This document shows, in pieces, positions 1 to 64,000 of a stretch of DNA of 64,000 bases. Numbering within the stretch: position 1 is the first letter of the stretch; each line of letters opens with the position of its first letter. This DNA is from Bacilli bacterium (GTDB lineage Bacteria > Bacillota_I > Bacilli_A > RF39 > UBA660): the NCBI GenBank assembly GCA_017513865.1, contig JAFWMN010000008.1:124001-188000 (forward strand), given 5' to 3'. Position numbers and translations under genes: made by a program. The notes beneath the pieces were generated by a model, which saw only the letters and a list, made by a program, of their open reading frames with translations, was not told where the DNA came from and did not search any database.

Positions 1-1
1 A

Positions 2-673
2 ACAATGAATCTTTGGTTTGATATGATTAAAAATTATAGTCATCGTGATCAACTTTCTTTTAATTATTGTATCCAAAAGACAGGTTTAAAAGTTAAATGG
101 ATTAACAAAAAGGTTTTTAATAATGAGTGGTTTTCTTGGAAAAAACATAATTACATTCGAAAAATAAATAAATATCGATTATATTTTGGCGATGATAACG
201 CTTTTGATATGGACTGTGATCTGCAGGGAGATTATGTTATCGATGGTAATAAATATATTATAAATACTAAAATTCCTGTAAATTCTGATAAGTTGATTAT
301 TGCGCCTTGTCATACTGAAGCTGTCTTGTTAAAAAGTGTATATTTAAATGGAAAATTAGTTAATAATTATGACACTTTAAATACGTATAAATTAGATGAA
401 TATGATTTATTTTATGATGATGTTCCTTTTATTATAATTAGTAAAAAATTTGAAAAGAATAAAAAAATAGTTTTGGAATTAGAAATGAAAGTTTTGGAAA
501 ATGATGATTTAATAGAGGTTATTAATAAATTGGGGCAAATGCTTAAAAAAGATGAGGATACTATTAAGAAAAAGGATTTTGAGTTATCTGAGTTAAGAGG
601 ACAAATAAAGGCATTATATAATAGTAAGTCATGGAAAATTGTTAATACAATTAGAAAGTTTTTTCGAAAATAG
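2..673 (+). CDS. DUF616-like glycosyltransferase, C-terminal part (5' end outside window)
   Basis: The reading frame is open to the left edge, so the ATG at base 5 is internal and the true start lies outside. The first visible residues (WFDMIKNYSHRDQLSFNYC) match the end of the DUF616 glycosyltransferase-like domain, where a conserved S-x-RDQLSF segment is typical. About 150 residues of unknown sequence follow. The end is a predicted coiled stretch and a basic tail (SKSWKIVNTIRKFFRK) of a kind common on membrane-associated glycosyltransferases of polysaccharide loci. It is the left part of the surface-polysaccharide cluster. The family call rests on a short segment. Confidence 0.6.
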   Translation, partial: TMNLWFDMIKNYSHRDQLSFNYCIQKTGLKVKWINKKVFNNEWFSWKKHNYIRKINKYRLYFGDDNAFDMDCDLQGDYVIDGNKYIINTKIPVNSDKLIIAPCHTEAVLLKSVYLNGKLVNNYDTLNTYKLDEYDLFYDDVPFIIISKKFEKNKKIVLELEMKVLENDDLIEVINKLGQMLKKDEDTIKKKDFELSELRGQIKALYNSKSWKIVNTIRKFFRK

Positions 674-693
674 ATAATAACTTTCTTTTTTTA
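653..693 (+). terminator. Rho-independent terminator after the DUF616-like gene
   Basis: AGAAAGTT (653-660) pairs with AACTTTCT (679-686), and a run of seven T follows. The loop holds a second small palindrome, TTTTCGAAAA, and the TAG stop codon. It separates the first gene from the promoter of the ABC exporter genes. Confidence 0.6.
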
Positions 694-698
694 ATAAT

Positions 699-727
699 TT
701 GTCATTATTTTGCCAGTTTGATATAAT
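699..727 (+). promoter_or_regulatory. Sigma-A promoter for the polysaccharide ABC exporter operon
   Basis: TTGTCA (699-704), a 17-base spacer and TATAAT (722-727). The -10 box is preceded by TGA, giving an extended -10. Transcription should begin near 734, leaving a leader of about 90 bases before the start at 823. The promoter probably serves the long co-directional run that follows. Confidence 0.75.
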
Positions 728-777
728 ATTCTGTGGGTTATGCAGTTTTCTAATACTGACAGTTATAGATTTTTTAA

Positions 778-797
778 ATTAGTTGTGATAAACTAAT
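778..797 (+). promoter_or_regulatory. Leader hairpin or operator-like inverted repeat
   Basis: ATTAGTT (778-784) and AACTAAT (791-797) form a perfect 7-bp inverted repeat with a 6-base loop. It lies in the leader, 15 bases upstream of the Shine-Dalgarno of the ABC ATPase gene. It has no T-run, so it is not a terminator. It could be an mRNA element or a protein-binding site; function unknown. Confidence 0.35.
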
Positions 798-822
798 ATT
801 AGGTATAAAAATGGAGGGTAAA

Positions 823-1560
823 ATGGAAAACAAAGATTGTGTTATTGAAGTAAAAAACATTAGTAAAGACTTTGTAATCTATGGTGATAAAGCTAATACT
901 TTGAAGGAAAAAGTTATTAGATTTAGAAATAATAAAAAAGAAGTTTTTCATGTATTAAAAAATATTAATTTAAAAATAAATAAGGGTGAAACAGTGGCTT
1001 TAATAGGGGTAAACGGAAGTGGTAAAAGTACTCTTTTGAAACTAATTAGTAAAATTATTTATCCTTCAAAAGGGAACATTTCTGTAAATGGTAAATTAAC
1101 TTCTTTATTAGAATTAGGTGCTGGATTTCATCAGGATTTTTCTGGCAGAGAAAATATATATTTCAATGCTTCTATTTTTGGTCTTTCTAAAAAGGAAATT
1201 GATAGTAGAGTTGATGATATTATAGAGTTTTCAGAGCTTGGAGATTTCATTGATGCCCCTGTTAGAACTTATTCTTCTGGAATGTATATGAGATTAGCGT
1301 TTTCGGTAGCAATAAATGTTGATGCGGAAATTTTACTTATTGATGAGATTTTAGCGGTTGGTGATCAACGTTTCCAAGATAAGTGTTTAAATAAAATGTT
1401 AGAATTAAAAAATCAAGGTAAAACAATGGTTTTTGTATCACACTCTGCTGAATCTGTTAAATTTTTATGTGATAGGGCTGTATGGCTTAGCGAAGGTAAA
1501 ATAAAAATGGATGGAGAAACAGAGCATGTATTAGAAGAGTATATTAAGGAATGTGGGTAG
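823..1560 (+). CDS. Polysaccharide/teichoic acid ABC exporter, ATP-binding subunit (TagH/Wzt type)
   Basis: This is the ATPase that powers export of a finished, lipid-linked glycan across the membrane with the permease encoded next. Visible motifs are Walker A (GVNGSGKST, about residues 62-70), the shortened signature YSSGMYMRL typical of the TagH/RfbE/Wzt branch, Walker B (ILLIDEILAVGD) and the H-loop (FVSHSAE). The protein is about 245 residues and lacks the long C-terminal carbohydrate-binding domain of some Wzt proteins. The ATG at 823 is chosen over the one at 811 because GGAGGG ends five bases before it, whereas 811 overlaps the Shine-Dalgarno itself. Its stop is 8 bases before the permease start. 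Confidence 0.88.
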   Translation: MENKDCVIEVKNISKDFVIYGDKANTLKEKVIRFRNNKKEVFHVLKNINLKINKGETVALIGVNGSGKSTLLKLISKIIYPSKGNISVNGKLTSLLELGAGFHQDFSGRENIYFNASIFGLSKKEIDSRVDDIIEFSELGDFIDAPVRTYSSGMYMRLAFSVAINVDAEILLIDEILAVGDQRFQDKCLNKMLELKNQGKTMVFVSHSAESVKFLCDRAVWLSEGKIKMDGETEHVLEEYIKECG

Positions 1561-1568
1561 GTGATAAA

Positions 1569-2342
1569 ATGACTTTATTTAGTAATTTATATAATTATAG
1601 AGAATTTTTAAAGACATCTATTCTTAAAGATTTTAGAGGTAAATATAAAAAATCTTTTTTAGGGATACTTTGGAGTTTTTTAAATCCTTTATTTCAGCTT
1701 TTAATTTATTCTTTAGTTTTTCCACATATAATGGGTAATAAAATTGAAAATTATACGGTATATTTGATTGTTGGTCTTATGCCTTGGACTTTTTTTAATA
1801 ATACTATTATTCAAAGTGCGGCTTGTATTGTGACCAATGGTGGGATTATTAAAAAAGTATTTTTTCCTAGGGAAATTCTTCCAATATCAACTTTGACAAG
1901 TAATTTAATTAATTTTTTAATAACACAAATTATTGTTTTATTAGCATTAATTTTTAGTGGTATTGGTATTGCAAAAACGATAGTTCTTTTTCCATTAATT
2001 GCTTTATTACAATATATTTTACAGATGGGTTTAGCATTTATTTTTTCAGCTATTACAGTATATATTAGGGATGTTGAATATATAATAAACATTTTTATGA
2101 TGTTAATGTTTTATTTGTGCCCGATTCTTTATGCTCCAAGTATGCTTCCTCCTGAATTATTAAATGTGTTGAAGTTAAATCCAATGTTTGAAATTATTAC
2201 TTTCTATAGACAAATTTTATATGAAGGAGTTCTTCCAAACATGCATACTGTTTTTAAAATTTTCTTAGTTTGTGTAGGCGTATTGTTTATTGGTTATATG
2301 ATATTTAGACGTTTAGAAAAGAAATTTGCAGAGGAGTTATGA
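1569..2342 (+). CDS. Polysaccharide/teichoic acid ABC exporter, permease subunit (TagG/Wzm type)
   Basis: An ABC-2 type integral membrane protein of about 257 residues. An N-terminal amphipathic stretch (FLKTSILKDFRGKYKKS) is followed by roughly six membrane segments. The pattern F-R-GKYKKSFLGILW at the start and the conserved LNPMFEI near the C-terminus are typical of TagG/Wzm permeases. The ATG at 1569 follows AGGTGA closely; an in-frame ATG at 1551 inside the upstream gene is less likely. With its ATPase it should form a 2+2 exporter. The locus also has a Wzx-type flippase at 9828. Confidence 0.88.
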   Translation: MTLFSNLYNYREFLKTSILKDFRGKYKKSFLGILWSFLNPLFQLLIYSLVFPHIMGNKIENYTVYLIVGLMPWTFFNNTIIQSAACIVTNGGIIKKVFFPREILPISTLTSNLINFLITQIIVLLALIFSGIGIAKTIVLFPLIALLQYILQMGLAFIFSAITVYIRDVEYIINIFMMLMFYLCPILYAPSMLPPELLNVLKLNPMFEIITFYRQILYEGVLPNMHTVFKIFLVCVGVLFIGYMIFRRLEKKFAEEL

Positions 2343-2345
2343 TAT

Positions 2346-4073
2346 ATGAAAATTTTTTCTTTTTTTAAAAATGTTGTTGTTTTAATGTGGCAAAGGCATC
2401 ACTTCTTGATTCCTCCTAAATATTGGAAAAAATATTTTTGTTCTTTTATTAGAAAAATTAATAATAAAAGAGAATATTTGAATCCTTTTGTTGTTAAAGA
2501 GTATAATACTTGGCTTAAGACCAAGACTAATGTTAAAGAAGTTTCTCTTGCTTATAAACCTTTAATTTCTTTTGTTATACCTGTATATAATATTGAACCT
2601 GAATATTTAAAAGATTGTTTAGAATCTATTTTAAATCAAAGTTATCAAAACTTTGAAATTTGTTTAGCTGATGATAAATCAACAAATCCTGATACTATTA
2701 AGACACTTAAAGAGTATGAAAGTAAAGATTCTCGTATAAAGGTTAATTATCGTAAAGAAAATGGCCATATTTCTAAAGCTACAAATACCGCTTTAGAGAT
2801 GGTTACTGGCGATTATGTAGCTTTAATGGATGATGATGATATTTTAACTGTTGATGCATTATATCAAGTAGCTTGGGCAATAAATAAATATAAGGATATT
2901 GATTTTATATATTCTGATGAAGATAAACAAGATATGGATGGAAATTACTGTGAACCACATTTTAAACCCGATTTTTCAGAATATTCATTTAATGGTGGTA
3001 ATTATATATGTCATTTTACAGCTATCAAGAAGTCATTATTAGATGAAGTTGGCGGTTTTCGTCATGAATATGTAGGGGCTCAAGATTTTGATTTGTTTTT
3101 AAGATGTACTGAAAAAGCAAAACATATTTATCATATCCCAGAGATTTTATATCACTGGCGAAAAGTTCCTGGATCAACGGCTGATACTATTGGCAATAAA
3201 AATTACGCCATTGAAAATGGTAAAAAAGCAGTTGAAGAATCTTTAAAACGAAAAGGAATTGATGGTTATGTAACTGTACCTATTAAAACAACACATTATA
3301 TTGTTCATTATAACCTTCCAGTTATGCCTAAGATATCAGTAATAATGATCGATAATTCTAAGTCATCTGCTATAAAAAATATTAGAAAATTTAAGGATCT
3401 TAATTATAAAAATTTAGAAATCATTGTCAACTATAAAGAATTGCGTGGATATGAAAATGTTATTTTTAGTAGTGAAACTGATATTAATAAATTGATTTCT
3501 CTAGCAAAAGGTGAGTATATACTTATTGTTTCGGGAAAAATATCAATTAAAAATGCGGATATTTTAAAAGAAATGGTTGGTTATGCGTCACGTGATAATG
3601 TGGGAGTTGTTGGTCCTAAGATATACCATTATGGTAAAATGATTAAAAGTGCGGGATTGATTTTAAGTAATAAATATATATATTCTGATGCTTTTAAAGA
3701 TTATTTTAACGATTCTTATGGGTTATATGGAAGGCTACTAGTTCCTTATAATTATAGTGCTTTGTCCGATGTATTTATGATGTTTTCACGACGCAAATAT
3801 GATGAAGTTGGTGGTTTTAGGAATGATGTTAATTTTGTTCTTAGTTCAATTGATTTTTGTTTGAAATTAATTAGTAAAAATTATCAAAATATTTTACTTT
3901 CATATTTATATGTTTATCAGAAAGATAATAAGCGTATTCAGCTGTATCAAATGTTAGAATCTGAAAAAGATATTCTTAGGGCTTCTTGGAATTTAGATGA
4001 TGATAAATATTACAATAATAATTTAAGTAAATTATATCCTTTTATGCTTGGGGTTGACGATAATGAAAAATAA
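2346..4073 (+). CDS. GT2 glycosyltransferase with two GT-A domains, the second degenerate
   Basis: A 575-residue protein. An N-terminal basic/aromatic segment (about 1-40) contains RHHFLIPP. The first GT-A domain starts at about residue 72 (ISFVIPVYN) with a metal-binding DDDD at about 162-165 and a QDFDLFLR acceptor motif. The second GT2 unit (from about 330) keeps the overall pattern but has VSGKI where the paralog at 18182 has the NNDTE metal motif. I infer that only the first domain is catalytic. The gene begins three bases after the permease stop and overlaps the next start. It transfers an unknown sugar from a nucleotide donor during repeat-unit assembly. Confidence 0.85.
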   Translation: MKIFSFFKNVVVLMWQRHHFLIPPKYWKKYFCSFIRKINNKREYLNPFVVKEYNTWLKTKTNVKEVSLAYKPLISFVIPVYNIEPEYLKDCLESILNQSYQNFEICLADDKSTNPDTIKTLKEYESKDSRIKVNYRKENGHISKATNTALEMVTGDYVALMDDDDILTVDALYQVAWAINKYKDIDFIYSDEDKQDMDGNYCEPHFKPDFSEYSFNGGNYICHFTAIKKSLLDEVGGFRHEYVGAQDFDLFLRCTEKAKHIYHIPEILYHWRKVPGSTADTIGNKNYAIENGKKAVEESLKRKGIDGYVTVPIKTTHYIVHYNLPVMPKISVIMIDNSKSSAIKNIRKFKDLNYKNLEIIVNYKELRGYENVIFSSETDINKLISLAKGEYILIVSGKISIKNADILKEMVGYASRDNVGVVGPKIYHYGKMIKSAGLILSNKYIYSDAFKDYFNDSYGLYGRLLVPYNYSALSDVFMMFSRRKYDEVGGFRNDVNFVLSSIDFCLKLISKNYQNILLSYLYVYQKDNKRIQLYQMLESEKDILRASWNLDDDKYYNNNLSKLYPFMLGVDDNEK

Positions 4074-4632
4074 GTGTTTTAAGATTATTTATGTTTTTTT
4101 GATTATTTTTGGTATTTTTTCTGTTTTCTTTTTATTAATTCATCCTTTAAAGAAAACGGTTCAATATGTTCATTTTAATGTAAAAAACAAAGTGTATTCA
4201 GAAACTTTTGATTCTAAAGTTGAGCAAGATTTTGAGATTGTAGAAGATGGAACTTTTAGAATACTGTTTTTTTTGAATTATGAAACGACATATGATAATT
4301 TAAATATTAAAATGCTTGATTCTGACAATAATGTTATATTTGATAATCAAGTTGAAGAGTACAGTGCTTCGTCTATGTATTTTGAATTTACTCCACTTGA
4401 TGTCGGTAATTATAAGTTAATTATTGAAGATTTGGATGGTGATTCTTTAGAATTAATTACGTCAAAGGCTACAAAGGAAGCTAGTTTAAAAAATGATAAT
4501 AGTAGAACGCTTAAGTTTGTTACTTATTATAGAGATAATTATTATTTTTATTTATGGTATCCAGTTTTCTTATTTGCATTTTTATTTACAATTTATCCTT
4601 TTATATGGGGTGATATGAATGAAAAAAAATAG
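4063..4632 (+). CDS. Bitopic membrane protein with an extracytoplasmic beta-rich domain, function unknown
   Basis: A protein of 189 residues with a membrane helix at about 7-28, an exported domain of about 115 residues rich in acidic and beta-forming residues (a TYDNLNIKMLD region resembles jelly-roll folds), and a second membrane helix near the C-terminus (YLWYPVFLFAFLF). I do not recognise a family. The ATG at 4063 overlaps the preceding gene by 11 bases and the gene itself overlaps the DUF2142 start by 14, so translation is probably coupled. A TTG at 4048 is a weaker start. It may be an accessory subunit of the following DUF2142 protein. Confidence 0.7.
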   Translation: MKNKCFKIIYVFLIIFGIFSVFFLLIHPLKKTVQYVHFNVKNKVYSETFDSKVEQDFEIVEDGTFRILFFLNYETTYDNLNIKMLDSDNNVIFDNQVEEYSASSMYFEFTPLDVGNYKLIIEDLDGDSLELITSKATKEASLKNDNSRTLKFVTYYRDNYYFYLWYPVFLFAFLFTIYPFIWGDMNEKK

Positions 4633-6541
4633 TATTATATTATTAATTATTTTATTATTTATATCTTTTGTTTCTAGTTTTTTCATATACAATTTTGAAA
4701 TTTTGAAATTGAATTCTGCCGATAGAAAATTAATTGATATTCCTTTAAATGATATGAAATATGAGGGTTTTAATTATGATTCTGATGGGGCTTTACATTC
4801 GGTAGATGGCAGTGAAAAGAGTATTAAAATATCTTATAAAGGATATATAAACAAACTTGTTATAAATTATAAAACTAAAAAAAATTTTGCTTTTAATATT
4901 AAATATGGTAGTAAAGATTATTACAATAAAAAAAGTGTAGGGGAGCTTGAAGAAGCATTTACACTAAGATTAAATAAATCAGTTACTAGTTTTAGAAGTA
5001 ATGTAAATAATTTGGATTTACTTTTTAAAGATCAAGATTCTTTTAAAATTAATAGTGTTAAAATTGACAATAGAATAGGATTTAATTTTTATTTATCTAT
5101 TTTTATATTTTTATCATTATTAGTATTTTCAATATTATATTTATATTTTAAATCTAATTTGTTTGGTGGAAAAATTGAAAAACTATTTTTATCTTTAATA
5201 CTTATTTTTGGTTCTATGTTTATCATATTACAACCAGCAACGACAAGTTTTTCATTTGATGATCAAATTCATTTTAGTGAAATTTATAGGTTGTTTGAAT
5301 TTGATGGGGTATCTGAATGGCCTCAAAGTTATTATGATATGACAGAAATAATGCCTTTTGATAATGGTGTTAGCACATTTGAAGAGAGGGAATTACAAAA
5401 CAAATATTTAGATAGTAGTGATGAAATAGTTAGAACAGATATTAATTCCCCTTTGATTACTTATAATCAAGTTGGTTATATTGCTCCTGGCTTTGTTTTG
5501 AAACTATGTCAATTAATTGGTATTGGAACATCTTTAACAATTATTTTGACTAAATTTTCAATGCTTTTTGTCTATGCGATTGTTATGTATTTTGCAATAA
5601 AGAAAGTTCCACGTGGCAAAAGAATTATGTCAGTATTTGGGTTGTTTCCTTCAATAATATTCTTAAGTGCTCAATTTTCGTATGATCCACCTATAATTGC
5701 GGCTATATGTTTATTTGTAGCATATTATTTGAATTTAATGGAAAATAAAAATGAGAAATTAGATTTTAAAACTGCTCTTATATTGCTTATTTCTGTTATT
5801 ATTGCTTCATTTATTAAGGTAGTATATGCTCCTTTAATATTGCTGTTATTATTTATTCCTAAAGATAAATATTTATTTAAAAAGCAATCAAAGTTTTATC
5901 GAATAGGTGTCATATTGATTTTTATATTATTAGTTTCAACCTTTTTATTACCGGCAGCTTCGGCGGTTTCTGATTTAGGTGATATGCGAGGAGGAAATAC
6001 AAGTGTTTCTGGTCAGGTTTCTACAATTATTAAGAATCCAGTTGGATATATTAAAGTATTAAAGGATACGGCTGGCAAATTGTTTGCTAATAAACTATTT
6101 AGTGAAGCTACTTTGTATAATTATTCTTATGTTTTTGTTATGAAACAGATTGAGGTTAAAGATAATAATATTTATATTATGTTTTTACTTTTATTTGTTT
6201 TTGCTATAATAACTGACTCTTATCGTGATAGTAGGCATGTCAATATTGAGCAGGACAAAAAGTTTAAAATATTAAGTATTATACTTAATTTAGGAATTAT
6301 TGTTCTTATATGGACAGCATTATATATTTCATATACACCTGTAGGTGATTTGGGTATAAATGGTGTTCAAAACCGTTATTTTTTACCAATACTTATTCCA
6401 TTTATTATGTTTAGTATTTCAACAGATAAAATTAAAAATACTTTTGATATGAAAAAATACGATACTATTATTATGACAATTATTTCAATTTGTATATTAT
6501 ACTCTTTGTATTCTGTATTTTTACTAAGCTTTTGTATGTAA
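4619..6541 (+). CDS. DUF2142 family polytopic membrane protein (predicted GT-C-like)
   Basis: A 640-residue integral membrane protein. One N-terminal helix is followed by an exported region (about 30-155), then ten or so membrane segments. The loop DDQIHFSEIYRLF after the second hydrophobic block corresponds to the acidic/His motif of DUF2142 proteins, resembling the catalytic loop of lipid-dependent GT-C glycosyltransferases. DUF2142 genes are usual members of rhamnan and teichoic-type polysaccharide loci. A role in adding sugars from a polyprenyl-phosphate donor outside the membrane is inference. GGGGTGAT precedes the start, and a terminator follows the stop directly. Confidence 0.75.
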   Translation: MKKNSIILLIILLFISFVSSFFIYNFEILKLNSADRKLIDIPLNDMKYEGFNYDSDGALHSVDGSEKSIKISYKGYINKLVINYKTKKNFAFNIKYGSKDYYNKKSVGELEEAFTLRLNKSVTSFRSNVNNLDLLFKDQDSFKINSVKIDNRIGFNFYLSIFIFLSLLVFSILYLYFKSNLFGGKIEKLFLSLILIFGSMFIILQPATTSFSFDDQIHFSEIYRLFEFDGVSEWPQSYYDMTEIMPFDNGVSTFEERELQNKYLDSSDEIVRTDINSPLITYNQVGYIAPGFVLKLCQLIGIGTSLTIILTKFSMLFVYAIVMYFAIKKVPRGKRIMSVFGLFPSIIFLSAQFSYDPPIIAAICLFVAYYLNLMENKNEKLDFKTALILLISVIIASFIKVVYAPLILLLLFIPKDKYLFKKQSKFYRIGVILIFILLVSTFLLPAASAVSDLGDMRGGNTSVSGQVSTIIKNPVGYIKVLKDTAGKLFANKLFSEATLYNYSYVFVMKQIEVKDNNIYIMFLLLFVFAIITDSYRDSRHVNIEQDKKFKILSIILNLGIIVLIWTALYISYTPVGDLGINGVQNRYFLPILIPFIMFSISTDKIKNTFDMKKYDTIIMTIISICILYSLYSVFLLSFCM

Positions 6542-6567
6542 GAGAGATTTATTCTTTCTTTTTTTAT
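6540..6567 (+). terminator. Rho-independent terminator after the DUF2142 gene
   Basis: AAGAGAGA (6540-6547) pairs with TCTTTCTT-type sequence (6553-6560) through one G-T pair, with a 5-base loop, followed by T-rich sequence. It starts at the last base of the stop codon. Confidence 0.6.
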
Positions 6568-6570
6568 TTA

Positions 6571-6599
6571 TTTACTTTGCTAATGAATTAATGTATAAT
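6571..6599 (+). promoter_or_regulatory. Probable sigma-A promoter for the acyltransferase gene
   Basis: TTTACT (6571-6576), a 17-base spacer and TATAAT (6594-6599). It lies directly after a terminator and 22 bases before the start codon at 6622. Confidence 0.6.
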
Positions 6600-6621
6600 T
6601 ATCTTAGAGGGTGGTGCGGTT

Positions 6622-7761
6622 ATGAGTGAAGTGAAAGTACGTCAATCAAATTTTGAACTTATGCGGATTATCTCAATGTTGATGATAATTATATGGCATA
6701 TTTTTTATTATGGGATAGATAGAAATTTAACAGCTTCTAATATAAGAGTATTTTATGATTTTTTTAGTGCTGTTTTTGCTATTCATGTTAATTCTTTTGT
6801 TTTACTTTCTGGGTATTTTCAGTGTGAATCGAAATTTAAGATGTCTAAATTATTAAAACTAAACGATTCAATTATTTTTTATAAAATTTTAATATTTATA
6901 ATTTTTATATTTTTGGGTATTGCGACTACTGATCTTATTACAGTTGTCAGAAATGTTGTTCCATTTGATTTGGAAAATTATTGGTTTATGAGAGTTTATA
7001 TAATTATGTATATTTTTTCACCATTTTATAATATGTTTTTAGATAAATTATCTAAAGCTGATCATAAAAAGATATTGTTTGTAATGTTTTTACTTTTTTC
7101 AGTTCTTTCAACTTTGACTAAACAAGAGGCAACTATGGATGCTACTGTTAATGGTGGTTATTCAATTGTTAGTTTTACATTTTTATATTTTGTCGGAGCT
7201 TATTTTAGAAAATATCCAATTAAAGAATCTTATTTCGGTAAAAAGTTTTCTTTTGAAATGCGTAAGTTAATATTTATATTTTTATTTTTTATCTTAGTAA
7301 TTTTTAATTTTTCTATTCATATTACTAGTATTAAATTACTTGAGCAAGGCGGTTTTATGGCTTATTTTGGCAATATTTTGTATATTGGTTTTCTTAAGTA
7401 CGATAATCCAATTGTTGTTTTACAGGCCATCTCTTATTTTATGATTTTTTATCACATGAAATTTTCTAATAAAATAGTTAATTTACTTTCATCTACAGCT
7501 TTTGGAGCTTATTTGATTCATGATAATTTGTTTATGAGACGTAATTTATATCAAATATTTAATTTTCCTTTATTCATTACTTCAAGAAGAATTTTTATAA
7601 AAATATTTGCTGTGGCTATTATTATTTATTTAGCTTGTTTTATAATTGATATAACGCGACAATATTTGTTTAAATTTATATCTGAAACTAAGGTTGCTAA
7701 ATGGTGGAGAAGAAAATACCGTGGTTATTTAAGTGATCTTGGTTTTAATATAAATTGGTAA
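6622..7761 (+). CDS. Membrane acyltransferase, acyltransferase_3 (OafA) family
   Basis: A 379-residue polytopic protein beginning RQSNFELMRIISMLMIIIWH, the classic N-terminal signature of acyltransferase_3 proteins with the catalytic His in the first helix. About ten membrane segments follow. Family members move acetyl or succinyl groups onto exported sugars, so this is likely the O-acylation step for the polysaccharide of this locus. The ATG at 6622 follows GAGGGTGG. The gene has its own promoter and terminator, so it is a single-gene transcription unit within the cluster. The acyl donor and target cannot be read from the sequence. Confidence 0.85.
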   Translation: MSEVKVRQSNFELMRIISMLMIIIWHIFYYGIDRNLTASNIRVFYDFFSAVFAIHVNSFVLLSGYFQCESKFKMSKLLKLNDSIIFYKILIFIIFIFLGIATTDLITVVRNVVPFDLENYWFMRVYIIMYIFSPFYNMFLDKLSKADHKKILFVMFLLFSVLSTLTKQEATMDATVNGGYSIVSFTFLYFVGAYFRKYPIKESYFGKKFSFEMRKLIFIFLFFILVIFNFSIHITSIKLLEQGGFMAYFGNILYIGFLKYDNPIVVLQAISYFMIFYHMKFSNKIVNLLSSTAFGAYLIHDNLFMRRNLYQIFNFPLFITSRRIFIKIFAVAIIIYLACFIIDITRQYLFKFISETKVAKWWRRKYRGYLSDLGFNINW

Positions 7762-7788
7762 GAAAAAGATAGTTTCTTTTTCTTTTTA
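7760..7788 (+). terminator. Rho-independent terminator after the acyltransferase gene
   Basis: AAGAAAAAGA (7760-7769) and TCTTTTTCTT (7775-7784) form a perfect 10-bp stem with a 5-base loop, then T's. Two bases of the stop codon are in the stem. Confidence 0.75.
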
Positions 7789-7789
7789 A

Positions 7790-7818
7790 TTGCTATGTTG
7801 CTTTATTTTTAGTATAAT
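7790..7818 (+). promoter_or_regulatory. Probable sigma-A promoter for the DPM-like operon
   Basis: TTGCTA (7790-7795), a 17-base spacer and TATAAT (7813-7818), 26 bases before the start at 7844. It probably drives the co-directional, mostly overlapping genes to about 16.95 kb, where the next terminator is found. Confidence 0.65.
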
Positions 7819-7843
7819 TAATAGTAGTAAGGAGAAGTATGTT

Positions 7844-8557
7844 ATGAAGATTTTATTGGTTGTCCCAGCTTATAATGAAGAAAAAAGTATATTAAAAGTT
7901 TATAAAAAGATTACGGAACATAATAAACATAATCAACTTAAATATGATTGTATTGTGATAAATGATGGTTCAAAAGATAAAACAGAAGAAATATGTATTA
8001 AAAATAATATTCCTTATGTTTCATTAGTTCATAATTTAGGAATCGGTGGAGCCGTGCAGACAGGCTATAAATATGCCTTAGAAAAAGGGTATGATATTGC
8101 TGTTCAATTTGATGGTGACGGCCAGCACGACATAAATCATATTAGTAATATTGTGGAACCAATCATAAATGGTGAGGTTAATATGGTAATTGGTTCTAGG
8201 TTTATTGATGATAATTCTAGTGAGTTTAAATCAAGTTTATTACGAAGATGTGGTATTAAAATTATTTCCTTTTTTATAAAACTTGTTACTAGAAAACGGG
8301 TTTATGATACAACTAGTGGTTTTAGAGCAGTTGATCGTAAATTAATTGAATTTTTTGCTACTGATTATCCAACTGAGTATCCTGAACCAGTATCAACAAC
8401 CAAGATTTTAAGATGTGGTTATAAGGTTAAAGAGGTTCCTGTTAGCATGAATAAAAGAGAAGCAGGGGTATCTAGTATTACAGCTTGGAAAAATGTTTAT
8501 TATATGATTAATGTTGTTTTGTCAATTATTTTGGTTGGATTGGAGAAGAGGAAATGA
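7844..8557 (+). CDS. GT2 polyprenyl-phosphate glycosyltransferase (DPM/GtrB-like)
   Basis: A 237-residue GT-A enzyme with VPAYNEE at the N-terminus, NDGSKDKT, the NLGIGGAVQTGYKYA helix, the metal motif QFDGDGQHD and TSGFRA. This pattern is that of enzymes that load a sugar onto polyprenyl phosphate. No large C-terminal membrane domain is present, only a hydrophobic end. The ATG at 7844 follows AAGGAG; the upstream in-frame start at 7790 has no ribosome site and lies in the promoter. It overlaps the DUF2304 gene by 4 bases, a common pairing. It probably supplies a lipid-linked donor to a GT-C enzyme such as the DUF2142 protein (inference). Confidence 0.85.
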   Translation: MKILLVVPAYNEEKSILKVYKKITEHNKHNQLKYDCIVINDGSKDKTEEICIKNNIPYVSLVHNLGIGGAVQTGYKYALEKGYDIAVQFDGDGQHDINHISNIVEPIINGEVNMVIGSRFIDDNSSEFKSSLLRRCGIKIISFFIKLVTRKRVYDTTSGFRAVDRKLIEFFATDYPTEYPEPVSTTKILRCGYKVKEVPVSMNKREAGVSSITAWKNVYYMINVVLSIILVGLEKRK

Positions 8558-8904
8558 GTACAAATTTGTCTTTATATTCTGGTATTTTTTGCATATTTAT
8601 TATAATTTTTGTTTTGTATTTAGTTCGTAGAGAAAGAATTAATATAAAGTATTCGATTGTTTGGTTATTGCTTTTTTTAGCTTTATTAATATTTTTACTT
8701 GCGCCGGGATTACTTGCTAGTGTTACTAAACTATTAGGTTTTCAAACAAGTTCTAATATGGTTTTTTCTTTACTTATTGCTGTTTTAGTCGCAATCAATA
8801 TATCGGCTACGGTAATTAATTCAAGTCAAGATAAGAAAATAAGATCTTTAATTCAAGATATATCTATTTTAAAGAAAAAATTAGAGGATAAAAATAAGAG
8901 GTGA
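8554..8904 (+). CDS. DUF2304 family small membrane protein
   Basis: A 116-residue protein with three hydrophobic segments (about 6-23, 32-52, 67-87) and a charged C-terminal helix (KKIRSLIQDISILKKKLEDK). The RRERINIKYSIVWLL pattern and the length fit DUF2304, whose members lie next to DPM-like glycosyltransferases. The ATGA overlap with the preceding gene supports a joint role, perhaps as membrane anchor or flippase-like partner for the polyprenyl-phosphate sugar (inference). Confidence 0.8.
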   Translation: MSTNLSLYSGIFCIFIIIFVLYLVRRERINIKYSIVWLLLFLALLIFLLAPGLLASVTKLLGFQTSSNMVFSLLIAVLVAINISATVINSSQDKKIRSLIQDISILKKKLEDKNKR

Positions 8905-8908
8905 ACCG

Positions 8909-9841
8909 ATGAAATTTGGTGTCGTATTAGTTACTTTTAATAGATTAGATAAGTTAAAAATTGCATTGGAATGTTATGAAAAACAAACGTATAAGCCTGA
9001 GATATTATTTGTTATTGATAATGCTTCTTCTGATGGTACAAAAGAGTTTCTAGATAAATGGTCTAAAAAGAAGGGTAATTTTAAAAAAGAAATTATTCAT
9101 TTAAAGACAAATACTGGTGGTTCTGGTGGCTTTCATGAAGGACTTAAAAAAGCTTTAGCTTTTGATTTAGATTATGTATGGGTTTCTGATGATGATGCTT
9201 TTCCAGAAGCTGATTGTTTTGAAATTGCGAATAATTTTTTATTAAATAATAGTGACAAAAATATTTCAGCTATTTGTGGAACAGTTATGAATAGAGGAAA
9301 AATCGATATTGTTCATCGCAGAAGATTAAAGAGGCTTTGTTTTTTTCCTATTCAAACTTTTATTTCTAAACGCGAGTATGCGAAAGCGTATTTTAAATTA
9401 AATCTCTTTACTTATGTTGGAACTTTTATTAATGTTTCTAAGATGAAAGAAGTAGGGGTTACCATTAAGGATTATTTTATTTATTGTGATGATACTGAAC
9501 ACAGTTACCGTTTATCTTTAGTTGGTGATATTTTCTGTGTACCTAAAATAAAAATAGTTCATGATGGACCACTTAATAATGGGAAAGATGGTGTTAATTG
9601 GAAATTATACTATGGAGTTAGGAATAGTATTGATTTTTTAAAACGTGATTTTCCAAAAAGATATTATTATACTTATAAAATTTATTTTAGATTAAAATAT
9701 TATGCGATGATAACTTTACTTTGGCCAAATAAAGTAGCTGGCTATAAGCTTATTAACAAAGCAATTAAAGATGGTAAAAATGGCAAACTAGGATTGGATA
9801 GTTTATATAGACCGGGGTGGAAAGCGAATGAAAAAAAATAG
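8909..9841 (+). CDS. GT2 glycosyltransferase (GlfT2/rhamnosyltransferase-like)
   Basis: A 310-residue GT-A protein with VVLVTFNRLDKL, DNASSDGT, NTGGSGGFHEG and the metal motif SDDDAFPE. The TGGSGGF segment and the W-V-S-DDD pattern resemble galactofuranosyl- and rhamnosyltransferases of the GlfT2 type. The UDP-galactopyranose mutase at 15063 fits a galactofuranose donor, but this link is inference. The C-terminal 80 residues are basic and aromatic, consistent with membrane contact. It overlaps the flippase gene by 14 bases. Confidence 0.82.
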   Translation: MKFGVVLVTFNRLDKLKIALECYEKQTYKPEILFVIDNASSDGTKEFLDKWSKKKGNFKKEIIHLKTNTGGSGGFHEGLKKALAFDLDYVWVSDDDAFPEADCFEIANNFLLNNSDKNISAICGTVMNRGKIDIVHRRRLKRLCFFPIQTFISKREYAKAYFKLNLFTYVGTFINVSKMKEVGVTIKDYFIYCDDTEHSYRLSLVGDIFCVPKIKIVHDGPLNNGKDGVNWKLYYGVRNSIDFLKRDFPKRYYYTYKIYFRLKYYAMITLLWPNKVAGYKLINKAIKDGKNGKLGLDSLYRPGWKANEKK

Positions 9842-11282
9842 TATAGCTAAAAATTATATTTATAACTTAATTTATCAAATGCTTACTATTTTTTTACCTC
9901 TTGTTACAACTCCTTATTTATCAAGGATTTTAGGGGCTAAGCAAATTGGTATTTACGGTTATACGACTTCAATTTTAGCTTATTTTATATTGTTTGGTTC
10001 TTTAGGTATTGCAATGTATGGGCAACGAGAAATTGCTTATTTTCAAAATAAAAAGGACAAAAGAAGTAAAGTATTTTGGGAACTAATAATTATTAGATTT
10101 GTCACCTTAATAATCTCTACTTTAATATTTTATTTTGTTTATGTTAGAGGCGTTAGATATAGTTTTTATTATAAAATTTTATTGATTCAATTGGTGGCAA
10201 ACATATTTGATATCAGTTGGTTTTTCCAAGGTATTGAAGAATTTGATAAAACGGTTATTAGAAATTTAATTGTCAAATTATTATGTTTAGTTTTAATTTT
10301 TACAGTTGTTAAGACTTATGATGATTTATGGAAATACTTTTTAATTTATGCTGGTGCTGAATTTATAGGAAATCTTTCTATATGGCTATATGTTCCAAAA
10401 TATATTGAAAAGGTGGATATTGGCAAATTAAATTTTAAAAGACACATTAAACCTACTTTAGCTTTATTTTTGCCCCAGATCGCTATTCAGATTTATACTG
10501 TTTTAGATAAAACAATGATTGGTGTACTTACAAACAATATGGTTGAAGTTGGTCTTTATGAGCAAGCTCAAAAAATTGTTAGAGCTGGGGTTATTATTCT
10601 TGGAGCTTTACAAACTGTAATGAATTCAAGAATTGCTAATGCATATGCAAATAATGATGAAAAAGAGATACATCTTTGTTTAGAAAAGTCTTTTAAATTT
10701 GTATGGTTATTTGCTATTCCTATGATGTTTGGATTAATAGGTGTTGCTTATAAGTTTGTACCTTGGTATTATGGCAAAGGTTTTGATGGAGTAACTAATA
10801 TTCTTATTTTTACATCTCCTATTTTAATTGCTATAGGTTTAAACGGTATAACTGGTGTTCAATATTTAGTTCAAGTTGGAAAACAAAATATTTTTACTAA
10901 ATCAGTTATTTTTGGGTGTTTGATAAATGTTGTATGTAATTTAATCTTGATTAATAAATATGGTGGAGTAGGGGCTGCTATTGCTTCATTTCTCGCTGAA
11001 TTTTGTATTTTCTTATATCAATCAAGGTATTTTAAGCGAGAATTTACTTTATTTCAAATATTTGAATTATCATACAAAAATTTTATATGTGGAATTTTTA
11101 TGTTAATTGTAATTATGATAGTATCTCACTTTTTACCAGTTAGTATTTGGAATACTTTACTTGAGTTGTTTGTTGGTGGGGTAGTATATGTTGGTTTATT
11201 ACTTTTATTTAATGATGAATTTTTAAGAGATTTATTAAAACAAGTTTATTATGGTGTTACAAATAGGTTTATGAGGAGTTGA
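9828..11282 (+). CDS. Wzx-type oligosaccharide flippase (MOP/PST family)
   Basis: A 484-residue protein with about 12-14 membrane segments. The N-terminal KNYIYNLIYQMLTIFLPLVTTPYLSRILG is cut here to its key parts: YNLIYQ and PLVTTPYLSR, both hallmarks of Wzx/RfbX flippases. DISWFFQG and the GVQYLVQVGKQ loop are also typical. It should move a polyprenyl-pyrophosphate-linked repeat unit to the outer face. I found no clear Wzy polymerase in the window, and an ABC exporter is present in the same locus, so which route carries which product is open. Confidence 0.88.
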   Translation: MKKNSIAKNYIYNLIYQMLTIFLPLVTTPYLSRILGAKQIGIYGYTTSILAYFILFGSLGIAMYGQREIAYFQNKKDKRSKVFWELIIIRFVTLIISTLIFYFVYVRGVRYSFYYKILLIQLVANIFDISWFFQGIEEFDKTVIRNLIVKLLCLVLIFTVVKTYDDLWKYFLIYAGAEFIGNLSIWLYVPKYIEKVDIGKLNFKRHIKPTLALFLPQIAIQIYTVLDKTMIGVLTNNMVEVGLYEQAQKIVRAGVIILGALQTVMNSRIANAYANNDEKEIHLCLEKSFKFVWLFAIPMMFGLIGVAYKFVPWYYGKGFDGVTNILIFTSPILIAIGLNGITGVQYLVQVGKQNIFTKSVIFGCLINVVCNLILINKYGGVGAAIASFLAEFCIFLYQSRYFKREFTLFQIFELSYKNFICGIFMLIVIMIVSHFLPVSIWNTLLELFVGGVVYVGLLLLFNDEFLRDLLKQVYYGVTNRFMRS

Positions 11283-11286
11283 TATA

Positions 11287-13326
11287 ATGCGAAAAATTAA
11301 AGATTTGGTTTTAAAATATACGAGTAAAACACGTCTTGCTCATGTTATATTAGTTTTTCGTTATCATAGAAAGTATAAAAATATTTTTAAAACATTTGTA
11401 TTTGGTGTTAAATCTCTTTTCTTGTTTTATGCCCCTAGTGGCCGCTTAAGTAAAGGCGAACAAGCTAAAAAATTATTAAGTAAGGTTAAAATAAATATTA
11501 GTGATAGTGATAGATTTATTTATAACATCGATGTTTTTAAGACTATGCATCGTAATGGCCGAATGATTGATAATATTTCAATTGATTATTCTAGAGTCTT
11601 AAATGAATCACTTCTAGATATGAAAAAAAGAATTTCTAAATTAAAAAAATCCTCTTACCTCGATGATGAACTTCTTACAGTTGATGCTATATATACGTAC
11701 CTTGATCGTGAGATTTTAGCTATAAGACACAGTAACCGTAGTGATAAAGAAAAAATTATTAAGTATTTAGAAAATATTAAAAATGGTTATCCTAAATCTT
11801 TTGAAGAAGCTATTCAGCGTATCCTATTTTTTAATCAGTTATTATGGCAAAGTGGACATGGTCTTATGGGCCTTGGAGAACTTGACAGAATATTAGAAAA
11901 ATATTATTTAAATGATATAAAAAGTAAAAAAATTACTAGAGAAAGTGCTAAAAATATGATTTGTGATATGCTTCATATTTTGCACAAACTGTATTGGTGG
12001 AAAAGTAATGTGTTACTTGGGGATACTGGTCAGATAATTGTTCTCGGTGGCATGACGCATGATAAGAAATACTTTTGTAATGACTTAACGTATTTATTTA
12101 TTGAGGCAGTTAAGGAGGTACAACTTCCTGATCCTAAAGTTTTGCTTAAGGTTAGTAAAGATGTCCCACGTGATTTAATGAAGTTATCTTTAGATTCTAT
12201 TAAAACGGGTATTGGTTGTCCACTTTTTTCTAATGATGAAGTTATTATCCCTAAATTAATTGAATTTGGTTATGATGAGAAAGATGTTTATGATTATGTC
12301 ACTTCGGCTTGTTGGGAGCCTTTAATTGCAAGTAAATCAATTGATCAAAATAATATTGACTCGATTGTTTTTATCCATCCTTTAACAAGAATGCTTGAAA
12401 CTGAAGATTTGTCTAAAATTAATAATTTTAAGAAATTTATGGGAAAATATAATGAATATCTTGAAGAATATCTTATTAATTTTACTAATGAGATTAACCA
12501 AATTATTTGGGAAAAATCACCGGTTTTATCTTTATTTACTGATGGTTGTGATAAAAAATCTGTTGATATTGGTGATGGGGGAGCAATCTATAATAATTAT
12601 GGATTAACTGGTGTTTCGCTTGGAAACACAGTAAATAGTATTTATAATATTAAAAAAATAGTATTTGATGACAAAAAATATACTTTAGAAGAGTTTAATG
12701 ATTTTAGAAAAAATAATTTTGTAGGTTATGATGATTTAAAAAGTGAACTTAAAAATCAGCCTGTTCGTTTTGGCTGTGATGATGATGAAATTATTACACT
12801 AACAAATGAAATTACTAGTTATGCTGATAAAATTATTAGTAAAATTTCAAATCGTTTGGGAGGAAAATTTAAATTTGGTTTTAGTGCTCCAACATATATT
12901 ATAAAATCAGGTAATGAAGCAGCATCTTTTGATGGAAGGTGTGATGGTGAAGCTTTTGGTGTCCATATTTCTTCAGATAAGTCATCACTTGCTTATACAG
13001 AATTAATTCAATTTGCTTCTAAATTAGATTACAGTGGTCATAGGTTTAATGGGAATGTTATCGATTTTATGATTGTACCTTCGTTTATTGAGAATAATTT
13101 TGATAAAATGGTTGACTTTTTAATGCTTAGCATTGGTTTGGGATTTTTCCAAATGCAGATGAATGTTGTTAGTAGTGATACTTTGATTAAAGCTAAAGCT
13201 AATCCAAAGGATTATGAGGGTTTAATTGTAAGAGTTTGGGGATTTAGTGCTTATTTTAATGAACTTCCTTTAGCTTATAAAGATTTACTTATAGAAAGAG
13301 CTTTGAAAAATGAAGGTAAGAGTTAG
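11287..13326 (+). CDS. Compact glycyl radical enzyme (PFL/GDH-like superfamily), substrate unknown
   Basis: A 679-residue glycyl radical enzyme. The C-terminal radical loop is RVWGFSAYF with the radical glycine at residue 652, and the active-site Cys is at 342 in SACWEPL, giving the C-x-E pair (Cys342, Glu344) seen in dehydratase/lyase members such as glycerol dehydratase. It is shorter than the usual 750-850 residues. The first 60 residues are basic and hydrophobic (FRYHRKYKNIFKTF, SLFLFYAPSGR), unlike soluble family members, and could dock on the membrane. The activase gene overlaps its end by 17 bases. Position inside a glycan locus suggests a sugar, polyol or lipid-linked substrate; this is inference. 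Radical chemistry implies an anaerobe. Confidence 0.85.
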   Translation: MRKIKDLVLKYTSKTRLAHVILVFRYHRKYKNIFKTFVFGVKSLFLFYAPSGRLSKGEQAKKLLSKVKINISDSDRFIYNIDVFKTMHRNGRMIDNISIDYSRVLNESLLDMKKRISKLKKSSYLDDELLTVDAIYTYLDREILAIRHSNRSDKEKIIKYLENIKNGYPKSFEEAIQRILFFNQLLWQSGHGLMGLGELDRILEKYYLNDIKSKKITRESAKNMICDMLHILHKLYWWKSNVLLGDTGQIIVLGGMTHDKKYFCNDLTYLFIEAVKEVQLPDPKVLLKVSKDVPRDLMKLSLDSIKTGIGCPLFSNDEVIIPKLIEFGYDEKDVYDYVTSACWEPLIASKSIDQNNIDSIVFIHPLTRMLETEDLSKINNFKKFMGKYNEYLEEYLINFTNEINQIIWEKSPVLSLFTDGCDKKSVDIGDGGAIYNNYGLTGVSLGNTVNSIYNIKKIVFDDKKYTLEEFNDFRKNNFVGYDDLKSELKNQPVRFGCDDDEIITLTNEITSYADKIISKISNRLGGKFKFGFSAPTYIIKSGNEAASFDGRCDGEAFGVHISSDKSSLAYTELIQFASKLDYSGHRFNGNVIDFMIVPSFIENNFDKMVDFLMLSIGLGFFQMQMNVVSSDTLIKAKANPKDYEGLIVRVWGFSAYFNELPLAYKDLLIERALKNEGKS

Positions 13327-14077
13327 TAATATTCAAAGATTTTGTTTACATGATGGACCGGGAATTAGAACAGTAGTATTCTTGAAAGGTTGTAATTTGC
13401 GTTGTCCTTGGTGCGCTAATCCGGAGAATATTGATTATGATTTTACGGAGTATTATGATGAAAAAACAAATGAAAAACGAATAATAGGTTATGATATTGA
13501 AGCGCTAGATTTATATGATGAAATTATTAAAGATAAAGATTATTTTAGATTAAATGATGGTGGGATAACATTTTCTGGTGGTGAACCATTACTACAAATA
13601 AAAAAATTAGAGCCACTTTTAAAAAAATTAAAAGATAACGATATTAATATTGCTATTGAAACAAATTTGCAAGTATCTACTGAACTTGTTGAAATAGCAC
13701 TTAAATATGTTTCAGAATTTATAATTGATATAAAAGTTTTAGATAAAAAAAATAATCATGATATTTTATTAGGTGATATTGATTTATATTTTAAAAATGT
13801 TAGCTTAGTTTCTAATAAGAAACCTGTTGTTTTTCGAATTCCATTATCTAATGAGTATACTTTAACTTTGGAAAATCAAAATTTAATTATAGATTTTTTA
13901 AAAAACAATCCTTGTGAAATGGTTCAAATTTTTAAAATACATAATTTGGCGAGTTCTAAATATAGAGCTATTGGCAAAGAGATTATGGAGTTTTCTCATG
14001 TTGATGATGAAAAAGTATTAAATTTTTATGAAAAAATAAAGAATATTGGGGTTAATGTTCAAATTATTAAATTTTAG
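13310..14077 (+). CDS. Glycyl-radical enzyme activating protein (radical SAM)
   Basis: A 255-residue radical SAM enzyme that would abstract hydrogen from Gly652 of the enzyme encoded just upstream. FCLHDGPGIRT, the CNLRCPWC cluster motif (C-x3-C-x2-C), GGITFSGGEPLLQ and the TNLQV segment are diagnostic of PFL-AE-type activases. The stretch between the cluster and GGITFSGGEP has no further cysteines, so the ferredoxin-like insert with extra 4Fe-4S clusters found in most non-PFL activases is absent. The 17-base overlap with the glycyl radical enzyme argues for coupled translation and a dedicated pair. Confidence 0.88.
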   Translation: MKVRVSNIQRFCLHDGPGIRTVVFLKGCNLRCPWCANPENIDYDFTEYYDEKTNEKRIIGYDIEALDLYDEIIKDKDYFRLNDGGITFSGGEPLLQIKKLEPLLKKLKDNDINIAIETNLQVSTELVEIALKYVSEFIIDIKVLDKKNNHDILLGDIDLYFKNVSLVSNKKPVVFRIPLSNEYTLTLENQNLIIDFLKNNPCEMVQIFKIHNLASSKYRAIGKEIMEFSHVDDEKVLNFYEKIKNIGVNVQIIKF

Positions 14078-14086
14078 GAGGCATTT

Positions 14087-15061
14087 ATGAGTTTATATGA
14101 TAAGTTAGCAAAAAATAAATCACTTGTTAATGCGGTGAGACGGTTTAGAGGTTTTCGGGAAGATATAAACCGAAAAAAGAGGGTTAAGGGAAAATATAAA
14201 TTTGTTAACCGAAAAAAAGATAGTGATAAATTATGTATTATTTTAGCTGGATATAAAGAGTTTTTATATGATGATGTTTTTGGTAGAATTAAGAAATATA
14301 TACCTAAAGATATTGATGTTTGTATTGTTTCTTCTGGTTTATACAGTGATAAATTAAATTCAATTGCTTTAGAAAATGATTGGTCATATTTAAGTGTTAA
14401 ACAAAACAAAGTTACTTTAGTACAAAATATTGCTATTAGTTTATTTGATAAGGCTAAAATGATTTTTAAATTAGATGAAGATATTTTTGTTACTAAACAT
14501 TTTTTTGAGGTGCTTTTGAAAACTTATGATAAAGTTCAAAACGATTCTCCTTATCGTATTGGTTTTATTACTCCTTTAATTCCGATTAATGGTTATGCTC
14601 ATGTTAGAGTTCTTGAGAAGACTAATTTACTTCAAAAATATGAAGAGAAATTTGGGCGTGCCCAACACAATTGGGATACTGATGGAAAGATTGTTGTAAA
14701 TCCTGATATTGCTAAATTTATGTGGGGCGAATCAGAAAAAAAACTTAGAGATATTGATGCTTTAGATGAAAAATTTTCAAAAGAACCATTTAGTTATTCT
14801 GTTTGTCCAATCCGTTTTAGTATAGGTGCTATTTTGTTTTCAAGGGATTTATGGGAACAAATGGGAAGATTTGTTGTTGGACCTGGGAATAATATGGGCC
14901 GTGATGAGATACAACTTTGTGAATATGTAATGGCTGATAGTAGAGCTATTATAGTCTCAGAAAATACTTTAGTTGGTCATTTTTCTTTTGGAAAGCAGAC
15001 TAGTGCAATGAAAGAGTATTATGAAAAGAATCGTGATATTTTTAAAGTAAAGGAGAAATAA
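14087..15061 (+). CDS. GT-A-like glycosyltransferase of a polysaccharide locus
   Basis: A 324-residue protein. After a basic N-terminus it has LCIILAGYKEFLYDDVFGRI, then VCIVSSGLYSDKL, and a probable metal motif FKLDEDIFVT near residue 130. The middle part (GFITPLIPINGYAH) and NMGRDEIQLCEY resemble proteins annotated as family 2 glycosyltransferases in O-antigen and capsule loci. AGGAGG lies 5 bases before the ATG. It follows the activase by 9 bases and precedes glf by one base, so it belongs to the same operon as the glycyl radical pair. Donor and acceptor are unknown. Confidence 0.65.
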   Translation: MSLYDKLAKNKSLVNAVRRFRGFREDINRKKRVKGKYKFVNRKKDSDKLCIILAGYKEFLYDDVFGRIKKYIPKDIDVCIVSSGLYSDKLNSIALENDWSYLSVKQNKVTLVQNIAISLFDKAKMIFKLDEDIFVTKHFFEVLLKTYDKVQNDSPYRIGFITPLIPINGYAHVRVLEKTNLLQKYEEKFGRAQHNWDTDGKIVVNPDIAKFMWGESEKKLRDIDALDEKFSKEPFSYSVCPIRFSIGAILFSRDLWEQMGRFVVGPGNNMGRDEIQLCEYVMADSRAIIVSENTLVGHFSFGKQTSAMKEYYEKNRDIFKVKEK

Positions 15062-15062
15062 T

Positions 15063-16172
15063 ATGAAGTATGATTATTTAATTGTTGGAGCAGGGTTATT
15101 TGGAGCTACTTTTGCTAATTTAGCTCATGCTAAAGGTAAAAAGGTTTTAGTTATTGATAAACGTAGCCATATAGCTGGTAATGTTTATACTGAAAATACT
15201 TGTGGCATAAATGTTCATAAATATGGTGCTCATATTTTCCATACTGATTATAAAGATGTTTGGGATTATGTTAATTCTTTTGTGGAATTTAACAGATATA
15301 CTAATTCACCTGTTGCTAGATATAAAGATGAAATTTATAACATGCCTTTTAATATGAATACTTTTTCGAAGATATGGGATGATGTTTTCACTCCAGAAGA
15401 TGCTCTTAGACACATTAACGAAGAAAGAAAAGAAATGGATGGAAAGGAACCCGCTAATTTAGAGGAACAAGCTATTAGTTTAATTGGTAGAACAATTTAT
15501 GAAAAGCTTGTTAAGGGCTATACTGAAAAGCAATGGAATCAAAATTGTAAGGATTTACCAGCATTTATTATTAAGCGATTACCTGTTAGATTAATTTATG
15601 ATAATAATTATTTTAATGATAGGTACCAAGGAATACCTATAGGTGGTTATACTAAATTAGTTGAAAAAATGTTAGAAGGAATAGAAGTCGAACTTAATTC
15701 TAATTATTTTGATGAAAAAGAAAAATACAATAAATTAGCTAAAAAAATTGTTTATACAGGTATGTTGGATGAATTTTTTGATTTTAAGTTAGGTAGACTT
15801 GAATATAGATCATTAAAATTCGATACTAAAGTTTTAGATACTGAAAATTTTCAGGGTAATGCTGTTGTTAATTATACAGGGAGAGAAGTTGATTATACAA
15901 GAGTAATTGAGCATAAGCATTTTGAATTTGTAACTGATAATCCTAAAACTGTAGTAACATATGAATATCCAGATGATTGGACCTATGAAAAAGAAGCATA
16001 TTATGTTATTAATAACGATGTTAATAATAAACTTGCTGAAGAGTATAAAAAGCTTGCCTCTAAAGAGAAAAATGTTATTTTTGGTGGACGACTTGCTGAA
16101 TATAGGTATTATGACATGGATGATGTTATAAAAGCGGCCTTTGAGTGTGCGGAGAAAGAATTTAATGAATAA
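15063..16172 (+). CDS. glf: UDP-galactopyranose mutase
   Basis: A 369-residue flavoenzyme that converts UDP-galactopyranose to UDP-galactofuranose. The N-terminal Rossmann motif GAGLFGATFA, VIDKRSHIAGN, the HKYGAHIFHT signature, the TEKQWNQNCKDLPAF segment with the substrate-binding region, and RYYDMDDVI near the C-terminus are all typical of Glf, and the length is normal. It implies that the surface glycan contains galactofuranose. AAAGGAG precedes the start and the stop overlaps the next gene by 8 bases. Confidence 0.95.
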   Translation: MKYDYLIVGAGLFGATFANLAHAKGKKVLVIDKRSHIAGNVYTENTCGINVHKYGAHIFHTDYKDVWDYVNSFVEFNRYTNSPVARYKDEIYNMPFNMNTFSKIWDDVFTPEDALRHINEERKEMDGKEPANLEEQAISLIGRTIYEKLVKGYTEKQWNQNCKDLPAFIIKRLPVRLIYDNNYFNDRYQGIPIGGYTKLVEKMLEGIEVELNSNYFDEKEKYNKLAKKIVYTGMLDEFFDFKLGRLEYRSLKFDTKVLDTENFQGNAVVNYTGREVDYTRVIEHKHFEFVTDNPKTVVTYEYPDDWTYEKEAYYVINNDVNNKLAEEYKKLASKEKNVIFGGRLAEYRYYDMDDVIKAAFECAEKEFNE

Positions 16173-16953
16173 TATTCATGCGTTTGTCGTTTTAGCATAT
16201 AAAGAAAGCGAGTATTTGGAAGAGTGTATTAAATCGGTTTTGAATCAAACAATAAAAAGTGATGTTTTAATCGCAACTACGACTGATAATGATTTTATTA
16301 GGGGATTAGCTAAAAAGTATAATTTAGAAGTTAAGGTTGGGAAGCATACAACTATTGGTGGTGATTTTGATTTTGCTCTTAACTCTTCTAATAGTAAACT
16401 TGTAACGATTGCTCATCAGGATGATATTTATGATGATAGTTATGCTGAAAATGTAGTAGATAATTATAAAAAATATAATGATTCATTAATAATTTTTTCT
16501 GATTATTATGAGATTCGAAAAGAAAATAAAGAATATTCGAATTTAAATCTTAGAATTAAGCGTTTTTTACTTTTTAACTTAAGTATAAAGAAATTTTCTG
16601 GTTTGAAAACTTTGAAGCGAAATTCTTTAAGATTTGGTAATTCTATATGCTGTCCGGCTGTTACTTTTAATAAAAGTAAGTGTCCTAAAGAAGTTTTTAC
16701 TTGTGATTTATCATGTAATGTTGATTGGTTTGCATGGGAAAAACTTTCTAAAATTAAAGGAAAATTTGTTTATATTCCTAAAAAACTTATGGGTCATCGT
16801 ATTGATGAGAGTACAACGACAACAGATATTATTAGGCAAGGTATTCGAACTAAAGAGGATTTATTTATGTTTAAAAAATTTTGGCCTTCTTCTATAGCCA
16901 CTTTTATTAATAAATTTTATTCTAAATCAGAAAAAAGTAACAAAATAGATTAA
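16165..16953 (+). CDS. GT2 family glycosyltransferase
   Basis: A 262-residue protein with AFVVLAYKESEYLEECIKSVL, TTTDNDF and the metal motif AHQDDIYDD. The N-terminal nucleotide-binding portion is shorter than in classic GT2 enzymes. ATG at 16165 is preferred because CGGAGAAAG precedes it; an in-frame TTG at 16141 lies inside glf. The 8-base overlap with glf suggests coupling. It is the last gene before a strong terminator. The position next to glf makes galactofuranosyl transfer plausible but unproven. Confidence 0.78.
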   Translation: MNNIHAFVVLAYKESEYLEECIKSVLNQTIKSDVLIATTTDNDFIRGLAKKYNLEVKVGKHTTIGGDFDFALNSSNSKLVTIAHQDDIYDDSYAENVVDNYKKYNDSLIIFSDYYEIRKENKEYSNLNLRIKRFLLFNLSIKKFSGLKTLKRNSLRFGNSICCPAVTFNKSKCPKEVFTCDLSCNVDWFAWEKLSKIKGKFVYIPKKLMGHRIDESTTTTDIIRQGIRTKEDLFMFKKFWPSSIATFINKFYSKSEKSNKID

Positions 16954-16958
16954 TGTTT

Positions 16959-16988
16959 ACAGATAATTTATTTATCTGTTTTTCTTTT
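16959..16988 (+). terminator. Rho-independent terminator ending the DPM-to-GT2 operon
   Basis: ACAGATAA (16959-16966) and TTATCTGT (16972-16979) form a perfect 8-bp stem with a 5-base loop, followed by a T-rich tail. Confidence 0.75.
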
Positions 16989-17001
16989 GTGGTTTTTATA
17001 G

Positions 17002-17007
17002 TATAAT
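17002..17007 (+). promoter_or_regulatory. Candidate -10 box for the DUF1972 glycosyltransferase operon
   Basis: TATAAT lies 24 bases before the start codon at 17031 and just after a terminator. I see no good -35 box at 16-18 bases upstream, where the sequence is T-rich. Confidence 0.5.
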
Positions 17008-17030
17008 TATATTTGAAAGGAATTATTGAT

Positions 17031-18173
17031 ATGAAACATATTTTTATAGTTGGGTCACGCGGTTATCATGTTAATTACGGTGGCTGGGAGACTTTTACAG
17101 ATAATTTAGTTGATAAATATAATGATAAGAATACAATTTTCCATGTTGGAATGATTACTGATGACATTAATATGAAATCTACTAAGATTTCGAGTAATTT
17201 ATTTGTTGATTATATTTATATTAAAAATAAAGGTAGTATTAAAATGTTTTTGTATGCGATTAAGTCTTTTAATTTTTATTTAAAATATATTGAAAATAAC
17301 AATATTGATAATGCTTATATTTATGTTTTAGGTTTAAAATTATTTAATTATTTAGCTATAAAAAAACGAATTATTAACAAACTTAATATTAAGGTTTTTG
17401 TCAATCCTGATGGTCTTGAATGGATGCGTAGTAAATGGAGTTATCCAGTTAAAAAATTCTTTTTACTTAGTGAAAGATTTATGCTTAATAACTGTGATAA
17501 AATTATTTGTGATGCTTTAGGTATACAAGAATATGTTTGCAGGAAATATCCTAAGCTTTCTTCAAAAACAGAAGTAATTGCTTATGGTTATAATGATGTT
17601 GATGTTAAAGGGATTGATGAACAGGAAGTTTTAAATGCTTATAATTTAAAAAAAGATGATTATTTATTGATGGTTGGTAGATGTGTTCCTGAAAATAATT
17701 ATGAAATGGTTATAAATGGTTATATGAAAAGTACCACTTCTAAAAAATTGGTTATTATATCTAATTTATCTAGTAGTAATTATTATAATGATTTGCTTCA
17801 AAAAACTGGATGTGAGTCTAATTCAAACATTATTTTTATTGATGGAGTTTACGATAAGCAAAAATTATCAATAATTCGTAAAAATGCTTATTCATATATT
17901 CATGGTCATTCAGTAGGGGGGACTAATCCTAGTTTGATTGAAGCTTTGGCTTTAACGGATATTAATATTTTATATGATGTATGTTTTAATCGTGATGTAG
18001 GGGCTGATGCTTGTTTATATTTTGATGACGAAAAATCTTTGACGAAAATTTTAAATGATTCAAAAACATTAAATAAAAATCGATCTATAATGAGCAAAAC
18101 GGCTAAACAGATTGTTCAAAATAATTACACTTGGAAAATTATAATAGATAAGTATAAAAAAATATTTAAGTAG
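17031..18173 (+). CDS. DUF1972/GT4 glycosyltransferase (rhamnosyltransferase-like)
   Basis: A 380-residue GT-B enzyme. The N-terminal FIVGSRGYHVNYGGWETFTD is the DUF1972 signature (G-x-RG-x3-NYGG-x-ET) found in RgpA- and Cps2T-type rhamnosyltransferases. The C-terminal half has the GT4 features MVGRCVPENNYE and GHSVGGTNPSLIEAL, the donor-binding E-x7-E-like region. ATG at 17031 follows GAAAGG; an in-frame start six codons earlier lacks a site. No rhamnose synthesis genes lie in the window, so the sugar is unproven. Confidence 0.82.
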   Translation: MKHIFIVGSRGYHVNYGGWETFTDNLVDKYNDKNTIFHVGMITDDINMKSTKISSNLFVDYIYIKNKGSIKMFLYAIKSFNFYLKYIENNNIDNAYIYVLGLKLFNYLAIKKRIINKLNIKVFVNPDGLEWMRSKWSYPVKKFFLLSERFMLNNCDKIICDALGIQEYVCRKYPKLSSKTEVIAYGYNDVDVKGIDEQEVLNAYNLKKDDYLLMVGRCVPENNYEMVINGYMKSTTSKKLVIISNLSSSNYYNDLLQKTGCESNSNIIFIDGVYDKQKLSIIRKNAYSYIHGHSVGGTNPSLIEALALTDINILYDVCFNRDVGADACLYFDDEKSLTKILNDSKTLNKNRSIMSKTAKQIVQNNYTWKIIIDKYKKIFK

Positions 18174-18181
18174 GTGTTTTA

Positions 18182-19984
18182 ATGAAAAAAATATTTTCTA
18201 AATTTGCTAAAGTATTTTATTTGATTAAAAAAAGTATTTACTTTGCTTGGTATAGGCATCATTTTTTGATACCACCTAGAGTTTTAGTAAAGTATATTAA
18301 GTCTTTTTTTGCGGTTTTAAAAAGAGGTAATAGTACTTCTAATCTTTTTGTTAATCAGAAAGAATACATAAAATGGTTTAATCAGCACAATATTACTTTA
18401 AAGTATGATGATTTAAAATATAAGCCTTTATTTAGTTTTATTGTGCCAACATATAATGTTTCTAGAGCTTTTCTTTCTGAATGTTTAGATAGCTTGCTTA
18501 ATCAAAGCTATGATAATTTTGAGATTTGTATTGTAGATGACTGTTCTTCTTTAAAGGAAACTATTGATACTTTAAATGATTATAAAGATAAAGATTCTAG
18601 AATTAAATTAAAATTTAGAAATGAAAATGGTCATATTTCTAAAGCTAGTAATGATGCGATTAAAATGGCTACAGGTGATTTTATAGTTCTTGTTGATAAC
18701 GATGATGTGATAGAGAAGGATGCTTTATATTATCTAGCTAAGGAATTGAATCGTGATAAAAATCTTGATTTAATCTATTCTGATGAAGATAAAATTGATT
18801 TTAAAGGGAGATATATGGAGCCTCACTTTAAACCGGATTATTCGCCTGATACTTTTATGTGTGTCAATTATATATGTCATTTGTGTTGTATTAGAAAATC
18901 TTTAGTTGATGAGCTTGGTGGTTTTAGAAGTGAGTATGATGGTTCTCAGGATTATGATTTATTTTTGCGTGTTACGGAAAAAACTAATAAAATTTCTCAT
19001 ATAGAAAAAGTGTTATATCATTGGAGACAAACTGCAACTAGTACAGCAGGTTATTTAGGTAATAAAAGTTATGCTTATGTTGCTGGTAAGAAAGCTTTGG
19101 AAGATGCGCTTAAACGCCGTAAATTAAATGGCGTGGTTTTAGATAATCCTAGAGTTAGTACTTATCTTGTGAAGTATGCAAATAATAATGAATTAGTGAG
19201 TATTATCATTCCAATGAAAGATAAGGCCAAAATTACTCGAAGATGTCTAGAAAGCATTTATAATAAGTGTACTTATAGAAATTTTGAAATTATTTTAGTT
19301 GATAATAATAGCACTGAAGATGATACTTTTAAAATGATAGACGAATATAAAAATAAATATGATAATTTTAAAAGTATTCGTTTAGAATGTGAATTTAATT
19401 ATGCTTATATTAATAATGAAGCGGCAAAAGTAGCTACTGGTGATTATCTATTATTTTTAAATAATGATACTGAAGTGATTACTCCGGATTTTATTGAATG
19501 GATGCTCGGTTATGCTAGGTTAGACCATTCTGGTTGTGTTGGTATTAAATTATTATTTCCTGACAAGTTGGTGCAGCACGCTGGTGTTGTTCTGGGTTTT
19601 GGTGGAGCTGCTGGTCATATTTATGTTGCTTCTTCTTATAATGATAATGGTCTTTTTGGAAGACTTGTAATGCCATATAATTATAGTGCGGTTACTGCTG
19701 CTTGCATGATGGTTAGCAAACATAAATTTAATGATGTTTCTGGTTTTGATGAAAATTTAAAAGTTGCACTTAATGATGTTGATTTGAATTTAAAACTTTT
19801 GTCAAAAAACTATTATAACGTTTGTCTTTCTAATGTTGAGATGTTTCATTATGAAAGTAAGAGTAGGGGATATGAGGCTAGTAAGGAAAAACATGATAGA
19901 TTTATGTTTGAACAAAAATATATGAAAGATAAATGGGGTTCTTTGCTTGATAATGATAAGTTTTTTAGTAAAAACAATTTTTGA
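18182..19984 (+). CDS. Two-domain GT2 glycosyltransferase
   Basis: A 600-residue protein, the close paralog of the gene at 2346. The N-terminal segment shares YRHHFLIPP. Domain 1 begins at about residue 83 (FSFIVPTYNVS) with LVDNDDV as metal motif and SQDYDLFLR. Domain 2 begins near 340 (VSIIIPMKDKAK) with DNNSTEDDT and LFLNNDTEV, and here all catalytic elements are present. Tandem GT2 enzymes of this form extend rhamnan or similar chains and can add two different linkages. Eight bases separate it from the preceding gene, so they probably share a transcript. Confidence 0.87.
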   Translation: MKKIFSKFAKVFYLIKKSIYFAWYRHHFLIPPRVLVKYIKSFFAVLKRGNSTSNLFVNQKEYIKWFNQHNITLKYDDLKYKPLFSFIVPTYNVSRAFLSECLDSLLNQSYDNFEICIVDDCSSLKETIDTLNDYKDKDSRIKLKFRNENGHISKASNDAIKMATGDFIVLVDNDDVIEKDALYYLAKELNRDKNLDLIYSDEDKIDFKGRYMEPHFKPDYSPDTFMCVNYICHLCCIRKSLVDELGGFRSEYDGSQDYDLFLRVTEKTNKISHIEKVLYHWRQTATSTAGYLGNKSYAYVAGKKALEDALKRRKLNGVVLDNPRVSTYLVKYANNNELVSIIIPMKDKAKITRRCLESIYNKCTYRNFEIILVDNNSTEDDTFKMIDEYKNKYDNFKSIRLECEFNYAYINNEAAKVATGDYLLFLNNDTEVITPDFIEWMLGYARLDHSGCVGIKLLFPDKLVQHAGVVLGFGGAAGHIYVASSYNDNGLFGRLVMPYNYSAVTAACMMVSKHKFNDVSGFDENLKVALNDVDLNLKLLSKNYYNVCLSNVEMFHYESKSRGYEASKEKHDRFMFEQKYMKDKWGSLLDNDKFFSKNNF

Positions 19985-20022
19985 TTTATGTTTTTTATTC
20001 GTAGGAGAAAGTATGTGATTTT

Positions 20023-20757
20023 GTGAAAAAGTTATTTTATGTTATTGTTTCACTAATGTTTTTTGTTTTAGTTTTTTTGTTCCTATATTTTGGTTTTTAT
20101 GTTGGCAAAATATATAATGAAAAACTAGTACTTAATAATAATCCTAACCGTGATCTTTTTAATAATAAAATTGAAAATATTGTTCATAATAAAGTTATTA
20201 TTGTTGGGGATTCACGAATGGCTTATTTAAATGAGCGTGGGAAAAAAATAAGCATTCCTATTAATTTTAATTTTATTGCTTATAGTGGAACAAAAATTTC
20301 GTGGTTAAAAAATGAAGCTTATTTAAGGTTAAAAGAAAAACTTGATAATATTGATAATAATTATCATTATAGCGTTGTTGTTAATATGGGAGTTAATGAT
20401 TTAAATGATGATATTGAGCCAAAAACTCATGCTTCTATGTACTATGATTTTTATAAATTTTTAGCTTTGGAATATCCAAATGTTGATTTTTATTTTTTGT
20501 CTGTTAATCCTATTGATGATAATGTTATTAACAATTACGGAGTTAAGCAGTATAGAACAACGGAAAAAATATTGGAATTTAACAATATAATGTATTCTAA
20601 TATTTTGGATGATAATATTAAGAATTTGACTTATTGTGATTCATATAATAACATTGATTTTGGCATTCCTGATGGTCTTCATTATGATAAAAATACTGAT
20701 CAAAAGATTATCAATTATATTGTTAATAAATGTGTTAAATATGATAAAAGAGGGTAA
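20023..20757 (+). CDS. Membrane-anchored SGNH/GDSL hydrolase
   Basis: A 244-residue protein with an N-terminal membrane anchor (about 5-28) and an exported SGNH domain. Block I is VGDSRMAY with the nucleophile Ser, the glycine block lies in AYSGTK, block III is NMGVND, and block V is DGLHYD with the catalytic Asp and His. The likely job is removal or transfer of O-acyl groups on the exported glycan, acting with the acyltransferase at 6622 (inference). The start is a GTG; AGGAG lies 15 bases upstream, farther than usual, and an ATG at 20013 leads straight into a stop. It closes the polysaccharide locus. Confidence 0.72.
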   Translation: MKKLFYVIVSLMFFVLVFLFLYFGFYVGKIYNEKLVLNNNPNRDLFNNKIENIVHNKVIIVGDSRMAYLNERGKKISIPINFNFIAYSGTKISWLKNEAYLRLKEKLDNIDNNYHYSVVVNMGVNDLNDDIEPKTHASMYYDFYKFLALEYPNVDFYFLSVNPIDDNVINNYGVKQYRTTEKILEFNNIMYSNILDDNIKNLTYCDSYNNIDFGIPDGLHYDKNTDQKIINYIVNKCVKYDKRG

Positions 20758-20768
20758 TTCCCTCTTTT
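20746..20768. terminator. Bidirectional terminator between the SGNH gene and spoIVB
   Basis: AAAAGAGGG (20746-20754) and CCCTCTTTT (20760-20768) form a perfect 9-bp stem. The stop codon of the + gene is in the loop and the stop of the - gene overlaps the other arm. Confidence 0.8.
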
Positions 20769-21762
20769 AATTTTCAGCTTCTTCTAGCATATTTGTAATA
20801 AATATTCCATATCCTTTATGAGGATCATTTATAACGACATGTGTTATGGCACCTAATATCATATTATCTTTTATAATAGGTGAGCCACTCATTCCTTGAA
20901 TAATCCCATTTGTTTTATTTAATAATTCTTTATCGGTTATTTCAAATATAAAATTTTTGTTTTTTTGTTTTTCAGAATTTACTTGAATAATATTTATATC
21001 ATATTCTTTGGTTTCATGGTTTTTTAATACTGTTATTATTTTAGCTGGACCGGTTGTTATTTTATCAGGTGTAGCTACTTCATAGGTTTTTAAATCATTG
21101 ATGTTTTCGGTATATGTTCCGAAAATTCCTTGTGTGGTGTTTTCTGTAGTTTTTCCCTTTATTTCATCTTTATTATATTCAGCTTTTTTTTCGCCAGGTT
21201 TACCATTATCGCTTGGAATTATTCCCGTAACATTTGAATTGTATATTGTTCCTTCTTTTATTTCAAATATTTTCTCAGTTGCTTGTTCTCTTATTTCGTG
21301 TCCTAACGCTCCAAATTTTTTGGTTTTGGGATCGATAAATGTTAGTGTTCCAATTCCAGTTATACTATCTTTTACAAATAGGCCGGTTTTATATATGTTA
21401 CTTTCATCTTTATAGAGTTTTAGTTTAGTTTTTTTTATTTGATCATTTCTTTTATATTCTATTTCTATTTCATCTGAATTTGTTTCATTTATTTTTTCGG
21501 CCATTTCTTTTATTGAGTATATCTCTTTGCTATTTATTTTTTTTATAATGTCACCTTTTTTTATGCCTGCATTTTGGGCTGGCGATTCATTATTTATTTC
21601 ATATGTCCCAACAATTAATATTCCGTTTGCATTTAAAGTTATTCCGATATTTTCACCACTGGCGATTATCTTATTTGAATAGGCGAGGATGTTTTGTGGA
21701 ATAATAAAATATGCGAGAAGAAGGAGGCATACTAGTTTTTTAATTTTTTTAAAAAACATCAT
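20767..21762 (-). CDS. spoIVB: SpoIVB-type sporulation peptidase (S55) with PDZ domain
   Basis: A 331-residue exported serine peptidase. It has an N-terminal signal/anchor (about 9-27), then a PDZ domain (about 50-115, with SPAQNAGIKKGDII), then the S55 peptidase domain. GIGTLTFIDPKTKKFGALGHEI holds the catalytic His region and GMSGSPIIKDNMILGAITHV the catalytic Ser; both match SpoIVB closely. In Bacillus this forespore protease signals across the space between the membranes to activate sigma-K processing. TAGGAG precedes the ATG. It stands alone here, whereas in Bacillus it follows recN. Confidence 0.9.
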   Translation of the reverse strand: MMFFKKIKKLVCLLLLAYFIIPQNILAYSNKIIASGENIGITLNANGILIVGTYEINNESPAQNAGIKKGDIIKKINSKEIYSIKEMAEKINETNSDEIEIEYKRNDQIKKTKLKLYKDESNIYKTGLFVKDSITGIGTLTFIDPKTKKFGALGHEIREQATEKIFEIKEGTIYNSNVTGIIPSDNGKPGEKKAEYNKDEIKGKTTENTTQGIFGTYTENINDLKTYEVATPDKITTGPAKIITVLKNHETKEYDINIIQVNSEKQKNKNFIFEITDKELLNKTNGIIQGMSGSPIIKDNMILGAITHVVINDPHKGYGIFITNMLEEAEN

Positions 21763-21837
21763 ATCATCTCCTATTATTTATCAGACTACAGTATTATTAT
21801 GAGTTATTTTTAACATATTAAAACTAGTAATTTTTAC

Positions 21838-21863
21838 CAAAATAAAAACACTGTACAGTGTTT
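21838..21863 (-). terminator. Terminator and perfect palindrome after the 29-residue peptide gene
   Basis: The 18-bp perfect dyad AAACACTGTACAGTGTTT (21846-21863) is followed on the - strand by TTTTTATTTT. It overlaps the stop codon of the small gene at 21862. The T-run on one side favours a terminator over an operator. Confidence 0.6.
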
Positions 21864-21951
21864 AAATATATACAAATAGTCCTGCTATAAAAAAAGCAAT
21901 TATTCCTATAAGCATAATCCAAATAGCGATTTTTTGAACAATTGGGTTCAT
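21862..21951 (-). CDS. 29-residue single-pass membrane peptide (DUF4044/Prli42-like)
   Basis: The peptide starts MNPIVQKIAIWIMLIG and ends FIAGLFVYI: a short polar N-terminus and one membrane helix. A strong GAGGTGA lies five bases before the ATG and a terminator follows the stop, both supporting expression. Length and layout resemble the DUF4044 and Prli42 families of tiny Bacillota membrane proteins, of which Prli42 anchors the stressosome. With so few residues the family assignment is tentative. Confidence 0.65.
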   Translation of the reverse strand: MNPIVQKIAIWIMLIGIIAFFIAGLFVYI

Positions 21952-22039
21952 TATTTTCACCTCAATTTAATTATAATATATTTTTATTATTTTTGGAATA
22001 TTTTATTTTAAAAAACATATATTTTATTGAGGGATAAAA

Positions 22040-22660
22040 ATGAATAAACATTTGGACAAGCTAAAAAAAAGATTATATTTTAATAATAATTTATTTGTTT
22101 TTTTATTTGTTTTAATTTTGGTTGGAGTGGGGGCGGGAGCTTTATTTTCAACTATTTTAAATACCGCAGACAAACATGTTGTTTCTACTTATTTAAATAA
22201 TTTTTTTACACAGTTTTCTGGTGATATGAATATTTCTTTTTTTAACAATTTTGTTTTTACTTTAGGATTTGCCTTTATTATTTGGATTTTTGGTATTTCA
22301 GTTATTGGTATTTTATTAATTTTACCTTTTTTGTTTTTTAAAGCATTTGTTTTAGGTTTTGGTATTGGTAGTATATTAATTAACTATAAATTTAAAGGGA
22401 TTATTTTTTCTTTGATTTGTGTTGTTCCTCACCGGGTTGTTAATTTATTGATATATGTTTTAATTTCAGCTTATGCACTGATGATTTCATATAGAATGAT
22501 TGTTAGTATGAAGGATAGAAAATCATTTGATTTTAGATTATTTATGAATAGATATTTATTTATTTTATTTTTTTCTTTCATTATTTTAAGTATTACTTCT
22601 TTATATGAATCTTTTGTTTTACCTTACTTTATGAAGTTTATAGTTAATTTATTAAAATGA
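22040..22660 (+). CDS. spoIIM: Stage II sporulation protein M
   Basis: A 206-residue polytopic membrane protein with five or six hydrophobic segments. FGISVIGILLILPFLFFKAFVLGFGIG and the VVPHRVVNLL segment are typical of SpoIIM, and the length is close to the 214 residues of the Bacillus protein. With SpoIID and SpoIIP it forms the complex that drives engulfment of the forespore. GAGGGAT precedes the ATG. The TGA stop lies inside a terminator stem. In Bacillus spoIIM neighbours xerD, which is 4 kb away here. Confidence 0.88.
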   Translation: MNKHLDKLKKRLYFNNNLFVFLFVLILVGVGAGALFSTILNTADKHVVSTYLNNFFTQFSGDMNISFFNNFVFTLGFAFIIWIFGISVIGILLILPFLFFKAFVLGFGIGSILINYKFKGIIFSLICVVPHRVVNLLIYVLISAYALMISYRMIVSMKDRKSFDFRLFMNRYLFILFFSFIILSITSLYESFVLPYFMKFIVNLLK

Positions 22661-22681
22661 TAGATTTTCTATCATTTTTTA
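22655..22681 (+). terminator. Rho-independent terminator after spoIIM
   Basis: AAATGATAGA (22655-22664) and TCTATCATTT (22668-22677) form a perfect 10-bp stem with a 3-base loop, then T's. The TGA stop is part of the stem. Confidence 0.75.
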
Positions 22682-22683
22682 TG

Positions 22684-22689
22684 TATAAT
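22684..22689 (+). promoter_or_regulatory. Candidate -10 box for mnmA
   Basis: TATAAT begins a few bases after the spoIIM terminator and 19 bases before the mnmA start. A -35 would fall within the terminator hairpin and is not recognisable. Confidence 0.4.
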
Positions 22690-22707
22690 ACTTTTGGAGG
22701 AATTTGT

Positions 22708-23796
22708 ATGGCGAAAGTTGTTGTTGGTATGAGCGGTGGCGTTGATAGTAGCGTTGCGGCTATTAAGTTATTAGATGCGGGCTATGAGGTAATAGGCCTT
22801 TTTATGCGTAATTGGGATAGTACTATTAATAATGATATTTTGGGTAATCCTAATAATTTGAATGATATATGTCCGCAAGAAAAAGATTATAATGATGCTT
22901 TAAATGTGTGTAAAAAACTTAATATTCCTCTTCATAGAATTGATTTTGTTAAAGAATATTGGGATTATGTTTTTACTTATTTTCTGAATGAGTTAAAAAA
23001 GGGGAGAACACCTAATCCTGATGTTATGTGTAATAAGTATATTAAATTCGATATGTTTATTGATAAAGCTTTGGAACTAGGAGCAGATTTTATAGCGACA
23101 GGTCATTATGCTAGAATAAAAGACGGTAAACTTTTAAGAGGTATTGATAGAAATAAAGATCAATCATATTTTCTTTCACAAGTATCCAAAGAAAAATTTA
23201 AGAATGTTTTATTTCCAGTAGGTGAGTTAACTAAAGAAGAAGTTAGAAAGATTGCTCATGAATATGATTTGGTTACTGCTGATAAAAAAGATTCTACGGG
23301 TATTTGTTTTATTGGAGAACGTAATTTTAAGGATTTTTTAAAGAATTATTTACCTAACAAACCAGGAGATATTGTAAATATTGATACTGATGAGGTTTTG
23401 GGTAAACATATAGGTCTTATGTATTATACTATTGGACAAAGACGTGGTCTTAATATTGGTGGTACAAAAGAAAGAATGTTTGTGGTTTCTAAAGATTTAG
23501 ATAAAAATATTTTATATGTTGCTTTAGGCGATGAAAGTAAGTATTTACTTAGTTATGCTTGCGAAATTGAAGAGGTTAATTTATTGGATGAACTTCCTTC
23601 TAATTGTACGGCAAAATTTCGATATAGACAACCAGACAATGAGGTTTCTGTTTCAATGCTTGATAGCGGTAATTTACTTATTAAATATCCACAGGGTGTT
23701 AAGGCAGTTACTGAAGGACAAGCCTGTGTTTTATATGATGGTGATGTTTGTTTAGGTGGGGGCATAATAAAAGAGGTATTTAAAGATAAAAAATAG
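22708..23796 (+). CDS. mnmA: tRNA-specific 2-thiouridylase MnmA
   Basis: A 362-residue enzyme that thiolates U34 of Lys, Glu and Gln tRNAs. The ATP-binding P-loop GMSGGVDSSVAA, the first catalytic Cys in PNPDVMCNKYIKF, TGHYARI, DQSYFLSQV and the second Cys in DSTGICFIGERNF are all present. Length is normal. ATG at 22708 follows GGAGG at 7 bases; the in-frame start at 22657 lies in the preceding terminator. It is a single-gene unit. Confidence 0.95.
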   Translation: MAKVVVGMSGGVDSSVAAIKLLDAGYEVIGLFMRNWDSTINNDILGNPNNLNDICPQEKDYNDALNVCKKLNIPLHRIDFVKEYWDYVFTYFLNELKKGRTPNPDVMCNKYIKFDMFIDKALELGADFIATGHYARIKDGKLLRGIDRNKDQSYFLSQVSKEKFKNVLFPVGELTKEEVRKIAHEYDLVTADKKDSTGICFIGERNFKDFLKNYLPNKPGDIVNIDTDEVLGKHIGLMYYTIGQRRGLNIGGTKERMFVVSKDLDKNILYVALGDESKYLLSYACEIEEVNLLDELPSNCTAKFRYRQPDNEVSVSMLDSGNLLIKYPQGVKAVTEGQACVLYDGDVCLGGGIIKEVFKDKK

Positions 23797-23816
23797 TTTT
23801 TGCTATTTTTTATTTT
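23788..23816 (+). terminator. Rho-independent terminator after mnmA
   Basis: AAAAAATAG (23788-23796) pairs with CTATTTTTT (23803-23811), 6-base loop, T-rich tail. The TAG stop closes the first arm. Confidence 0.65.
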
Positions 23817-23850
23817 GCTTTTGGTGTTTAGCTTTTTTTGTTGTAATTAC

Positions 23851-23910
23851 TTGCATTTTACAACTTTTTATTGACATTTTACTTTACGTTTTACTTGACA
23901 TTTTTTACTT
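23851..23910 (+). repeat. Three direct repeats upstream of the HTH regulator gene
   Basis: TTGCATTTTAC (23851-23861), TTGACATTTTAC (23871-23882) and TTGACATTTTTTAC (23895-23908), 20 and 24 bases apart, with an extra GTTTTAC between the last two. The third copy contains the -35 box. The layout suggests an operator, possibly bound by the HTH protein encoded downstream. Confidence 0.45.
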
Positions 23911-23923
23911 GTTAATATAAAAT
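23895..23923 (+). promoter_or_regulatory. Sigma-A promoter of the HTH regulator gene
   Basis: TTGACA (23895-23900), a 17-base spacer and TAAAAT (23918-23923). GGAGGG follows at 23931-23936 and the start codon is at 23945. Confidence 0.7.
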
Positions 23924-23944
23924 TAGAGTAGGAGGGTTGTGTGA

Positions 23945-24727
23945 ATGGAAAGGTTAAATGAGATTTTAAGAGAACTTGGTATTTCTAAAGTCAAACTTGC
24001 TAAATGCTTAGGGGTTTCTAGGCAGATGATATATAATTATTTAGAGTTAGATGATTTAAATAAATGGCCAAAAGATAAAAAAGTTATTTTACTTAATATT
24101 TTAGGAATCAAAACTTCTGATGAACTTGAAAATATAAAAGTTGATACGGATTATATTATGGATGTTGAAATGCGTATTAATAGTTTGTTTGAAAATTCTA
24201 ACAAAAGTGATGTAGCTGATAATGATGCGGTATTTAGTGGTTTAGGTATTAAGCAAAAAGAACTTCTTCATAATATCATTGATGAAGTTAAAGAAAGACT
24301 TGAAGATGATCAAGATGATAATGCTTATAATTCTATGCTTTATTTACATCATTATTTACAAACAATGGAAAGTTCTAAGGAATTAAAATTTATTTTAGCA
24401 TATATGTCTAAAGCGGCTGGTTATACCAAACCGTATGAATTTGTTTATGATGAAACAGAACAATTTATTTTTGAAAGTATTTTGTTTTCGGCATTAAATT
24501 TATATAATGGTGGTACTGCAAGCAAGTCTAAAATTGCGGCAACGCATAAACGCTTTGTTGATCAAATTGAACAGAAATTAGAGGAAAAAATGAGCCGTAC
24601 GTTGGAGATTAATTCAGCTAAAGTTCAAGCAATGAAGGAATTGGGATATAGTGAAATTAATGAAGATAATGCAGCTGAGGTTTTGGCAAAAATTGTTGAA
24701 ATTCAATCTCGTAAGGTAGGTAATTAA
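23945..24727 (+). CDS. HTH (XRE-like) DNA-binding protein of unknown role
   Basis: A 260-residue protein. Residues 1-50 form a helix-turn-helix: KVKLAKCLGVSRQMIYNYLE is a clear recognition unit. The remaining 200 residues are mostly helical and acidic, with no domain I recognise; the last 50 (RTLEINSAKVQAMKELGYSEI) look like a second helical domain. It has a good promoter and upstream repeats that suggest autoregulation. The ATG lies 8 bases after GGAGGG; an in-frame GTG at 23939 is followed by a stop, fixing the start. It is monocistronic, with a terminator after it. Confidence 0.75.
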   Translation: MERLNEILRELGISKVKLAKCLGVSRQMIYNYLELDDLNKWPKDKKVILLNILGIKTSDELENIKVDTDYIMDVEMRINSLFENSNKSDVADNDAVFSGLGIKQKELLHNIIDEVKERLEDDQDDNAYNSMLYLHHYLQTMESSKELKFILAYMSKAAGYTKPYEFVYDETEQFIFESILFSALNLYNGGTASKSKIAATHKRFVDQIEQKLEEKMSRTLEINSAKVQAMKELGYSEINEDNAAEVLAKIVEIQSRKVGN

Positions 24728-24766
24728 TAATCCTATAATATATATTATGTTAACTTCTATAAATTG

Positions 24767-24802
24767 AAAAAAGATGAGTTATTACTACTCTCTTTTTTTA
24801 TC
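24767..24802 (+). terminator. Rho-independent terminator after the HTH gene
   Basis: AAAAAAGA-T-GAGT pairs with ACTC-TC-TTTTTT around a 7-base loop, one bulged T, followed by T's. It lies 40 bases after the stop. Confidence 0.55.
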
Positions 24803-25149
24803 AGTTATTTTATTTATATATTTTATTAATTATTATTTAATTTTTTTATAATTGTATGTAAAAAAATAATTTTTAATTTGTTTTAATTAATTTTATATTT
24901 TTTCCTTAAATTATGTTATGTTATGTTTATCAATAGCAGTTTTTCCCCTACTAATAATATACTTTATTTAAATATTTTATTCTCTTGCATCTCTATGGGG
25001 TAAATTAAGATTGATTCTAAGCTATCGAGGATATATTTTATGTATAGTTATTCATTTCGATTTAAATAATGTGTAATATTTATTTACTTTTTTTGTTTAT
25101 TTATTATAGCTTATATGTCTTCTTTCCTTTTTTTGTTAATAGGGGATTT
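24803..25149. other. Gene-free AT-rich stretch
   Basis: About 350 bases with no credible coding frame on either strand. It has short ATGTT direct repeats near 24914-24930 and CCCC/GGGG-containing segments near 24945 and 24998, but no convincing RNA fold or riboswitch that I can recognise. Genes on both sides converge on it and each has its own terminator. Confidence 0.5.
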
Positions 25150-25178
25150 TAATAAAAAAAGTATGATTTCCATACTTT
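25150..25178 (-). terminator. Rho-independent terminator after the ArsP_2-type gene
   Basis: On the - strand AAAGTATG (25178-25171) and CATACTTT (25165-25158) form an 8-bp stem with a 5-base loop, followed by TTTT. The stop codon overlaps the first arm. Confidence 0.75.
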
Positions 25179-26004
25179 ATATTTTTATTATTTCTAATAA
25201 TAATCCAAAAAATGTTCCTATCACATATAGCATCCCAACAATTTTAAAGTTTTCTTTTAAATCTTTATTTGTTTTAAATAGTACTATTAGGGCTACCCCA
25301 CTATTTGTCAGTAGGCCAGCGATGCTTTGCGCTAAGGTTAAAATATTATTTAAATATAATTCAGTTAATATCACACTTGATCCACAGTTTGGTATTAACC
25401 CAATTAAGCTAGTTATAAATGGGGTTAATAAATTGTTGTGATTCATTATTAATTTAATTCTTTCTTCCCCTACGTAATGGAATCCTATATTTATTAAGAA
25501 TGTTATTATTAATAAATATAGCGCTACTTTTATTGTATGTTTAATGGCTGATTTTATAAAATGATTTTCGCAATCACAATGATCATGTTTACATATTTCA
25601 TAATTTTTTTCCTTTTTCTTTATATTCAAATCAATTATAATACCGCATATCATTCCTATTAGTATTTTAATTAATAATACACTTATAATAGTTTTAATTG
25701 GAGCTTTTTCGGCCATCATTATCAGTAACATTTCATCACTTGTTGATAAATATATTGATATTAATGTTCCTAAACTTATAATTCTGGTTATATATAGATT
25801 AGTGGCCATGACAGAGAATCCACATTGTGGGATTGCTCCTAGTAGGCTACCAAAAAAAGGTCCGAATTTACCAGATTTTTTAATTATTTTATTTCCTTTT
25901 TCATTAATTTTATGCTCAGTATATTCTATTACTATAAAAGCTATTAATAGAAAAGGTATTATTTTAATAATATCTAATAATGTATCTATTATTATTTCTT
26001 CCAT
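25177..26004 (-). CDS. Putative 10-TM metal/metalloid exporter (ArsP_2, DUF2899)
   Basis: A 275-residue membrane protein built of two related halves. Each half carries a P-x-CG motif: AIPQCGFSVMATNLY in the first and LIPNCGSSVILTELY in the second. This duplicated layout is that of the ArsP_2/DUF2899 family, annotated as arsenic efflux or putative manganese transport. The cytoplasmic-looking linker between halves is rich in Cys and His (CKHDHCDCENH), a plausible metal-binding site. AAGGTGA precedes the ATG. The transported ion is not known. Confidence 0.72.
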   Translation of the reverse strand: MEEIIIDTLLDIIKIIPFLLIAFIVIEYTEHKINEKGNKIIKKSGKFGPFFGSLLGAIPQCGFSVMATNLYITRIISLGTLISIYLSTSDEMLLIMMAEKAPIKTIISVLLIKILIGMICGIIIDLNIKKKEKNYEICKHDHCDCENHFIKSAIKHTIKVALYLLIITFLINIGFHYVGEERIKLIMNHNNLLTPFITSLIGLIPNCGSSVILTELYLNNILTLAQSIAGLLTNSGVALIVLFKTNKDLKENFKIVGMLYVIGTFFGLLLEIIKI

Positions 26005-26030
26005 TTCATTTCACCTTTTGTCTTATTATA

Positions 26031-26738
26031 TCATATTTTTAATTTTTTTATTTCGTTTTTTTCTTCTTTCCCTACTCTATATGAATCGCATATTTTACTT
26101 ATTGCTTTATTCTGGGTGAATGTATCTAATTTGTTGTTTTTTAGGTATTTTATGGTCTTTTCAGGGTATTTTATATAGCAGAATGATATAAGCCATGAAA
26201 TAGCCATTTTGACATAATAATGGTCTATTTTTGTTTTGTCACAAATATCAAATATATAGTCTAAATTTTCTTTTTCTATATAGTGGTTTAATAATATTAC
26301 TACCCCTACTCTAACTTCCCATGGGTTATTACTCTTTAAATATTTATTCAATTTATTTATATTAATTTTTTTGAATTTTTTTAAATTGGAACATGTAGTA
26401 TCACAAGTAGCCCAATTATCGATGTACTTTATGAAATTATTTAATAATTCTAATGTTTTTTCTTCTTCTACTTTTATATATCCTAATATTAATCCGTGAA
26501 TAATTACCTCTTCATAGTATTTATGGTTGTTTTCTTTAAAGAAATTTATATAGTCTCCTTTTGATATTTCTTTGGCTATTTTTTTTAATATGGGAACTTT
26601 GATACCTATAATTTTGTATTTTGTTTCCCCTACTATTTTGCTATGAAAAGTTTTATAATTTATATCTTGGAATTTTTTTAAATAATTTATAAATTCTTGG
26701 TAGTTTGTTTTATTCCATTTTATACTTTTTAAATCCAT
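26031..26738 (-). CDS. DNA alkylation repair protein, AlkD-like
   Basis: A 235-residue all-helical HEAT-repeat protein. NWATCDTTC corresponds to the W-x3-D active-site segment of AlkD glycosylases, and NPWEVRVGVVILL holds the conserved Arg. Such enzymes excise cationic alkylated bases. ATG at 26738 is used because GTAGGA precedes it; a start 12 codons earlier lies inside xerD. It follows xerD by 7 bases and probably shares its transcript. Confidence 0.82.
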   Translation of the reverse strand: MDLKSIKWNKTNYQEFINYLKKFQDINYKTFHSKIVGETKYKIIGIKVPILKKIAKEISKGDYINFFKENNHKYYEEVIIHGLILGYIKVEEEKTLELLNNFIKYIDNWATCDTTCSNLKKFKKININKLNKYLKSNNPWEVRVGVVILLNHYIEKENLDYIFDICDKTKIDHYYVKMAISWLISFCYIKYPEKTIKYLKNNKLDTFTQNKAISKICDSYRVGKEEKNEIKKLKI

Positions 26739-26745
26739 ATTTTTC

Positions 26746-27621
26746 CTACTTTCCATGCGGATGAAATTCTTCATAGTTTTTCTTTAATTTTTCATTTGTA
26801 ACGTGGGTATATATTTGGGTTGATGAGATATCACTGTGACCTAATAGTTCTTGAATACTTCTTAAATCAGCTCCGTGTTTTAATAAATGAGTAGCAAACG
26901 AATGTCTTATGGTGTGTGGTGAAAATTCAGTTTTTATATTTTTTTCTTTAGCAATGTTTTTAATAATTTTAAAAAATCCTTGTCTAGTCATTTGCTTTCC
27001 ATGATTATTTAAAAATAAATAGTTATTTTCACCATGTTTAAACAATTCTTTACGGTGATTTTTTATATATATTTCTAGGGCTCTAACAGTGTATTCATTT
27101 AAAGGTATTATTCTTTCTTTTGAACCTTTTCCAAATATTCTAACTGTTTCATTATCTAAATCTATATCAGTTATGTTTAAGTTAATTAATTCACTTACTC
27201 TAAGTCCACTACTATACATTAATTCGATCATCGCTTTATTTCGGTAATCAAATTCTGTTTTTGGATTTATATCTAATAATTTATTTATTTCTTCTTCACT
27301 TAAAACTTTTGGTAAGGCCTTTTTTAATTTTGGATTTGTTATCATTTCCATTGGATTTTTGTTTATTTCTTTATTATTTATTAAATACTTATATAAGCTT
27401 TTTAGGGTACTAATGTTTCTAGAGACACTTCTTGTATTTAAGTTTTTACTTAAATTTTCTATGTATGATTCAATATCATTTTTATTTATTTTATTTATAT
27501 TTTTGTTTTTAAAATAGTTATTAAATTCAGTAAGGTCTTGTTTGTATGATTTGATTGTATTATCACTGTATTTTTTTTCAAATAATAAGTAGTTGATAAA
27601 GTTTTCAATATTTTTATCCAT
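26746..27621 (-). CDS. xerD: Tyrosine recombinase XerD
   Basis: A 291-residue tyrosine recombinase with an N-terminal SAM-like core-binding domain (1-85) and a C-terminal catalytic domain. Catalytic residues are Arg in SSGLRVSEL, Lys in FGKGSKERIIP, His and Arg in SPHTIRHSFATHLL, His in LGHSDISST and the nucleophile Tyr in QIYTHV. Length and sequence fit the housekeeping XerD that resolves chromosome dimers, not a phage integrase. No other mobile genes are near. GGTGG precedes the ATG. Confidence 0.88.
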   Translation of the reverse strand: MDKNIENFINYLLFEKKYSDNTIKSYKQDLTEFNNYFKNKNINKINKNDIESYIENLSKNLNTRSVSRNISTLKSLYKYLINNKEINKNPMEMITNPKLKKALPKVLSEEEINKLLDINPKTEFDYRNKAMIELMYSSGLRVSELINLNITDIDLDNETVRIFGKGSKERIIPLNEYTVRALEIYIKNHRKELFKHGENNYLFLNNHGKQMTRQGFFKIIKNIAKEKNIKTEFSPHTIRHSFATHLLKHGADLRSIQELLGHSDISSTQIYTHVTNEKLKKNYEEFHPHGK

Positions 27622-27672
27622 GTTACCACCATTTATATTTTACCAAAACTTTTTATTTAAATAAAGCAATTG

Positions 27673-27681
27673 TGTTATAAT
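27673..27681 (+). promoter_or_regulatory. Extended -10 promoter of rarA
   Basis: TGT-TATAAT (27673-27681) matches the extended -10 pattern. No clear -35. Transcription would begin about 10 bases before the start at 27698, giving a very short leader that just includes GGTGA. Confidence 0.5.
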
Positions 27682-27697
27682 ATATGTGGTGATTAAT

Positions 27698-28897
27698 ATG
27701 AGACCACTTGCAGATATTATTAGACCAGTTAAATTGGATGATATTGTTGGTCAAGAGCATCTGATAGGTAAAGGTAAAATTATTCGAAATTTAGTTAAAA
27801 ACAAAAAAATATTTTCTATGATTTTATATGGTCCTTGTGGAACTGGCAAAACAACGCTTGCTTATACAATTATTAATGAGCTTGATTTACAGTATGAATT
27901 TTTGAATGCAGTTATTAATAGTAAAAAGGATTTAGATGCGGTTATTTATAAAGCTAAAGAGAATGATGGTTTAGTTCTTATTATGGATGAAATTCATCGT
28001 TTAAATAAAGATAAACAGGACTTATTGTTGCCGTATTTAGAAAATGGTCTAATAACTTTGATTGGTCTTACTACTGCTAATCCATATCATTCGATAAATC
28101 CAGCAATTAGAAGTAGATGTCAACTATTTGAAGTTAAATTACTTTCTATTTCTGATATAAGTATGGCATTAAAAAAAGCTTGTACATATTTAGATAAAAT
28201 AAAAATAGATGATGAGTGTATAAATTATATTGCTTTACTTGCTGGTGGTGATTTAAGATATGCTTATAATTTTTTAGAGGTTGCTTATTATTCTTCATAT
28301 CGACATAAAATTACTATGGAAACACTTAAAACTATAAATAATAAGCCAAGTTTATATATTGATAAAAATGATGATGGTTATTATGATGTTATTAGTGCTT
28401 TTCAAAAATCTATACGTGGTAGTGATGTTAATGCGGCACTTCATTATTTAGCAAGATTATTAATAGCTGAAGATTTAGATATTATTTTTAGGAGGCTTTC
28501 AGTTATTGCTTATGAAGATATTGGTCTTGCTAACCCAGCGATTGGTCCAAGACTTGCTGCAGCAATTAGTGCGGCTGAGCGTGTTGGCTTGCCAGAGGCG
28601 CGAATTCCTTTAGCTGCGATTGTCGTTGATATGGCTTTATCGCCAAAAAGTAATAGCGCTTATATGGCTTTATCTTCAGCTATAAATGATATTGAAATGG
28701 GAAATGTTGGAAAAGTTCCTAGTCATTTAAAAACAAATTCTAAGGATTATAAGTATCCGCATAATTATAAAGGAAGTTATGTTAAGCAGCAATATTTACC
28801 TGATAATTTAGTTGGCAAGAAGTATTATTTACCTAAAGATACTAATAAATATGAGGCTAGTTTAAAAAATATTTATGATAAAATTAATAATAGATAA
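27698..28897 (+). CDS. rarA: Replication-associated recombination protein RarA (MgsA-type AAA+ ATPase)
   Basis: A 399-residue clamp-loader-like ATPase. MRPLADIIRP, DIVGQEHLIG, Walker A YGPCGTGKTTLA, Walker B LIMDEIHRL, IGLTTANPYHSINPAIRSRC (sensor 1 and Arg finger) and the C-terminal YEDIGLANP with KYPHNY are typical of RarA. It acts at stalled replication forks. The ATG at 27698 follows GGTGA; the two GTG codons upstream overlap that site. Confidence 0.93.
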   Translation: MRPLADIIRPVKLDDIVGQEHLIGKGKIIRNLVKNKKIFSMILYGPCGTGKTTLAYTIINELDLQYEFLNAVINSKKDLDAVIYKAKENDGLVLIMDEIHRLNKDKQDLLLPYLENGLITLIGLTTANPYHSINPAIRSRCQLFEVKLLSISDISMALKKACTYLDKIKIDDECINYIALLAGGDLRYAYNFLEVAYYSSYRHKITMETLKTINNKPSLYIDKNDDGYYDVISAFQKSIRGSDVNAALHYLARLLIAEDLDIIFRRLSVIAYEDIGLANPAIGPRLAAAISAAERVGLPEARIPLAAIVVDMALSPKSNSAYMALSSAINDIEMGNVGKVPSHLKTNSKDYKYPHNYKGSYVKQQYLPDNLVGKKYYLPKDTNKYEASLKNIYDKINNR

Positions 28898-28920
28898 AAG
28901 CATATTAATAATATGCTTTT
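28896..28920. terminator. Bidirectional terminator between rarA and the HAD gene
   Basis: AAAAGCATAT (28896-28905) and ATATGCTTTT (28911-28920) form a perfect 10-bp stem with a 5-base loop. Stop codons of both convergent genes touch the stem. Confidence 0.8.
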
Positions 28921-29570
28921 TATGTTTCTAGTAATTCTATTACTTCTATCAAATTTTTAAATTTATATTTTGCCATATTTAATGTTTCTTTCTTTATTTT
29001 ATCAGTATCTGGTATTAATATTGGGATGCATCCAGCTTTATAGGCAGCGATTATTCCATTGTTTGAATCTTCTAAAACGATGGTGTTATTAGGGTTTTCA
29101 TTTAATTTTTTGCATGTTTTAATAAAAATTTCTGGATTTGGTTTACTATCTTTTAAATCATTTCCACTTATTATTGCAGAAAATATATTTTTATTTATAT
29201 TTGCTTTATTTAGATTGGCTTCAATGATATCTGTTCGGCTTGAAGAAGCAATAGCAATTTTGTATTTGTTTTTAATTAAGTAATTTATTAATTCATCGAG
29301 GCCTTTTTTCTTTTCTACGCCTTTTTCGTTAATTAATTCAATCATTGTTTTAAAATATATTTCATTGAATTTTTCTGTTGGAAAATTTGGGTCTACATTT
29401 TCTTTCATTATTTTTTCAAATGTTTTTCCATTACTTCCAATTGTTTTCTTTTGTATTTCTACAGATACATTATATCCTACTTTTTTTGTTGCTTTGATGA
29501 ACGCTTGAGCCCATAGGGGTTCACTATTGAACATTAGTCCATCCATATCAAAAATTATTGTTTTTTTCAT
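28920..29570 (-). CDS. HAD-superfamily hydrolase, beta-phosphoglucomutase-like subfamily
   Basis: A 216-residue HAD phosphatase or mutase. Motif I is FDMDGLMFNSEP, motif II SSSRTD, motif III uses the Lys in KPNPEIF, and motif IV is VLEDSNNGI. The helical cap inserted after motif I is of the C1 type found in beta-phosphoglucomutase and sugar-phosphate phosphatases. The substrate cannot be read. AAAGGAG precedes the ATG. The gene lies 10 bases after holA in the same direction. Confidence 0.85.
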   Translation of the reverse strand: MKKTIIFDMDGLMFNSEPLWAQAFIKATKKVGYNVSVEIQKKTIGSNGKTFEKIMKENVDPNFPTEKFNEIYFKTMIELINEKGVEKKKGLDELINYLIKNKYKIAIASSSRTDIIEANLNKANINKNIFSAIISGNDLKDSKPNPEIFIKTCKKLNENPNNTIVLEDSNNGIIAAYKAGCIPILIPDTDKIKKETLNMAKYKFKNLIEVIELLET

Positions 29571-29580
29571 GCTTTCTCCT

Positions 29581-30504
29581 TTATAGTTTAAGTATAAATA
29601 ATTCTAGTGCTAAATCTTTATTGGCATTTCCAGTTTTAATGTTTAGATCGATTTCCGCAAGGTCGTTGATGAATTTTAATAGTGTTTTAGAGTCATAAGC
29701 TTTACTATTTTGAATAGCTAGTTTAACACGATAAGGGTGTATTTGAAGAGTTTCGGCTATATTTTTTTCACTGTATCCTTTTTTCATCAGTTCTTTTGAT
29801 TGATACATGATTCTAAATTGATTTGCTAACATAATTACTATTTTTAGTGGTTCCTTATTTGTCTTTAACATTTCTTGATATATTTCTATTGCTTTATCTT
29901 TATTGTTTTTTACTATATTATCTATTAATTTAAAGATATCTGTTTCGATTGTTTTATATGTTGCTTTTAGTATGTCTTCGTCAGTTATTTCTTTGTCTTT
30001 GTTTTTATATAATTTTAATTTATTTATTTCATTTTCAATTATTAATGGATTACTACCTACTCTATCTATTAATAATTTTATATTTTGATGATTTATAGTA
30101 TATCCTTTTAATAAATTTTTAATGAATTCTTCAATGTTTATTTCACTATTAAATTCTAAAATTTTTCCGATTTTAGTAATCTGTTTTGTTATTTTTTTTC
30201 TTTTATCAATATTTTCATTATGTACGATAAATATTAGTGTAGCCATAGGATTTGGGTTGTTTATATATTCTTCAATTAAATCACTATCTTTATTTGTTCC
30301 AGCAGTAAACATGTTTGCATTATCAGCAATTATTATTTTATTTTCAGCAAATAGTGAGTATGTTTCACAATCGTCTATAATACTTTTTACTTGGTCAGTA
30401 TTTATATCATATTTACTTATATTCATCTTATCGGTGTTTTGGCAGATTTTTTCAATTTCTTTGTTTATCTCATAGTCTTTATTTCCATATAGTAAATATA
30501 TCAT
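29581..30504 (-). CDS. holA: DNA polymerase III subunit delta
   Basis: A 307-residue clamp-loader subunit. IYLLYGNKDYEINKEI, the NANMFTAG region, NPLIIENEINKL and the C-terminal MLANQFRIMYQSKEL are typical of HolA. In Bacillota holA usually follows comEC; here comEC is about 18 kb away. GGTGA precedes the ATG at 30504; the start four codons upstream overlaps that site. It probably shares a transcript with the HAD gene. Confidence 0.88.
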   Translation of the reverse strand: MIYLLYGNKDYEINKEIEKICQNTDKMNISKYDINTDQVKSIIDDCETYSLFAENKIIIADNANMFTAGTNKDSDLIEEYINNPNPMATLIFIVHNENIDKRKKITKQITKIGKILEFNSEINIEEFIKNLLKGYTINHQNIKLLIDRVGSNPLIIENEINKLKLYKNKDKEITDEDILKATYKTIETDIFKLIDNIVKNNKDKAIEIYQEMLKTNKEPLKIVIMLANQFRIMYQSKELMKKGYSEKNIAETLQIHPYRVKLAIQNSKAYDSKTLLKFINDLAEIDLNIKTGNANKDLALELFILKL

Positions 30505-30540
30505 GATTATCACCAACTATATTATATCAAAAATGGTTAA

Positions 30541-30573
30541 AGAAAAAAACTTATGCCGCTTTTTTCGGATAAG
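30541..30573 (-). terminator. Terminator inside the 3' end of the 126-residue protein gene
   Basis: On the - strand CTTATCCG pairs with CGG-C-ATAAG (one bulged C), followed by seven T. The last codons and the stop of the gene form the hairpin. Confidence 0.7.
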
Positions 30574-30931
30574 TTTTTATTTTAATAGGTTGTTTTTCAA
30601 TGGTTCTATTAGTATATAAGGTAAAATCACCATTTGCTTCAAATATGTTTCCAGTTGGTTTTGATAGGCTAATTGGAATCATTCTAATTAATTGTTTTTT
30701 TAAATTCTTTTTATTTATAGGATTTGTATATAAATTTGCAAGATATATTGTATCATATGTGTTATCTGTTATGAAATTTTCTAGTTCTTTTTTTTCTTCA
30801 TCGTTTAATGAATCAAAATTATTGATGAAATTGTATATTTTTTCACATGTTTCATAGTTGTATTCTGGATTTTCAACATATGTTTCAAAAGCTTTTTTGG
30901 CGCTTTTTATATAGTTTATTTTATTATTCAT
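30551..30931 (-). CDS. 126-residue cytoplasmic protein of unknown function
   Basis: No family recognised. Residues 1-60 are acidic and helical (KKAFETYVENPEYNYETCEKI), the middle is basic (NPINKKNLKKQLIRMIPISL), and the last 35 look beta-rich, ending in PKKAA. There is no signal or membrane segment. Its promoter is a perfect TTGACA-17-TATAAT and the ribosome site is AGGGGGGAG, so it should be strongly expressed unless the start-site hairpin represses it. It is monocistronic, between holA and an ABC exporter on the same strand. Confidence 0.7.
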   Translation of the reverse strand: MNNKINYIKSAKKAFETYVENPEYNYETCEKIYNFINNFDSLNDEEKKELENFITDNTYDTIYLANLYTNPINKKNLKKQLIRMIPISLSKPTGNIFEANGDFTLYTNRTIEKQPIKIKTYPKKAA

Positions 30932-30951
30932 GATACTCCCCCCTTCATGAA
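30927..30951 (-). promoter_or_regulatory. Inverted repeat enclosing the ribosome site and start codon
   Basis: TTCATGA and TCATGAA form a perfect 7-bp stem. The 11-base loop holds the AGGGGGGAG Shine-Dalgarno, and the 3' arm contains the start ATG of the 126-residue protein. This could be a translational control hairpin or a DNA operator. Confidence 0.45.
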
Positions 30952-30958
30952 CATAAAT

Positions 30959-30987
30959 ATTATAAACTTATTTTAATTTATTGTCAA
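30959..30987 (-). promoter_or_regulatory. Consensus sigma-A promoter of the 126-residue protein gene
   Basis: On the - strand TTGACA (30987-30982), a 17-base spacer and TATAAT (30964-30959). All twelve positions match the consensus. Confidence 0.85.
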
Positions 30988-31001
30988 ACTATATTTGTGT
31001 T

Positions 31002-31029
31002 AAAAAAGAATAGATTTTTTTCTATTCTT
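31002..31029 (-). terminator. Terminator after the ABC exporter pair
   Basis: On the - strand AAGAATAG (31029-31022) pairs with CTATTCTT (31013-31006), followed by TTTTT. The TAG stop is in the first arm. Confidence 0.75.
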
Positions 31030-33355
31030 CAAATTGAGCATTGTATAATTTTGTATAGAAACCATTTTTTTTCATTAGACTTTCATGAGTTCCTTGTTCT
31101 ATTATATTTCCATCATTCATTACGAGTATTAAATCAGCATTTCTAATGGTTGAAAGGCGATGGGCTATAATAAATGAGGTTTTTCCTTTTGCTAATTTGT
31201 CCATAGCTTTTGCTACTAATTCTTCAGTTCTGGTATCGACGTTTGATGTTGCTTCGTCTAATATTAAGAATGGTGAATTTTCGGTCATTCCTCTAGCTAT
31301 TGTTAATAATTGCCTTTGACCGGCAGAAATACTGTCATTATCTGATAATGGAGTTTCATAACCTTTGTTTAATGTTTTTATAAAGTGATCTAGTCCTACT
31401 TCTTCACAAATTTTTTCAATTTCTTTATCTGTTATATTTTTTTTGTTGAATTTAATGTTTTCTTTAATTGTTCCATCAAAGAGCCATGTGTCTTGCAGAA
31501 CCATTGTGAATAATTCGTGAATATTTTTTCTTGTTAAATCTTTTGTGCTTACACCATCAATTTTAATGTCACCTTTTTCTATGTCATAAAACTTCATTAA
31601 TAGATTAACCATTGTTGTTTTTCCCGCACCTGTTGGTCCTACTATAGCGATTTTTTCTCCTGGTTTTGCTTTGGCTGTGAAATTTTTAATTGTTGGTTTT
31701 TTATTATTATCATATCTAAATGCAACATTTTCGAAAGATATTTCACCTTTTACTTTTGTTTTTTCCAGATATTTTTTAGTTTCTTCTTTTACCATTTCTT
31801 TTTCTTCTAAAAATTCAAATACTCTTTCAGATGCGGCAGCGGCCGATTGAAGTGATGTCATGGCTTGGGCTATTTGTGATAGTGGTGATGTGAATAATCT
31901 GACGTAAGTTATGAAGGCTATTATAACACCGAAGGTTATTACATTATTCATTGTTAGTAAAGCACCTACTATACAAACAGCAACGTATCCAAAATTTCCT
32001 ATGAAAAACATAATTGGTTGCATTAGGCCTGATATAAATTGACTTTTTTTATTGCTTTCACATACTTTTGCATTATATTTATCGAATTTTTTGTTAGCTT
32101 CTTCTTTTCCGTTATATGCTTTTACTACATTTAACCCTGAATAAATTTCCTCAATATGTCCATTTAGATTTCCTAACTGTTCTTGTCTTTGTTTAAAATA
32201 CTTTTGGGAGTTTTTAAGTATTAAAGCCATCCCAATAAATCCAATTAGACTTGATATTATTGCGGTTAAAGCCATTGTCCAATTGGTCACAAACATCATG
32301 ATTATTGTTCCAATAAATAGTGTGATACTACTTATTAATGATGCGAGTGATTGATTCATTGTTTGAGCAATGGTGTCAACGTCGTTAGTAACTCTAGATA
32401 ATATGTCGCCACTTAGGTGTTTATCAAAATATTTAAGTGGAAGTAAATTTATTTTTTTCGATATTCTTCCTCTTAAATTATTGGCAAATCTGTTTGAGAC
32501 AGTGCTCATAATAATTGCTTGGACAAATGTGAATATAGCTCCACATAGATATAAACATAATAAGAATAGTGTAATATTTTTTATTTTATTTATATTCATT
32601 ACAGGACTTACCACTTTTTTGATTTTTTTTGGAGCTTTATCTAATTTTTTGTATATTTCATTTGCTTTTGTTTCTTTAGTGACTCCGGTCATTATTTTTA
32701 AAAAATCATATTGATCTTTGGATGTTATTCTAGTATTATTTATTTCAATTTCATCAAACATTATTTTTTGCATATTTTCTGATAATTTTATATTTTGTAT
32801 GTTTTTGTTTAATGACTTTAATAAAGCTATTTTTTCTTTAGACGTTATTTCGAAGTTATTATATGTACTTGTTGGTAAAATAATTTTTTGAATGCTTTCT
32901 GGAATTTTTCCTAGCATGTATAATGATTTTGTTTGATCTTGTTCATTTTTAATATTATAGATAATTTCTTTAAAAATTATTTTTTCCTCGTTTTTTATTT
33001 CTTTAGATGTCATTATTTTAGCAATTGTATTATCATCTAGTTGTATATTTAACATTTTTGGCAAGTTGTTTTTTAAATATTCTTCGTTGAAATTTTTGCT
33101 GGCATTTATTGTTATTTTTTGAATGTTTTTTTGATTTATTATAAGTCCTGCTGAAATTTCATCAGTTAGTTTTGATAATTTACTTGGTGCGGCAATTGAT
33201 AGGATTGATCCAAGAGCAGCTAAAGCACATGCGATTATGAGTAATATTTTATATTTTTTTATTTCAGTTGATAGTTTTTTTATGGCATTTTTGAAATCTT
33301 TTGGTTTTTCAACAATTTTCATTGGGCCATGTCCTTTATTCTCAGTCTTAGGCAT
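31022..33355 (-). CDS. Heterodimeric ABC exporter half with a large inserted domain (catalytically canonical NBD)
   Basis: A 777-residue ABC exporter half, against about 590 for its relatives. After membrane helix 1 (about 37-57) a polar insert of roughly 185 residues (about 73-258) precedes helix 2. The rest is a normal type IV exporter: Walker A GPTGAGKTTMVN, signature ISAGQRQLL, Walker B FLILDEATSNVD with the catalytic Glu, and H-loop IIAHRLST. By topology the insert lies outside the cell. ATG at 33355 follows AAAGGAGG and overlaps the partner's end by 8 bases. The substrate is unknown; drugs, peptides or lipids are possible. Confidence 0.88.
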   Translation of the reverse strand: MPKTENKGHGPMKIVEKPKDFKNAIKKLSTEIKKYKILLIIACALAALGSILSIAAPSKLSKLTDEISAGLIINQKNIQKITINASKNFNEEYLKNNLPKMLNIQLDDNTIAKIMTSKEIKNEEKIIFKEIIYNIKNEQDQTKSLYMLGKIPESIQKIILPTSTYNNFEITSKEKIALLKSLNKNIQNIKLSENMQKIMFDEIEINNTRITSKDQYDFLKIMTGVTKETKANEIYKKLDKAPKKIKKVVSPVMNINKIKNITLFLLCLYLCGAIFTFVQAIIMSTVSNRFANNLRGRISKKINLLPLKYFDKHLSGDILSRVTNDVDTIAQTMNQSLASLISSITLFIGTIIMMFVTNWTMALTAIISSLIGFIGMALILKNSQKYFKQRQEQLGNLNGHIEEIYSGLNVVKAYNGKEEANKKFDKYNAKVCESNKKSQFISGLMQPIMFFIGNFGYVAVCIVGALLTMNNVITFGVIIAFITYVRLFTSPLSQIAQAMTSLQSAAAASERVFEFLEEKEMVKEETKKYLEKTKVKGEISFENVAFRYDNNKKPTIKNFTAKAKPGEKIAIVGPTGAGKTTMVNLLMKFYDIEKGDIKIDGVSTKDLTRKNIHELFTMVLQDTWLFDGTIKENIKFNKKNITDKEIEKICEEVGLDHFIKTLNKGYETPLSDNDSISAGQRQLLTIARGMTENSPFLILDEATSNVDTRTEELVAKAMDKLAKGKTSFIIAHRLSTIRNADLILVMNDGNIIEQGTHESLMKKNGFYTKLYNAQFEE

Positions 33356-35105
33356 TTTCAAGTTCCTCCTTTGAAAGTTGTGACAAAGCTATCTGTTTAT
33401 ATACTTCGCATGTTTTTAATAATTCTTGATGCGTTCCTTTACCAACACATTTTCCTTTTTCTAGAACGATTATTTGATCGGCGTTCATTATTGTTCCAAT
33501 TCTTTGAGCTACAATTAAACTAGTTGTTTCTTTTGTATATTTTTTTAATTCTTTTCTTAATGTGGCATCGGTTTTATAATCTAGTGCGGAAAAAGAATCG
33601 TCAAATATATATATTTCTGGTTCTCTTGCTATAGCACGAGCGATGGCTAATCTTTGTTTTTGCCCACCGGAAATATTTGTTCCTGATTGAGCAATTACGC
33701 TGCTATATGACTTATCCATTTTAGTTACAAAGGAGGTTGCTTGAGCAATATCAATTGCTTTTTCGATGATGTTTCTTGTTATTTTTTTGCTACTTTTTCC
33801 ATATGAAATATTGTAATTAACAGTTCCATTAAATAATATTGCTTTTTGTGGTACATATCCTAATTTATTCATTAGAGTTTCTGTTTTATAATCTTTTACA
33901 TTTATATTATCGATTAAAACTTCTCCTTCAGTTGCATCATAGAAGCGAGGAACTAAATTTATTAAGGTGCTTTTGCCTGAACCGGTTGATCCTATAAATG
34001 CTATTGTCTCTCCTTTGTTGGCTTTAAATGATATGTTTTTTATAACGTATTCATCAGCATTTGGATATTTAAATGAAACGTTTTTGAATTCTACTATTCC
34101 TTTTTCTTTTGTTTCTTTATCAAATGTTCCTTCTTTTATTGTTAATTTAGCATCTAACACTTCATTTATACGGTTTGCAGATACTTCAGCTCTAGGCAAA
34201 ATCATAAAGATTACAGCAAGCATTAAAAATGACATTATTACTTGCATGGCATATGAACTAAATACAACCATGTTTCCAAAAATTGCTAATTTATCTGCTA
34301 AAAGAGCTCCTTTAATTATGTATGCTCCAGAAAAGTATATAGCTAATGTAACACCTTGTAAAACAAGATACATTACTGGTGATAGAATTGCAAATTTTTT
34401 TTGGTTATATAATTGTACTTCGGTTAATTCATCATTTACTTTTTTAAATTTATTTTCTTCATATTTTTCGGCATTAAAAGCTCTTACTACTCTTATTCCA
34501 TTTAAATTTTCTCTAGTTAGACCATTTAATTTATCAGTGAGTTTTTGAATAATTTTAAATCTTGGCACAACTATTTTTATTAATACCGCAATTATACTTA
34601 GAAGAATAACAATGGCTACTGCGGTGATACTACTCCACTCCCAGCTTTTGTTTAGGATTTTGGTAACTGCCCATACAGCGGTTATTGGAGCCTTAATTAA
34701 TAAGTGTAATCCTAGTCCAATTAACATTTCTACTTGTGTTACATCATTTGTTGTTCTGGTGATTAGACTACTTGTTTTGAATTTTTTTACTTCTTCCATG
34801 CCTAAATTCCCAACTTTTTCAAAAATTGCTTTTCTAATTTTCATTGAGAATTCTGAAGAAATATTGGCTGCTAGATACCCTGTGGCAACAGTAAAAGTTA
34901 AACTTCCTAAAGCACATAATAACATATATCCACCATTTATTAATATATCTTTCATTTTACTGCCTTCAGTTTGTACTAAAATGGTAATTTCTGACATATA
35001 ATCTGGCATTTTTAAATCTAGCCATACACCACCAACAACAAAAATAACGCATATTGTTATATTTAAAATGTCTTTTTTGTTCCAAAATCTCATTAGTTTT
35101 ATCAT
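33348..35105 (-). CDS. Heterodimeric ABC exporter half with a degenerate ATP site
   Basis: A 585-residue exporter half with six membrane helices and a nucleotide-binding domain. Walker A GSTGSGKSTLIN and signature NISGGQKQR are intact, but Walker B ends IFDDSFSALD (Asp in place of the catalytic Glu) and the H-loop reads VAQRIGT (Gln in place of His). This is the expected non-hydrolysing partner in TM287/288- and LmrCD-type exporters. GAGGAGG precedes the ATG, and a TATAAT on the - strand lies at 35135-35130 as a possible -10. It is the first gene of the two-gene operon. Confidence 0.9.
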   Translation of the reverse strand: MIKLMRFWNKKDILNITICVIFVVGGVWLDLKMPDYMSEITILVQTEGSKMKDILINGGYMLLCALGSLTFTVATGYLAANISSEFSMKIRKAIFEKVGNLGMEEVKKFKTSSLITRTTNDVTQVEMLIGLGLHLLIKAPITAVWAVTKILNKSWEWSSITAVAIVILLSIIAVLIKIVVPRFKIIQKLTDKLNGLTRENLNGIRVVRAFNAEKYEENKFKKVNDELTEVQLYNQKKFAILSPVMYLVLQGVTLAIYFSGAYIIKGALLADKLAIFGNMVVFSSYAMQVIMSFLMLAVIFMILPRAEVSANRINEVLDAKLTIKEGTFDKETKEKGIVEFKNVSFKYPNADEYVIKNISFKANKGETIAFIGSTGSGKSTLINLVPRFYDATEGEVLIDNINVKDYKTETLMNKLGYVPQKAILFNGTVNYNISYGKSSKKITRNIIEKAIDIAQATSFVTKMDKSYSSVIAQSGTNISGGQKQRLAIARAIAREPEIYIFDDSFSALDYKTDATLRKELKKYTKETTSLIVAQRIGTIMNADQIIVLEKGKCVGKGTHQELLKTCEVYKQIALSQLSKEELENA

Positions 35106-35173
35106 GTTATCCTCCTCTTGCTATTTCTCATTATATTTTTTATTTTTCTATTTTATTACTGTGATTATATTAT

Positions 35174-35204
35174 TTAAAAAACGCGTCTTAATTATTGACG
35201 CGTT
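35174..35204 (-). terminator. Rho-independent terminator after the polysaccharide deacetylase gene
   Basis: AACGCGTC and GACGCGTT (35180-35187 and 35197-35204 on the window) form a GC-rich 8-bp stem with a 9-base loop, followed on the - strand by TTTTT. Confidence 0.8.
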
Positions 35205-36591
35205 GTGTAATCATTGGGGTATCCATTGTTATTTTTTCAAATGTATATCCACTTTCTTTACCATATTTAATGATTTGTCTTAAAGCATCTCTTGTATAAG
35301 GTTTTATATCGTGCATTAACACCATATTTGCTCGTTGTTTTCTCAGCTGACTTATGACATTATTGTATACACCACTTGCTGTATTTGTTCCACCGGCATC
35401 GCCTGAGGAAATATTCCAGTCATAGTATTTGTATCCTTTTGCTAGAGTGCTTTGCGTCAATCTGGTCATTATTCCTGGCGAATATTTTCTACTTACAGTA
35501 TTTGAGGCTCCACCTGGGAATCTAATTATCATTGAGGTTTGTCCAGTTATTCTTTTTACTCTATCTTGTACTGTTTGTAAATCATTGTAATAACTTTCAT
35601 CTGAAGCATATACTATACTATAATCATGAGTTGCGGTATGAAGAGCAACTGTATGTCCTTCGTCATACTCTCTTTTTATTAATTCATCTGGTCCTTTGCA
35701 GGTTACGAAGAATGTTGCTTTTACACCTTCTTCTTTTAAAATATCTAATATTATATTTGTTGTTCCACTGTTTGGACCGTCATCAAAAGTTAAATATATT
35801 GTTCTTGGTTTGCCATCGTTTAATGATGATTTATTTATAATGTTTACTGTTCTTGTTAAAGTTGTTTCATTTCCGGCTTTATCTTTTACGGTATATGTTA
35901 TCGTATATTTTCCAACTTTATTTGAATCTACTGAACCTGTTTGTTTTATTTCTTTTGTAAGATCACCATCACAATTATCAATGGCTTTAGCGCCTTGTTC
36001 TTTGTAAGCGGTTCCGACATATAGTGTGGCATTATCTCCACCGTTTAACGTGATTTCTGGTTTTGTTTTATCTTGATAAATTAGTTTTCTAATAATTTTT
36101 GTTTTGTTGCCTGATGTATCAGTGACACTATAAATTATTTTATCTTTTTCTTTTTTAATTTTAACTTTTTTATCTAAATTTTTGTCGTAGTTATCTGTTA
36201 CTTTAAAGCCTTCTTCTTTGAATTTTGTTTCAGGACAAACATCAAATGTTTTGCCGCCTTTTAACTCTATTTTTGGCTTTTCAGTATCGGCAATTTTAAC
36301 TACTCTATTTTTTTTGAAAGTAATATTATTTATTTTAACTGAGTAAGTTACATCATATTTACCAATCTTTTTGTGATTAATATTGTTTTTTGTTTTGATT
36401 TTTTTTGTGTAATTTTTTCCAAATCTAGTAACTTTAAATCCTGGTTCTTTATATTTTTCCCCATAATTTAGTATTAAGTTACCTTTTTTTAATTCAAATT
36501 TTGCTGGCCAAAAGAAGTATATTGAAAGGCCAACAAGGCATATTCCTACGAATGTTATTAATCCTATAATCATTATTTTTTTCTTACTCAT
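35188..36591 (-). CDS. Membrane-anchored polysaccharide deacetylase with Ig-like domains
   Basis: A 467-residue protein. An N-terminal anchor (about 5-29) is followed by three Ig-like (DUF5011/bacterial Ig) units to about residue 260 (for example PEITLNGGDNATLYVG and KAGNETTLTRTVN). The NodB domain follows: TFDDGPNSG with the metal/catalytic Asp pair, HTATHDYS with the metal His pair, RFPGGASN, and LMHDIK near the end. It likely removes acetyl groups from cell-wall GlcNAc, which confers lysozyme resistance in relatives (PgdA type). AGAGGT precedes the ATG. The same Ig-like architecture appears in the GH25 gene at 57976. Confidence 0.87.
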   Translation of the reverse strand: MSKKKIMIIGLITFVGICLVGLSIYFFWPAKFELKKGNLILNYGEKYKEPGFKVTRFGKNYTKKIKTKNNINHKKIGKYDVTYSVKINNITFKKNRVVKIADTEKPKIELKGGKTFDVCPETKFKEEGFKVTDNYDKNLDKKVKIKKEKDKIIYSVTDTSGNKTKIIRKLIYQDKTKPEITLNGGDNATLYVGTAYKEQGAKAIDNCDGDLTKEIKQTGSVDSNKVGKYTITYTVKDKAGNETTLTRTVNIINKSSLNDGKPRTIYLTFDDGPNSGTTNIILDILKEEGVKATFFVTCKGPDELIKREYDEGHTVALHTATHDYSIVYASDESYYNDLQTVQDRVKRITGQTSMIIRFPGGASNTVSRKYSPGIMTRLTQSTLAKGYKYYDWNISSGDAGGTNTASGVYNNVISQLRKQRANMVLMHDIKPYTRDALRQIIKYGKESGYTFEKITMDTPMITQRVNN

Positions 36592-36610
36592 ACTTTATTA
36601 CCTCTTACTT

Positions 36611-37207
36611 CTATTTTTCATTTATTGAATACTTGCATCCACAATAATTTTGTCTATATAAATTATATTTTTTAGCAAGTTCATTACTTCTTTTATATCC
36701 TTCTTTTTTCTTAAAATCAGAATATAGATATTTTATATTATATTTTTTTTCTAATATTTCCCCTATTTTGTTTAGAGTTTGTGAATTTTTGTGGGGACTT
36801 ACTGAAAGGGTTGTACAAAAGTAATCATATTTTTCTTTTTTGGCGATTTTAGCTGTCTCTTCTAATCTTAAGTAAAAACATTTAGTACATCTTTTTCCGC
36901 CTTCTTTTTCGGTTTCTAAGCCTCTAACAATTTCATCAAATTTTTCGGCATCATATCCAATTTCTTTTATTTCTATTTTATTATTTGTTTTATTAATTAA
37001 TTTTTTTAATGTTTTATATCTTTTTTGGTATTCTTCTTCTGGGTAAATGTTTGGATTATAATATAGTATTGTGATGTTAAAGTAATTTGTTAGTTTTTCT
37101 AGTACTGAACTTGAACATATACCGCAGCAAGCGTGTAATAAAAGTTTTGGCTTATTTTCTAAGTTTTTTATAATATCTTCCATGATAATTTGATAATTTG
37201 TTTTCAT
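36611..37207 (-). CDS. queH: Epoxyqueuosine reductase QueH
   Basis: A 198-residue member of the DUF208/QueH family, which performs the last step of queuosine formation in tRNA. Characteristic cysteine motifs are LLHACCGICSS, GKRCTKCFYLRLEETA and YCGCKYS; CTTLSVSPHKN is also conserved. Length is normal. TAGGG lies before the ATG, and 7 bases separate it from gpmI upstream, so the two probably share a transcript. No other queuosine genes are in the window. Confidence 0.92.
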   Translation of the reverse strand: MKTNYQIIMEDIIKNLENKPKLLLHACCGICSSSVLEKLTNYFNITILYYNPNIYPEEEYQKRYKTLKKLINKTNNKIEIKEIGYDAEKFDEIVRGLETEKEGGKRCTKCFYLRLEETAKIAKKEKYDYFCTTLSVSPHKNSQTLNKIGEILEKKYNIKYLYSDFKKKEGYKRSNELAKKYNLYRQNYCGCKYSINEK

Positions 37208-37214
37208 ATTTTCC

Positions 37215-38699
37215 CTACTTTATTAAATTTTTCCCTGTCATTTCTTCTGGTACTTTTATATTTAACATAGTTAATATGGTTGGGGCTATATCGGCGAGCG
37301 CGCCATCTTTTAGATTGATGTTTTTATTTGTTATGATAAATGGAACTTTATTTAATGAGTGCGCTGTTATAATTTTCCCTTCTTTATCAATCATCTGATC
37401 ACAATTTCCATGATCCGCAGTTATTATCATTATTCCGTTTAATTCTCTAATTTTTTTGTATATTTTTCCAAGACATTCATCTATTACTTCTAAGCCTTTT
37501 ATAGTAGCTTGGAAATTTCCGGTATGACCAACCATATCTCCGTTTGCAAAATTTAGAATTATTATATCATAATTTTTTATAATTTTTAACAAATTATCAG
37601 TTATTTCGTAAGCGCTCATTTGGGGTTTTAAATCATAGGTACTGACTTTTTGTGATGGTATTAATACTTGATCACAATTTTTTAATTTTTCTTTGTTTTC
37701 TCCGTCGAAAAAGTATGTAACGTGAGCATATTTTTCAGTTTCGGCTATTCTTAGTTGTTTTAGATTGTTTTCTTCAAATATTTTACCTAAATAGTTTTTA
37801 ATTTTTTGATGTTTAAATAGGTTTGTGCATTTTACACTTTTATCAACAGGCATCATGGTAATTAATTTTAAATTTTTGAATTGTTTTCTTTCAAATTTAT
37901 CAAATTCTGGATTTGTTAGGGCGCTAAATAATTCTCTTAATCTATCTGGTCTAAAGTTAAAAACTAAAACCCCATCATTATCTTTTATTGTGGTATTTGT
38001 TACACTAAATGGAACGATGAATTCATCTGTTATATTTTCTTCATAAGATTTTTCAATCTTTTCTTTTATGTCATATGTTTTGGTTATATTTGTCATTTCA
38101 TCATATGTTTTTTTAATTCTATCCCATCTATTGTCTCTATCCATAGCGTAGTATCTACCGCTTATGGTGGCAATTTTACCACAATTTGTTTCTTTTATTT
38201 TATCTTCTAACTGTTTTATAAATTTTAAAGATTCATTTGGTTTGGTATCTCTGCCATCGGTAAAAATGTGGTAGTAGACATTTATGTTTTGATCTTTAAT
38301 TATGTCGATTATAGCCATTAAATGATCAATATGTGAATGTATTCCACCATTACTTAATAAACCGCAGATATGAAGATTGGAGTTATATTTTTTTACATGA
38401 TTTATTAAATTTAATAATTCTTGATTATTTTTTATTTCCCCATTTTTTATTTTTTCTGTGATTATGTTTAGTGGTGATTTTATGGCTCTACCTGTTCCAA
38501 TATTCGTATGTCCTACTTCACTATTTCCCATTTGTCCTTTGGGAAGTCCTACGGCTTCTTCACTGGCATTTAATTTACTGTGAGGATAGTTATCCATTAA
38601 ATATTTAAAGTTTGGCATATGGGCTGTTTTTACGGCATTACCATATTGCTCATTGTTTATTCCAACGCCATCTAATATACATAGTAATAATGGTTTCAT
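37215..38699 (-). CDS. gpmI: 2,3-bisphosphoglycerate-independent phosphoglycerate mutase
   Basis: A 494-residue glycolytic enzyme of the alkaline phosphatase superfamily. LCILDGVGIN gives the first metal Asp, LPKGQMGNSEVGHTNIG the nucleophile Ser, FTDGRDT and ISGRYYAMDRDNRWDR the substrate-binding parts, and NGDMVGHTGN, TADHGNCDQM and TAHSLNKVPF the remaining metal ligands. It interconverts 3- and 2-phosphoglycerate. The other glycolytic genes usually clustered with it are not nearby. Confidence 0.96.
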   Translation of the reverse strand: MKPLLLCILDGVGINNEQYGNAVKTAHMPNFKYLMDNYPHSKLNASEEAVGLPKGQMGNSEVGHTNIGTGRAIKSPLNIITEKIKNGEIKNNQELLNLINHVKKYNSNLHICGLLSNGGIHSHIDHLMAIIDIIKDQNINVYYHIFTDGRDTKPNESLKFIKQLEDKIKETNCGKIATISGRYYAMDRDNRWDRIKKTYDEMTNITKTYDIKEKIEKSYEENITDEFIVPFSVTNTTIKDNDGVLVFNFRPDRLRELFSALTNPEFDKFERKQFKNLKLITMMPVDKSVKCTNLFKHQKIKNYLGKIFEENNLKQLRIAETEKYAHVTYFFDGENKEKLKNCDQVLIPSQKVSTYDLKPQMSAYEITDNLLKIIKNYDIIILNFANGDMVGHTGNFQATIKGLEVIDECLGKIYKKIRELNGIMIITADHGNCDQMIDKEGKIITAHSLNKVPFIITNKNINLKDGALADIAPTILTMLNIKVPEEMTGKNLIK

Positions 38700-38729
38700 A
38701 TTATTCCTCTTTTCTTTTAGATAATTAGC

Positions 38730-39494
38730 TTAATATTTGTAGAAATTTATTATTGTGTTTATATCTACTTTAGTTAAAAGTAATAGTATTGCCCCGGCAG
38801 CTAGGAAGGGCCCAAATGGTATTATGTGATCACTCCCTTTTTTAAGCATTATTAATGATATTGGGAGTCCAATTAATGATCCTACAAAAACTGATAATAA
38901 AGCAATTGGAAAAGATAAAACCATTCCTAAAATAAACATTAGTTTTATATCCCCGCCGCCCATTGATTCTCTTTTAAATATGAAGTCTCCAAATTTTTTT
39001 AATAGAAACATGGCAATGAATGCTAGTGCGCCATTTAATATTGATATTAAAGCTTTATCTATTCCATACAGTATTCCTATTTCTATTAGTATTCCTGTAG
39101 CAAATATTATTAGAACGCTATCAGGAATAATCATATATAGGTAATCACTAATTGTAATTATTATAAGCATTGAAATTAGTGTTAATGGGATTATTAAATT
39201 TGTTGTTAACCCAAATGTTAAATATGATATTAAGAATAGAAAGCCGGTTAAAAATTCAAATATCATATAAAATGGAGAAATTTTAGCATTACATTTTCGG
39301 CATCTTCCCTTTTGAATTATGTATGATATTATTGGAATTAATTCATATGGCTTTAATCTGTGATTACAGTTTGGGCAGTGGCTTTGCGGATATATTATTG
39401 ATTCGTTTTTGGGTATTCGATAACCAACAACATTGTAAAAGGAACCAAGCATAGTTCCTATTACAAATATAATTGTGCATATTAATATATTCAT
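38730..39494 (-). CDS. Prepilin peptidase (A24, PilD/ComC type)
   Basis: A 254-residue polytopic protein. The N-terminal GSFYNVVGYRIP, zinc-binding CPNCNHRL and CRKCNAKIS, and the two catalytic Asp residues in SDYLYMIIPD and MGGGDIKLM define a bifunctional prepilin leader peptidase and methylase. It would process pseudopilins for the transformation or pilus system. ATG at 39494 follows AGGGGGAAT; the start 17 codons upstream lies in the preceding gene. It directly follows a type II secretion F-type gene. Confidence 0.9.
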   Translation of the reverse strand: MNILICTIIFVIGTMLGSFYNVVGYRIPKNESIIYPQSHCPNCNHRLKPYELIPIISYIIQKGRCRKCNAKISPFYMIFEFLTGFLFLISYLTFGLTTNLIIPLTLISMLIIITISDYLYMIIPDSVLIIFATGILIEIGILYGIDKALISILNGALAFIAMFLLKKFGDFIFKRESMGGGDIKLMFILGMVLSFPIALLSVFVGSLIGLPISLIMLKKGSDHIIPFGPFLAAGAILLLLTKVDINTIINFYKY

Positions 39495-39504
39495 ATCATT
39501 CCCC

Positions 39505-41199
39505 CTAAGCTTGGATGTTACTATACATTGAGAACATTGGTACAACTATTGATAATACAATAACTCCAACCATTCCAGTTAACATTATTATTAGCACTGG
39601 CTCAATAAATGTTTTTATTCTGGCAACAGAGTTTTTGTGGAGATCTTGATAATATGATGATACTTTTTTCATCATCTCTGGTAGCTGTCCTGTTTTTTCT
39701 CCGGTTACTATCATTTCATATGCTGGTATAGGAAAGGCCCAGTGGTCTTTAAAGGCTAATGAAACTGGTTTTCCTTTTGAAACATTATTTATGGCATCAT
39801 ATATTAATTCTTTATATATCTCGTTATTTGTTATTTTATTTAATATTTCCATACTGTCGGTTATAAAAACGTTGTGTGATAATAAAGAGGCAAAAGTTTT
39901 GGTAAATGTTGTTACTTCATTATATATTACGACGTTTTTAAATACTGGCATTTTCATAATTGCAAATTGGATAGCTCGTTTAAATGCTTTAACGTTTTTG
40001 TATAGGTATATAAATAAGAATAAAATTATCACAACAATAATTCCTAGATATATAATATATTTTTTCAAAAATTCACTTAAGGCAAGCACGGCTTTTGTGA
40101 TACCTGGTATTGAAGCATTATCCATACTGTTATAAATGTCTACAAATTTTGGAACAACATATAACATGATAAATGTTCCAACGCCAATGGCGATAACAAA
40201 AATTATTACTGGATACATCATAGCCGTTACCATGGCTTTTCTGGTTGCTTCTATTTCAGTAAAGTATTCTTCCATGTCATCTAAAGTTTCTGGAAGTTCA
40301 CCAGTCATTTCTGCAGTTTTTATCATGTTTATAAGAATTGGTGGGAAAGCTCCCTCTTGACGTGCTAATGCTTCACTAAAGCTTAATCCTACGGTTAAAT
40401 CATAAACTATAGTTCTTAAAATTCTTTTGTATTTAGGGTTGTTGAATTGTTTAACTAGGATTTTACATGCATCAGCTAGCGAAATTCCGGCTTTTAGATA
40501 TGTTGATAATTGAGTTAGGAAAAATATTAGATCTTTAGTTTTAAATTTATCATGTGATTTTCCATGTGTGCCGTGTAGTAAGTTTATTAGGCTATTTGTC
40601 TCAATTTTATAAACTTTGTTTCCTTCACTAACTAGGAAAGAATGCACTTCTACTTTTGAATAAGCATTATAATATCCTTTTATAACTTTTCCGTCAGGAT
40701 CTTTTATCAAATATTCATAAGCTTGTTTTGTTTTTGATTTTTTAGCATCATCACCATCAAAATTTATTTTTAATTCTGGAAGGTTTATGTCTTTTTTCTT
40801 ACCTCCCAAATCACTAGTTAAGAAATTTTTAATTTTCTTTGAAAACGGTGTTTTTTTAGGCTTTTCTTCTTCTAAAAGTTTATCGTTATTATTTACGACT
40901 TCTTTTATAGCTTTTTCATTTTGCTTAGTTTTTAATGCTTTATTTCTTAATTTTTCTTCTTGTTTTTCTTTTGCTTGTGCGTCTTTTTTAGCTTCAATTA
41001 ATAGTTGATCCCCAGTTGGTTTTTCTTCTTTTTCTCTAATTATTATATTTTTGATTCCTAATCCTGAGTATTTTATCATTTCGAGAAGTAATATTGGAAA
41101 ACGTATTAATCCTAGGAAGAAATACTTAAAGAAACTTAATACAAATATAAGCCCATGAAATATGTTTTTAAATAAGTTTGATATCAAGCTTGTTTTCAT
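39505..41199 (-). CDS. Type II secretion/type IV pilus inner-membrane protein (GspF/PilC/ComGB) with an N-terminal extension
   Basis: A 564-residue protein. The C-terminal 350 residues contain two T2SF domains (LSTYLKAGISLADACKIL and FASLLSHNVFITDSMEIL, each followed by a MIKTAEMTGELPE or MIVTGEKTGQLPE motif) and three membrane helices. The first 200 residues are unusual: a hydrophobic segment (about 10-42), a highly charged Lys/Glu stretch (about 55-140), then a small domain with KQAYEYLIKDPDGKVIKGYY typical of the PilC N-terminus. It pairs with the prepilin peptidase downstream. No PilB/GspE ATPase or pseudopilin gene is in the window. Confidence 0.87.
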   Translation of the reverse strand: MKTSLISNLFKNIFHGLIFVLSFFKYFFLGLIRFPILLLEMIKYSGLGIKNIIIREKEEKPTGDQLLIEAKKDAQAKEKQEEKLRNKALKTKQNEKAIKEVVNNNDKLLEEEKPKKTPFSKKIKNFLTSDLGGKKKDINLPELKINFDGDDAKKSKTKQAYEYLIKDPDGKVIKGYYNAYSKVEVHSFLVSEGNKVYKIETNSLINLLHGTHGKSHDKFKTKDLIFFLTQLSTYLKAGISLADACKILVKQFNNPKYKRILRTIVYDLTVGLSFSEALARQEGAFPPILINMIKTAEMTGELPETLDDMEEYFTEIEATRKAMVTAMMYPVIIFVIAIGVGTFIMLYVVPKFVDIYNSMDNASIPGITKAVLALSEFLKKYIIYLGIIVVIILFLFIYLYKNVKAFKRAIQFAIMKMPVFKNVVIYNEVTTFTKTFASLLSHNVFITDSMEILNKITNNEIYKELIYDAINNVSKGKPVSLAFKDHWAFPIPAYEMIVTGEKTGQLPEMMKKVSSYYQDLHKNSVARIKTFIEPVLIIMLTGMVGVIVLSIVVPMFSMYSNIQA

Positions 41200-41229
41200 A
41201 TAAGCACCTTCCTATTCTTTTACTTTTAT

Positions 41230-41238
41230 ATTATACCA
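41230..41238 (-). promoter_or_regulatory. Extended -10 promoter of the T2SF/prepilin peptidase operon
   Basis: On the - strand TGG-TATAAT (41238-41230), about 31 bases before the start codon at 41199. No clear -35. Confidence 0.5.
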
Positions 41239-41303
41239 TATTTGTAGATAAAATAAAACTTTTTTTATGTATTTCATATAATATTTTAGAAAGGAGTTTT
41301 CTT

Positions 41304-41618
41304 GTGAATTATTATCCATATTATGTTTATTCTGTGAATGGTTCTCCCGGTTTTTTTCCTTCTTTATTTAATCGTAGTGGTCTTTCTTTTAATTCGTTTT
41401 TAAATGGGGTTCAAAGAACTTTAAATATTGTTAATCAAGCAATACCAATTATTAAAGAGGCGGCGCCTGTTATGCGAAACACGAAAACAATGTTTAGAGT
41501 TATGAGTGAGTTTAAAAAAATTGATAATTCTTCTACATCTAAAAAGGCTTCTACTGCTGAAACAAATAATAGTAAAAATAATTTTAGTAATTACAAGGGA
41601 CCGACATTTTTTGCATAA
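41304..41618 (+). CDS. YqfQ/VrrA-like protein
   Basis: A 104-residue protein that starts with a Tyr/Phe/Pro-rich segment, followed by the core FLNGVQRTLNIVNQAIPIIK and APVMRNTKTMFRVM. This spacing of N-Q, P-P and N-x3-M resembles the YqfQ/VrrA family of Bacillus, whose role is unknown. The Ser/Thr/Asn-rich C-terminus is low in complexity. GTG at 41304 is chosen because AAAGGAG lies 7 bases before it; a long in-frame upstream extension has no ribosome site. It is located near the rpoD block, as in Bacillus. Confidence 0.6.
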   Translation: MNYYPYYVYSVNGSPGFFPSLFNRSGLSFNSFLNGVQRTLNIVNQAIPIIKEAAPVMRNTKTMFRVMSEFKKIDNSSTSKKASTAETNNSKNNFSNYKGPTFFA

Positions 41619-41648
41619 AAAAATAATCAACGGTTTTGATTATTTTTT
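41618..41648. terminator. Bidirectional terminator between the yqfQ-like gene and trmK
   Basis: AAAAAATAATCAA (41618-41630) and TTGATTATTTTTT (41636-41648) form a perfect 13-bp stem with loop CGGTT. The stop codon of trmK lies within it. Confidence 0.8.
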
Positions 41649-42091
41649 GCATATATAATTGTATATTTTTTTCTATCAAAGATTTCTTTTTCGATTGTTA
41701 TTGTATACTTTTTGTTTAACAGAAATTCTTTTAATTCGTCTATTTTGGTGTGACTTACTATTAGCAAGTCATTTTTTAAATCTATGTCAAGTATTTTTTT
41801 TATTTTTTGAGTTCCCATGCCGGAAATTACTATTATTTCGTCGTTTAATTTTATATTTTCAAGTCCGTTATTTACTTTTGTTTGGACATTAGCATTATAT
41901 TTTTCTATATTCATTTTTGCTTTTTCAATGCATTTTTCAGAAATATCGATAGCTAGGCATGAACAATTTTTGTATTTATTTAGATATATATCTAATAATG
42001 CGTGATCGGCACCGACATCAATTATTTTTGAATTTGGTTTTATTAAATTACTTATTTCTAAAAGTCGTGGTTTTATTTTGATATTAATCAC
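41627..42091 (-). CDS. trmK: tRNA (adenine-N1)-methyltransferase TrmK, short form
   Basis: A protein of about 150 residues with the class I methyltransferase fold: [42 protein letters not shown] and the diagnostic [10 protein letters not shown]. TrmK methylates A22 of tRNA. Bacillus TrmK is about 230 residues; the C-terminal coiled-coil part is missing. Its place right after rpoD matches the Bacillota gene order. The nearest usual start is a GTG at 42091 without a proper ribosome site; GGTGATTAAT is instead spaced for an ATC codon at 42082, so the real start is uncertain. Confidence 0.8.
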
Positions 42092-43160
42092 CTAAATAAT
42101 CTTTTAATTTTCTACTTCGTGATGGATGTCTTAGTTTTCTTAAAGCTTTGGCCTCTATTTGTCTTATACGTTCTCTAGTTACACCAAATAATTGTCCAAC
42201 TTCTTCAAGGGTTCTTGGTCGGCCATCTTCGAGTCCAAATCTTAGTCTAATAACTTTCTCTTCTCTTTCAGTTAGTGTTAGTAAAACTTCGGATATTTCA
42301 TCTTTTAAAAGCTCATTAATTGCGAAATCTTCTGGACTCATGTTGGTTTCATCTGGAATAAAGTCTCCTAAATGAGAATCTTCTTCTTCACCGATTGGTA
42401 TTTCTAAACTAACCGGCTCTTGACTTATTTTATATATATCTCTGATTTTTTCAACACTTGTTCCCATTTTTTTTGATAATTCTTCTTCAGTAGGTTCTCT
42501 ATTTAATTCTAGCGTTAATTGTCTTTCAATACGAGCTAATTTATTTATTGTTTCAACCATGTGAACAGGAACTCTTATTGTTCTTGCTTGATCGGCGATT
42601 GATCTTGTGATTGCTTGTCTAATCCACCAAGTTGCATATGTTGAAAATTTGTATCCTTTTGTTACATCAAATTTTTCGACTGCTTTCATTAAACCAATGT
42701 TACCTTCTTGAATTAAATCTAAGAAAAGCATTCCTCTTCCAACATATCTTTTGGCAATACTTACTACTAGACGTAGGTTAGCTTCAGCTAGGGTGGCTTT
42801 CGCTTCTTCGTCTCCTTCTGATATTCTATCAGCAAGTTCTAATTCCTCTTCGGTGGTAAGTAGTTTTATTTGTCCAATTTCTTTTAAATACATTCTTACT
42901 GGGTCATTTATTGTTAGGTCTTTTGTTAGTAATTCATCATTGGCGTTTTTTACATCGTCATCTGAGTCGTCATCATTTTCTGACACAACTTGTATGTTAT
43001 TTTCGTTTAAGACGTTATATAGGTCATCTAGTGAGTCAGCATCTAGTTCTAAATTTTTAAGTTTATCAGCTAGTTGTTCATATGTTATTGTTCCATTCTT
43101 TTTTCCTAATTCTATTAATTCTTTTTTTCTTTCTTCAAACGTTTTAATTTCTTCAAACAT
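42084..43160 (-). CDS. rpoD: RNA polymerase principal sigma factor (SigA/RpoD)
   Basis: A 358-residue primary sigma factor. A short region 1.1 (about 1-60) is followed by an acidic linker, region 1.2 ([17 protein letters not shown]), region 2 with [18 protein letters not shown] and the -10-reading [10 protein letters not shown], region 3, and region 4 with the [23 protein letters not shown]. It directs housekeeping transcription, consistent with the TTGACA/TATAAT promoters seen in this window. It lies 2 bases after dnaG, and its ribosome site is in the end of dnaG. Confidence 0.97.
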
Positions 43161-43162
43161 TT

Positions 43163-44878
43163 TTACACTCCTTTTTTAAGATCTATTATTTTTTGAGCTA
43201 TTTCAGCTTTTTTTATTGGATCAATTGTTTCGCGCATTTTTGCTTGCATTCTTTCAATTGCATTATTAATATTATATTCTTTAATTACTTTTATATAATC
43301 CTCAATTTCATCTATTGTATAGGTTTCTTTTTTCATTTGTATATTTACTTTTTTTATGGTATTTGTAAGTTCTTCGTCACCTTCAATATAGTCAATGAAA
43401 TCGGCTTCATTTATTTCTTTTTTTTCATGATAATAAGCACTTATTTCTCTAGCAAGTAGTCGATATTCTTCTGTTGGCATGAAGGTTACTTTTTTATCAT
43501 ACATTTTAATAACTTCTTTACTTTTTAACATATAGTAAATTAAACATTTCTCAGCTTTTTCATATTTTGAAAGTTTTTCACTTTTTATTTCTTTTTTTAT
43601 TTCTTTTGGTTTTTTTGTTATGTGTTTTCTTAATATATCTTCATCAATTTGTGTTTCTTTAACTATTTTTTTAATTGTTACCTCTTTTAAAATTTCATCG
43701 TCTATTTTGTTTATTTCGTTGATTATTTCTTTTATGTAGGTTGCTTTGTCATTACTATTTTCTAAATTTTTACCTTCTTTTAGATATTCTAATTCGAAAT
43801 CCATAATGTTTATTGGATTATTTAGTTTTCTTTCAAAGGATTCTTTTCCATATTTTATTATATATTCATCGGGGTCTAGGTTTTCTTCTAATCTTATTAT
43901 TTTTGGTGTTACATTTATTTTATTTAATTCTTCAGCACAAGCTTTAGTAGCTTTGGCCCCTGCTTCATCACCATCAAAACATAAGATTACTTCTTTTGCC
44001 ATTTTTTTTATTAAATTTGCTTGATTTTTTGTAACGGCTGTTCCCATTGTGGCAATTACATTTTTAATATCTATGGTGTGTGCTCTAATTACATCCATGA
44101 ATCCTTCCATAATGATTATTTGATTTTTTTGTCTTGCAATGTCGCGGGCACGATGATAATTGTATAATAATTCACCTTTTTTAAATATTTCTGTTTCTCT
44201 GGTGTTTATATATTTTGAATTATCTTTTGTTTTATAAATTCTTCCGCTATAAGCTACGACTTTTCCATTTAAATCATAAAGTGGGAACATTATTCGGTTT
44301 GAAAATAAATCATATATGCCGTAGTCATTTTTACCAACTAATCCACTTTTTAAAATTTCTTTCATTTCAAATTTCTTTTTCAGAATATTTGATAATGTGT
44401 TTTTATCATCTAGGGCTAGTCCAATTTCAAATTCTTTTATTATACTGTCTTTTATGTTTCTGTTTTTTAAATATTCTTTTGCTTCTTTTCCTTTAGTGGT
44501 GTTTATGTTGTTTGTGTAAAATTTTAAACTTAGATCATAAATATCGTGTTGTGTTTTATAATCCTTAATTTTTCTTGGTTCAGATATTTCTACTTGTACT
44601 CCACCAATATCGGCAATTTTTTTTACAGCTTCACTGAAGGTAATGTTTTCGTAATCCATTAAGAATTTAAACACTGTTCCTGTTGCACCACATGAAAAAC
44701 ATTTGTATATTTGTTTTTCGTTGTTAACGCTCATACTTGGATTTGTATCATCATGAAAAGGACAAATTCCGAAGTAATTCTTTCCTCTTGGTGTTAATGA
44801 TACATATGATGATATGACATCGACAATGTTAACACTGTTTCGTATTTCATTTATTTTTTCTTGTGTTAAAGATTTCAT
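43163..44878 (-). CDS. dnaG: DNA primase
   Basis: A 571-residue primase. The N-terminal CHC2 zinc finger is [10 protein letters not shown] with CFSCGATG; the catalytic core has [10 protein letters not shown], the TOPRIM acidic motifs [13 protein letters not shown] and [12 protein letters not shown], and DPDEYI. The C-terminal third, which binds the DnaB helicase, is variable. It makes primers for the lagging strand. GAGGGG lies before the ATG. It begins the dnaG-rpoD-trmK unit. Confidence 0.96.
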
Positions 44879-45042
44879 GGTATCATACCCCTCTATATAT
44901 TAATATTCTAGATTTTTTTTCCATTTCCTTTTTTTTCTTTTTAAAAATGCGAAAAATGTTGATTTTATTGGTTTTTTTAGAACATTTGTTTCTATTTTTA
45001 ATATTTTTTTGTTTTTTTCATATATTTTTTTGAGGTGGTTTT

Positions 45043-45579
45043 TTGTCTTTGAAGAAAATTAAAACGATTGGTATTTTTATTATTTTTTTCTTTTGTTTTT
45101 TTACTCATTTTGTATATGTGTGGTTTCCCTCTTTTTTTACTTCTTTATTTTTTCCTGTAAATGAAAGTATTTGGGAACATATGAAGATGTTGATATGTGC
45201 GATTATAATATGGGAGTTTTTAGAGTTTTTGATTTTAAAACATTTTGATATTTATTTTAATAATTTTGTTTTTGCGGTTTTTATTATGTGTTTTCTTTCA
45301 ATTATAGTTTTTATTATTGTTTATTATCCTATTTATTTAGTTTTGTCTTCATCTTTTTTATTTAATATTATTTGTTTATTTATTACAATATATTTTGTTT
45401 CAGTTGTTGGTTACTATATAATGAAACAAAGCCATATTAAATATGGCTTTGTGATTGGAATTGTTGGAATAATATTTTTGTATGTTTTGTTTGGTTTGCT
45501 GACATATTTTCCTATTAAAAATAATTTGTTTGTTGATCCTAGATATAATGCTTGTGGTTTACTTGATATTTCTAAATAG
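45043..45579 (+). CDS. DUF6512-like membrane protein
   Basis: A 178-residue protein with about five membrane helices. The conserved sequence FFPVNESIWEHMKM between helices 1 and 2, with a following W in helix 2, is the mark of the DUF6512 family, of unknown function. A TTG start at 45043 lies 4 bases after GAGGTGG; a second TTG at 45049 is also possible, and no ATG is available nearby. The last 21 bases overlap the convergent gene at 45559. Confidence 0.65.
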   Translation: MSLKKIKTIGIFIIFFFCFFTHFVYVWFPSFFTSLFFPVNESIWEHMKMLICAIIIWEFLEFLILKHFDIYFNNFVFAVFIMCFLSIIVFIIVYYPIYLVLSSSFLFNIICLFITIYFVSVVGYYIMKQSHIKYGFVIGIVGIIFLYVLFGLLTYFPIKNNLFVDPRYNACGLLDISK

Positions 45580-45915
45580 TCTGCTTATTTCTTCTTTGTA
45601 ATTCAATTGTTCGGTAATTTTTAGATAAGCTTCTTCTTTTGAACATAAGTTATATATTGTGTCTCCTTTTAGGTATATTTTGTAATTATCTTCTTTGTTT
45701 AATCCTATTTTGTTTTTTGTTATTATTTCTTCGATGTATGGGTTTGTGTCTAGTTCTATTTTAACTATAACATTTTTCATCTTAAACTTTTGATATGGAT
45801 TTAGTTTTGAAAGTTTAAATACTGGTTTAAATGTTTTAATACTTAATTTTTTTGAGGAGGAATGAATTTCTAAACTTTCGATTGGAACTGCAGCGTATTG
45901 GATTTTTTTGGTCAT
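45559..45915 (-). CDS. 118-residue protein of unknown function
   Basis: No family recognised. The N-terminal half is beta-rich and basic (YAAVPIESLEIHSSSKKLSI), the middle reads NVIVKIELDTNPYIEEIITK and the last 40 residues are helical, ending in SRLFRNIK. No signal or membrane segment. AAGGAGG lies 7 bases before the ATG, and a good promoter is present, so expression is likely. It overlaps the convergent DUF6512-like gene by 21 bases. Confidence 0.68.
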   Translation of the reverse strand: MTKKIQYAAVPIESLEIHSSSKKLSIKTFKPVFKLSKLNPYQKFKMKNVIVKIELDTNPYIEEIITKNKIGLNKEDNYKIYLKGDTIYNLCSKEEAYLKITEQLNYKEEISRLFRNIK

Positions 45916-45942
45916 TGAAATTCCTCCTTGTTTTTTTTATGT

Positions 45943-45970
45943 ATTATATACATTAGTTTTTAAAAGTCAA
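45943..45970 (-). promoter_or_regulatory. Sigma-A promoter of the 118-residue protein gene, with a palindrome over the -10
   Basis: On the - strand TTGACT (45970-45965), a 16-base spacer and TATAAT (45948-45943). The perfect dyad ATGTAT-ATA-ATACAT covers the -10 box and could be an operator. Confidence 0.7.
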
Positions 45971-45981
45971 TAAATTTTATT

Positions 45982-46013
45982 AAAAAAAACTCAAAAAAAA
46001 TTGAGTTTTTTTT
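45982..46013. terminator. Strong symmetric hairpin with T-runs on both strands
   Basis: AAAAAAAACTCAA (45982-45994) and TTGAGTTTTTTTT (46001-46013) pair perfectly around a 6-base A loop. It could end transcription in either direction, but no annotated gene ends at it on either strand. It may close a short - strand transcript starting near 46070. Confidence 0.55.
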
Positions 46014-46200
46014 AGCATATGCTATCTATTTTAAAACGCTATTGCAGTAGCGGACTTTTTCATAATATTATTATATGTATTTTTTATTATTATATTCTTT
46101 TTATTTTTATTTGTCTGTTTTTTTATCTATGACAAAAAGAACTTATGTAAGTTCTTAATATCTTTTAGTAGATTGAATACATATATTATATTAATTATGA
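46014..46200. other. Hairpin-rich intergenic stretch, possible small RNA
   Basis: It holds a CGCTA/TAGCG hairpin (about 46038-46053), a TAGCATATGCTA palindrome (46013-46024) and a perfect 9-bp hairpin AAGAACTTA/TAAGTTCTT (46137-46156). On the - strand a TATAAT with a GACA-containing -35 at 17 bases lies about 46090. No protein gene is apparent; only a 10-codon frame (46063-46031, - strand) occurs. A small RNA is possible but unproven. Confidence 0.3.
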
Positions 46201-46211
46201 AATAAATATGT

Positions 46212-46217
46212 TATAAT
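46212..46217 (+). promoter_or_regulatory. Candidate -10 box for the membrane protein gene at 46248
   Basis: TATAAT lies 30 bases before the start codon. The -35 region (ATATTA-like) is poor. Confidence 0.4.
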
Positions 46218-46247
46218 GATAATACGTGATAATAAGGGAGTGATTTT

Positions 46248-46820
46248 ATGACGTATTTATTAATAATGCTAATACCAATATTAGTAATATATCCATTTTT
46301 TATCTCTAAATCTATAGATAAACATACATTAACTAGGGAGCAAAACATAAATGAAATAATCAAAAATATATGTCTAGTATGTTTGATATCTATAATATCC
46401 ATAATTATCATCATTTATTTATTAAATATGTATGGTAGTTTAATACCAAATTCAACTTCAAGTTTATGTACAAATACTGGTGGCTGGTCGTATTCTTGTC
46501 AGGGAGATACACATACCGCTCCAATATTGCTAGCTGCAATAGGCTTAGTGATAATTGCTTATCATTTTCTTTCACAAAGGTTCGTATATAAAATATTTGA
46601 ATACAACAAGGGAATTTTTAAATACATTTATATGTATATTCACATGTTTATTATATATTTCTTAAATTTTTGGCTTTTATTATACTTATATGGCTTATTT
46701 ATTTCAGTACACTATGACTCAGCACTAATTGAACTATTAAGATTTTTTGTATTTATTTCTCCAACTTGCCTCTTTATTATTTCAACATTAATATATGCGC
46801 ATAAAAACAAGAATAACTAA
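46248..46820 (+). CDS. Membrane protein of unknown function
   Basis: A 190-residue protein with about five membrane helices. The loop between helices 2 and 3 has two cysteines (SSLCTNTGGWSYSCQGD) that could form a disulfide outside the cell. I recognise no family. AAGGGAG lies before the ATG, and a perfect terminator overlaps the stop. Unlike most + strand genes here its coding strand has more A and C than T and G, so it may have arrived from elsewhere together with the neighbouring 47-48 kb segment (impression, not a calculation). Confidence 0.65.
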   Translation: MTYLLIMLIPILVIYPFFISKSIDKHTLTREQNINEIIKNICLVCLISIISIIIIIYLLNMYGSLIPNSTSSLCTNTGGWSYSCQGDTHTAPILLAAIGLVIIAYHFLSQRFVYKIFEYNKGIFKYIYMYIHMFIIYFLNFWLLLYLYGLFISVHYDSALIELLRFFVFISPTCLFIISTLIYAHKNKNN

Positions 46821-46833
46821 TTCTTGTTTTTTT
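46803..46833 (+). terminator. Rho-independent terminator after the gene at 46248
   Basis: AAAAACAAGAAT (46803-46814) and ATTCTTGTTTTT (46820-46831) form a perfect 12-bp stem with loop AACTA, followed by T's. Confidence 0.8.
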
Positions 46834-46857
46834 ATACTAATTCATATTCTCTAGCAA

Positions 46858-47016
46858 TTATTCTATTATCAGAGCAATTTTTAATTTATTATTTTTTATT
46901 TTAAACATAATGCTACCATCCTCGTCTGTTCTATATATTTTTGATTCATTTAAATTATTTAATACTTCTTTATTGGGATGACCATATCTATTATTCTTCA
47001 CAACTGATATTGAGTA
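46858..47016 (-). pseudogene. Decayed copy of the comEC 3' end
   Basis: On the - strand this stretch encodes 52 residues: RYGHPNKEVLNNLNE, SKIYRTDEDGSIMFKIKN and NKLKI. They match the last part of the ComEC metallo-beta-lactamase domain at 48197 (HYGHPNKEVLENLEN, SKIYRTDKDGSIMFKIKN, SKLKI) at roughly three residues in four. An in-frame TAG lies just upstream and no start or ribosome site exists, so it is not expressed as a protein. It has the same orientation as comEC, with the phosphodiesterase gene between the copies. Confidence 0.85.
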
Positions 47017-47027
47017 GTTAATACATA

Positions 47028-47057
47028 CAAAAAAGAACTATCTATTTAGATAATTCT
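47028..47057 (-). terminator. Terminator after the phosphodiesterase-family gene
   Basis: On the - strand AGAATTATCT (47057-47048) pairs with AGATAGTTCT (47043-47034) through one G-T pair around a 4-base loop, followed by TTTTTTG. Confidence 0.7.
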
Positions 47058-48165
47058 ATTTACAATCAATAACTATTAGTGGTACTAATATCTCGTCTTC
47101 TGTATACCCTGCATGCTGTGATTTTAACACTTCGCTTCCAACATATAATAATGTCTTATCAGTTTTACCTATAGCAAGATAATCTCCTAAAGCATCTCTA
47201 AATATTTCATTTTCTACTCCATCACCAAACAATTTTGACTCAATAACTTCTTCCATCGAATATAAATCAAAGTCATTACTAAAATACTTATTAAATAGTT
47301 TCTCAAATATATCTTTTTTATCCGGTTTAATAAAGAAATTAACTGCTCTAGGTTCAAGTGATGTATTTCTAAGTAAACATTCTTCTATGTCAGGGTAATC
47401 TTTAATAAATAAATTTTCTACATTATGATGTCCATGATCTGCAACTACAAATATTATTGTATCATTTAATTTACCGCTTAATTCTTCTACTCTTTTATTT
47501 ATATCTTCAATTATTGATTTTATTTCAGGCTTATCACAGCCTATTTCATGCATTGTATGATCCGGATCAGTATCATATGCATAAATATATTTCATTCCCT
47601 CTTCATTACATTTATCTTCAATTATTTTATACATGTCATCTAAATCTTTATAAGCATTTTCTCCAAATGGAAGTAAAGTATATCCTTTATAATCACTCTT
47701 TTCATTTAATTCATCCATTATTGTTTTTCTAATCATATGTTTACTATTATAATCAATTGCTTCTTGTAATGGTTTATATTCAAAATCACCTTTTTCAGAA
47801 TTCATAAAAACTGTTATAGTTTTATCAATATCTTTATAGTACATATCCCATCCAAGCATCCCTGTTTCAACTGGATTTAATCCTGTCATCATTGATGTTG
47901 TTGCAGCTACTGTTGTTGCTGGGAAAACTGTTGTAATTGGTTTAATTCTATTTTTTATTAAAAATGAATCTTTATCAAGCATTCTGTCCATTATATTTGA
48001 ACCCATTCCATCACATAATATTGTTACTATATTTTTAGGATGCTTTTCTTCTAAAATTTTATCTATATAATCCAAAGTATTGTGTTTATATTCAAGTCCG
48101 AAATACTTTCTTACGGAGCAAGCTAAATTAGTTAAACACTCATTATAATTGTTTTTTACTATCAT
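47056..48165 (-). CDS. Alkaline phosphatase-superfamily phosphodiesterase/nucleotide pyrophosphatase
   Basis: A 369-residue protein without signal peptide. Metal and catalytic motifs of the type I phosphodiesterase family are visible: ILCDGMGSN (metal Asp), VFPATTVAATTSMMTG with the nucleophile Thr, DTDPDHTMHEIG, and VVADHGHHN. The C-terminal SQHAGYTEDEILVPL supplies the last metal His. The substrate is unknown; a phosphodiester, nucleotide or phosphonate is possible. ATG at 48165 follows TAGGAG. It lies between comEC and a decayed copy of the comEC 3' end, and looks like an insertion there. Confidence 0.82.
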   Translation of the reverse strand: MIVKNNYNECLTNLACSVRKYFGLEYKHNTLDYIDKILEEKHPKNIVTILCDGMGSNIMDRMLDKDSFLIKNRIKPITTVFPATTVAATTSMMTGLNPVETGMLGWDMYYKDIDKTITVFMNSEKGDFEYKPLQEAIDYNSKHMIRKTIMDELNEKSDYKGYTLLPFGENAYKDLDDMYKIIEDKCNEEGMKYIYAYDTDPDHTMHEIGCDKPEIKSIIEDINKRVEELSGKLNDTIIFVVADHGHHNVENLFIKDYPDIEECLLRNTSLEPRAVNFFIKPDKKDIFEKLFNKYFSNDFDLYSMEEVIESKLFGDGVENEIFRDALGDYLAIGKTDKTLLYVGSEVLKSQHAGYTEDEILVPLIVIDCK

Positions 48166-48184
48166 AATTTCAACTCCTAAAATT

Positions 48185-48193
48185 ATTATATCA
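48185..48193 (-). promoter_or_regulatory. Extended -10 promoter of the phosphodiesterase gene
   Basis: On the - strand TGA-TATAAT (48193-48185), 20 bases before the start codon, just beyond the comEC stop. Confidence 0.55.
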
Positions 48194-48196
48194 CAT

Positions 48197-50221
48197 TTAT
48201 GGTTCACAAATTTTTATTTTGAGTTTACTATTTTTAATTTTAAACATTATACTTCCATCTTTATCTGTTCTATATATTTTTGAGTTTTCTAAATTCTCTA
48301 ATACTTCCTTATTTGGATGCCCATAGTGATTTTTCTTACCTACACTAATAATGGAATATTTAGGACTTATTTCATTAATAAAATTTATACTACTACTCGT
48401 CTTACTACCATGATGACCTACTTTTAATACATCTATTTTTGGTAAATTATATTTACTCATTATTTCTTTTTCAGTAGTCACTGATGCATCTCCCATAAAC
48501 ATAAATTTATATTCATTTAACTCTGTATAAATTACATTACTATTATCATTCTCATTATTGTATTCTTCAGTTTGTAAAAAGTATAATTTATTCTTATCTA
48601 TATTTAATTCTTTAATACATGAATAATATTTAATATGTTTCTTATCTAAAACTTTAATTAATTCTTTTTCCAAGTCATTAAATGCTCCACAATTAAAGAT
48701 TACTTTTTCTACTTTAAAACTATTTACTAAATTTATTGCTTCACCCATATGGTCGTAATCGCCATGCGTAATTATCAAAAATTTTATTTTCTCTATCCCT
48801 TCAGATTTTAGGTATGGATTGATTCTGTTTTTGACATGGTTTTCTCCATTTTTTAAGTATCCACCTGTATCTATAAGAATGTTTTTTCTATTTAATTTTA
48901 TTAATATACTGTCTCCTTGTTTAACATCTATATAGGTTATTTTTATTTCTTTGTTAATTATATTTATATTATGATGAATTATTAAAATGATTAAAATTAT
49001 CCATAAATAATTTTTGCTTTTTCTTTCCCATATTTTTAGAAGCGTGAATTCTATGATTAGGTATATTATTATATAGAGTGATTCTATGTGACAAAGACTA
49101 ATGTTAAATATATCTATTTTTTCTATTTTTATAGATAATGTTTCAGTTGTTTTTATTATTTTATAAAGTAATCCATCTAATGGCTTTATAAATAGAGTTA
49201 ATAATGTTAAGGGGTATAATATAAATGAAATGATAGGTATAAAAATTAGATTTATTAATATTGATATTAAGTTTATTTTAAAGTTTATGTTTATTATAAA
49301 AGGCGTGCTTGTCATGAAAGCTATTAAAGTTATTATTAGTGTTTTTTGGGTATAGGTTTGATATTTATTTATTAAATTTTTAAAAACTATTAAATATCCT
49401 GATATTGTGAATGTTAGTATATATCCAATATCGTAAATGTAATATGGATTTATATTAAGTAGTGTTAGTAATACTACTAATAATAAATATATTGTTTTTA
49501 TTTCTAAATTTAAGATTTTTTTAATCATAGTTCCTGTATATAATAGTACTGCTCTCAAAAGTGATGGAGGATATCCTGTTATAAATAAATAAAAAATAAG
49601 TGTGTAAAAAATGATGATGTATATTATTTTTTTATTTTTTATAAATTTTTTTATTAATTTATATAAAAGTGTTGTAATTATTGCTATATGTGCTCCGGAA
49701 ATTGTCAGCAAGTGACTTATTCCATTATTTATGTAGCTTGTTTTTGTTTTTTCATCTATTTCATTATTTGCTAGTATAAAAGTATTTAAATAATCTTTAC
49801 TTTTATAATTGTTAATGTGTTTGATTAGTGTATTTTTAATTTTATACTTTAGGCTAATTTTATTATTTGTTTCTTTTATCTTTTTAGCTATAAAAATATA
49901 TTTTATATTTTTACTTAATAGGTATTTTTTATAATTGAATTGATAAGGTAATGTATTATTTTGTGGTTTTGTTATTTTACCTTTTATGTAAATAGTTTTA
50001 CCTAATTCACATTTATAATTTTTATATATATTTACTAATATTTTTTCTTTTGCTTTTATGATTAGTGTTGTTTTATTTTCTTTACTATTACATTCGGTGA
50101 TTATTCCGTATATTTCTTTTGTTTTTTTATTATATATGCTTTTTTCTGGATTAATAAATCTTAACAAAAATGTGATTGTCATTATTATACTAAACAGTAA
50201 TACTATCCTTGATTTTTTCAA
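48197..50221 (-). CDS. comEC: DNA internalization competence protein ComEC/Rec2
   Basis: A polytopic protein of about 674 residues forming the channel that takes up single-stranded DNA. An N-terminal soluble OB-like part precedes the competence domain, marked by NGISHLLTISGAHIAI and GYPPSLLRA, with about ten membrane helices. The C-terminal metallo-beta-lactamase domain (from about 430) has DVKQGDSILI, ILIDTGG, THGDYDHMGE and VGHHGSKTSSS. The TTG at 50221 is preferred because GGAGA lies 7 bases upstream; a TTG at 50236 and an ATG at 50182 are alternatives. It overlaps comEA. Confidence 0.92.
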   Translation of the reverse strand: MKKSRIVLLFSIIMTITFLLRFINPEKSIYNKKTKEIYGIITECNSKENKTTLIIKAKEKILVNIYKNYKCELGKTIYIKGKITKPQNNTLPYQFNYKKYLLSKNIKYIFIAKKIKETNNKISLKYKIKNTLIKHINNYKSKDYLNTFILANNEIDEKTKTSYINNGISHLLTISGAHIAIITTLLYKLIKKFIKNKKIIYIIIFYTLIFYLFITGYPPSLLRAVLLYTGTMIKKILNLEIKTIYLLLVVLLTLLNINPYYIYDIGYILTFTISGYLIVFKNLINKYQTYTQKTLIITLIAFMTSTPFIININFKINLISILINLIFIPIISFILYPLTLLTLFIKPLDGLLYKIIKTTETLSIKIEKIDIFNISLCHIESLYIIIYLIIEFTLLKIWERKSKNYLWIILIILIIHHNINIINKEIKITYIDVKQGDSILIKLNRKNILIDTGGYLKNGENHVKNRINPYLKSEGIEKIKFLIITHGDYDHMGEAINLVNSFKVEKVIFNCGAFNDLEKELIKVLDKKHIKYYSCIKELNIDKNKLYFLQTEEYNNENDNSNVIYTELNEYKFMFMGDASVTTEKEIMSKYNLPKIDVLKVGHHGSKTSSSINFINEISPKYSIISVGKKNHYGHPNKEVLENLENSKIYRTDKDGSIMFKIKNSKLKIKICEP

Positions 50222-50849
50222 AGGCTGATTCTCCAATTCCAGTTACATTTTTTATTTCATCAATTGTTTTGAATTTTTCGTTTTTATTTCGATATTCGAT
50301 AATTGCTTTGGCTTTTGCTTCCCCTATTCCATTTAGTGTTTGTAGTTCTTCCATAGTTGCTGTATTTATATTTATTTTTGTATTGTTGGTTTTATCTGTT
50401 ATTATTTTGGCTTTTTCATCTTCTTCTTTTATGCAGGCGTTATTGCATGGTGGACATACTATTTCATTTTTATTTTTTTCTTCTTGTATTTCTTTTTTTG
50501 TATATACTATTATTACCATTTCATCTGTTAATTTTTTGCTTAAGTTTATATTACTAGTATCACTATCTTTTCTTAAACCACCGGCCATATTAATAGCATC
50601 ATTTACATTGTTTTCAGTTGTTAATTGGTATACTCCGGGATTTGCAATAGCCCCTTTTATATCAATAGTTATTTTTTCTTTTTTTATTTCTTTTTCTTTA
50701 TTTTCTTCTTTGTTTTCTTTTATAATTTCTTTCTTTGTTTCCTTGTTTTCTTCTTTCGGTTGATCTATTATTGTCCATAGTATGATTAGTACTGTTATTA
50801 AAACAAAGATTATTTTAAATATTAAATTTATTATTTTTTTTCTTTTCAT
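50190..50849 (-). CDS. comEA: Competence DNA receptor ComEA
   Basis: A 219-residue membrane-anchored DNA-binding protein. One N-terminal helix (about 7-25) is followed by a very Glu/Lys-rich spacer (about 28-60), an SLBB domain (ITIDIKGAIANPGVYQL, MAGGLRKDSD) and two helix-hairpin-helix units (NINTATMEELQTLNGIGEAKAKAI and VTGIGESAFEKI, cited here in part). It binds incoming double-stranded DNA outside the membrane and hands it to ComEC. GAGGGTGAT precedes the ATG. Its end overlaps the comEC start. Confidence 0.93.
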   Translation of the reverse strand: MKRKKIINLIFKIIFVLITVLIILWTIIDQPKEENKETKKEIIKENKEENKEKEIKKEKITIDIKGAIANPGVYQLTTENNVNDAINMAGGLRKDSDTSNINLSKKLTDEMVIIVYTKKEIQEEKNKNEIVCPPCNNACIKEEDEKAKIITDKTNNTKININTATMEELQTLNGIGEAKAKAIIEYRNKNEKFKTIDEIKNVTGIGESAFEKIKDSITV

Positions 50850-50905
50850 AAAAAAATCACCCTCATATATTAATATACTGGGTAATTTATTTTTTTCCTT
50901 TTTAT

Positions 50906-52075
50906 TTAATTTTTTATTTTTATTTTTTGGTTTTTTGTTTCAATATTTACTCTTTGCACTAAAGTAAGGCTGGCTATTAGAGATAGGGTGAAACTTCCTC
51001 CGTATGATAAAAACGGAAGGGGAACTCCGGTTAGAGGAATTAAACCAAACATTCCTCCAAGATTTATGAAAATATGGGCGAATATGTAGCTAGATACACC
51101 TAGACATATATATCTTCCTCTTAAGGTTGAAGCTTTTGAAGATATTGATAGAATTCTTTGAAGAATTATTATATAACCGATAAAAATAAATACAGTTCTA
51201 TATATACCATATTCTTCAGCAATAATAGCAAATGCGGAATCGGTATGAGGCTCTGGTATATATGAGTATTTTTGTTTACTTTTACCAATTCCGAGGCCAA
51301 ATATTCCGCCATCATTAATTGCTATATAGCTATTACATACTTGATATCCTCCATTTTCATAATTGCCACAAGGGTCAAGGAAACTGGTAAAACGGCTTTT
51401 TCTAGCATCATTTAAAATGTATCCACGGACCATATATATTACTAATAATCCAGCTATTAATAAACCGATCATCAGTATTATTGTTTTAAATTTATCGGTT
51501 TTTAATATTGGGCTAGCTAAGAACATCATAGCAATAATGAAAAGAGTTATTAAAAGTGTTCCTAAGTCTTTTTGTAAGACTATAATCGCTGGAATGATTA
51601 ACGCAATTATTAAAATTCTACCAATTATATCATAATGATTGATATTAACAGTTCTAAGTTTTTTATAATATTTTTCAAATAATAAGGCTAAAAATATTAT
51701 TATAATTGGTTTTGATAATTCGCTTGGTTGTATCTTTATTATTTTAAGATCAATCCAGTTTGTTGAGCCACCAATTTCTCTAGATGTTAGGGCCCATAAG
51801 TTTAGTAATACTGCTATTACAAATAACATGTATATAAATATTTTATAGTATTTAGTGTCAGTTTTTAAGATGACTATGCTTCCAATAAGGCCGGCAATTA
51901 TAAATACTAATTGTTTGTAGAAATAATAGTATATTGAAACATCATAATTTACAACTGCGGCTCTACTTGAAGCTGTAACAATATTTAGAAGACCAAAAAC
52001 AAAAAACGCTATACTAACTATTAGAAGCGGTTTGTCGATATCTTTTAATAATTTGATTATGTTTTTTTGTTTCAT
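50906..52075 (-). CDS. ftsW: SEDS peptidoglycan glycosyltransferase (FtsW/SpoVE/RodA family)
   Basis: A 389-residue protein with about ten membrane helices. GGSTNWIDLKIIKIQPSEL is shortened here to its key parts NWIDL and QPSE, and with LQKDLGT, the GGIFGLGIGKSKQKYSYIPEPHTD loop (key parts GLGIGKSKQK and PEPHTD) and LTGVPLPFLSYGGS it defines the SEDS family, closest in pattern to FtsW. It polymerises lipid II for septal or spore wall. The C-terminus is short and basic. Division, elongation and sporulation paralogs cannot be separated firmly without a tree. Confidence 0.85.
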   Translation of the reverse strand: MKQKNIIKLLKDIDKPLLIVSIAFFVFGLLNIVTASSRAAVVNYDVSIYYYFYKQLVFIIAGLIGSIVILKTDTKYYKIFIYMLFVIAVLLNLWALTSREIGGSTNWIDLKIIKIQPSELSKPIIIIFLALLFEKYYKKLRTVNINHYDIIGRILIIALIIPAIIVLQKDLGTLLITLFIIAMMFLASPILKTDKFKTIILMIGLLIAGLLVIYMVRGYILNDARKSRFTSFLDPCGNYENGGYQVCNSYIAINDGGIFGLGIGKSKQKYSYIPEPHTDSAFAIIAEEYGIYRTVFIFIGYIIILQRILSISSKASTLRGRYICLGVSSYIFAHIFINLGGMFGLIPLTGVPLPFLSYGGSFTLSLIASLTLVQRVNIETKNQKIKIKN

Positions 52076-52200
52076 ATTTTTCTCCTATTACATTTATCAT
52101 AGCATATTTTTAAAGCAAATGAAATTAAAAAAGAAAAATAGGTATTTTTAATGGACGTTTTCTTGTCATAACATAATATATATTAGATAGGAGGTAAAAT

Positions 52201-52356
52201 ATGTATTATTATGGAGGTTATCAGGGCTATGGCTGTGGCAATCCTTATGGTAGCTATGGCGGAGGATATGGCTATGGTTCTGGATATGGTGCATCTATTA
52301 TTTTAGTATTGTTTATATTACTTGTAATAATTATAGGTACTAGAGCTTTTAATTAA
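52201..52356 (+). CDS. YjcZ-like small sporulation-type protein
   Basis: A 51-residue peptide not long enough for usual gene finders. The first 30 residues are a Gly/Tyr-rich repeat (MYYYGGYQGYGCGNPYG and further GGGYGYGSGYG), and the rest is a single membrane helix (SIILVLFILLVIIIG). This matches the YjcZ family layout of short Gly/Tyr-rich Bacillota proteins tied to sporulation. AGGAGGTAAAAT precedes the ATG, an optimal site, and a terminator overlaps the stop. Upstream CATAATATA resembles a sigma-K-type -10, which fits a sporulation role only weakly. Confidence 0.72.
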   Translation: MYYYGGYQGYGCGNPYGSYGGGYGYGSGYGASIILVLFILLVIIIGTRAFN

Positions 52357-52379
52357 GAAGAGTTTTCTCTTCTTTTTAT
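52355..52379 (+). terminator. Rho-independent terminator after the YjcZ-like gene
   Basis: AAGAAGAG (52355-52362) and CTCTTCTT (52367-52374) form a perfect 8-bp stem with loop TTTT, then T's. Confidence 0.75.
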
Positions 52380-52382
52380 TAT

Positions 52383-52411
52383 TTGACAACTTTATTTTTT
52401 AAGTATATAAT
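52383..52411 (+). promoter_or_regulatory. Consensus sigma-A promoter upstream of def
   Basis: TTGACA (52383-52388), a 17-base spacer and TATAAT (52406-52411), a full consensus match. Transcription should start near 52418, about 80 bases before the def start. Confidence 0.85.
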
Positions 52412-52436
52412 AGCCTTGTTTTATGTAAAGTGTTTT

Positions 52437-52464
52437 AAAAATCTTGTTTATTTAAGATTTTTTT
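52437..52464 (+). terminator. Leader terminator (attenuator candidate) before def
   Basis: AAAAATCTT (52437-52445) and AAGATTTTT (52454-52462) pair perfectly around an 8-base loop and run into T's. It lies between the promoter and the def gene, so most transcripts could end here after about 45 bases unless read-through is controlled. A TGT-TAAAAT at 52474-52482 is a poor second promoter. Confidence 0.6.
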
Positions 52465-52500
52465 ATTATTATATGTTAAAATTATTTCAGGAGGTATGTT

Positions 52501-53049
52501 ATGTTTAAACCTTTGAAAATTTTAGATGATTCGCATAAAATTTTGCGTAAAATAAGTAAAGAGGTAGAACTTCCCTTATCTAAGGAAGATAAAGATACTA
52601 TTAAGCAAATAATAGCTCATTTAAAATATAGTCAGATTGAAAAGTATGCAGAGAAATATGATTTAAGACCAGGTATGGGACTTGCTTTTCCGCAGCTTGG
52701 AGAACTTAAAAGGATAATTGTTATTGTTCATGAATATGAAGAAGATAAATTTAAGAATTATGTTATTGTTAATCCTAAAATAATTAGCCATTCTGAAGAG
52801 ATGGTAGCTTTGGAAACTGGTGAGGGATGTCTTAGTGTTAATAGAGATATTGAAGGTCATGTGCCACGATATGCGAGAATTACGATAACTGGTTATGATC
52901 CTGATGGAAATAAAATTTCAATTAGAGCGCGTGAAGATTTATCTGTTGCATTGCAGCATGAAGTTGATCATCTGGATGGGATTTTGTTTTATGATAAAAT
53001 TAACAAGAAGAAACCATTTTTTAATGAAAATGAGATTAGATTAATTTAA
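52501..53049 (+). CDS. def: Peptide deformylase
   Basis: A 182-residue metalloenzyme that removes the formyl group from new proteins. Motif 1 is GMGLAFPQLG (usually G-x-GLAAPQ, so a Phe-Pro variant), motif 2 EGCLSV with the metal Cys, and motif 3 QHEVDHLDG with the two metal His and the catalytic Glu. Length and the extended N-terminal region fit the type 2 enzymes of Gram-positives. CAGGAGG lies before the ATG. Its leader has a possible attenuator. Confidence 0.95.
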   Translation: MFKPLKILDDSHKILRKISKEVELPLSKEDKDTIKQIIAHLKYSQIEKYAEKYDLRPGMGLAFPQLGELKRIIVIVHEYEEDKFKNYVIVNPKIISHSEEMVALETGEGCLSVNRDIEGHVPRYARITITGYDPDGNKISIRAREDLSVALQHEVDHLDGILFYDKINKKKPFFNENEIRLI

Positions 53050-53075
53050 AAAACGCTTTTATGCGTTTTTATTTT
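53049..53075. terminator. Bidirectional terminator between def and the ABC-F gene
   Basis: AAAAACGC (53049-53056) and GCGTTTTT (53063-53070) form a perfect 8-bp stem with a 6-base loop; T-runs flank it on both strands. Confidence 0.75.
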
Positions 53076-54658
53076 TCATATTTTTCTAGGTATTCTTCGT
53101 ATGTCATTTGTTTATCTATATATGTTCCGTCTTCTTTTATGTATATTATTCTATTAGCTATGGTGTTTATAAGTTCAGTATCAAAGCTTGAAAAAACAAT
53201 TGGTCCTTTGAATTTTCTTAGTCCATTATTTAAAGATGTTATTGATTCAATGTCAAGATGATTAGTTGGTTCATCTAGAAGGAGTACATTACCTTCATTT
53301 AACATCATTTTGGCAAACATACATCTAACTTTTTCACCCCCAGAAAGAACGGAGATTGATTTTAAAGATTCTTCACCCGAAAATAGCATTCTTCCTAAGA
53401 ATCCTCTTATGAAAGCGTCTTCTTTATTTTCTGAGTATTTTCTTAACCATTCTATTAGATTATCATTTCCTTTGAAATAATTGTCATGATTTTTTGGAAA
53501 ATATGATATTTTTACGGTTGTTCCTATTTTAATCTCACCACTATCTGGGGTTATTTCACCGGCGAGTAATCTTAGTAAGGCTGTTTTAGCTATTTCGTTC
53601 TCGCCTATTAGAGCTATTTTATCTTCTTGATTTATATGAAGTCTAATATTTTTTATTATTTCTTTGTCATTTGATTTTATGTTTATATTATTTAAAGATA
53701 TTACTTGTTTCCCTAGTCTATTTTCAGTATCAAAGTTTATATATGGATATTTTCTACTTGATGGTTTTAATTCTTCAATTGTAATTTTTTCGAGTAATTT
53801 TTTTCTTGAAGTTGCTTGTTTTGACTTGGATGCATTAGCTGAAAATCTAGCTATAAATGACTCTAATTCTTTTATTCTCTCTTCCTTTTTCTTATTTGTG
53901 TCTCTTAATTGTTTTAGCATAAGTTCATTAGATTGGTACCAAAAATCATAGTTTCCAACACATAACTTTATTCTTTCCCTGTCAATATCAACCATGTAGG
54001 TGCATACTTTATTTAAAAAGTGTCTATCGTGTGAAACTAATATTATGGTTCCTTTGTAATCGATTAGAAATTCTTCAAGCCACATTTTACTTTTTATATC
54101 AAGACCGTTTGTTGGTTCATCTAGAAGTAAGATGTCGGGGTTTCCAAAAAGAGCATTAGCAAGTAATACTTTTACTTTTTCTTTATCTTTTAATTCGCTC
54201 ATTTTTTCATAATGCAGATCGTTATTTATTCCTAATCCTGCGAGTAGTATTGCTGCTTCGCTTTCGGCTTCCCAACCATTTAATGAGGTAAATTCATCTT
54301 CTAATTTGGCTACTCTAATACCGTCTTTGTCAGTGAAATCTTCTTTCATGTATAGTGCTTCTTTTTCTTTCATGATTGCGTATAGTTTTTCATTTCCTTG
54401 GATTACTGTATCGATTACAGTATATTCATCATATAAGTTATGATTTTGTTTTAGGTATGATATTCTTTCACTTTTATCTTTTATTATTTCACCGGTTGAT
54501 GAGTCTATTTCACCCGTTAATATTTTTAAAAATGTTGATTTTCCAGCTCCGTTAGCACCGATAACGCCGTAGCAATTATTTTCTTTAAATTCTAAATTTA
54601 CGTTTTCAAAAAGTACTCTTTTCCCGAATCTTAAGCTTAAGTTTTTAATTTGTAACAT
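53069..54658 (-). CDS. ABC-F family ATPase (YbiT/YkpA-like) with one degenerate site
   Basis: A 529-residue soluble protein with two ATPase domains and the linker typical of ribosome-acting ABC-F factors. Domain 1 has Walker A GANGAGKSTFLK, an atypical signature SELKDKEKVKV and Walker B LLLDEPTNGLD with VSHDRHFL. Domain 2 has a broken Walker A (GENEIAKTALL, lacking the G before K), an intact signature LSGGEKVRC, LLLDEPTNHLD, and SSFDTEL where SHD is expected. So the site formed by Walker A 1 and signature 2 is intact and the other is not. ABC-F proteins tune translation or protect ribosomes. Confidence 0.88.
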   Translation of the reverse strand: MLQIKNLSLRFGKRVLFENVNLEFKENNCYGVIGANGAGKSTFLKILTGEIDSSTGEIIKDKSERISYLKQNHNLYDEYTVIDTVIQGNEKLYAIMKEKEALYMKEDFTDKDGIRVAKLEDEFTSLNGWEAESEAAILLAGLGINNDLHYEKMSELKDKEKVKVLLANALFGNPDILLLDEPTNGLDIKSKMWLEEFLIDYKGTIILVSHDRHFLNKVCTYMVDIDRERIKLCVGNYDFWYQSNELMLKQLRDTNKKKEERIKELESFIARFSANASKSKQATSRKKLLEKITIEELKPSSRKYPYINFDTENRLGKQVISLNNINIKSNDKEIIKNIRLHINQEDKIALIGENEIAKTALLRLLAGEITPDSGEIKIGTTVKISYFPKNHDNYFKGNDNLIEWLRKYSENKEDAFIRGFLGRMLFSGEESLKSISVLSGGEKVRCMFAKMMLNEGNVLLLDEPTNHLDIESITSLNNGLRKFKGPIVFSSFDTELINTIANRIIYIKEDGTYIDKQMTYEEYLEKYEK

Positions 54659-54700
54659 AATATCACCTTGGTAATTATATCAGAATATATTTATAAAGTA

Positions 54701-54727
54701 AAATAAGACTAATTTTTAGTCTTATTT
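54701..54727 (-). terminator. Terminator after the zinc-ribbon gene
   Basis: AAATAAGACTAA (54701-54712) and TTAGTCTTATTT (54716-54727) form a perfect 12-bp stem with a 3-base loop. The stop codon of the - strand gene is in the stem. Confidence 0.7.
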
Positions 54728-54964
54728 TCTTTTTATAATTAATTTTTTTATTTTTTGTTTTTCATTTGAATTTGTTTCAGTTTCTAAGAAAGTTTCTACA
54801 TCTTGTACTTCATAGTGTTTTATTACTTTTTCGCATTTATAGCACCATAGGTTTTCTATATGTGATATTTTTCTTTTGTGATTTTGTTTTCGTTGTATAG
54901 TTATGATTGTTCCACATTCTAAGCATATTAAATCTGTGCTTATTATTTTAGCTTTATTTGACAT
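54722..54964 (-). CDS. 80-residue zinc-ribbon protein coupled to smc
   Basis: Two C-x2-C motifs, CLECG and CYKCEK, 26 residues apart form a predicted zinc ribbon in residues 14-46; between them is a basic stretch (RKQNHKRKISH). The C-terminal half is acidic then strongly basic (KKLIIKRK). I recognise no named family. Its ATG overlaps the smc stop by one base (TAATG), so translation is probably coupled. A nucleic-acid or Smc-related role is only inference. Confidence 0.72.
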   Translation of the reverse strand: MSNKAKIISTDLICLECGTIITIQRKQNHKRKISHIENLWCYKCEKVIKHYEVQDVETFLETETNSNEKQKIKKLIIKRK

Positions 54965-57903
54965 TATTTTATGTCCTCTAATTTTACTGAAACAAGTTTG
55001 CTTACACCGGATTCTTGCATGGTAATACCATACAAAATATCAGCATATTCCATAGTTTTCTTTTTATGAGTAATTATTATAAATTGTGATTTTGTTTTTA
55101 AATTCTGTAGATATTTACCAAATTTGTCAACATTTGCCTCATCTAGGGCTGCTTCAACTTCATCTAAAACGCAGAATGGTGATGGTTTAGATTTTATAAT
55201 GGCGAATAACAAGCTTATGGCTGTTAGGGTTTTTTCACCCCCTGATAAAAGATTTATACTTGTTAATTTTTTCCCTGGTGGGCTGGCAATTATTTCAATA
55301 CCGGTTTCTAACATGTTATTCGGTTCGGTTAATTTTAATTCGGCTTTTCCCCCATTAAATAATTCAGTAAATGTTATTTTAAAGTTTTCATTAATTTTGT
55401 CAAAACTTTCTTTAAATTCTTTTATCATTACTTTATCCATTTCTTCAATGATTTCTAGTAATGTGTTTTCAGCTTTGTTTAAATCATCAATTTGTTTGGT
55501 TAAAAATTCATATCTTGAACTTACGTTGTTATATTCTTCTGGGGCTGCTAAATTTACAATACCCAAATCTTTTAATATTTTCTTTAATTTGTTGACTTCA
55601 GTTTTCGCTTTGTTATAATCTATATCTAATTTATAGTTTTCTTTAGCTTTATCATATGTCATTGAATAGTTTTCTGTTAGAGTATTTAATAAATTATCTA
55701 ATTTAACGTCTAGTCTATTTACAGATATTTCTAATTCCTTTAATTCGTTTGTTTTTGAGTTGTAGGTACTGTTTTCTTTTTTTAGTGTTAGTTCATATTC
55801 TTCCAATGATTCATTTAAGTTTTCTTTTTCTTTTATTAAATTTTCTAATTCTTTTACTGCTGTTTCTTTTGTTTTTAATGAAGCATAGTATTTATTTAAT
55901 ATTTCTTCTTCTTCTTTTGAAATATTACCTTCGATTATATTTTTTGTTCCTTTAATATTACTATTTATTTCTTTTCTTTGTTTTTCTTTTTCATCTTTTT
56001 GTTTTGTTTTGTTTGTTATTTCATCGTTTTTTAATAAAATATCTTTATCGTATAAGTATAATTTATCCTCATGGTTTTTTATTGAATAATCAAATTCATT
56101 AATTTTATTTTCTAGCTCTTTTATTTCATCTTGCAATTTTTCTTTTAATTTTAGGTTGTTTTCCAAATCATATTTATCAGATATGATATTTCTTTGTTTG
56201 GTTTTTTTACCTCCAGTCATTGATCCGCCGACATGGATTATTTCACCGTCTAGAGTAACTATTCTGTATTTATTATTTATTTTTTTTGCTATTTTTGTTC
56301 CATTATCTAAATTGTCAGTTATTATGATATTTCCCAGTTGATTTAAAACAATATTTTTATATATTGTTTCATATTTTACTAGATTACTAGCTATATCTAT
56401 ATAGCCTTTTTCATTTTCTATTTTATTTGCTATTTCTTCGTCTATGTTTTTTGGTTTTATGATGTTTAGTGGGAAAAAAGTTGCTCTACCGACATTTTTT
56501 AAGAAGTTTATTGCTTCTTTGGCGTTATTTTCGTTATCAACTATTATATTGTTTGCCATGTACCCTAGAGCCGTTGATATAGCCATTGAATATTCTTCTT
56601 CAGTTTCTATTATATTTCCTATAGTATCATGAATACCTGTTAATTTAGGGTTACTTAAAACACTTTTTACTGGTAGTGGTAGTGATCCACCATTTTCAAT
56701 GTTTTCTTTTAAAGATTCTATTTTTATTTCTAGATTGTGTTTTTGTCTTATTAAATTTGTCAGTTTTTCTTGTACTTTTATTTTTTCTTTTTTTATTTTT
56801 TCTATTTCGTTTGTTTCAATATTTTTCTTTTCATTTATTTCTTTTAATTCTTTATTTATATATGTTGTTTCTTCAGTTAAACTGTTTATTTCATTTGAAA
56901 TTTTTAGTTCTTTTTCTTTTAATTCGACGATGTTATCATGTAGTTTAGCGTCTTCTACTTCATATTTTTTTCTTTCGGTAAGTATTTGTCTTTTACTGTT
57001 TAAGCTCTCAGATATTTCAGTTAGTTCAATTACTTTAGCTTGCATTATTTTTATTTCTTCATCGATTTTGGTTATTTTTGTTTTATATTTTTCAATTTCT
57101 GCTTCATTTGAAGATGTTGTAGTCATCATTTCTAGAACTTCTTTATTTAAATTTTCTAGTTTTTCTTTGTTACTTTTATATTCGAAATTTAGGTTAGTTA
57201 TGTCTTCAGTTATTAGCGCGATATCTAAATTTTCTAATTTGCTTTTGGCATCATTGTATTCTAAAGCTTTTTCACTTTCTATTTTTAGTGGTTCTATTCT
57301 TTCTTCAAGTTCTCTTATGATGTCATTTATTCTATTTTTGTTGTCATGAGTTTTATCTAGTTTTCTAATTGCTTCCTCTTTTCTTCTTTTGTATTTTAAA
57401 ACACCGGATGCTTCTTCAAAAATTACTCTTCTATTTTCTGGTTTACTACTTATGATTGCCTCTATTTGTCCTTGAGAAATTATATTGAAGCTTTCTTTGG
57501 CAATACCAGTATCTAATAAAAGATTGGTAATATCTTTTAATCTTACTTTTTCACCATTTAAAAAGTATTCGTTGGTTCCATCTTTATACACTCTTCTTTT
57601 TATTTCTACTTCATCATAAGCAAGAGGCATATATTTATCTTCGTTATTAAAAACAATGGTTACAGAGGCAACGTTCATTGGGTTTCTTGTTTTACTACCA
57701 GAAAAAATGACGTCTGTCATTGTTCCGTCACCGCGCAAAGATTTTACTGACTGCTCACCTAATACCCATCTTACGGCATCTACGACATTACTTTTGCCTG
57801 AACCGTTTGGACCGACAACGCCATTAATACCTGTGTTAAATTCTAAATTTGTTTTATCAGCAAATGATTTAAAACCTTGGGCTTTTATTTCTTTTAAATA
57901 CAT
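54964..57903 (-). CDS. smc: Chromosome segregation protein SMC, short-armed
   Basis: A 979-residue SMC protein. The N-terminal head has YLKEIKAQGFKSFADKT and Walker A GPNGSGKSNVVDA, with the R-loop LGEQSVKSLRGD. Coiled coils of about 250-300 residues flank a hinge near residue 400-530 (GSLPLPVKSVL to HVGGSMTGG). The C-terminal head has the signature NLLSGGEKTLTAISLL and Walker B PFCVLDEVEAALDEAN. Bacterial SMC is usually about 1150-1200 residues, so the arms are some 100 residues shorter each way. It organises and separates the chromosomes with ScpA and ScpB. Confidence 0.95.
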   Translation of the reverse strand: MYLKEIKAQGFKSFADKTNLEFNTGINGVVGPNGSGKSNVVDAVRWVLGEQSVKSLRGDGTMTDVIFSGSKTRNPMNVASVTIVFNNEDKYMPLAYDEVEIKRRVYKDGTNEYFLNGEKVRLKDITNLLLDTGIAKESFNIISQGQIEAIISSKPENRRVIFEEASGVLKYKRRKEEAIRKLDKTHDNKNRINDIIRELEERIEPLKIESEKALEYNDAKSKLENLDIALITEDITNLNFEYKSNKEKLENLNKEVLEMMTTTSSNEAEIEKYKTKITKIDEEIKIMQAKVIELTEISESLNSKRQILTERKKYEVEDAKLHDNIVELKEKELKISNEINSLTEETTYINKELKEINEKKNIETNEIEKIKKEKIKVQEKLTNLIRQKHNLEIKIESLKENIENGGSLPLPVKSVLSNPKLTGIHDTIGNIIETEEEYSMAISTALGYMANNIIVDNENNAKEAINFLKNVGRATFFPLNIIKPKNIDEEIANKIENEKGYIDIASNLVKYETIYKNIVLNQLGNIIITDNLDNGTKIAKKINNKYRIVTLDGEIIHVGGSMTGGKKTKQRNIISDKYDLENNLKLKEKLQDEIKELENKINEFDYSIKNHEDKLYLYDKDILLKNDEITNKTKQKDEKEKQRKEINSNIKGTKNIIEGNISKEEEEILNKYYASLKTKETAVKELENLIKEKENLNESLEEYELTLKKENSTYNSKTNELKELEISVNRLDVKLDNLLNTLTENYSMTYDKAKENYKLDIDYNKAKTEVNKLKKILKDLGIVNLAAPEEYNNVSSRYEFLTKQIDDLNKAENTLLEIIEEMDKVMIKEFKESFDKINENFKITFTELFNGGKAELKLTEPNNMLETGIEIIASPPGKKLTSINLLSGGEKTLTAISLLFAIIKSKPSPFCVLDEVEAALDEANVDKFGKYLQNLKTKSQFIIITHKKKTMEYADILYGITMQESGVSKLVSVKLEDIK

Positions 57904-57951
57904 GTGTCATCACCATACCATATAAATTATACCTTATTTTTGGAGTAAATA

Positions 57952-57977
57952 CAATAAAAGAAGGTTTAAAACCTTCT
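57952..57977 (-). terminator. Terminator after the GH25 gene
   Basis: AGAAGGTT and AACCTTCT (57959-57966, 57970-57977) form an 8-bp stem with a 3-base loop; TTTTATT follows on the - strand. The TAG stop is at its edge. Confidence 0.7.
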
Positions 57978-59169
57978 ATTCATATAATATATCTATGTCT
58001 ACATAGTTGTCATTTATACCATCTATTTTACCGTCATCGCATATTTGCCATACTTTGTATTTTCCTTTATAATCTGTTTTATTTGTATAATGGGCTAACC
58101 ATATATCTTGTTTTGGATTTTGCCATATGTTTTCTAGGTAATATTTACTACTATAAAGCATGGTTTCATAACCGTGTTTTTCTATTTCATCAGTGAATGT
58201 TGTAGCTATTTGGGTTAAATGGTAGAAACTCAAATTATATTCTTTATATTTTGTCCAATTTTCCCAATCGAACACTACAGGCAGACTTATTTTATAATCT
58301 TTTATTTGTTTTATGACCCATTTTGCTTGTTTTAATGCTTCTTTATTATTATCAGCATATGAGAAAAAGTATATTCCAACTGGTATTTTTTCTTGATTTA
58401 ATCCTTTAATATTTTCTTTAAATTTGCTGTCTAGATAATATTCCCCGTTTTTTCCTTTTTGACTTCCTACTCTAATGAATACAAAATCTACTCCTGCTTC
58501 TTTTATTTTTTTATAGTCGATGTCTCCTTGATGATGGGAAATATCTATTCCTACTTTGTAATTATTATATTTTTCTTTAATTTCGCTAAATAATGTATTC
58601 TTTGTGTTTGTTTTTGTAGATTTATTTGTAGTGTTTTTAGGTCTTTCTATGATATTTACGGTGAAGTTATTAACTGTTTCATTTCCTTCTTTATCGGTAG
58701 CTTTATAGGTTAGGTCATATTTTCCTATTTCGTCTAGGTTATATTCTCCGATTATTTCGCAATTTGGTTTATCATCATAGTTATCTCCACAGAAGAATTT
58801 ACTTTCTAAATCAACATTTGATTCTTTGTAAAAAGTGAATTTTTTATGGTTACTTATTATAGGTGGTGTGGTATCTACTATATTTATATCAAACGAGTAA
58901 TCTATTTTTAAGTTTTCTTCATTAATATATTTGAAAGTAACTTCTTTTTTTCCTAGTTTTTCAGTATTAATTTTTTTATTATTTATAATTTTTCCATTTA
59001 TACTTTTTATTAGATCTTTTGTTTTAATTTCACTATAAACTTCAATATTTAAATCATCTATTGTTTCTACTTTGATTATGGCGTGTTTTATTCTATAATT
59101 CATATATAATGTATAAATTATAGGGATAAGTATTATTAAGAAAATTGTACTAATAATTATTTTTTTCAT
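57976..59169 (-). CDS. GH25 lysozyme with Ig-like domains
   Basis: A 397-residue secreted or anchored muramidase. An N-terminal membrane segment (about 3-24) is followed by two Ig-like/DUF5011 units (about 30-180, with DKEGNETVNNFTVN), a Thr/Asn/Lys linker and a GH25 domain from about 200: GIDISHHQGDIDY, FVFIRVGSQKG, PVGIYFFSYA and the catalytic VVFDWENW. It cleaves the glycan strand of peptidoglycan. ATG at 59169 lies five bases after GTGAT; earlier in-frame starts overlap that site. It follows the gene at 59228, but a terminator lies between them. Confidence 0.88.
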   Translation of the reverse strand: MKKIIISTIFLIILIPIIYTLYMNYRIKHAIIKVETIDDLNIEVYSEIKTKDLIKSINGKIINNKKINTEKLGKKEVTFKYINEENLKIDYSFDINIVDTTPPIISNHKKFTFYKESNVDLESKFFCGDNYDDKPNCEIIGEYNLDEIGKYDLTYKATDKEGNETVNNFTVNIIERPKNTTNKSTKTNTKNTLFSEIKEKYNNYKVGIDISHHQGDIDYKKIKEAGVDFVFIRVGSQKGKNGEYYLDSKFKENIKGLNQEKIPVGIYFFSYADNNKEALKQAKWVIKQIKDYKISLPVVFDWENWTKYKEYNLSFYHLTQIATTFTDEIEKHGYETMLYSSKYYLENIWQNPKQDIWLAHYTNKTDYKGKYKVWQICDDGKIDGINDNYVDIDILYE

Positions 59170-59202
59170 ATACATCACGAATTTATTTTATCATATTTAT
59201 AA

Positions 59203-59228
59203 TAAAAAAGAGAAATAAATTCTCTTTT
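59203..59228 (-). terminator. Terminator after the exported protein gene at 59228
   Basis: AAAAGAGAA (59206-59214) and TTCTCTTTT (59220-59228) form a perfect 9-bp stem with a 5-base loop; TTTTATTAT-type sequence follows on the - strand. Confidence 0.7.
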
Positions 59229-60001
59229 CATATTTTTATTTGTTTAGCCTCTTCTAGATATTTTTTTACTCGTTCATCGGCTTTTTTAATATTTTCGTTT
59301 TTCGAGTAGTCCATGTTTTCATATCTTTCACCTTGAAGGGCTCCGATAAATCCTATCATGTCATCGCTGTTTTTAATTTTACCATTTACATAACATACTG
59401 GAAATATAACACTTTCATTATTTACATTGTTGTAATCTTCTAAGTGATTATCCAACACTTTTAGAGCGAGAACTTGGACTTTAAAGAATTCTATTTGGGT
59501 TTTTTCACTTGTTGCAATATCATCTAAATCTTTATTTGTTAAATTGCTTGTTATATTTATTAGGTCATCTAGGTATGTTGCATAGTAGTATGAAGTTATG
59601 TTTACTTTTTGGCATACTTCATTTCCAGAATATGTTGTTTCTAATATTTCATAGTGCAAATTATCTAAATACTTTCTTTCAACTTTTTGTACCAGTTGTT
59701 CTTGAAGGTTTAGATAATTTTCTAATTTGTATTTTTTTATTTGCTTATCTGTTGGTTTGTTTCTTAGATATGAATTTGGTCCTACAGCGATATGAACATT
59801 TGGAACTTTTTCGCCTACTAATTTTGTAAATTCGTCGTATGTTAAATTTGTATTGGTTAGTGTATCGGTAATTTCTTTTGTTTTTTCTTCTAACTCTTCT
59901 TTTGTATAATTATTACTATTGTTTAATATATGTCTATTTGCAGTTATAAATATTATACATGAAGCTGATAATATCATTAATGTTATATATACTTTTTTCA
60001 T
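59228..60001 (-). CDS. Exported or membrane-anchored protein of unknown function
   Basis: A 257-residue protein with an N-terminal hydrophobic segment (about 4-21, with LSASC, a poor lipobox). The rest is polar, mostly helical and acidic at first (YTKEELEEKTKEITDTL). Two further cysteines (NEVCQKV, FPVCYV) may pair outside the cell. No family recognised. AGAGGTGATAAA precedes the ATG at 60001. It starts 11 bases after the stop of the giant surface protein, so the two are probably co-transcribed and it may assist its secretion or attachment (inference). Confidence 0.7.
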   Translation of the reverse strand: MKKVYITLMILSASCIIFITANRHILNNSNNYTKEELEEKTKEITDTLTNTNLTYDEFTKLVGEKVPNVHIAVGPNSYLRNKPTDKQIKKYKLENYLNLQEQLVQKVERKYLDNLHYEILETTYSGNEVCQKVNITSYYYATYLDDLINITSNLTNKDLDDIATSEKTQIEFFKVQVLALKVLDNHLEDYNNVNNESVIFPVCYVNGKIKNSDDMIGFIGALQGERYENMDYSKNENIKKADERVKKYLEEAKQIKI

Positions 60002-60012
60002 TTTATCACCTC

Positions 60013-63000
60013 TTAACATTGATATTTTGTTTTTGTTGAATTGTTACTTCCATTTACAACTGCATAAACGCAGTAATTTGCTCTATAGAAATCCCATGTG
60101 TTTGTTCCGACAAAGCAAGCATATCCAGCGTTTCCAGACGCAAGGCCACTGTTTCTATATGTTGCACAGTATGATGTTGTACTTGATGAATCTGGAGAAT
60201 AGCACATTTTACCACTAGTTACACTACCATTTGTTACGGTAATATTAAATCTATATCTATATCCATAACCACCAAATGAAGCATTATTGTGTGTACATGT
60301 TTGCGTATCTTGAGTTGTTTTACTAGAAGTTATTGTTATTGTGGTTGTTGTATTAAAGATACACTGTGTATTTATATTTGATTGACCATTGTTGTTACAA
60401 TATTGGCTTCCTGATGTATTTACATTGTATGTTGCACCAGATGTTTTATATATAGCTCCGTAGTTAACACCATTATAGGCAGTTCTTGAAACATTATTTG
60501 TAATACTTCCACCACGTAAGTTAAATGTCCCATTATTATTGATATAAATGGCTCCACCATATCTACCTGTATTACTTGTTAGGCTACCACCTGTCATGGT
60601 TAGATCTCCTTCAACGCCTATTCCACCACCATCGTAGTTAGTTGCTGTGTTTCCTGAAATAGTTCCACCTGAGATGGTTAATTCTCCACTATTTGTGGTA
60701 TTTCCTAGAAGTGCTATTCCGCCATAGTATCTATTGGCAACGTTATTACTAATTGTACCTCCTGATATTGTCATATTTGCTGTAGTTTGAATACTCATTC
60801 CACCGCCGTTTCCGGTTGATGATTCAGTACCATTGGCGTGATTTGCAGTTATTGTTCCGTTTGTCATTGTGCCTGTTACATTCGTTCCTAAGTGAACTCC
60901 TCCACCCATTCCGGTACTAACTGTATTATTTGAAATAGTTCCGCCATTAATATTTATATTAGCTGCTGCGGTTGAATCAATTCCACCGCCATAAGCAACT
61001 GTGGTATTTTCAGTTATTGTTCCTTTATTTACGGTGAGAGTTCCACCATGCATATTAATACCGCCACCACCAGTATCTGATCCTGCGGTGGTATTGTTTT
61101 GTATTATTCCTCCGTTGGTGGTTCCGTTCAAGGTAACCGTTCCGCCGTTACTATATATACCACCACCACTTCCAGCTGAAGCACCATTATAACTTATATT
61201 GCTTCCTTCGTTAATGTTTACGGTTCCTCCATTATTATATATACCGCCACCATTAGCAGCACTATTTTCGTATATTATGCCACTAGTATTAAATGTTCCA
61301 GTTGAAGCAATGTATACTCCCCCACCATTACCACTGTTGGTACCACTTTCCGTTATTTGACTGCCAACATTTTGAGTTACGGTTGAATTTGTTCCAATAT
61401 ATATTGCTCCTCCATTTATACCAGTTCGAGAAAGACATTGTTCTATTTTCCCATTTAATGTTACACTTGAACCATTATTTACGTATAGACCTCTAGCACT
61501 GTTTAATTCTAAAGAGGAATTACTATTTATAGTTGATGATGCTCCATTAGTTACTGATAATAGTGGGCCGTCTGTAAGGGTTAAGTAGTTTGAAAGATTT
61601 CCGTCTAGTTTTGTCCCGTTTAAGGTTAAACTTCCACTTGCAATTGCAATAACTGGAGTTACATTTGAATTTGCCCTTTTTATAACTTTTCCTCCATCAA
61701 TTGTGATGCTTTTACTACTGTTCATTGTTATATTGTTTACAACATCAATATTAGTTAGTAAATGAATTGTTGCCGCTCTTGAACTTGAAGCTGAATCATA
61801 GGCTTTTCCGATAGTTGCATATGGTTTAGCCTGAGTTCCATAGCCTGTTGTATCATTTCCTGAACTAGATACATATAAATCTACTTTCTTTAAGTTATAT
61901 GTACTTGTTATTGTGTTACCTTCTATGGTTACTTTCGCATCTACTATTCCATCTGTTGCAAAAGGTAGGGTTTCATTTCCGGTTACGGTTATTTCTTGCC
62001 CACCATCTATTTGATATTTACATGAATATGGGCTTGAACATCCTGATGGATAAGTTATTATTACTTCTCCTGATACATTTTCACTAAATGTTGGGGCTGA
62101 TACATTTTCTGTTGTTATTCCTAGTGTTCTTATTACTTGGTTATTATTATTATCGGTTACTCTTACTTTAACTGTGTACTGAGTATTATATGTTAATCCT
62201 GTAAAAGTATATATATTGTCATCTATATTTGGATTTGTTTGAGTTACCCATGTTGTTCCACCATCTATAGAGTATTCGTAACTTGTTATATTATTGTTTT
62301 GTGAATCTGATACTGTTAGAGTTATTGTTCCTGGTGTTGCAGTATGTGCTACACTTATTCCTGCTTCTAATTTACATGAGGCAAGTTGAGTTACTGAACT
62401 TACTCCACTACCAGTAAACATATTCACTGCTTGAGCTCCAGATGTATCCCATCCACTACCTACATAGATTGCTTGCATATTGGTTGTATTTTGAAACATA
62501 TAATTCATAGCTGTTGCTGCTAATGTATCAAATGTACATAGTTTTAAAGTGGTAAGAGCACTACAATTATAAAACATATTTGTCATGGTTGTTACATTAC
62601 TGGTATCGAAATTGCTTACATTTAAATTGGTTAAACTAGTGCAGTTTTGAAACATGTTATTCATACTTGTTACATTACTAGTATCGAAAGTACTTAAATC
62701 TAAACTAGTTAAACTAGTGCAATTTCTGAACATGTATTGCATACTAAGACTTGTAGCTGTGGCATGCCCCCAGCCGGTTCCAAAGGTTATTCCCGTGAGC
62801 CCACTGCAGCCATCAAACATTTGACTCATATATGATACATTGCTTGTATCAAAATTACTTAAGTTTAAATTGGTTAAACTAGTGCAGTTTTGAAACATGT
62901 TTGCCATACTTGTTACATTACTAGTATCGACATTATTTAAATTATTTAGTGTTGTTAAGCTGGTACAACCAGCAAACATAGAACCCATACCATTGCTTGC

Positions 63001-64000
63001 TGCCGTAGGATGACTCCAACCTGTTCCGAATGTTATGCTTGTTAAATTGCTACAGTTTTGAAACATCCATCGCATGCTTGTTACATTACTAGTATCAAAA
63101 GTACTTACATCTAAACTTGTTAAGCTGCTACAACCATTAAACATACCACTATAAGAATAATCATCTCCCATATTTGTTACATTACTGGTATCTAAATAGT
63201 TTAAATTAGTTAAGGTTATTAAACTACTGCAGTCTTGAAACATAGCTTTCATATTATTACTTGCTGCTGTAGGATGACTCCAGCCCTCCCCAAAAGTTAT
63301 GCTTGTTAAGCCTGTGTTTCCAGCAAACATATAAGACATATTTGTTACTTTGCTTGTATCGAAATTGCTTACATTTAAATTGGTTAAACTGGGACAATTA
63401 TAGAACATATATGTCATATTTGTTACATTACTAGTATTTAAGTAGTTTAAATTGTTTAGCGTTGTTAAGCTACTACAATTTCTAAACATGTATTGCATAT
63501 TATTACTTGTTGCTGTAGGATGACTCCAGCCGGTTCCGAAAGTTATACTTGTTAAACCTGTATTTCCAGCAAACATGTATCCCATATTTGTTACTTTGCT
63601 TGTATCAAATGTACTTAAATTTAAACTGGTAAGGCTAGTACAGCCAGAAAACATGTAGCTCATATTTGTTACTTTGCTAGTATCAAAACTGCTTAAATCT
63701 AAGCTAGTTAGACTAGTACAATTTCTAAACATGTATGACATGCCTGTTGTCCTGGTTGTATCAAAATTATTTCCAAATGTTACACTTGCTAAGTTTGTAT
63801 AGCCATCAAACAAATATCCTAAACCGGTATTGGCTATGACTCCACCATCTCCACCCACATGAATAACATATTTTGTGTTATCATTTGGGTCAGCCGTTGC
63901 CCAAGCCATTACAGCTCCACTATCTGTTACTGCTGATACATCCCAATTGGTTGCTCCATTTGGTATATTTATACTGTCTTCAAATACGATACTTGTTACA
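60013..64000 (-). CDS. Giant BspA/DUF285-type surface protein with beta-helix domain (N-terminus outside window)
   Basis: At least 1328 residues; the frame is open to the right edge, so the start and signal peptide are missing. The visible N-terminal 500 residues are tandem DUF285/BspA-type repeats of about 22-26 residues (pattern M-x-x-MF-x-x-C-x-SLT-x-L-x-L-x-x-FDTS-x-V). Then come two fibronectin-like units (to about 62000), a region with KVDLYVSSSGNDTTGYGTQ and a long right-handed beta-helix with GGGIY/GGAIY repeats (about 61500-60500), as in polymorphic adhesins. The last 80 residues have six or more cysteines and end KYQC, without LPXTG or a membrane anchor. Likely an adhesin. Confidence 0.85.
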   Translation of the reverse strand, partial: VTSIVFEDSINIPNGATNWDVSAVTDSGAVMAWATADPNDNTKYVIHVGGDGGVIANTGLGYLFDGYTNLASVTFGNNFDTTRTTGMSYMFRNCTSLTSLDLSSFDTSKVTNMSYMFSGCTSLTSLNLSTFDTSKVTNMGYMFAGNTGLTSITFGTGWSHPTATSNNMQYMFRNCSSLTTLNNLNYLNTSNVTNMTYMFYNCPSLTNLNVSNFDTSKVTNMSYMFAGNTGLTSITFGEGWSHPTAASNNMKAMFQDCSSLITLTNLNYLDTSNVTNMGDDYSYSGMFNGCSSLTSLDVSTFDTSNVTSMRWMFQNCSNLTSITFGTGWSHPTAASNGMGSMFAGCTSLTTLNNLNNVDTSNVTSMANMFQNCTSLTNLNLSNFDTSNVSYMSQMFDGCSGLTGITFGTGWGHATATSLSMQYMFRNCTSLTSLDLSTFDTSNVTSMNNMFQNCTSLTNLNVSNFDTSNVTTMTNMFYNCSALTTLKLCTFDTLAATAMNYMFQNTTNMQAIYVGSGWDTSGAQAVNMFTGSGVSSVTQLASCKLEAGISVAHTATPGTITLTVSDSQNNNITSYEYSIDGGTTWVTQTNPNIDDNIYTFTGLTYNTQYTVKVRVTDNNNNQVIRTLGITTENVSAPTFSENVSGEVIITYPSGCSSPYSCKYQIDGGQEITVTGNETLPFATDGIVDAKVTIEGNTITSTYNLKKVDLYVSSSGNDTTGYGTQAKPYATIGKAYDSASSSRAATIHLLTNIDVVNNITMNSSKSITIDGGKVIKRANSNVTPVIAIASGSLTLNGTKLDGNLSNYLTLTDGPLLSVTNGASSTINSNSSLELNSARGLYVNNGSSVTLNGKIEQCLSRTGINGGAIYIGTNSTVTQNVGSQITESGTNSGNGGGVYIASTGTFNTSGIIYENSAANGGGIYNNGGTVNINEGSNISYNGASAGSGGGIYSNGGTVTLNGTTNGGIIQNNTTAGSDTGGGGINMHGGTLTVNKGTITENTTVAYGGGIDSTAAANININGGTISNNTVSTGMGGGVHLGTNVTGTMTNGTITANHANGTESSTGNGGGMSIQTTANMTISGGTISNNVANRYYGGIALLGNTTNSGELTISGGTISGNTATNYDGGGIGVEGDLTMTGGSLTSNTGRYGGAIYINNNGTFNLRGGSITNNVSRTAYNGVNYGAIYKTSGATYNVNTSGSQYCNNNGQSNINTQCIFNTTTTITITSSKTTQDTQTCTHNNASFGGYGYRYRFNITVTNGSVTSGKMCYSPDSSSTTSYCATYRNSGLASGNAGYACFVGTNTWDFYRANYCVYAVVNGSNNSTKTKYQC
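62500..63850 (-). repeat. Tandem DNA repeats encoding DUF285 units
   Basis: Within the surface protein gene a unit of about 65-75 bases recurs, for example TTTGTTACTTTGCTTGTATC or TTTGTTACATTACTAGTATC on the + strand (about 62610, 62665, 62905, 63080, 63345, 63420, 63590, 63670). Longer units of about 200 bases that include a GWSHPTA segment also recur (near 63000, 63270 and 63520). Such repeats are prone to recombination and copy-number change. Confidence 0.75.

Follow-up and report, generated by a model that had tools for sequence, protein, structure and literature searches.

Gene X (30551..30931, minus strand) encodes a protein of 126 residues behind a promoter that matches the consensus at every position, and its start codon is paired in a small leader hairpin. 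It raises the question of whether and how the dose of such a protein is controlled. The window, i.e. the whole stretch of 64,000 nucleotides analysed here, had been read once before from its letters. That earlier note listed a perfect promoter, an inverted repeat, the 126-residue ORF and a terminator, and each of these elements is indeed present in its described place on the minus strand. It had proposed from them an abundant mRNA with regulated translation, possibly autogenous, or a DNA operator downstream of a strong promoter. Here we follow the gene through its relatives and weigh these proposals against others.

A gene family of one genus of uncultured Bacilli

Gene X lies between holA, its downstream neighbour, which encodes the delta subunit of DNA polymerase III (29581..30516, minus strand; Pfam PF06144 and PF21694), and an ABC exporter gene located upstream (31022..33361, minus strand; PF00664 and PF00005). 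The host genome (G000) is a 1.31-Mb draft that is about 92% complete, in which the window occupies G000:C28:124001-188000. A single-sequence search found relatives of X in 24 of 59 genomes, its own genome counted, and a profile of those 24 sequences (A1) gave matches in 31 of the 44 genomes of the genus. Eight further, more diverged genes were recognised by reading the same locus (L055, L060, L064, L073, which is partial, L074, L075, L076 and L077). They are of similar size and their proteins have the same ending, which brings the total to 39 of the 44 genus genomes. Some of the most diverged members are weak against the A1 profile (E from 1e-5 to 1e-2), and their presumed kinship rests mainly on position, promoter, a central P-x(4-5)-K-P-like motif and the protein ending. 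X is absent from the finds in five genus genomes: G005, G006 and G007 have a contig end near the X locus, G008 has no X at the expected locus, and G013 gave no holA match and no X. Outside the genus, 394 other genomes of the class yielded two short marginal profile matches (E 4.5e-4 and 8.1e-4), which cover short stretches within frames of 884 and 259 residues and were not accepted as orthologues. We regard X as a real gene family, known to date from a single genus of uncultured Bacilli. It is single-copy wherever it was searched for, and no close paralogue was detected in 734 kb of its own genome.

The identity of A2 members to the window X protein ranges from 55% down to 19%. For comparison, HolA identity is 52–64% (a search with HolA gave a match in 15 of 16 genus genomes). 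In eleven pairs of X genes, dN (0.02–0.31) is well below dS (0.09–1.57) in every pair, which shows that the reading frame is under selection. The protein is fast-changing yet under purifying selection. The genetic context of the family varies. In many relatives X precedes uppP and/or genes for an OmpR-family response regulator and a histidine kinase; in the window's clade X no longer adjoins two-component genes. Directly upstream of X, many relatives encode Pfam-less proteins of about 300–440 residues that differ between clades (L022:528-1427, L010:500-1465 and L005 1909-3228, minus strand).

The last codons and the stop of X, followed by a T run, form an intrinsic terminator (30545..30578, minus strand; -10.3 kcal/mol). 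The earlier note had drawn attention to a terminator built from the gene's own last codons. The terminator is there, but as a special device it was rejected, because this arrangement is common in the same genome. Among 670 genes on five contigs (734 kb), a terminator overlaps the stop in 229 and follows it in 64, and the overlap occurs in 22 of the 54 genes of the window (both gene sets come from mechanical ORF calling). The terminator of the ABC exporter gene likewise overlaps its own stop. X most likely forms a transcription unit of its own, in one copy per genome.

The promoter and a repeated -35 hexamer

The promoter of X (30959..30987, minus strand) is of the sigma-70/A type and agrees with the consensus at 12 of 12 positions, with TTGACA at 30987–30982, TATAAT at 30964–30959 and a spacer of 17; a leader of 27 nt separates it from the ORF. 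No other of the 15 promoter-like sites detected over a scan of 2.5 kb scores 12/12. Both hexamers are perfect in 34 of the 38 complete members of the family, and the 17-bp spacer is found in 37. These counts, like those for terminator and tail, refer to the 37 members of A2 plus L076; L073, a partial sequence, is excluded. The pattern TTGACA-N17-TATAAT has 15 sites in the 1.31-Mb genome versus one for a reversed control pattern, and between 7 and 28 sites per genome over the 44 genus genomes. With this excess over the control and its retention among orthologues, the perfect promoter noticed earlier is confirmed and goes beyond chance. Other perfect promoters in the same genome serve, according to Rfam, the OLE RNA, an L10-leader operon and two T-box operons, and also genes that we take, by sight of their translations, to encode L34, IF3 and pilin-like proteins. 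The OLE RNA is of full length (Rfam RF01071, 386 bits) and lies beneath a 12/12 promoter in these small-genome Bacilli (L148, G000:C16:30600-32700, locus 2007-1399, minus strand).

For an abundant mRNA with regulated translation, as proposed in the earlier note, the conserved strong promoter and the hairpin described below do speak. Its abundance, however, finds no backing in codon usage: the CAI of 0.669 places X at the 40th percentile of the 670 genes, the reference being all called genes at C23:130-152 kb, which are mostly ribosomal by sight and include other genes. The listings of the literature on promoters and start-codon hairpins hold nothing on gene X.

Comparison of the X promoters with one another brought out a feature that the earlier note did not contain. 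A hexamer T..ACA is located exactly 10 bp upstream of the -35 element in 25 of 37 X promoters versus none of 39 other perfect promoters examined (L006, whose -35 is not TTGACA, is outside the 37). The resulting direct repeat has the form T[TGA][GT]ACA-N4-TTGACA, for example in L010, L082 and L074. It is missing in 12 of the 37 promoters, and occurs in none of the five members of the window's clade and none of the four LAA-type members, three of which (L021-L023) do adjoin a response regulator gene. A "rest" group of 28 X promoters was defined after inspection of the data, and the overall figure of 25 out of 37 is the one to use. In 388 kb of four relatives, the repeat box is present at the four X genes and at three other places; no copy occurs in 734 kb of the window's genome. 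The repeat, which includes the -35 element, is likely an operator candidate nearly private to X, and a better one than the inverted repeat. An operator spanning the -35 would help to explain why this element is near-invariant. OmpR-family response regulators bind direct-repeat boxes, such as those of PhoP and WalR in Bacillus. The X promoters with the repeat resemble such boxes in their pair of similar hexamers, which are spaced by roughly one turn of the helix and of which the second overlaps the -35, and a gene for an OmpR-family regulator is found near X in relatives. They differ in that the spacing of the putative box is 10 rather than 11 and in that it is missing in the window's own clade.

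The start-codon hairpin and its range

In one general class of translation-initiation hairpin, the loop carries the Shine-Dalgarno site and the stem pairs the start codon. The leader of X can fold in this manner (30925..30953, minus strand), with seven Watson-Crick pairs extended by outer G-U and U-A pairs. The arms are TTCATGA (30951–30945) and TCATGAA (30933–30927), both on the minus strand, and the 3' arm contains the ATG. The loop, AGGGGGGAGTA (30934..30944, minus strand), holds a G-rich Shine-Dalgarno-like site; a GGGGG run is located upstream of 16 of the 670 genes. Pairing, loop and paired start codon are all found as the earlier note described them. Its picture of a caged ribosome site is too strong, since the G-run itself is unpaired and the stem amounts to only about -7 to -8 kcal/mol. 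The X hairpin is like the general class in placing its G-rich site in a loop of 11–12 nt and its AUG in a stem of nine pairs. It differs in having no known ligand, protein or temperature switch, in its lack of covariation and in its range of only four species. Other leaders of the same genome (G000:C22, C23) share this layout of a looped ribosome site and a paired ATG, for example a 9-pair dyad before a 145-residue gene at C22:30014.

These four species, out of five close members, are that of the window and those of L002, L004 and L005. Their arms are identical, the loop measures 11 nt in the window and 12 nt in the others, and the stem is extended by a G-U or A-U pair and a U-A pair. In the fifth close member, L003, two stem pairs are broken without compensation. 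L006 has no stem, and no remaining X member has arms longer than 5. Covariation in the leaders of relatives, put forward earlier as a check, did not appear: none of the nine pairs changed on both sides, one changed on one side and two are the pairs broken in L003. The variation was too small for the shuffle control on these pair changes to be informative. In isolation, the 45-nt leader of the window folds at -7.8 kcal/mol (z -3.3) and none of 200 shuffles is equally stable; the 69-nt leader is unremarkable (z -1.16, with 28 of 200 shuffles equally stable). The short leaders of the four hairpin members range from -7.3 to -7.8 kcal/mol (z -1.9 to -3.3), and no such fold was obtained for L003 or for the three other X members folded. 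Rfam gave no match at gathering score on L001, the sequence that holds the leader. Dinucleotide shuffling of the leader yields arms of at least 7 in 74 of 5000 cases, and 2 of the 54 window genes have such arms. Judged in its own genome alone, the hairpin is marginal against chance.

This leaves room for a sober reading, which we consider a real possibility though a somewhat doubtful one. X could be a constitutive, strongly transcribed, lineage-specific housekeeping gene, its hairpin an inverted repeat that arose by chance and was passed on to a few close species, because the ATGAA start and the surroundings of the ribosome site are conserved for other reasons. The frequencies agree with this, at about 1.5% per leader by chance and with arms of at least 7 in 16 of the 670 genes (734 kb), as do the uncompensated stem, which is missing outside the close clade, and the company that X keeps, as perfect promoters of this genome also serve rplJ, L34, IF3, the OLE RNA and T-box operons (some of these names were given by sight). 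Against it, the 5' arm is under no coding constraint and yet is identical in four of the five species while neighbouring leader bases vary, and a constitutive gene would need no private upstream hexamer. The identity of this non-coding arm in four species whose proteins are about 50–55% identical to the window's argues for constraint on the hairpin. That it is no general control element of X follows from the absence of two-sided covariation, the break in L003 and its absence in all other members. We regard the hairpin as genuine but local to four species, where it is a candidate control element. Taken alone, as it was first described, it is of modest interest.

The protein, its ending and the proposed control of its dose

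The window X protein has a helical N-terminal part (predicted helices within residues 2–84) and a basic flexible tail that ends in KKAA. AlphaFold models of the window protein with A2 (pLDDT 75, pTM 0.44) and of the L010 protein with A5 (pLDDT 73, pTM 0.43) are both weak; in each, helices make up the first 84 or 85 residues and the tail that follows is largely without structure. All 38 members have a net basic tail. Searches of Pfam, NCBIfam, PHROGs and the sequences of solved structures confirmed the earlier statement that the protein belongs to no recognisable family. In Pfam, the best count was 2 of 37 X members, with weak matches; none was above the curated cut-off or consistent. These two, to Rgg_C (best E 0.00035), and other matches of single members were judged to be due to chance, as no family recurs. 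NCBIfam gave no match for the window X protein, the only one searched, and a phage origin was set aside with no consistent PHROGs match. The gene for ribosomal protein S20 is often found beside holA; the identification of X as S20 was rejected, as X has no match to the S20 family (PF01649) and the S20 gene of this genome is located elsewhere (G000:C30). Foldseek with the low-confidence X models gave no match at E <= 0.001, and FusB, at the top of the VIA-align list with Z 4.2 and 9.6 A rmsd, was not taken as evidence. No solved structure matched X in sequence at E below 0.3.

The protein ending is a feature beyond those in the earlier note. Of 38 X proteins, 35 have [AVM]A as their last two residues (AA in 27) versus 5 of 670 proteins of the window's genome, X included. 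This ending is kept where the terminator is elsewhere (L020, L022, L024) or where its stem was not found (L007, L015, L082), and it is lost in L004, L019 and L023 though the terminator remains. X could therefore bear a C-terminal degron, consisting of [AVM]A after a flexible basic tail, and be made fast and destroyed fast like quick-response regulators. ClpXP reads C-terminal poly-Ala tails in B. subtilis (PMC8138137), and the Ala-Ala of X after a flexible tail is like the SsrA and poly-Ala C-degrons of ClpXP substrates. ClpP is found in 43 of the 44 genus genomes. However, no ClpX was found in X's own genome, where the best score is 32 bits against a cut-off of 371 (in a draft about 92% complete), and Lon is above cut-off in none of the 44 genus genomes. 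The tmRNA tags of the genus end differently, in FA or LA rather than AA, and the ribosomal protein uL6 of the same genome (named by sight) also ends in KKAA. A ClpXP degron, at one time the leading idea, was lowered after the ClpX, ssrA-tag and uL6 results, and we now hold a degron to be unlikely. The genus has both ClpP and tmRNA, with ARAGORN tags ending in VPSFA, QLAFA or YYYLA.

The inverted repeat could also act as DNA, as an operator just downstream of the promoter; its dyad of 7-bp half-sites directly follows the -10 and is kept in four species. This proposal of the earlier note fits poorly. The half-site spacing varies, from 11 in the window to 12 in the remaining species, and the exact N11 site is unique, occurring once in its own genome and in no other of the 44. 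Both points make an operator of this kind less likely; spacers of 6–16 give one further site in 734 kb and an RNA hairpin is the simpler reading, so that we consider it very unlikely. Least probable of all is autogenous control by binding of protein X to its own leader hairpin: a basic tail in 38 of 38 members and a hairpin at the ribosome site would suit it, but the members without hairpin share the same tail and architecture.

We tentatively favour the reading that X is a small protein whose dose is controlled, at the promoter in most of the genus and, in the window's clade, by the start-codon hairpin. Conservation is shown for the X family, its promoter, its terminator and its tail; the control of dose is what we infer. 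For most of the genus we picture a dedicated regulator that would bind the two hexamers 10 bp apart, the second of which is the -35. Plausible candidates are X itself and the OmpR-family response regulator whose gene lies one or two places downstream. In the window's clade the upstream hexamer is gone, and the first codons would fold into a modest hairpin of nine pairs that pairs the ATG and exposes the G-rich ribosome site in its loop. This hairpin may damp or tune the translation of the strongly transcribed X mRNA. X is more likely a small regulatory or adaptor protein than a structural one. In a bolder version, which we find rather improbable, X is a self-regulating, fast-evolving regulator with a nearly private operator, and its control has been rewired within the genus. 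Most species would then sense at the promoter by way of the doubled -35 hexamer, and the window's clade would have dropped that site and shifted control to the start-codon hairpin, a natural switch from transcription to translation as the level of control, with the perfect promoter itself unchanged.

It is unusual for a promoter of perfect consensus to be kept in 34 of 38 species while the protein behind it has diverged to about 20% identity. Such a pairing points to tighter selection on the expression of the gene than on its sequence. That the hairpin-bearing clade is also the one to have lost the upstream hexamer makes X a natural case in which to ask how control moves between promoter and ribosome site.
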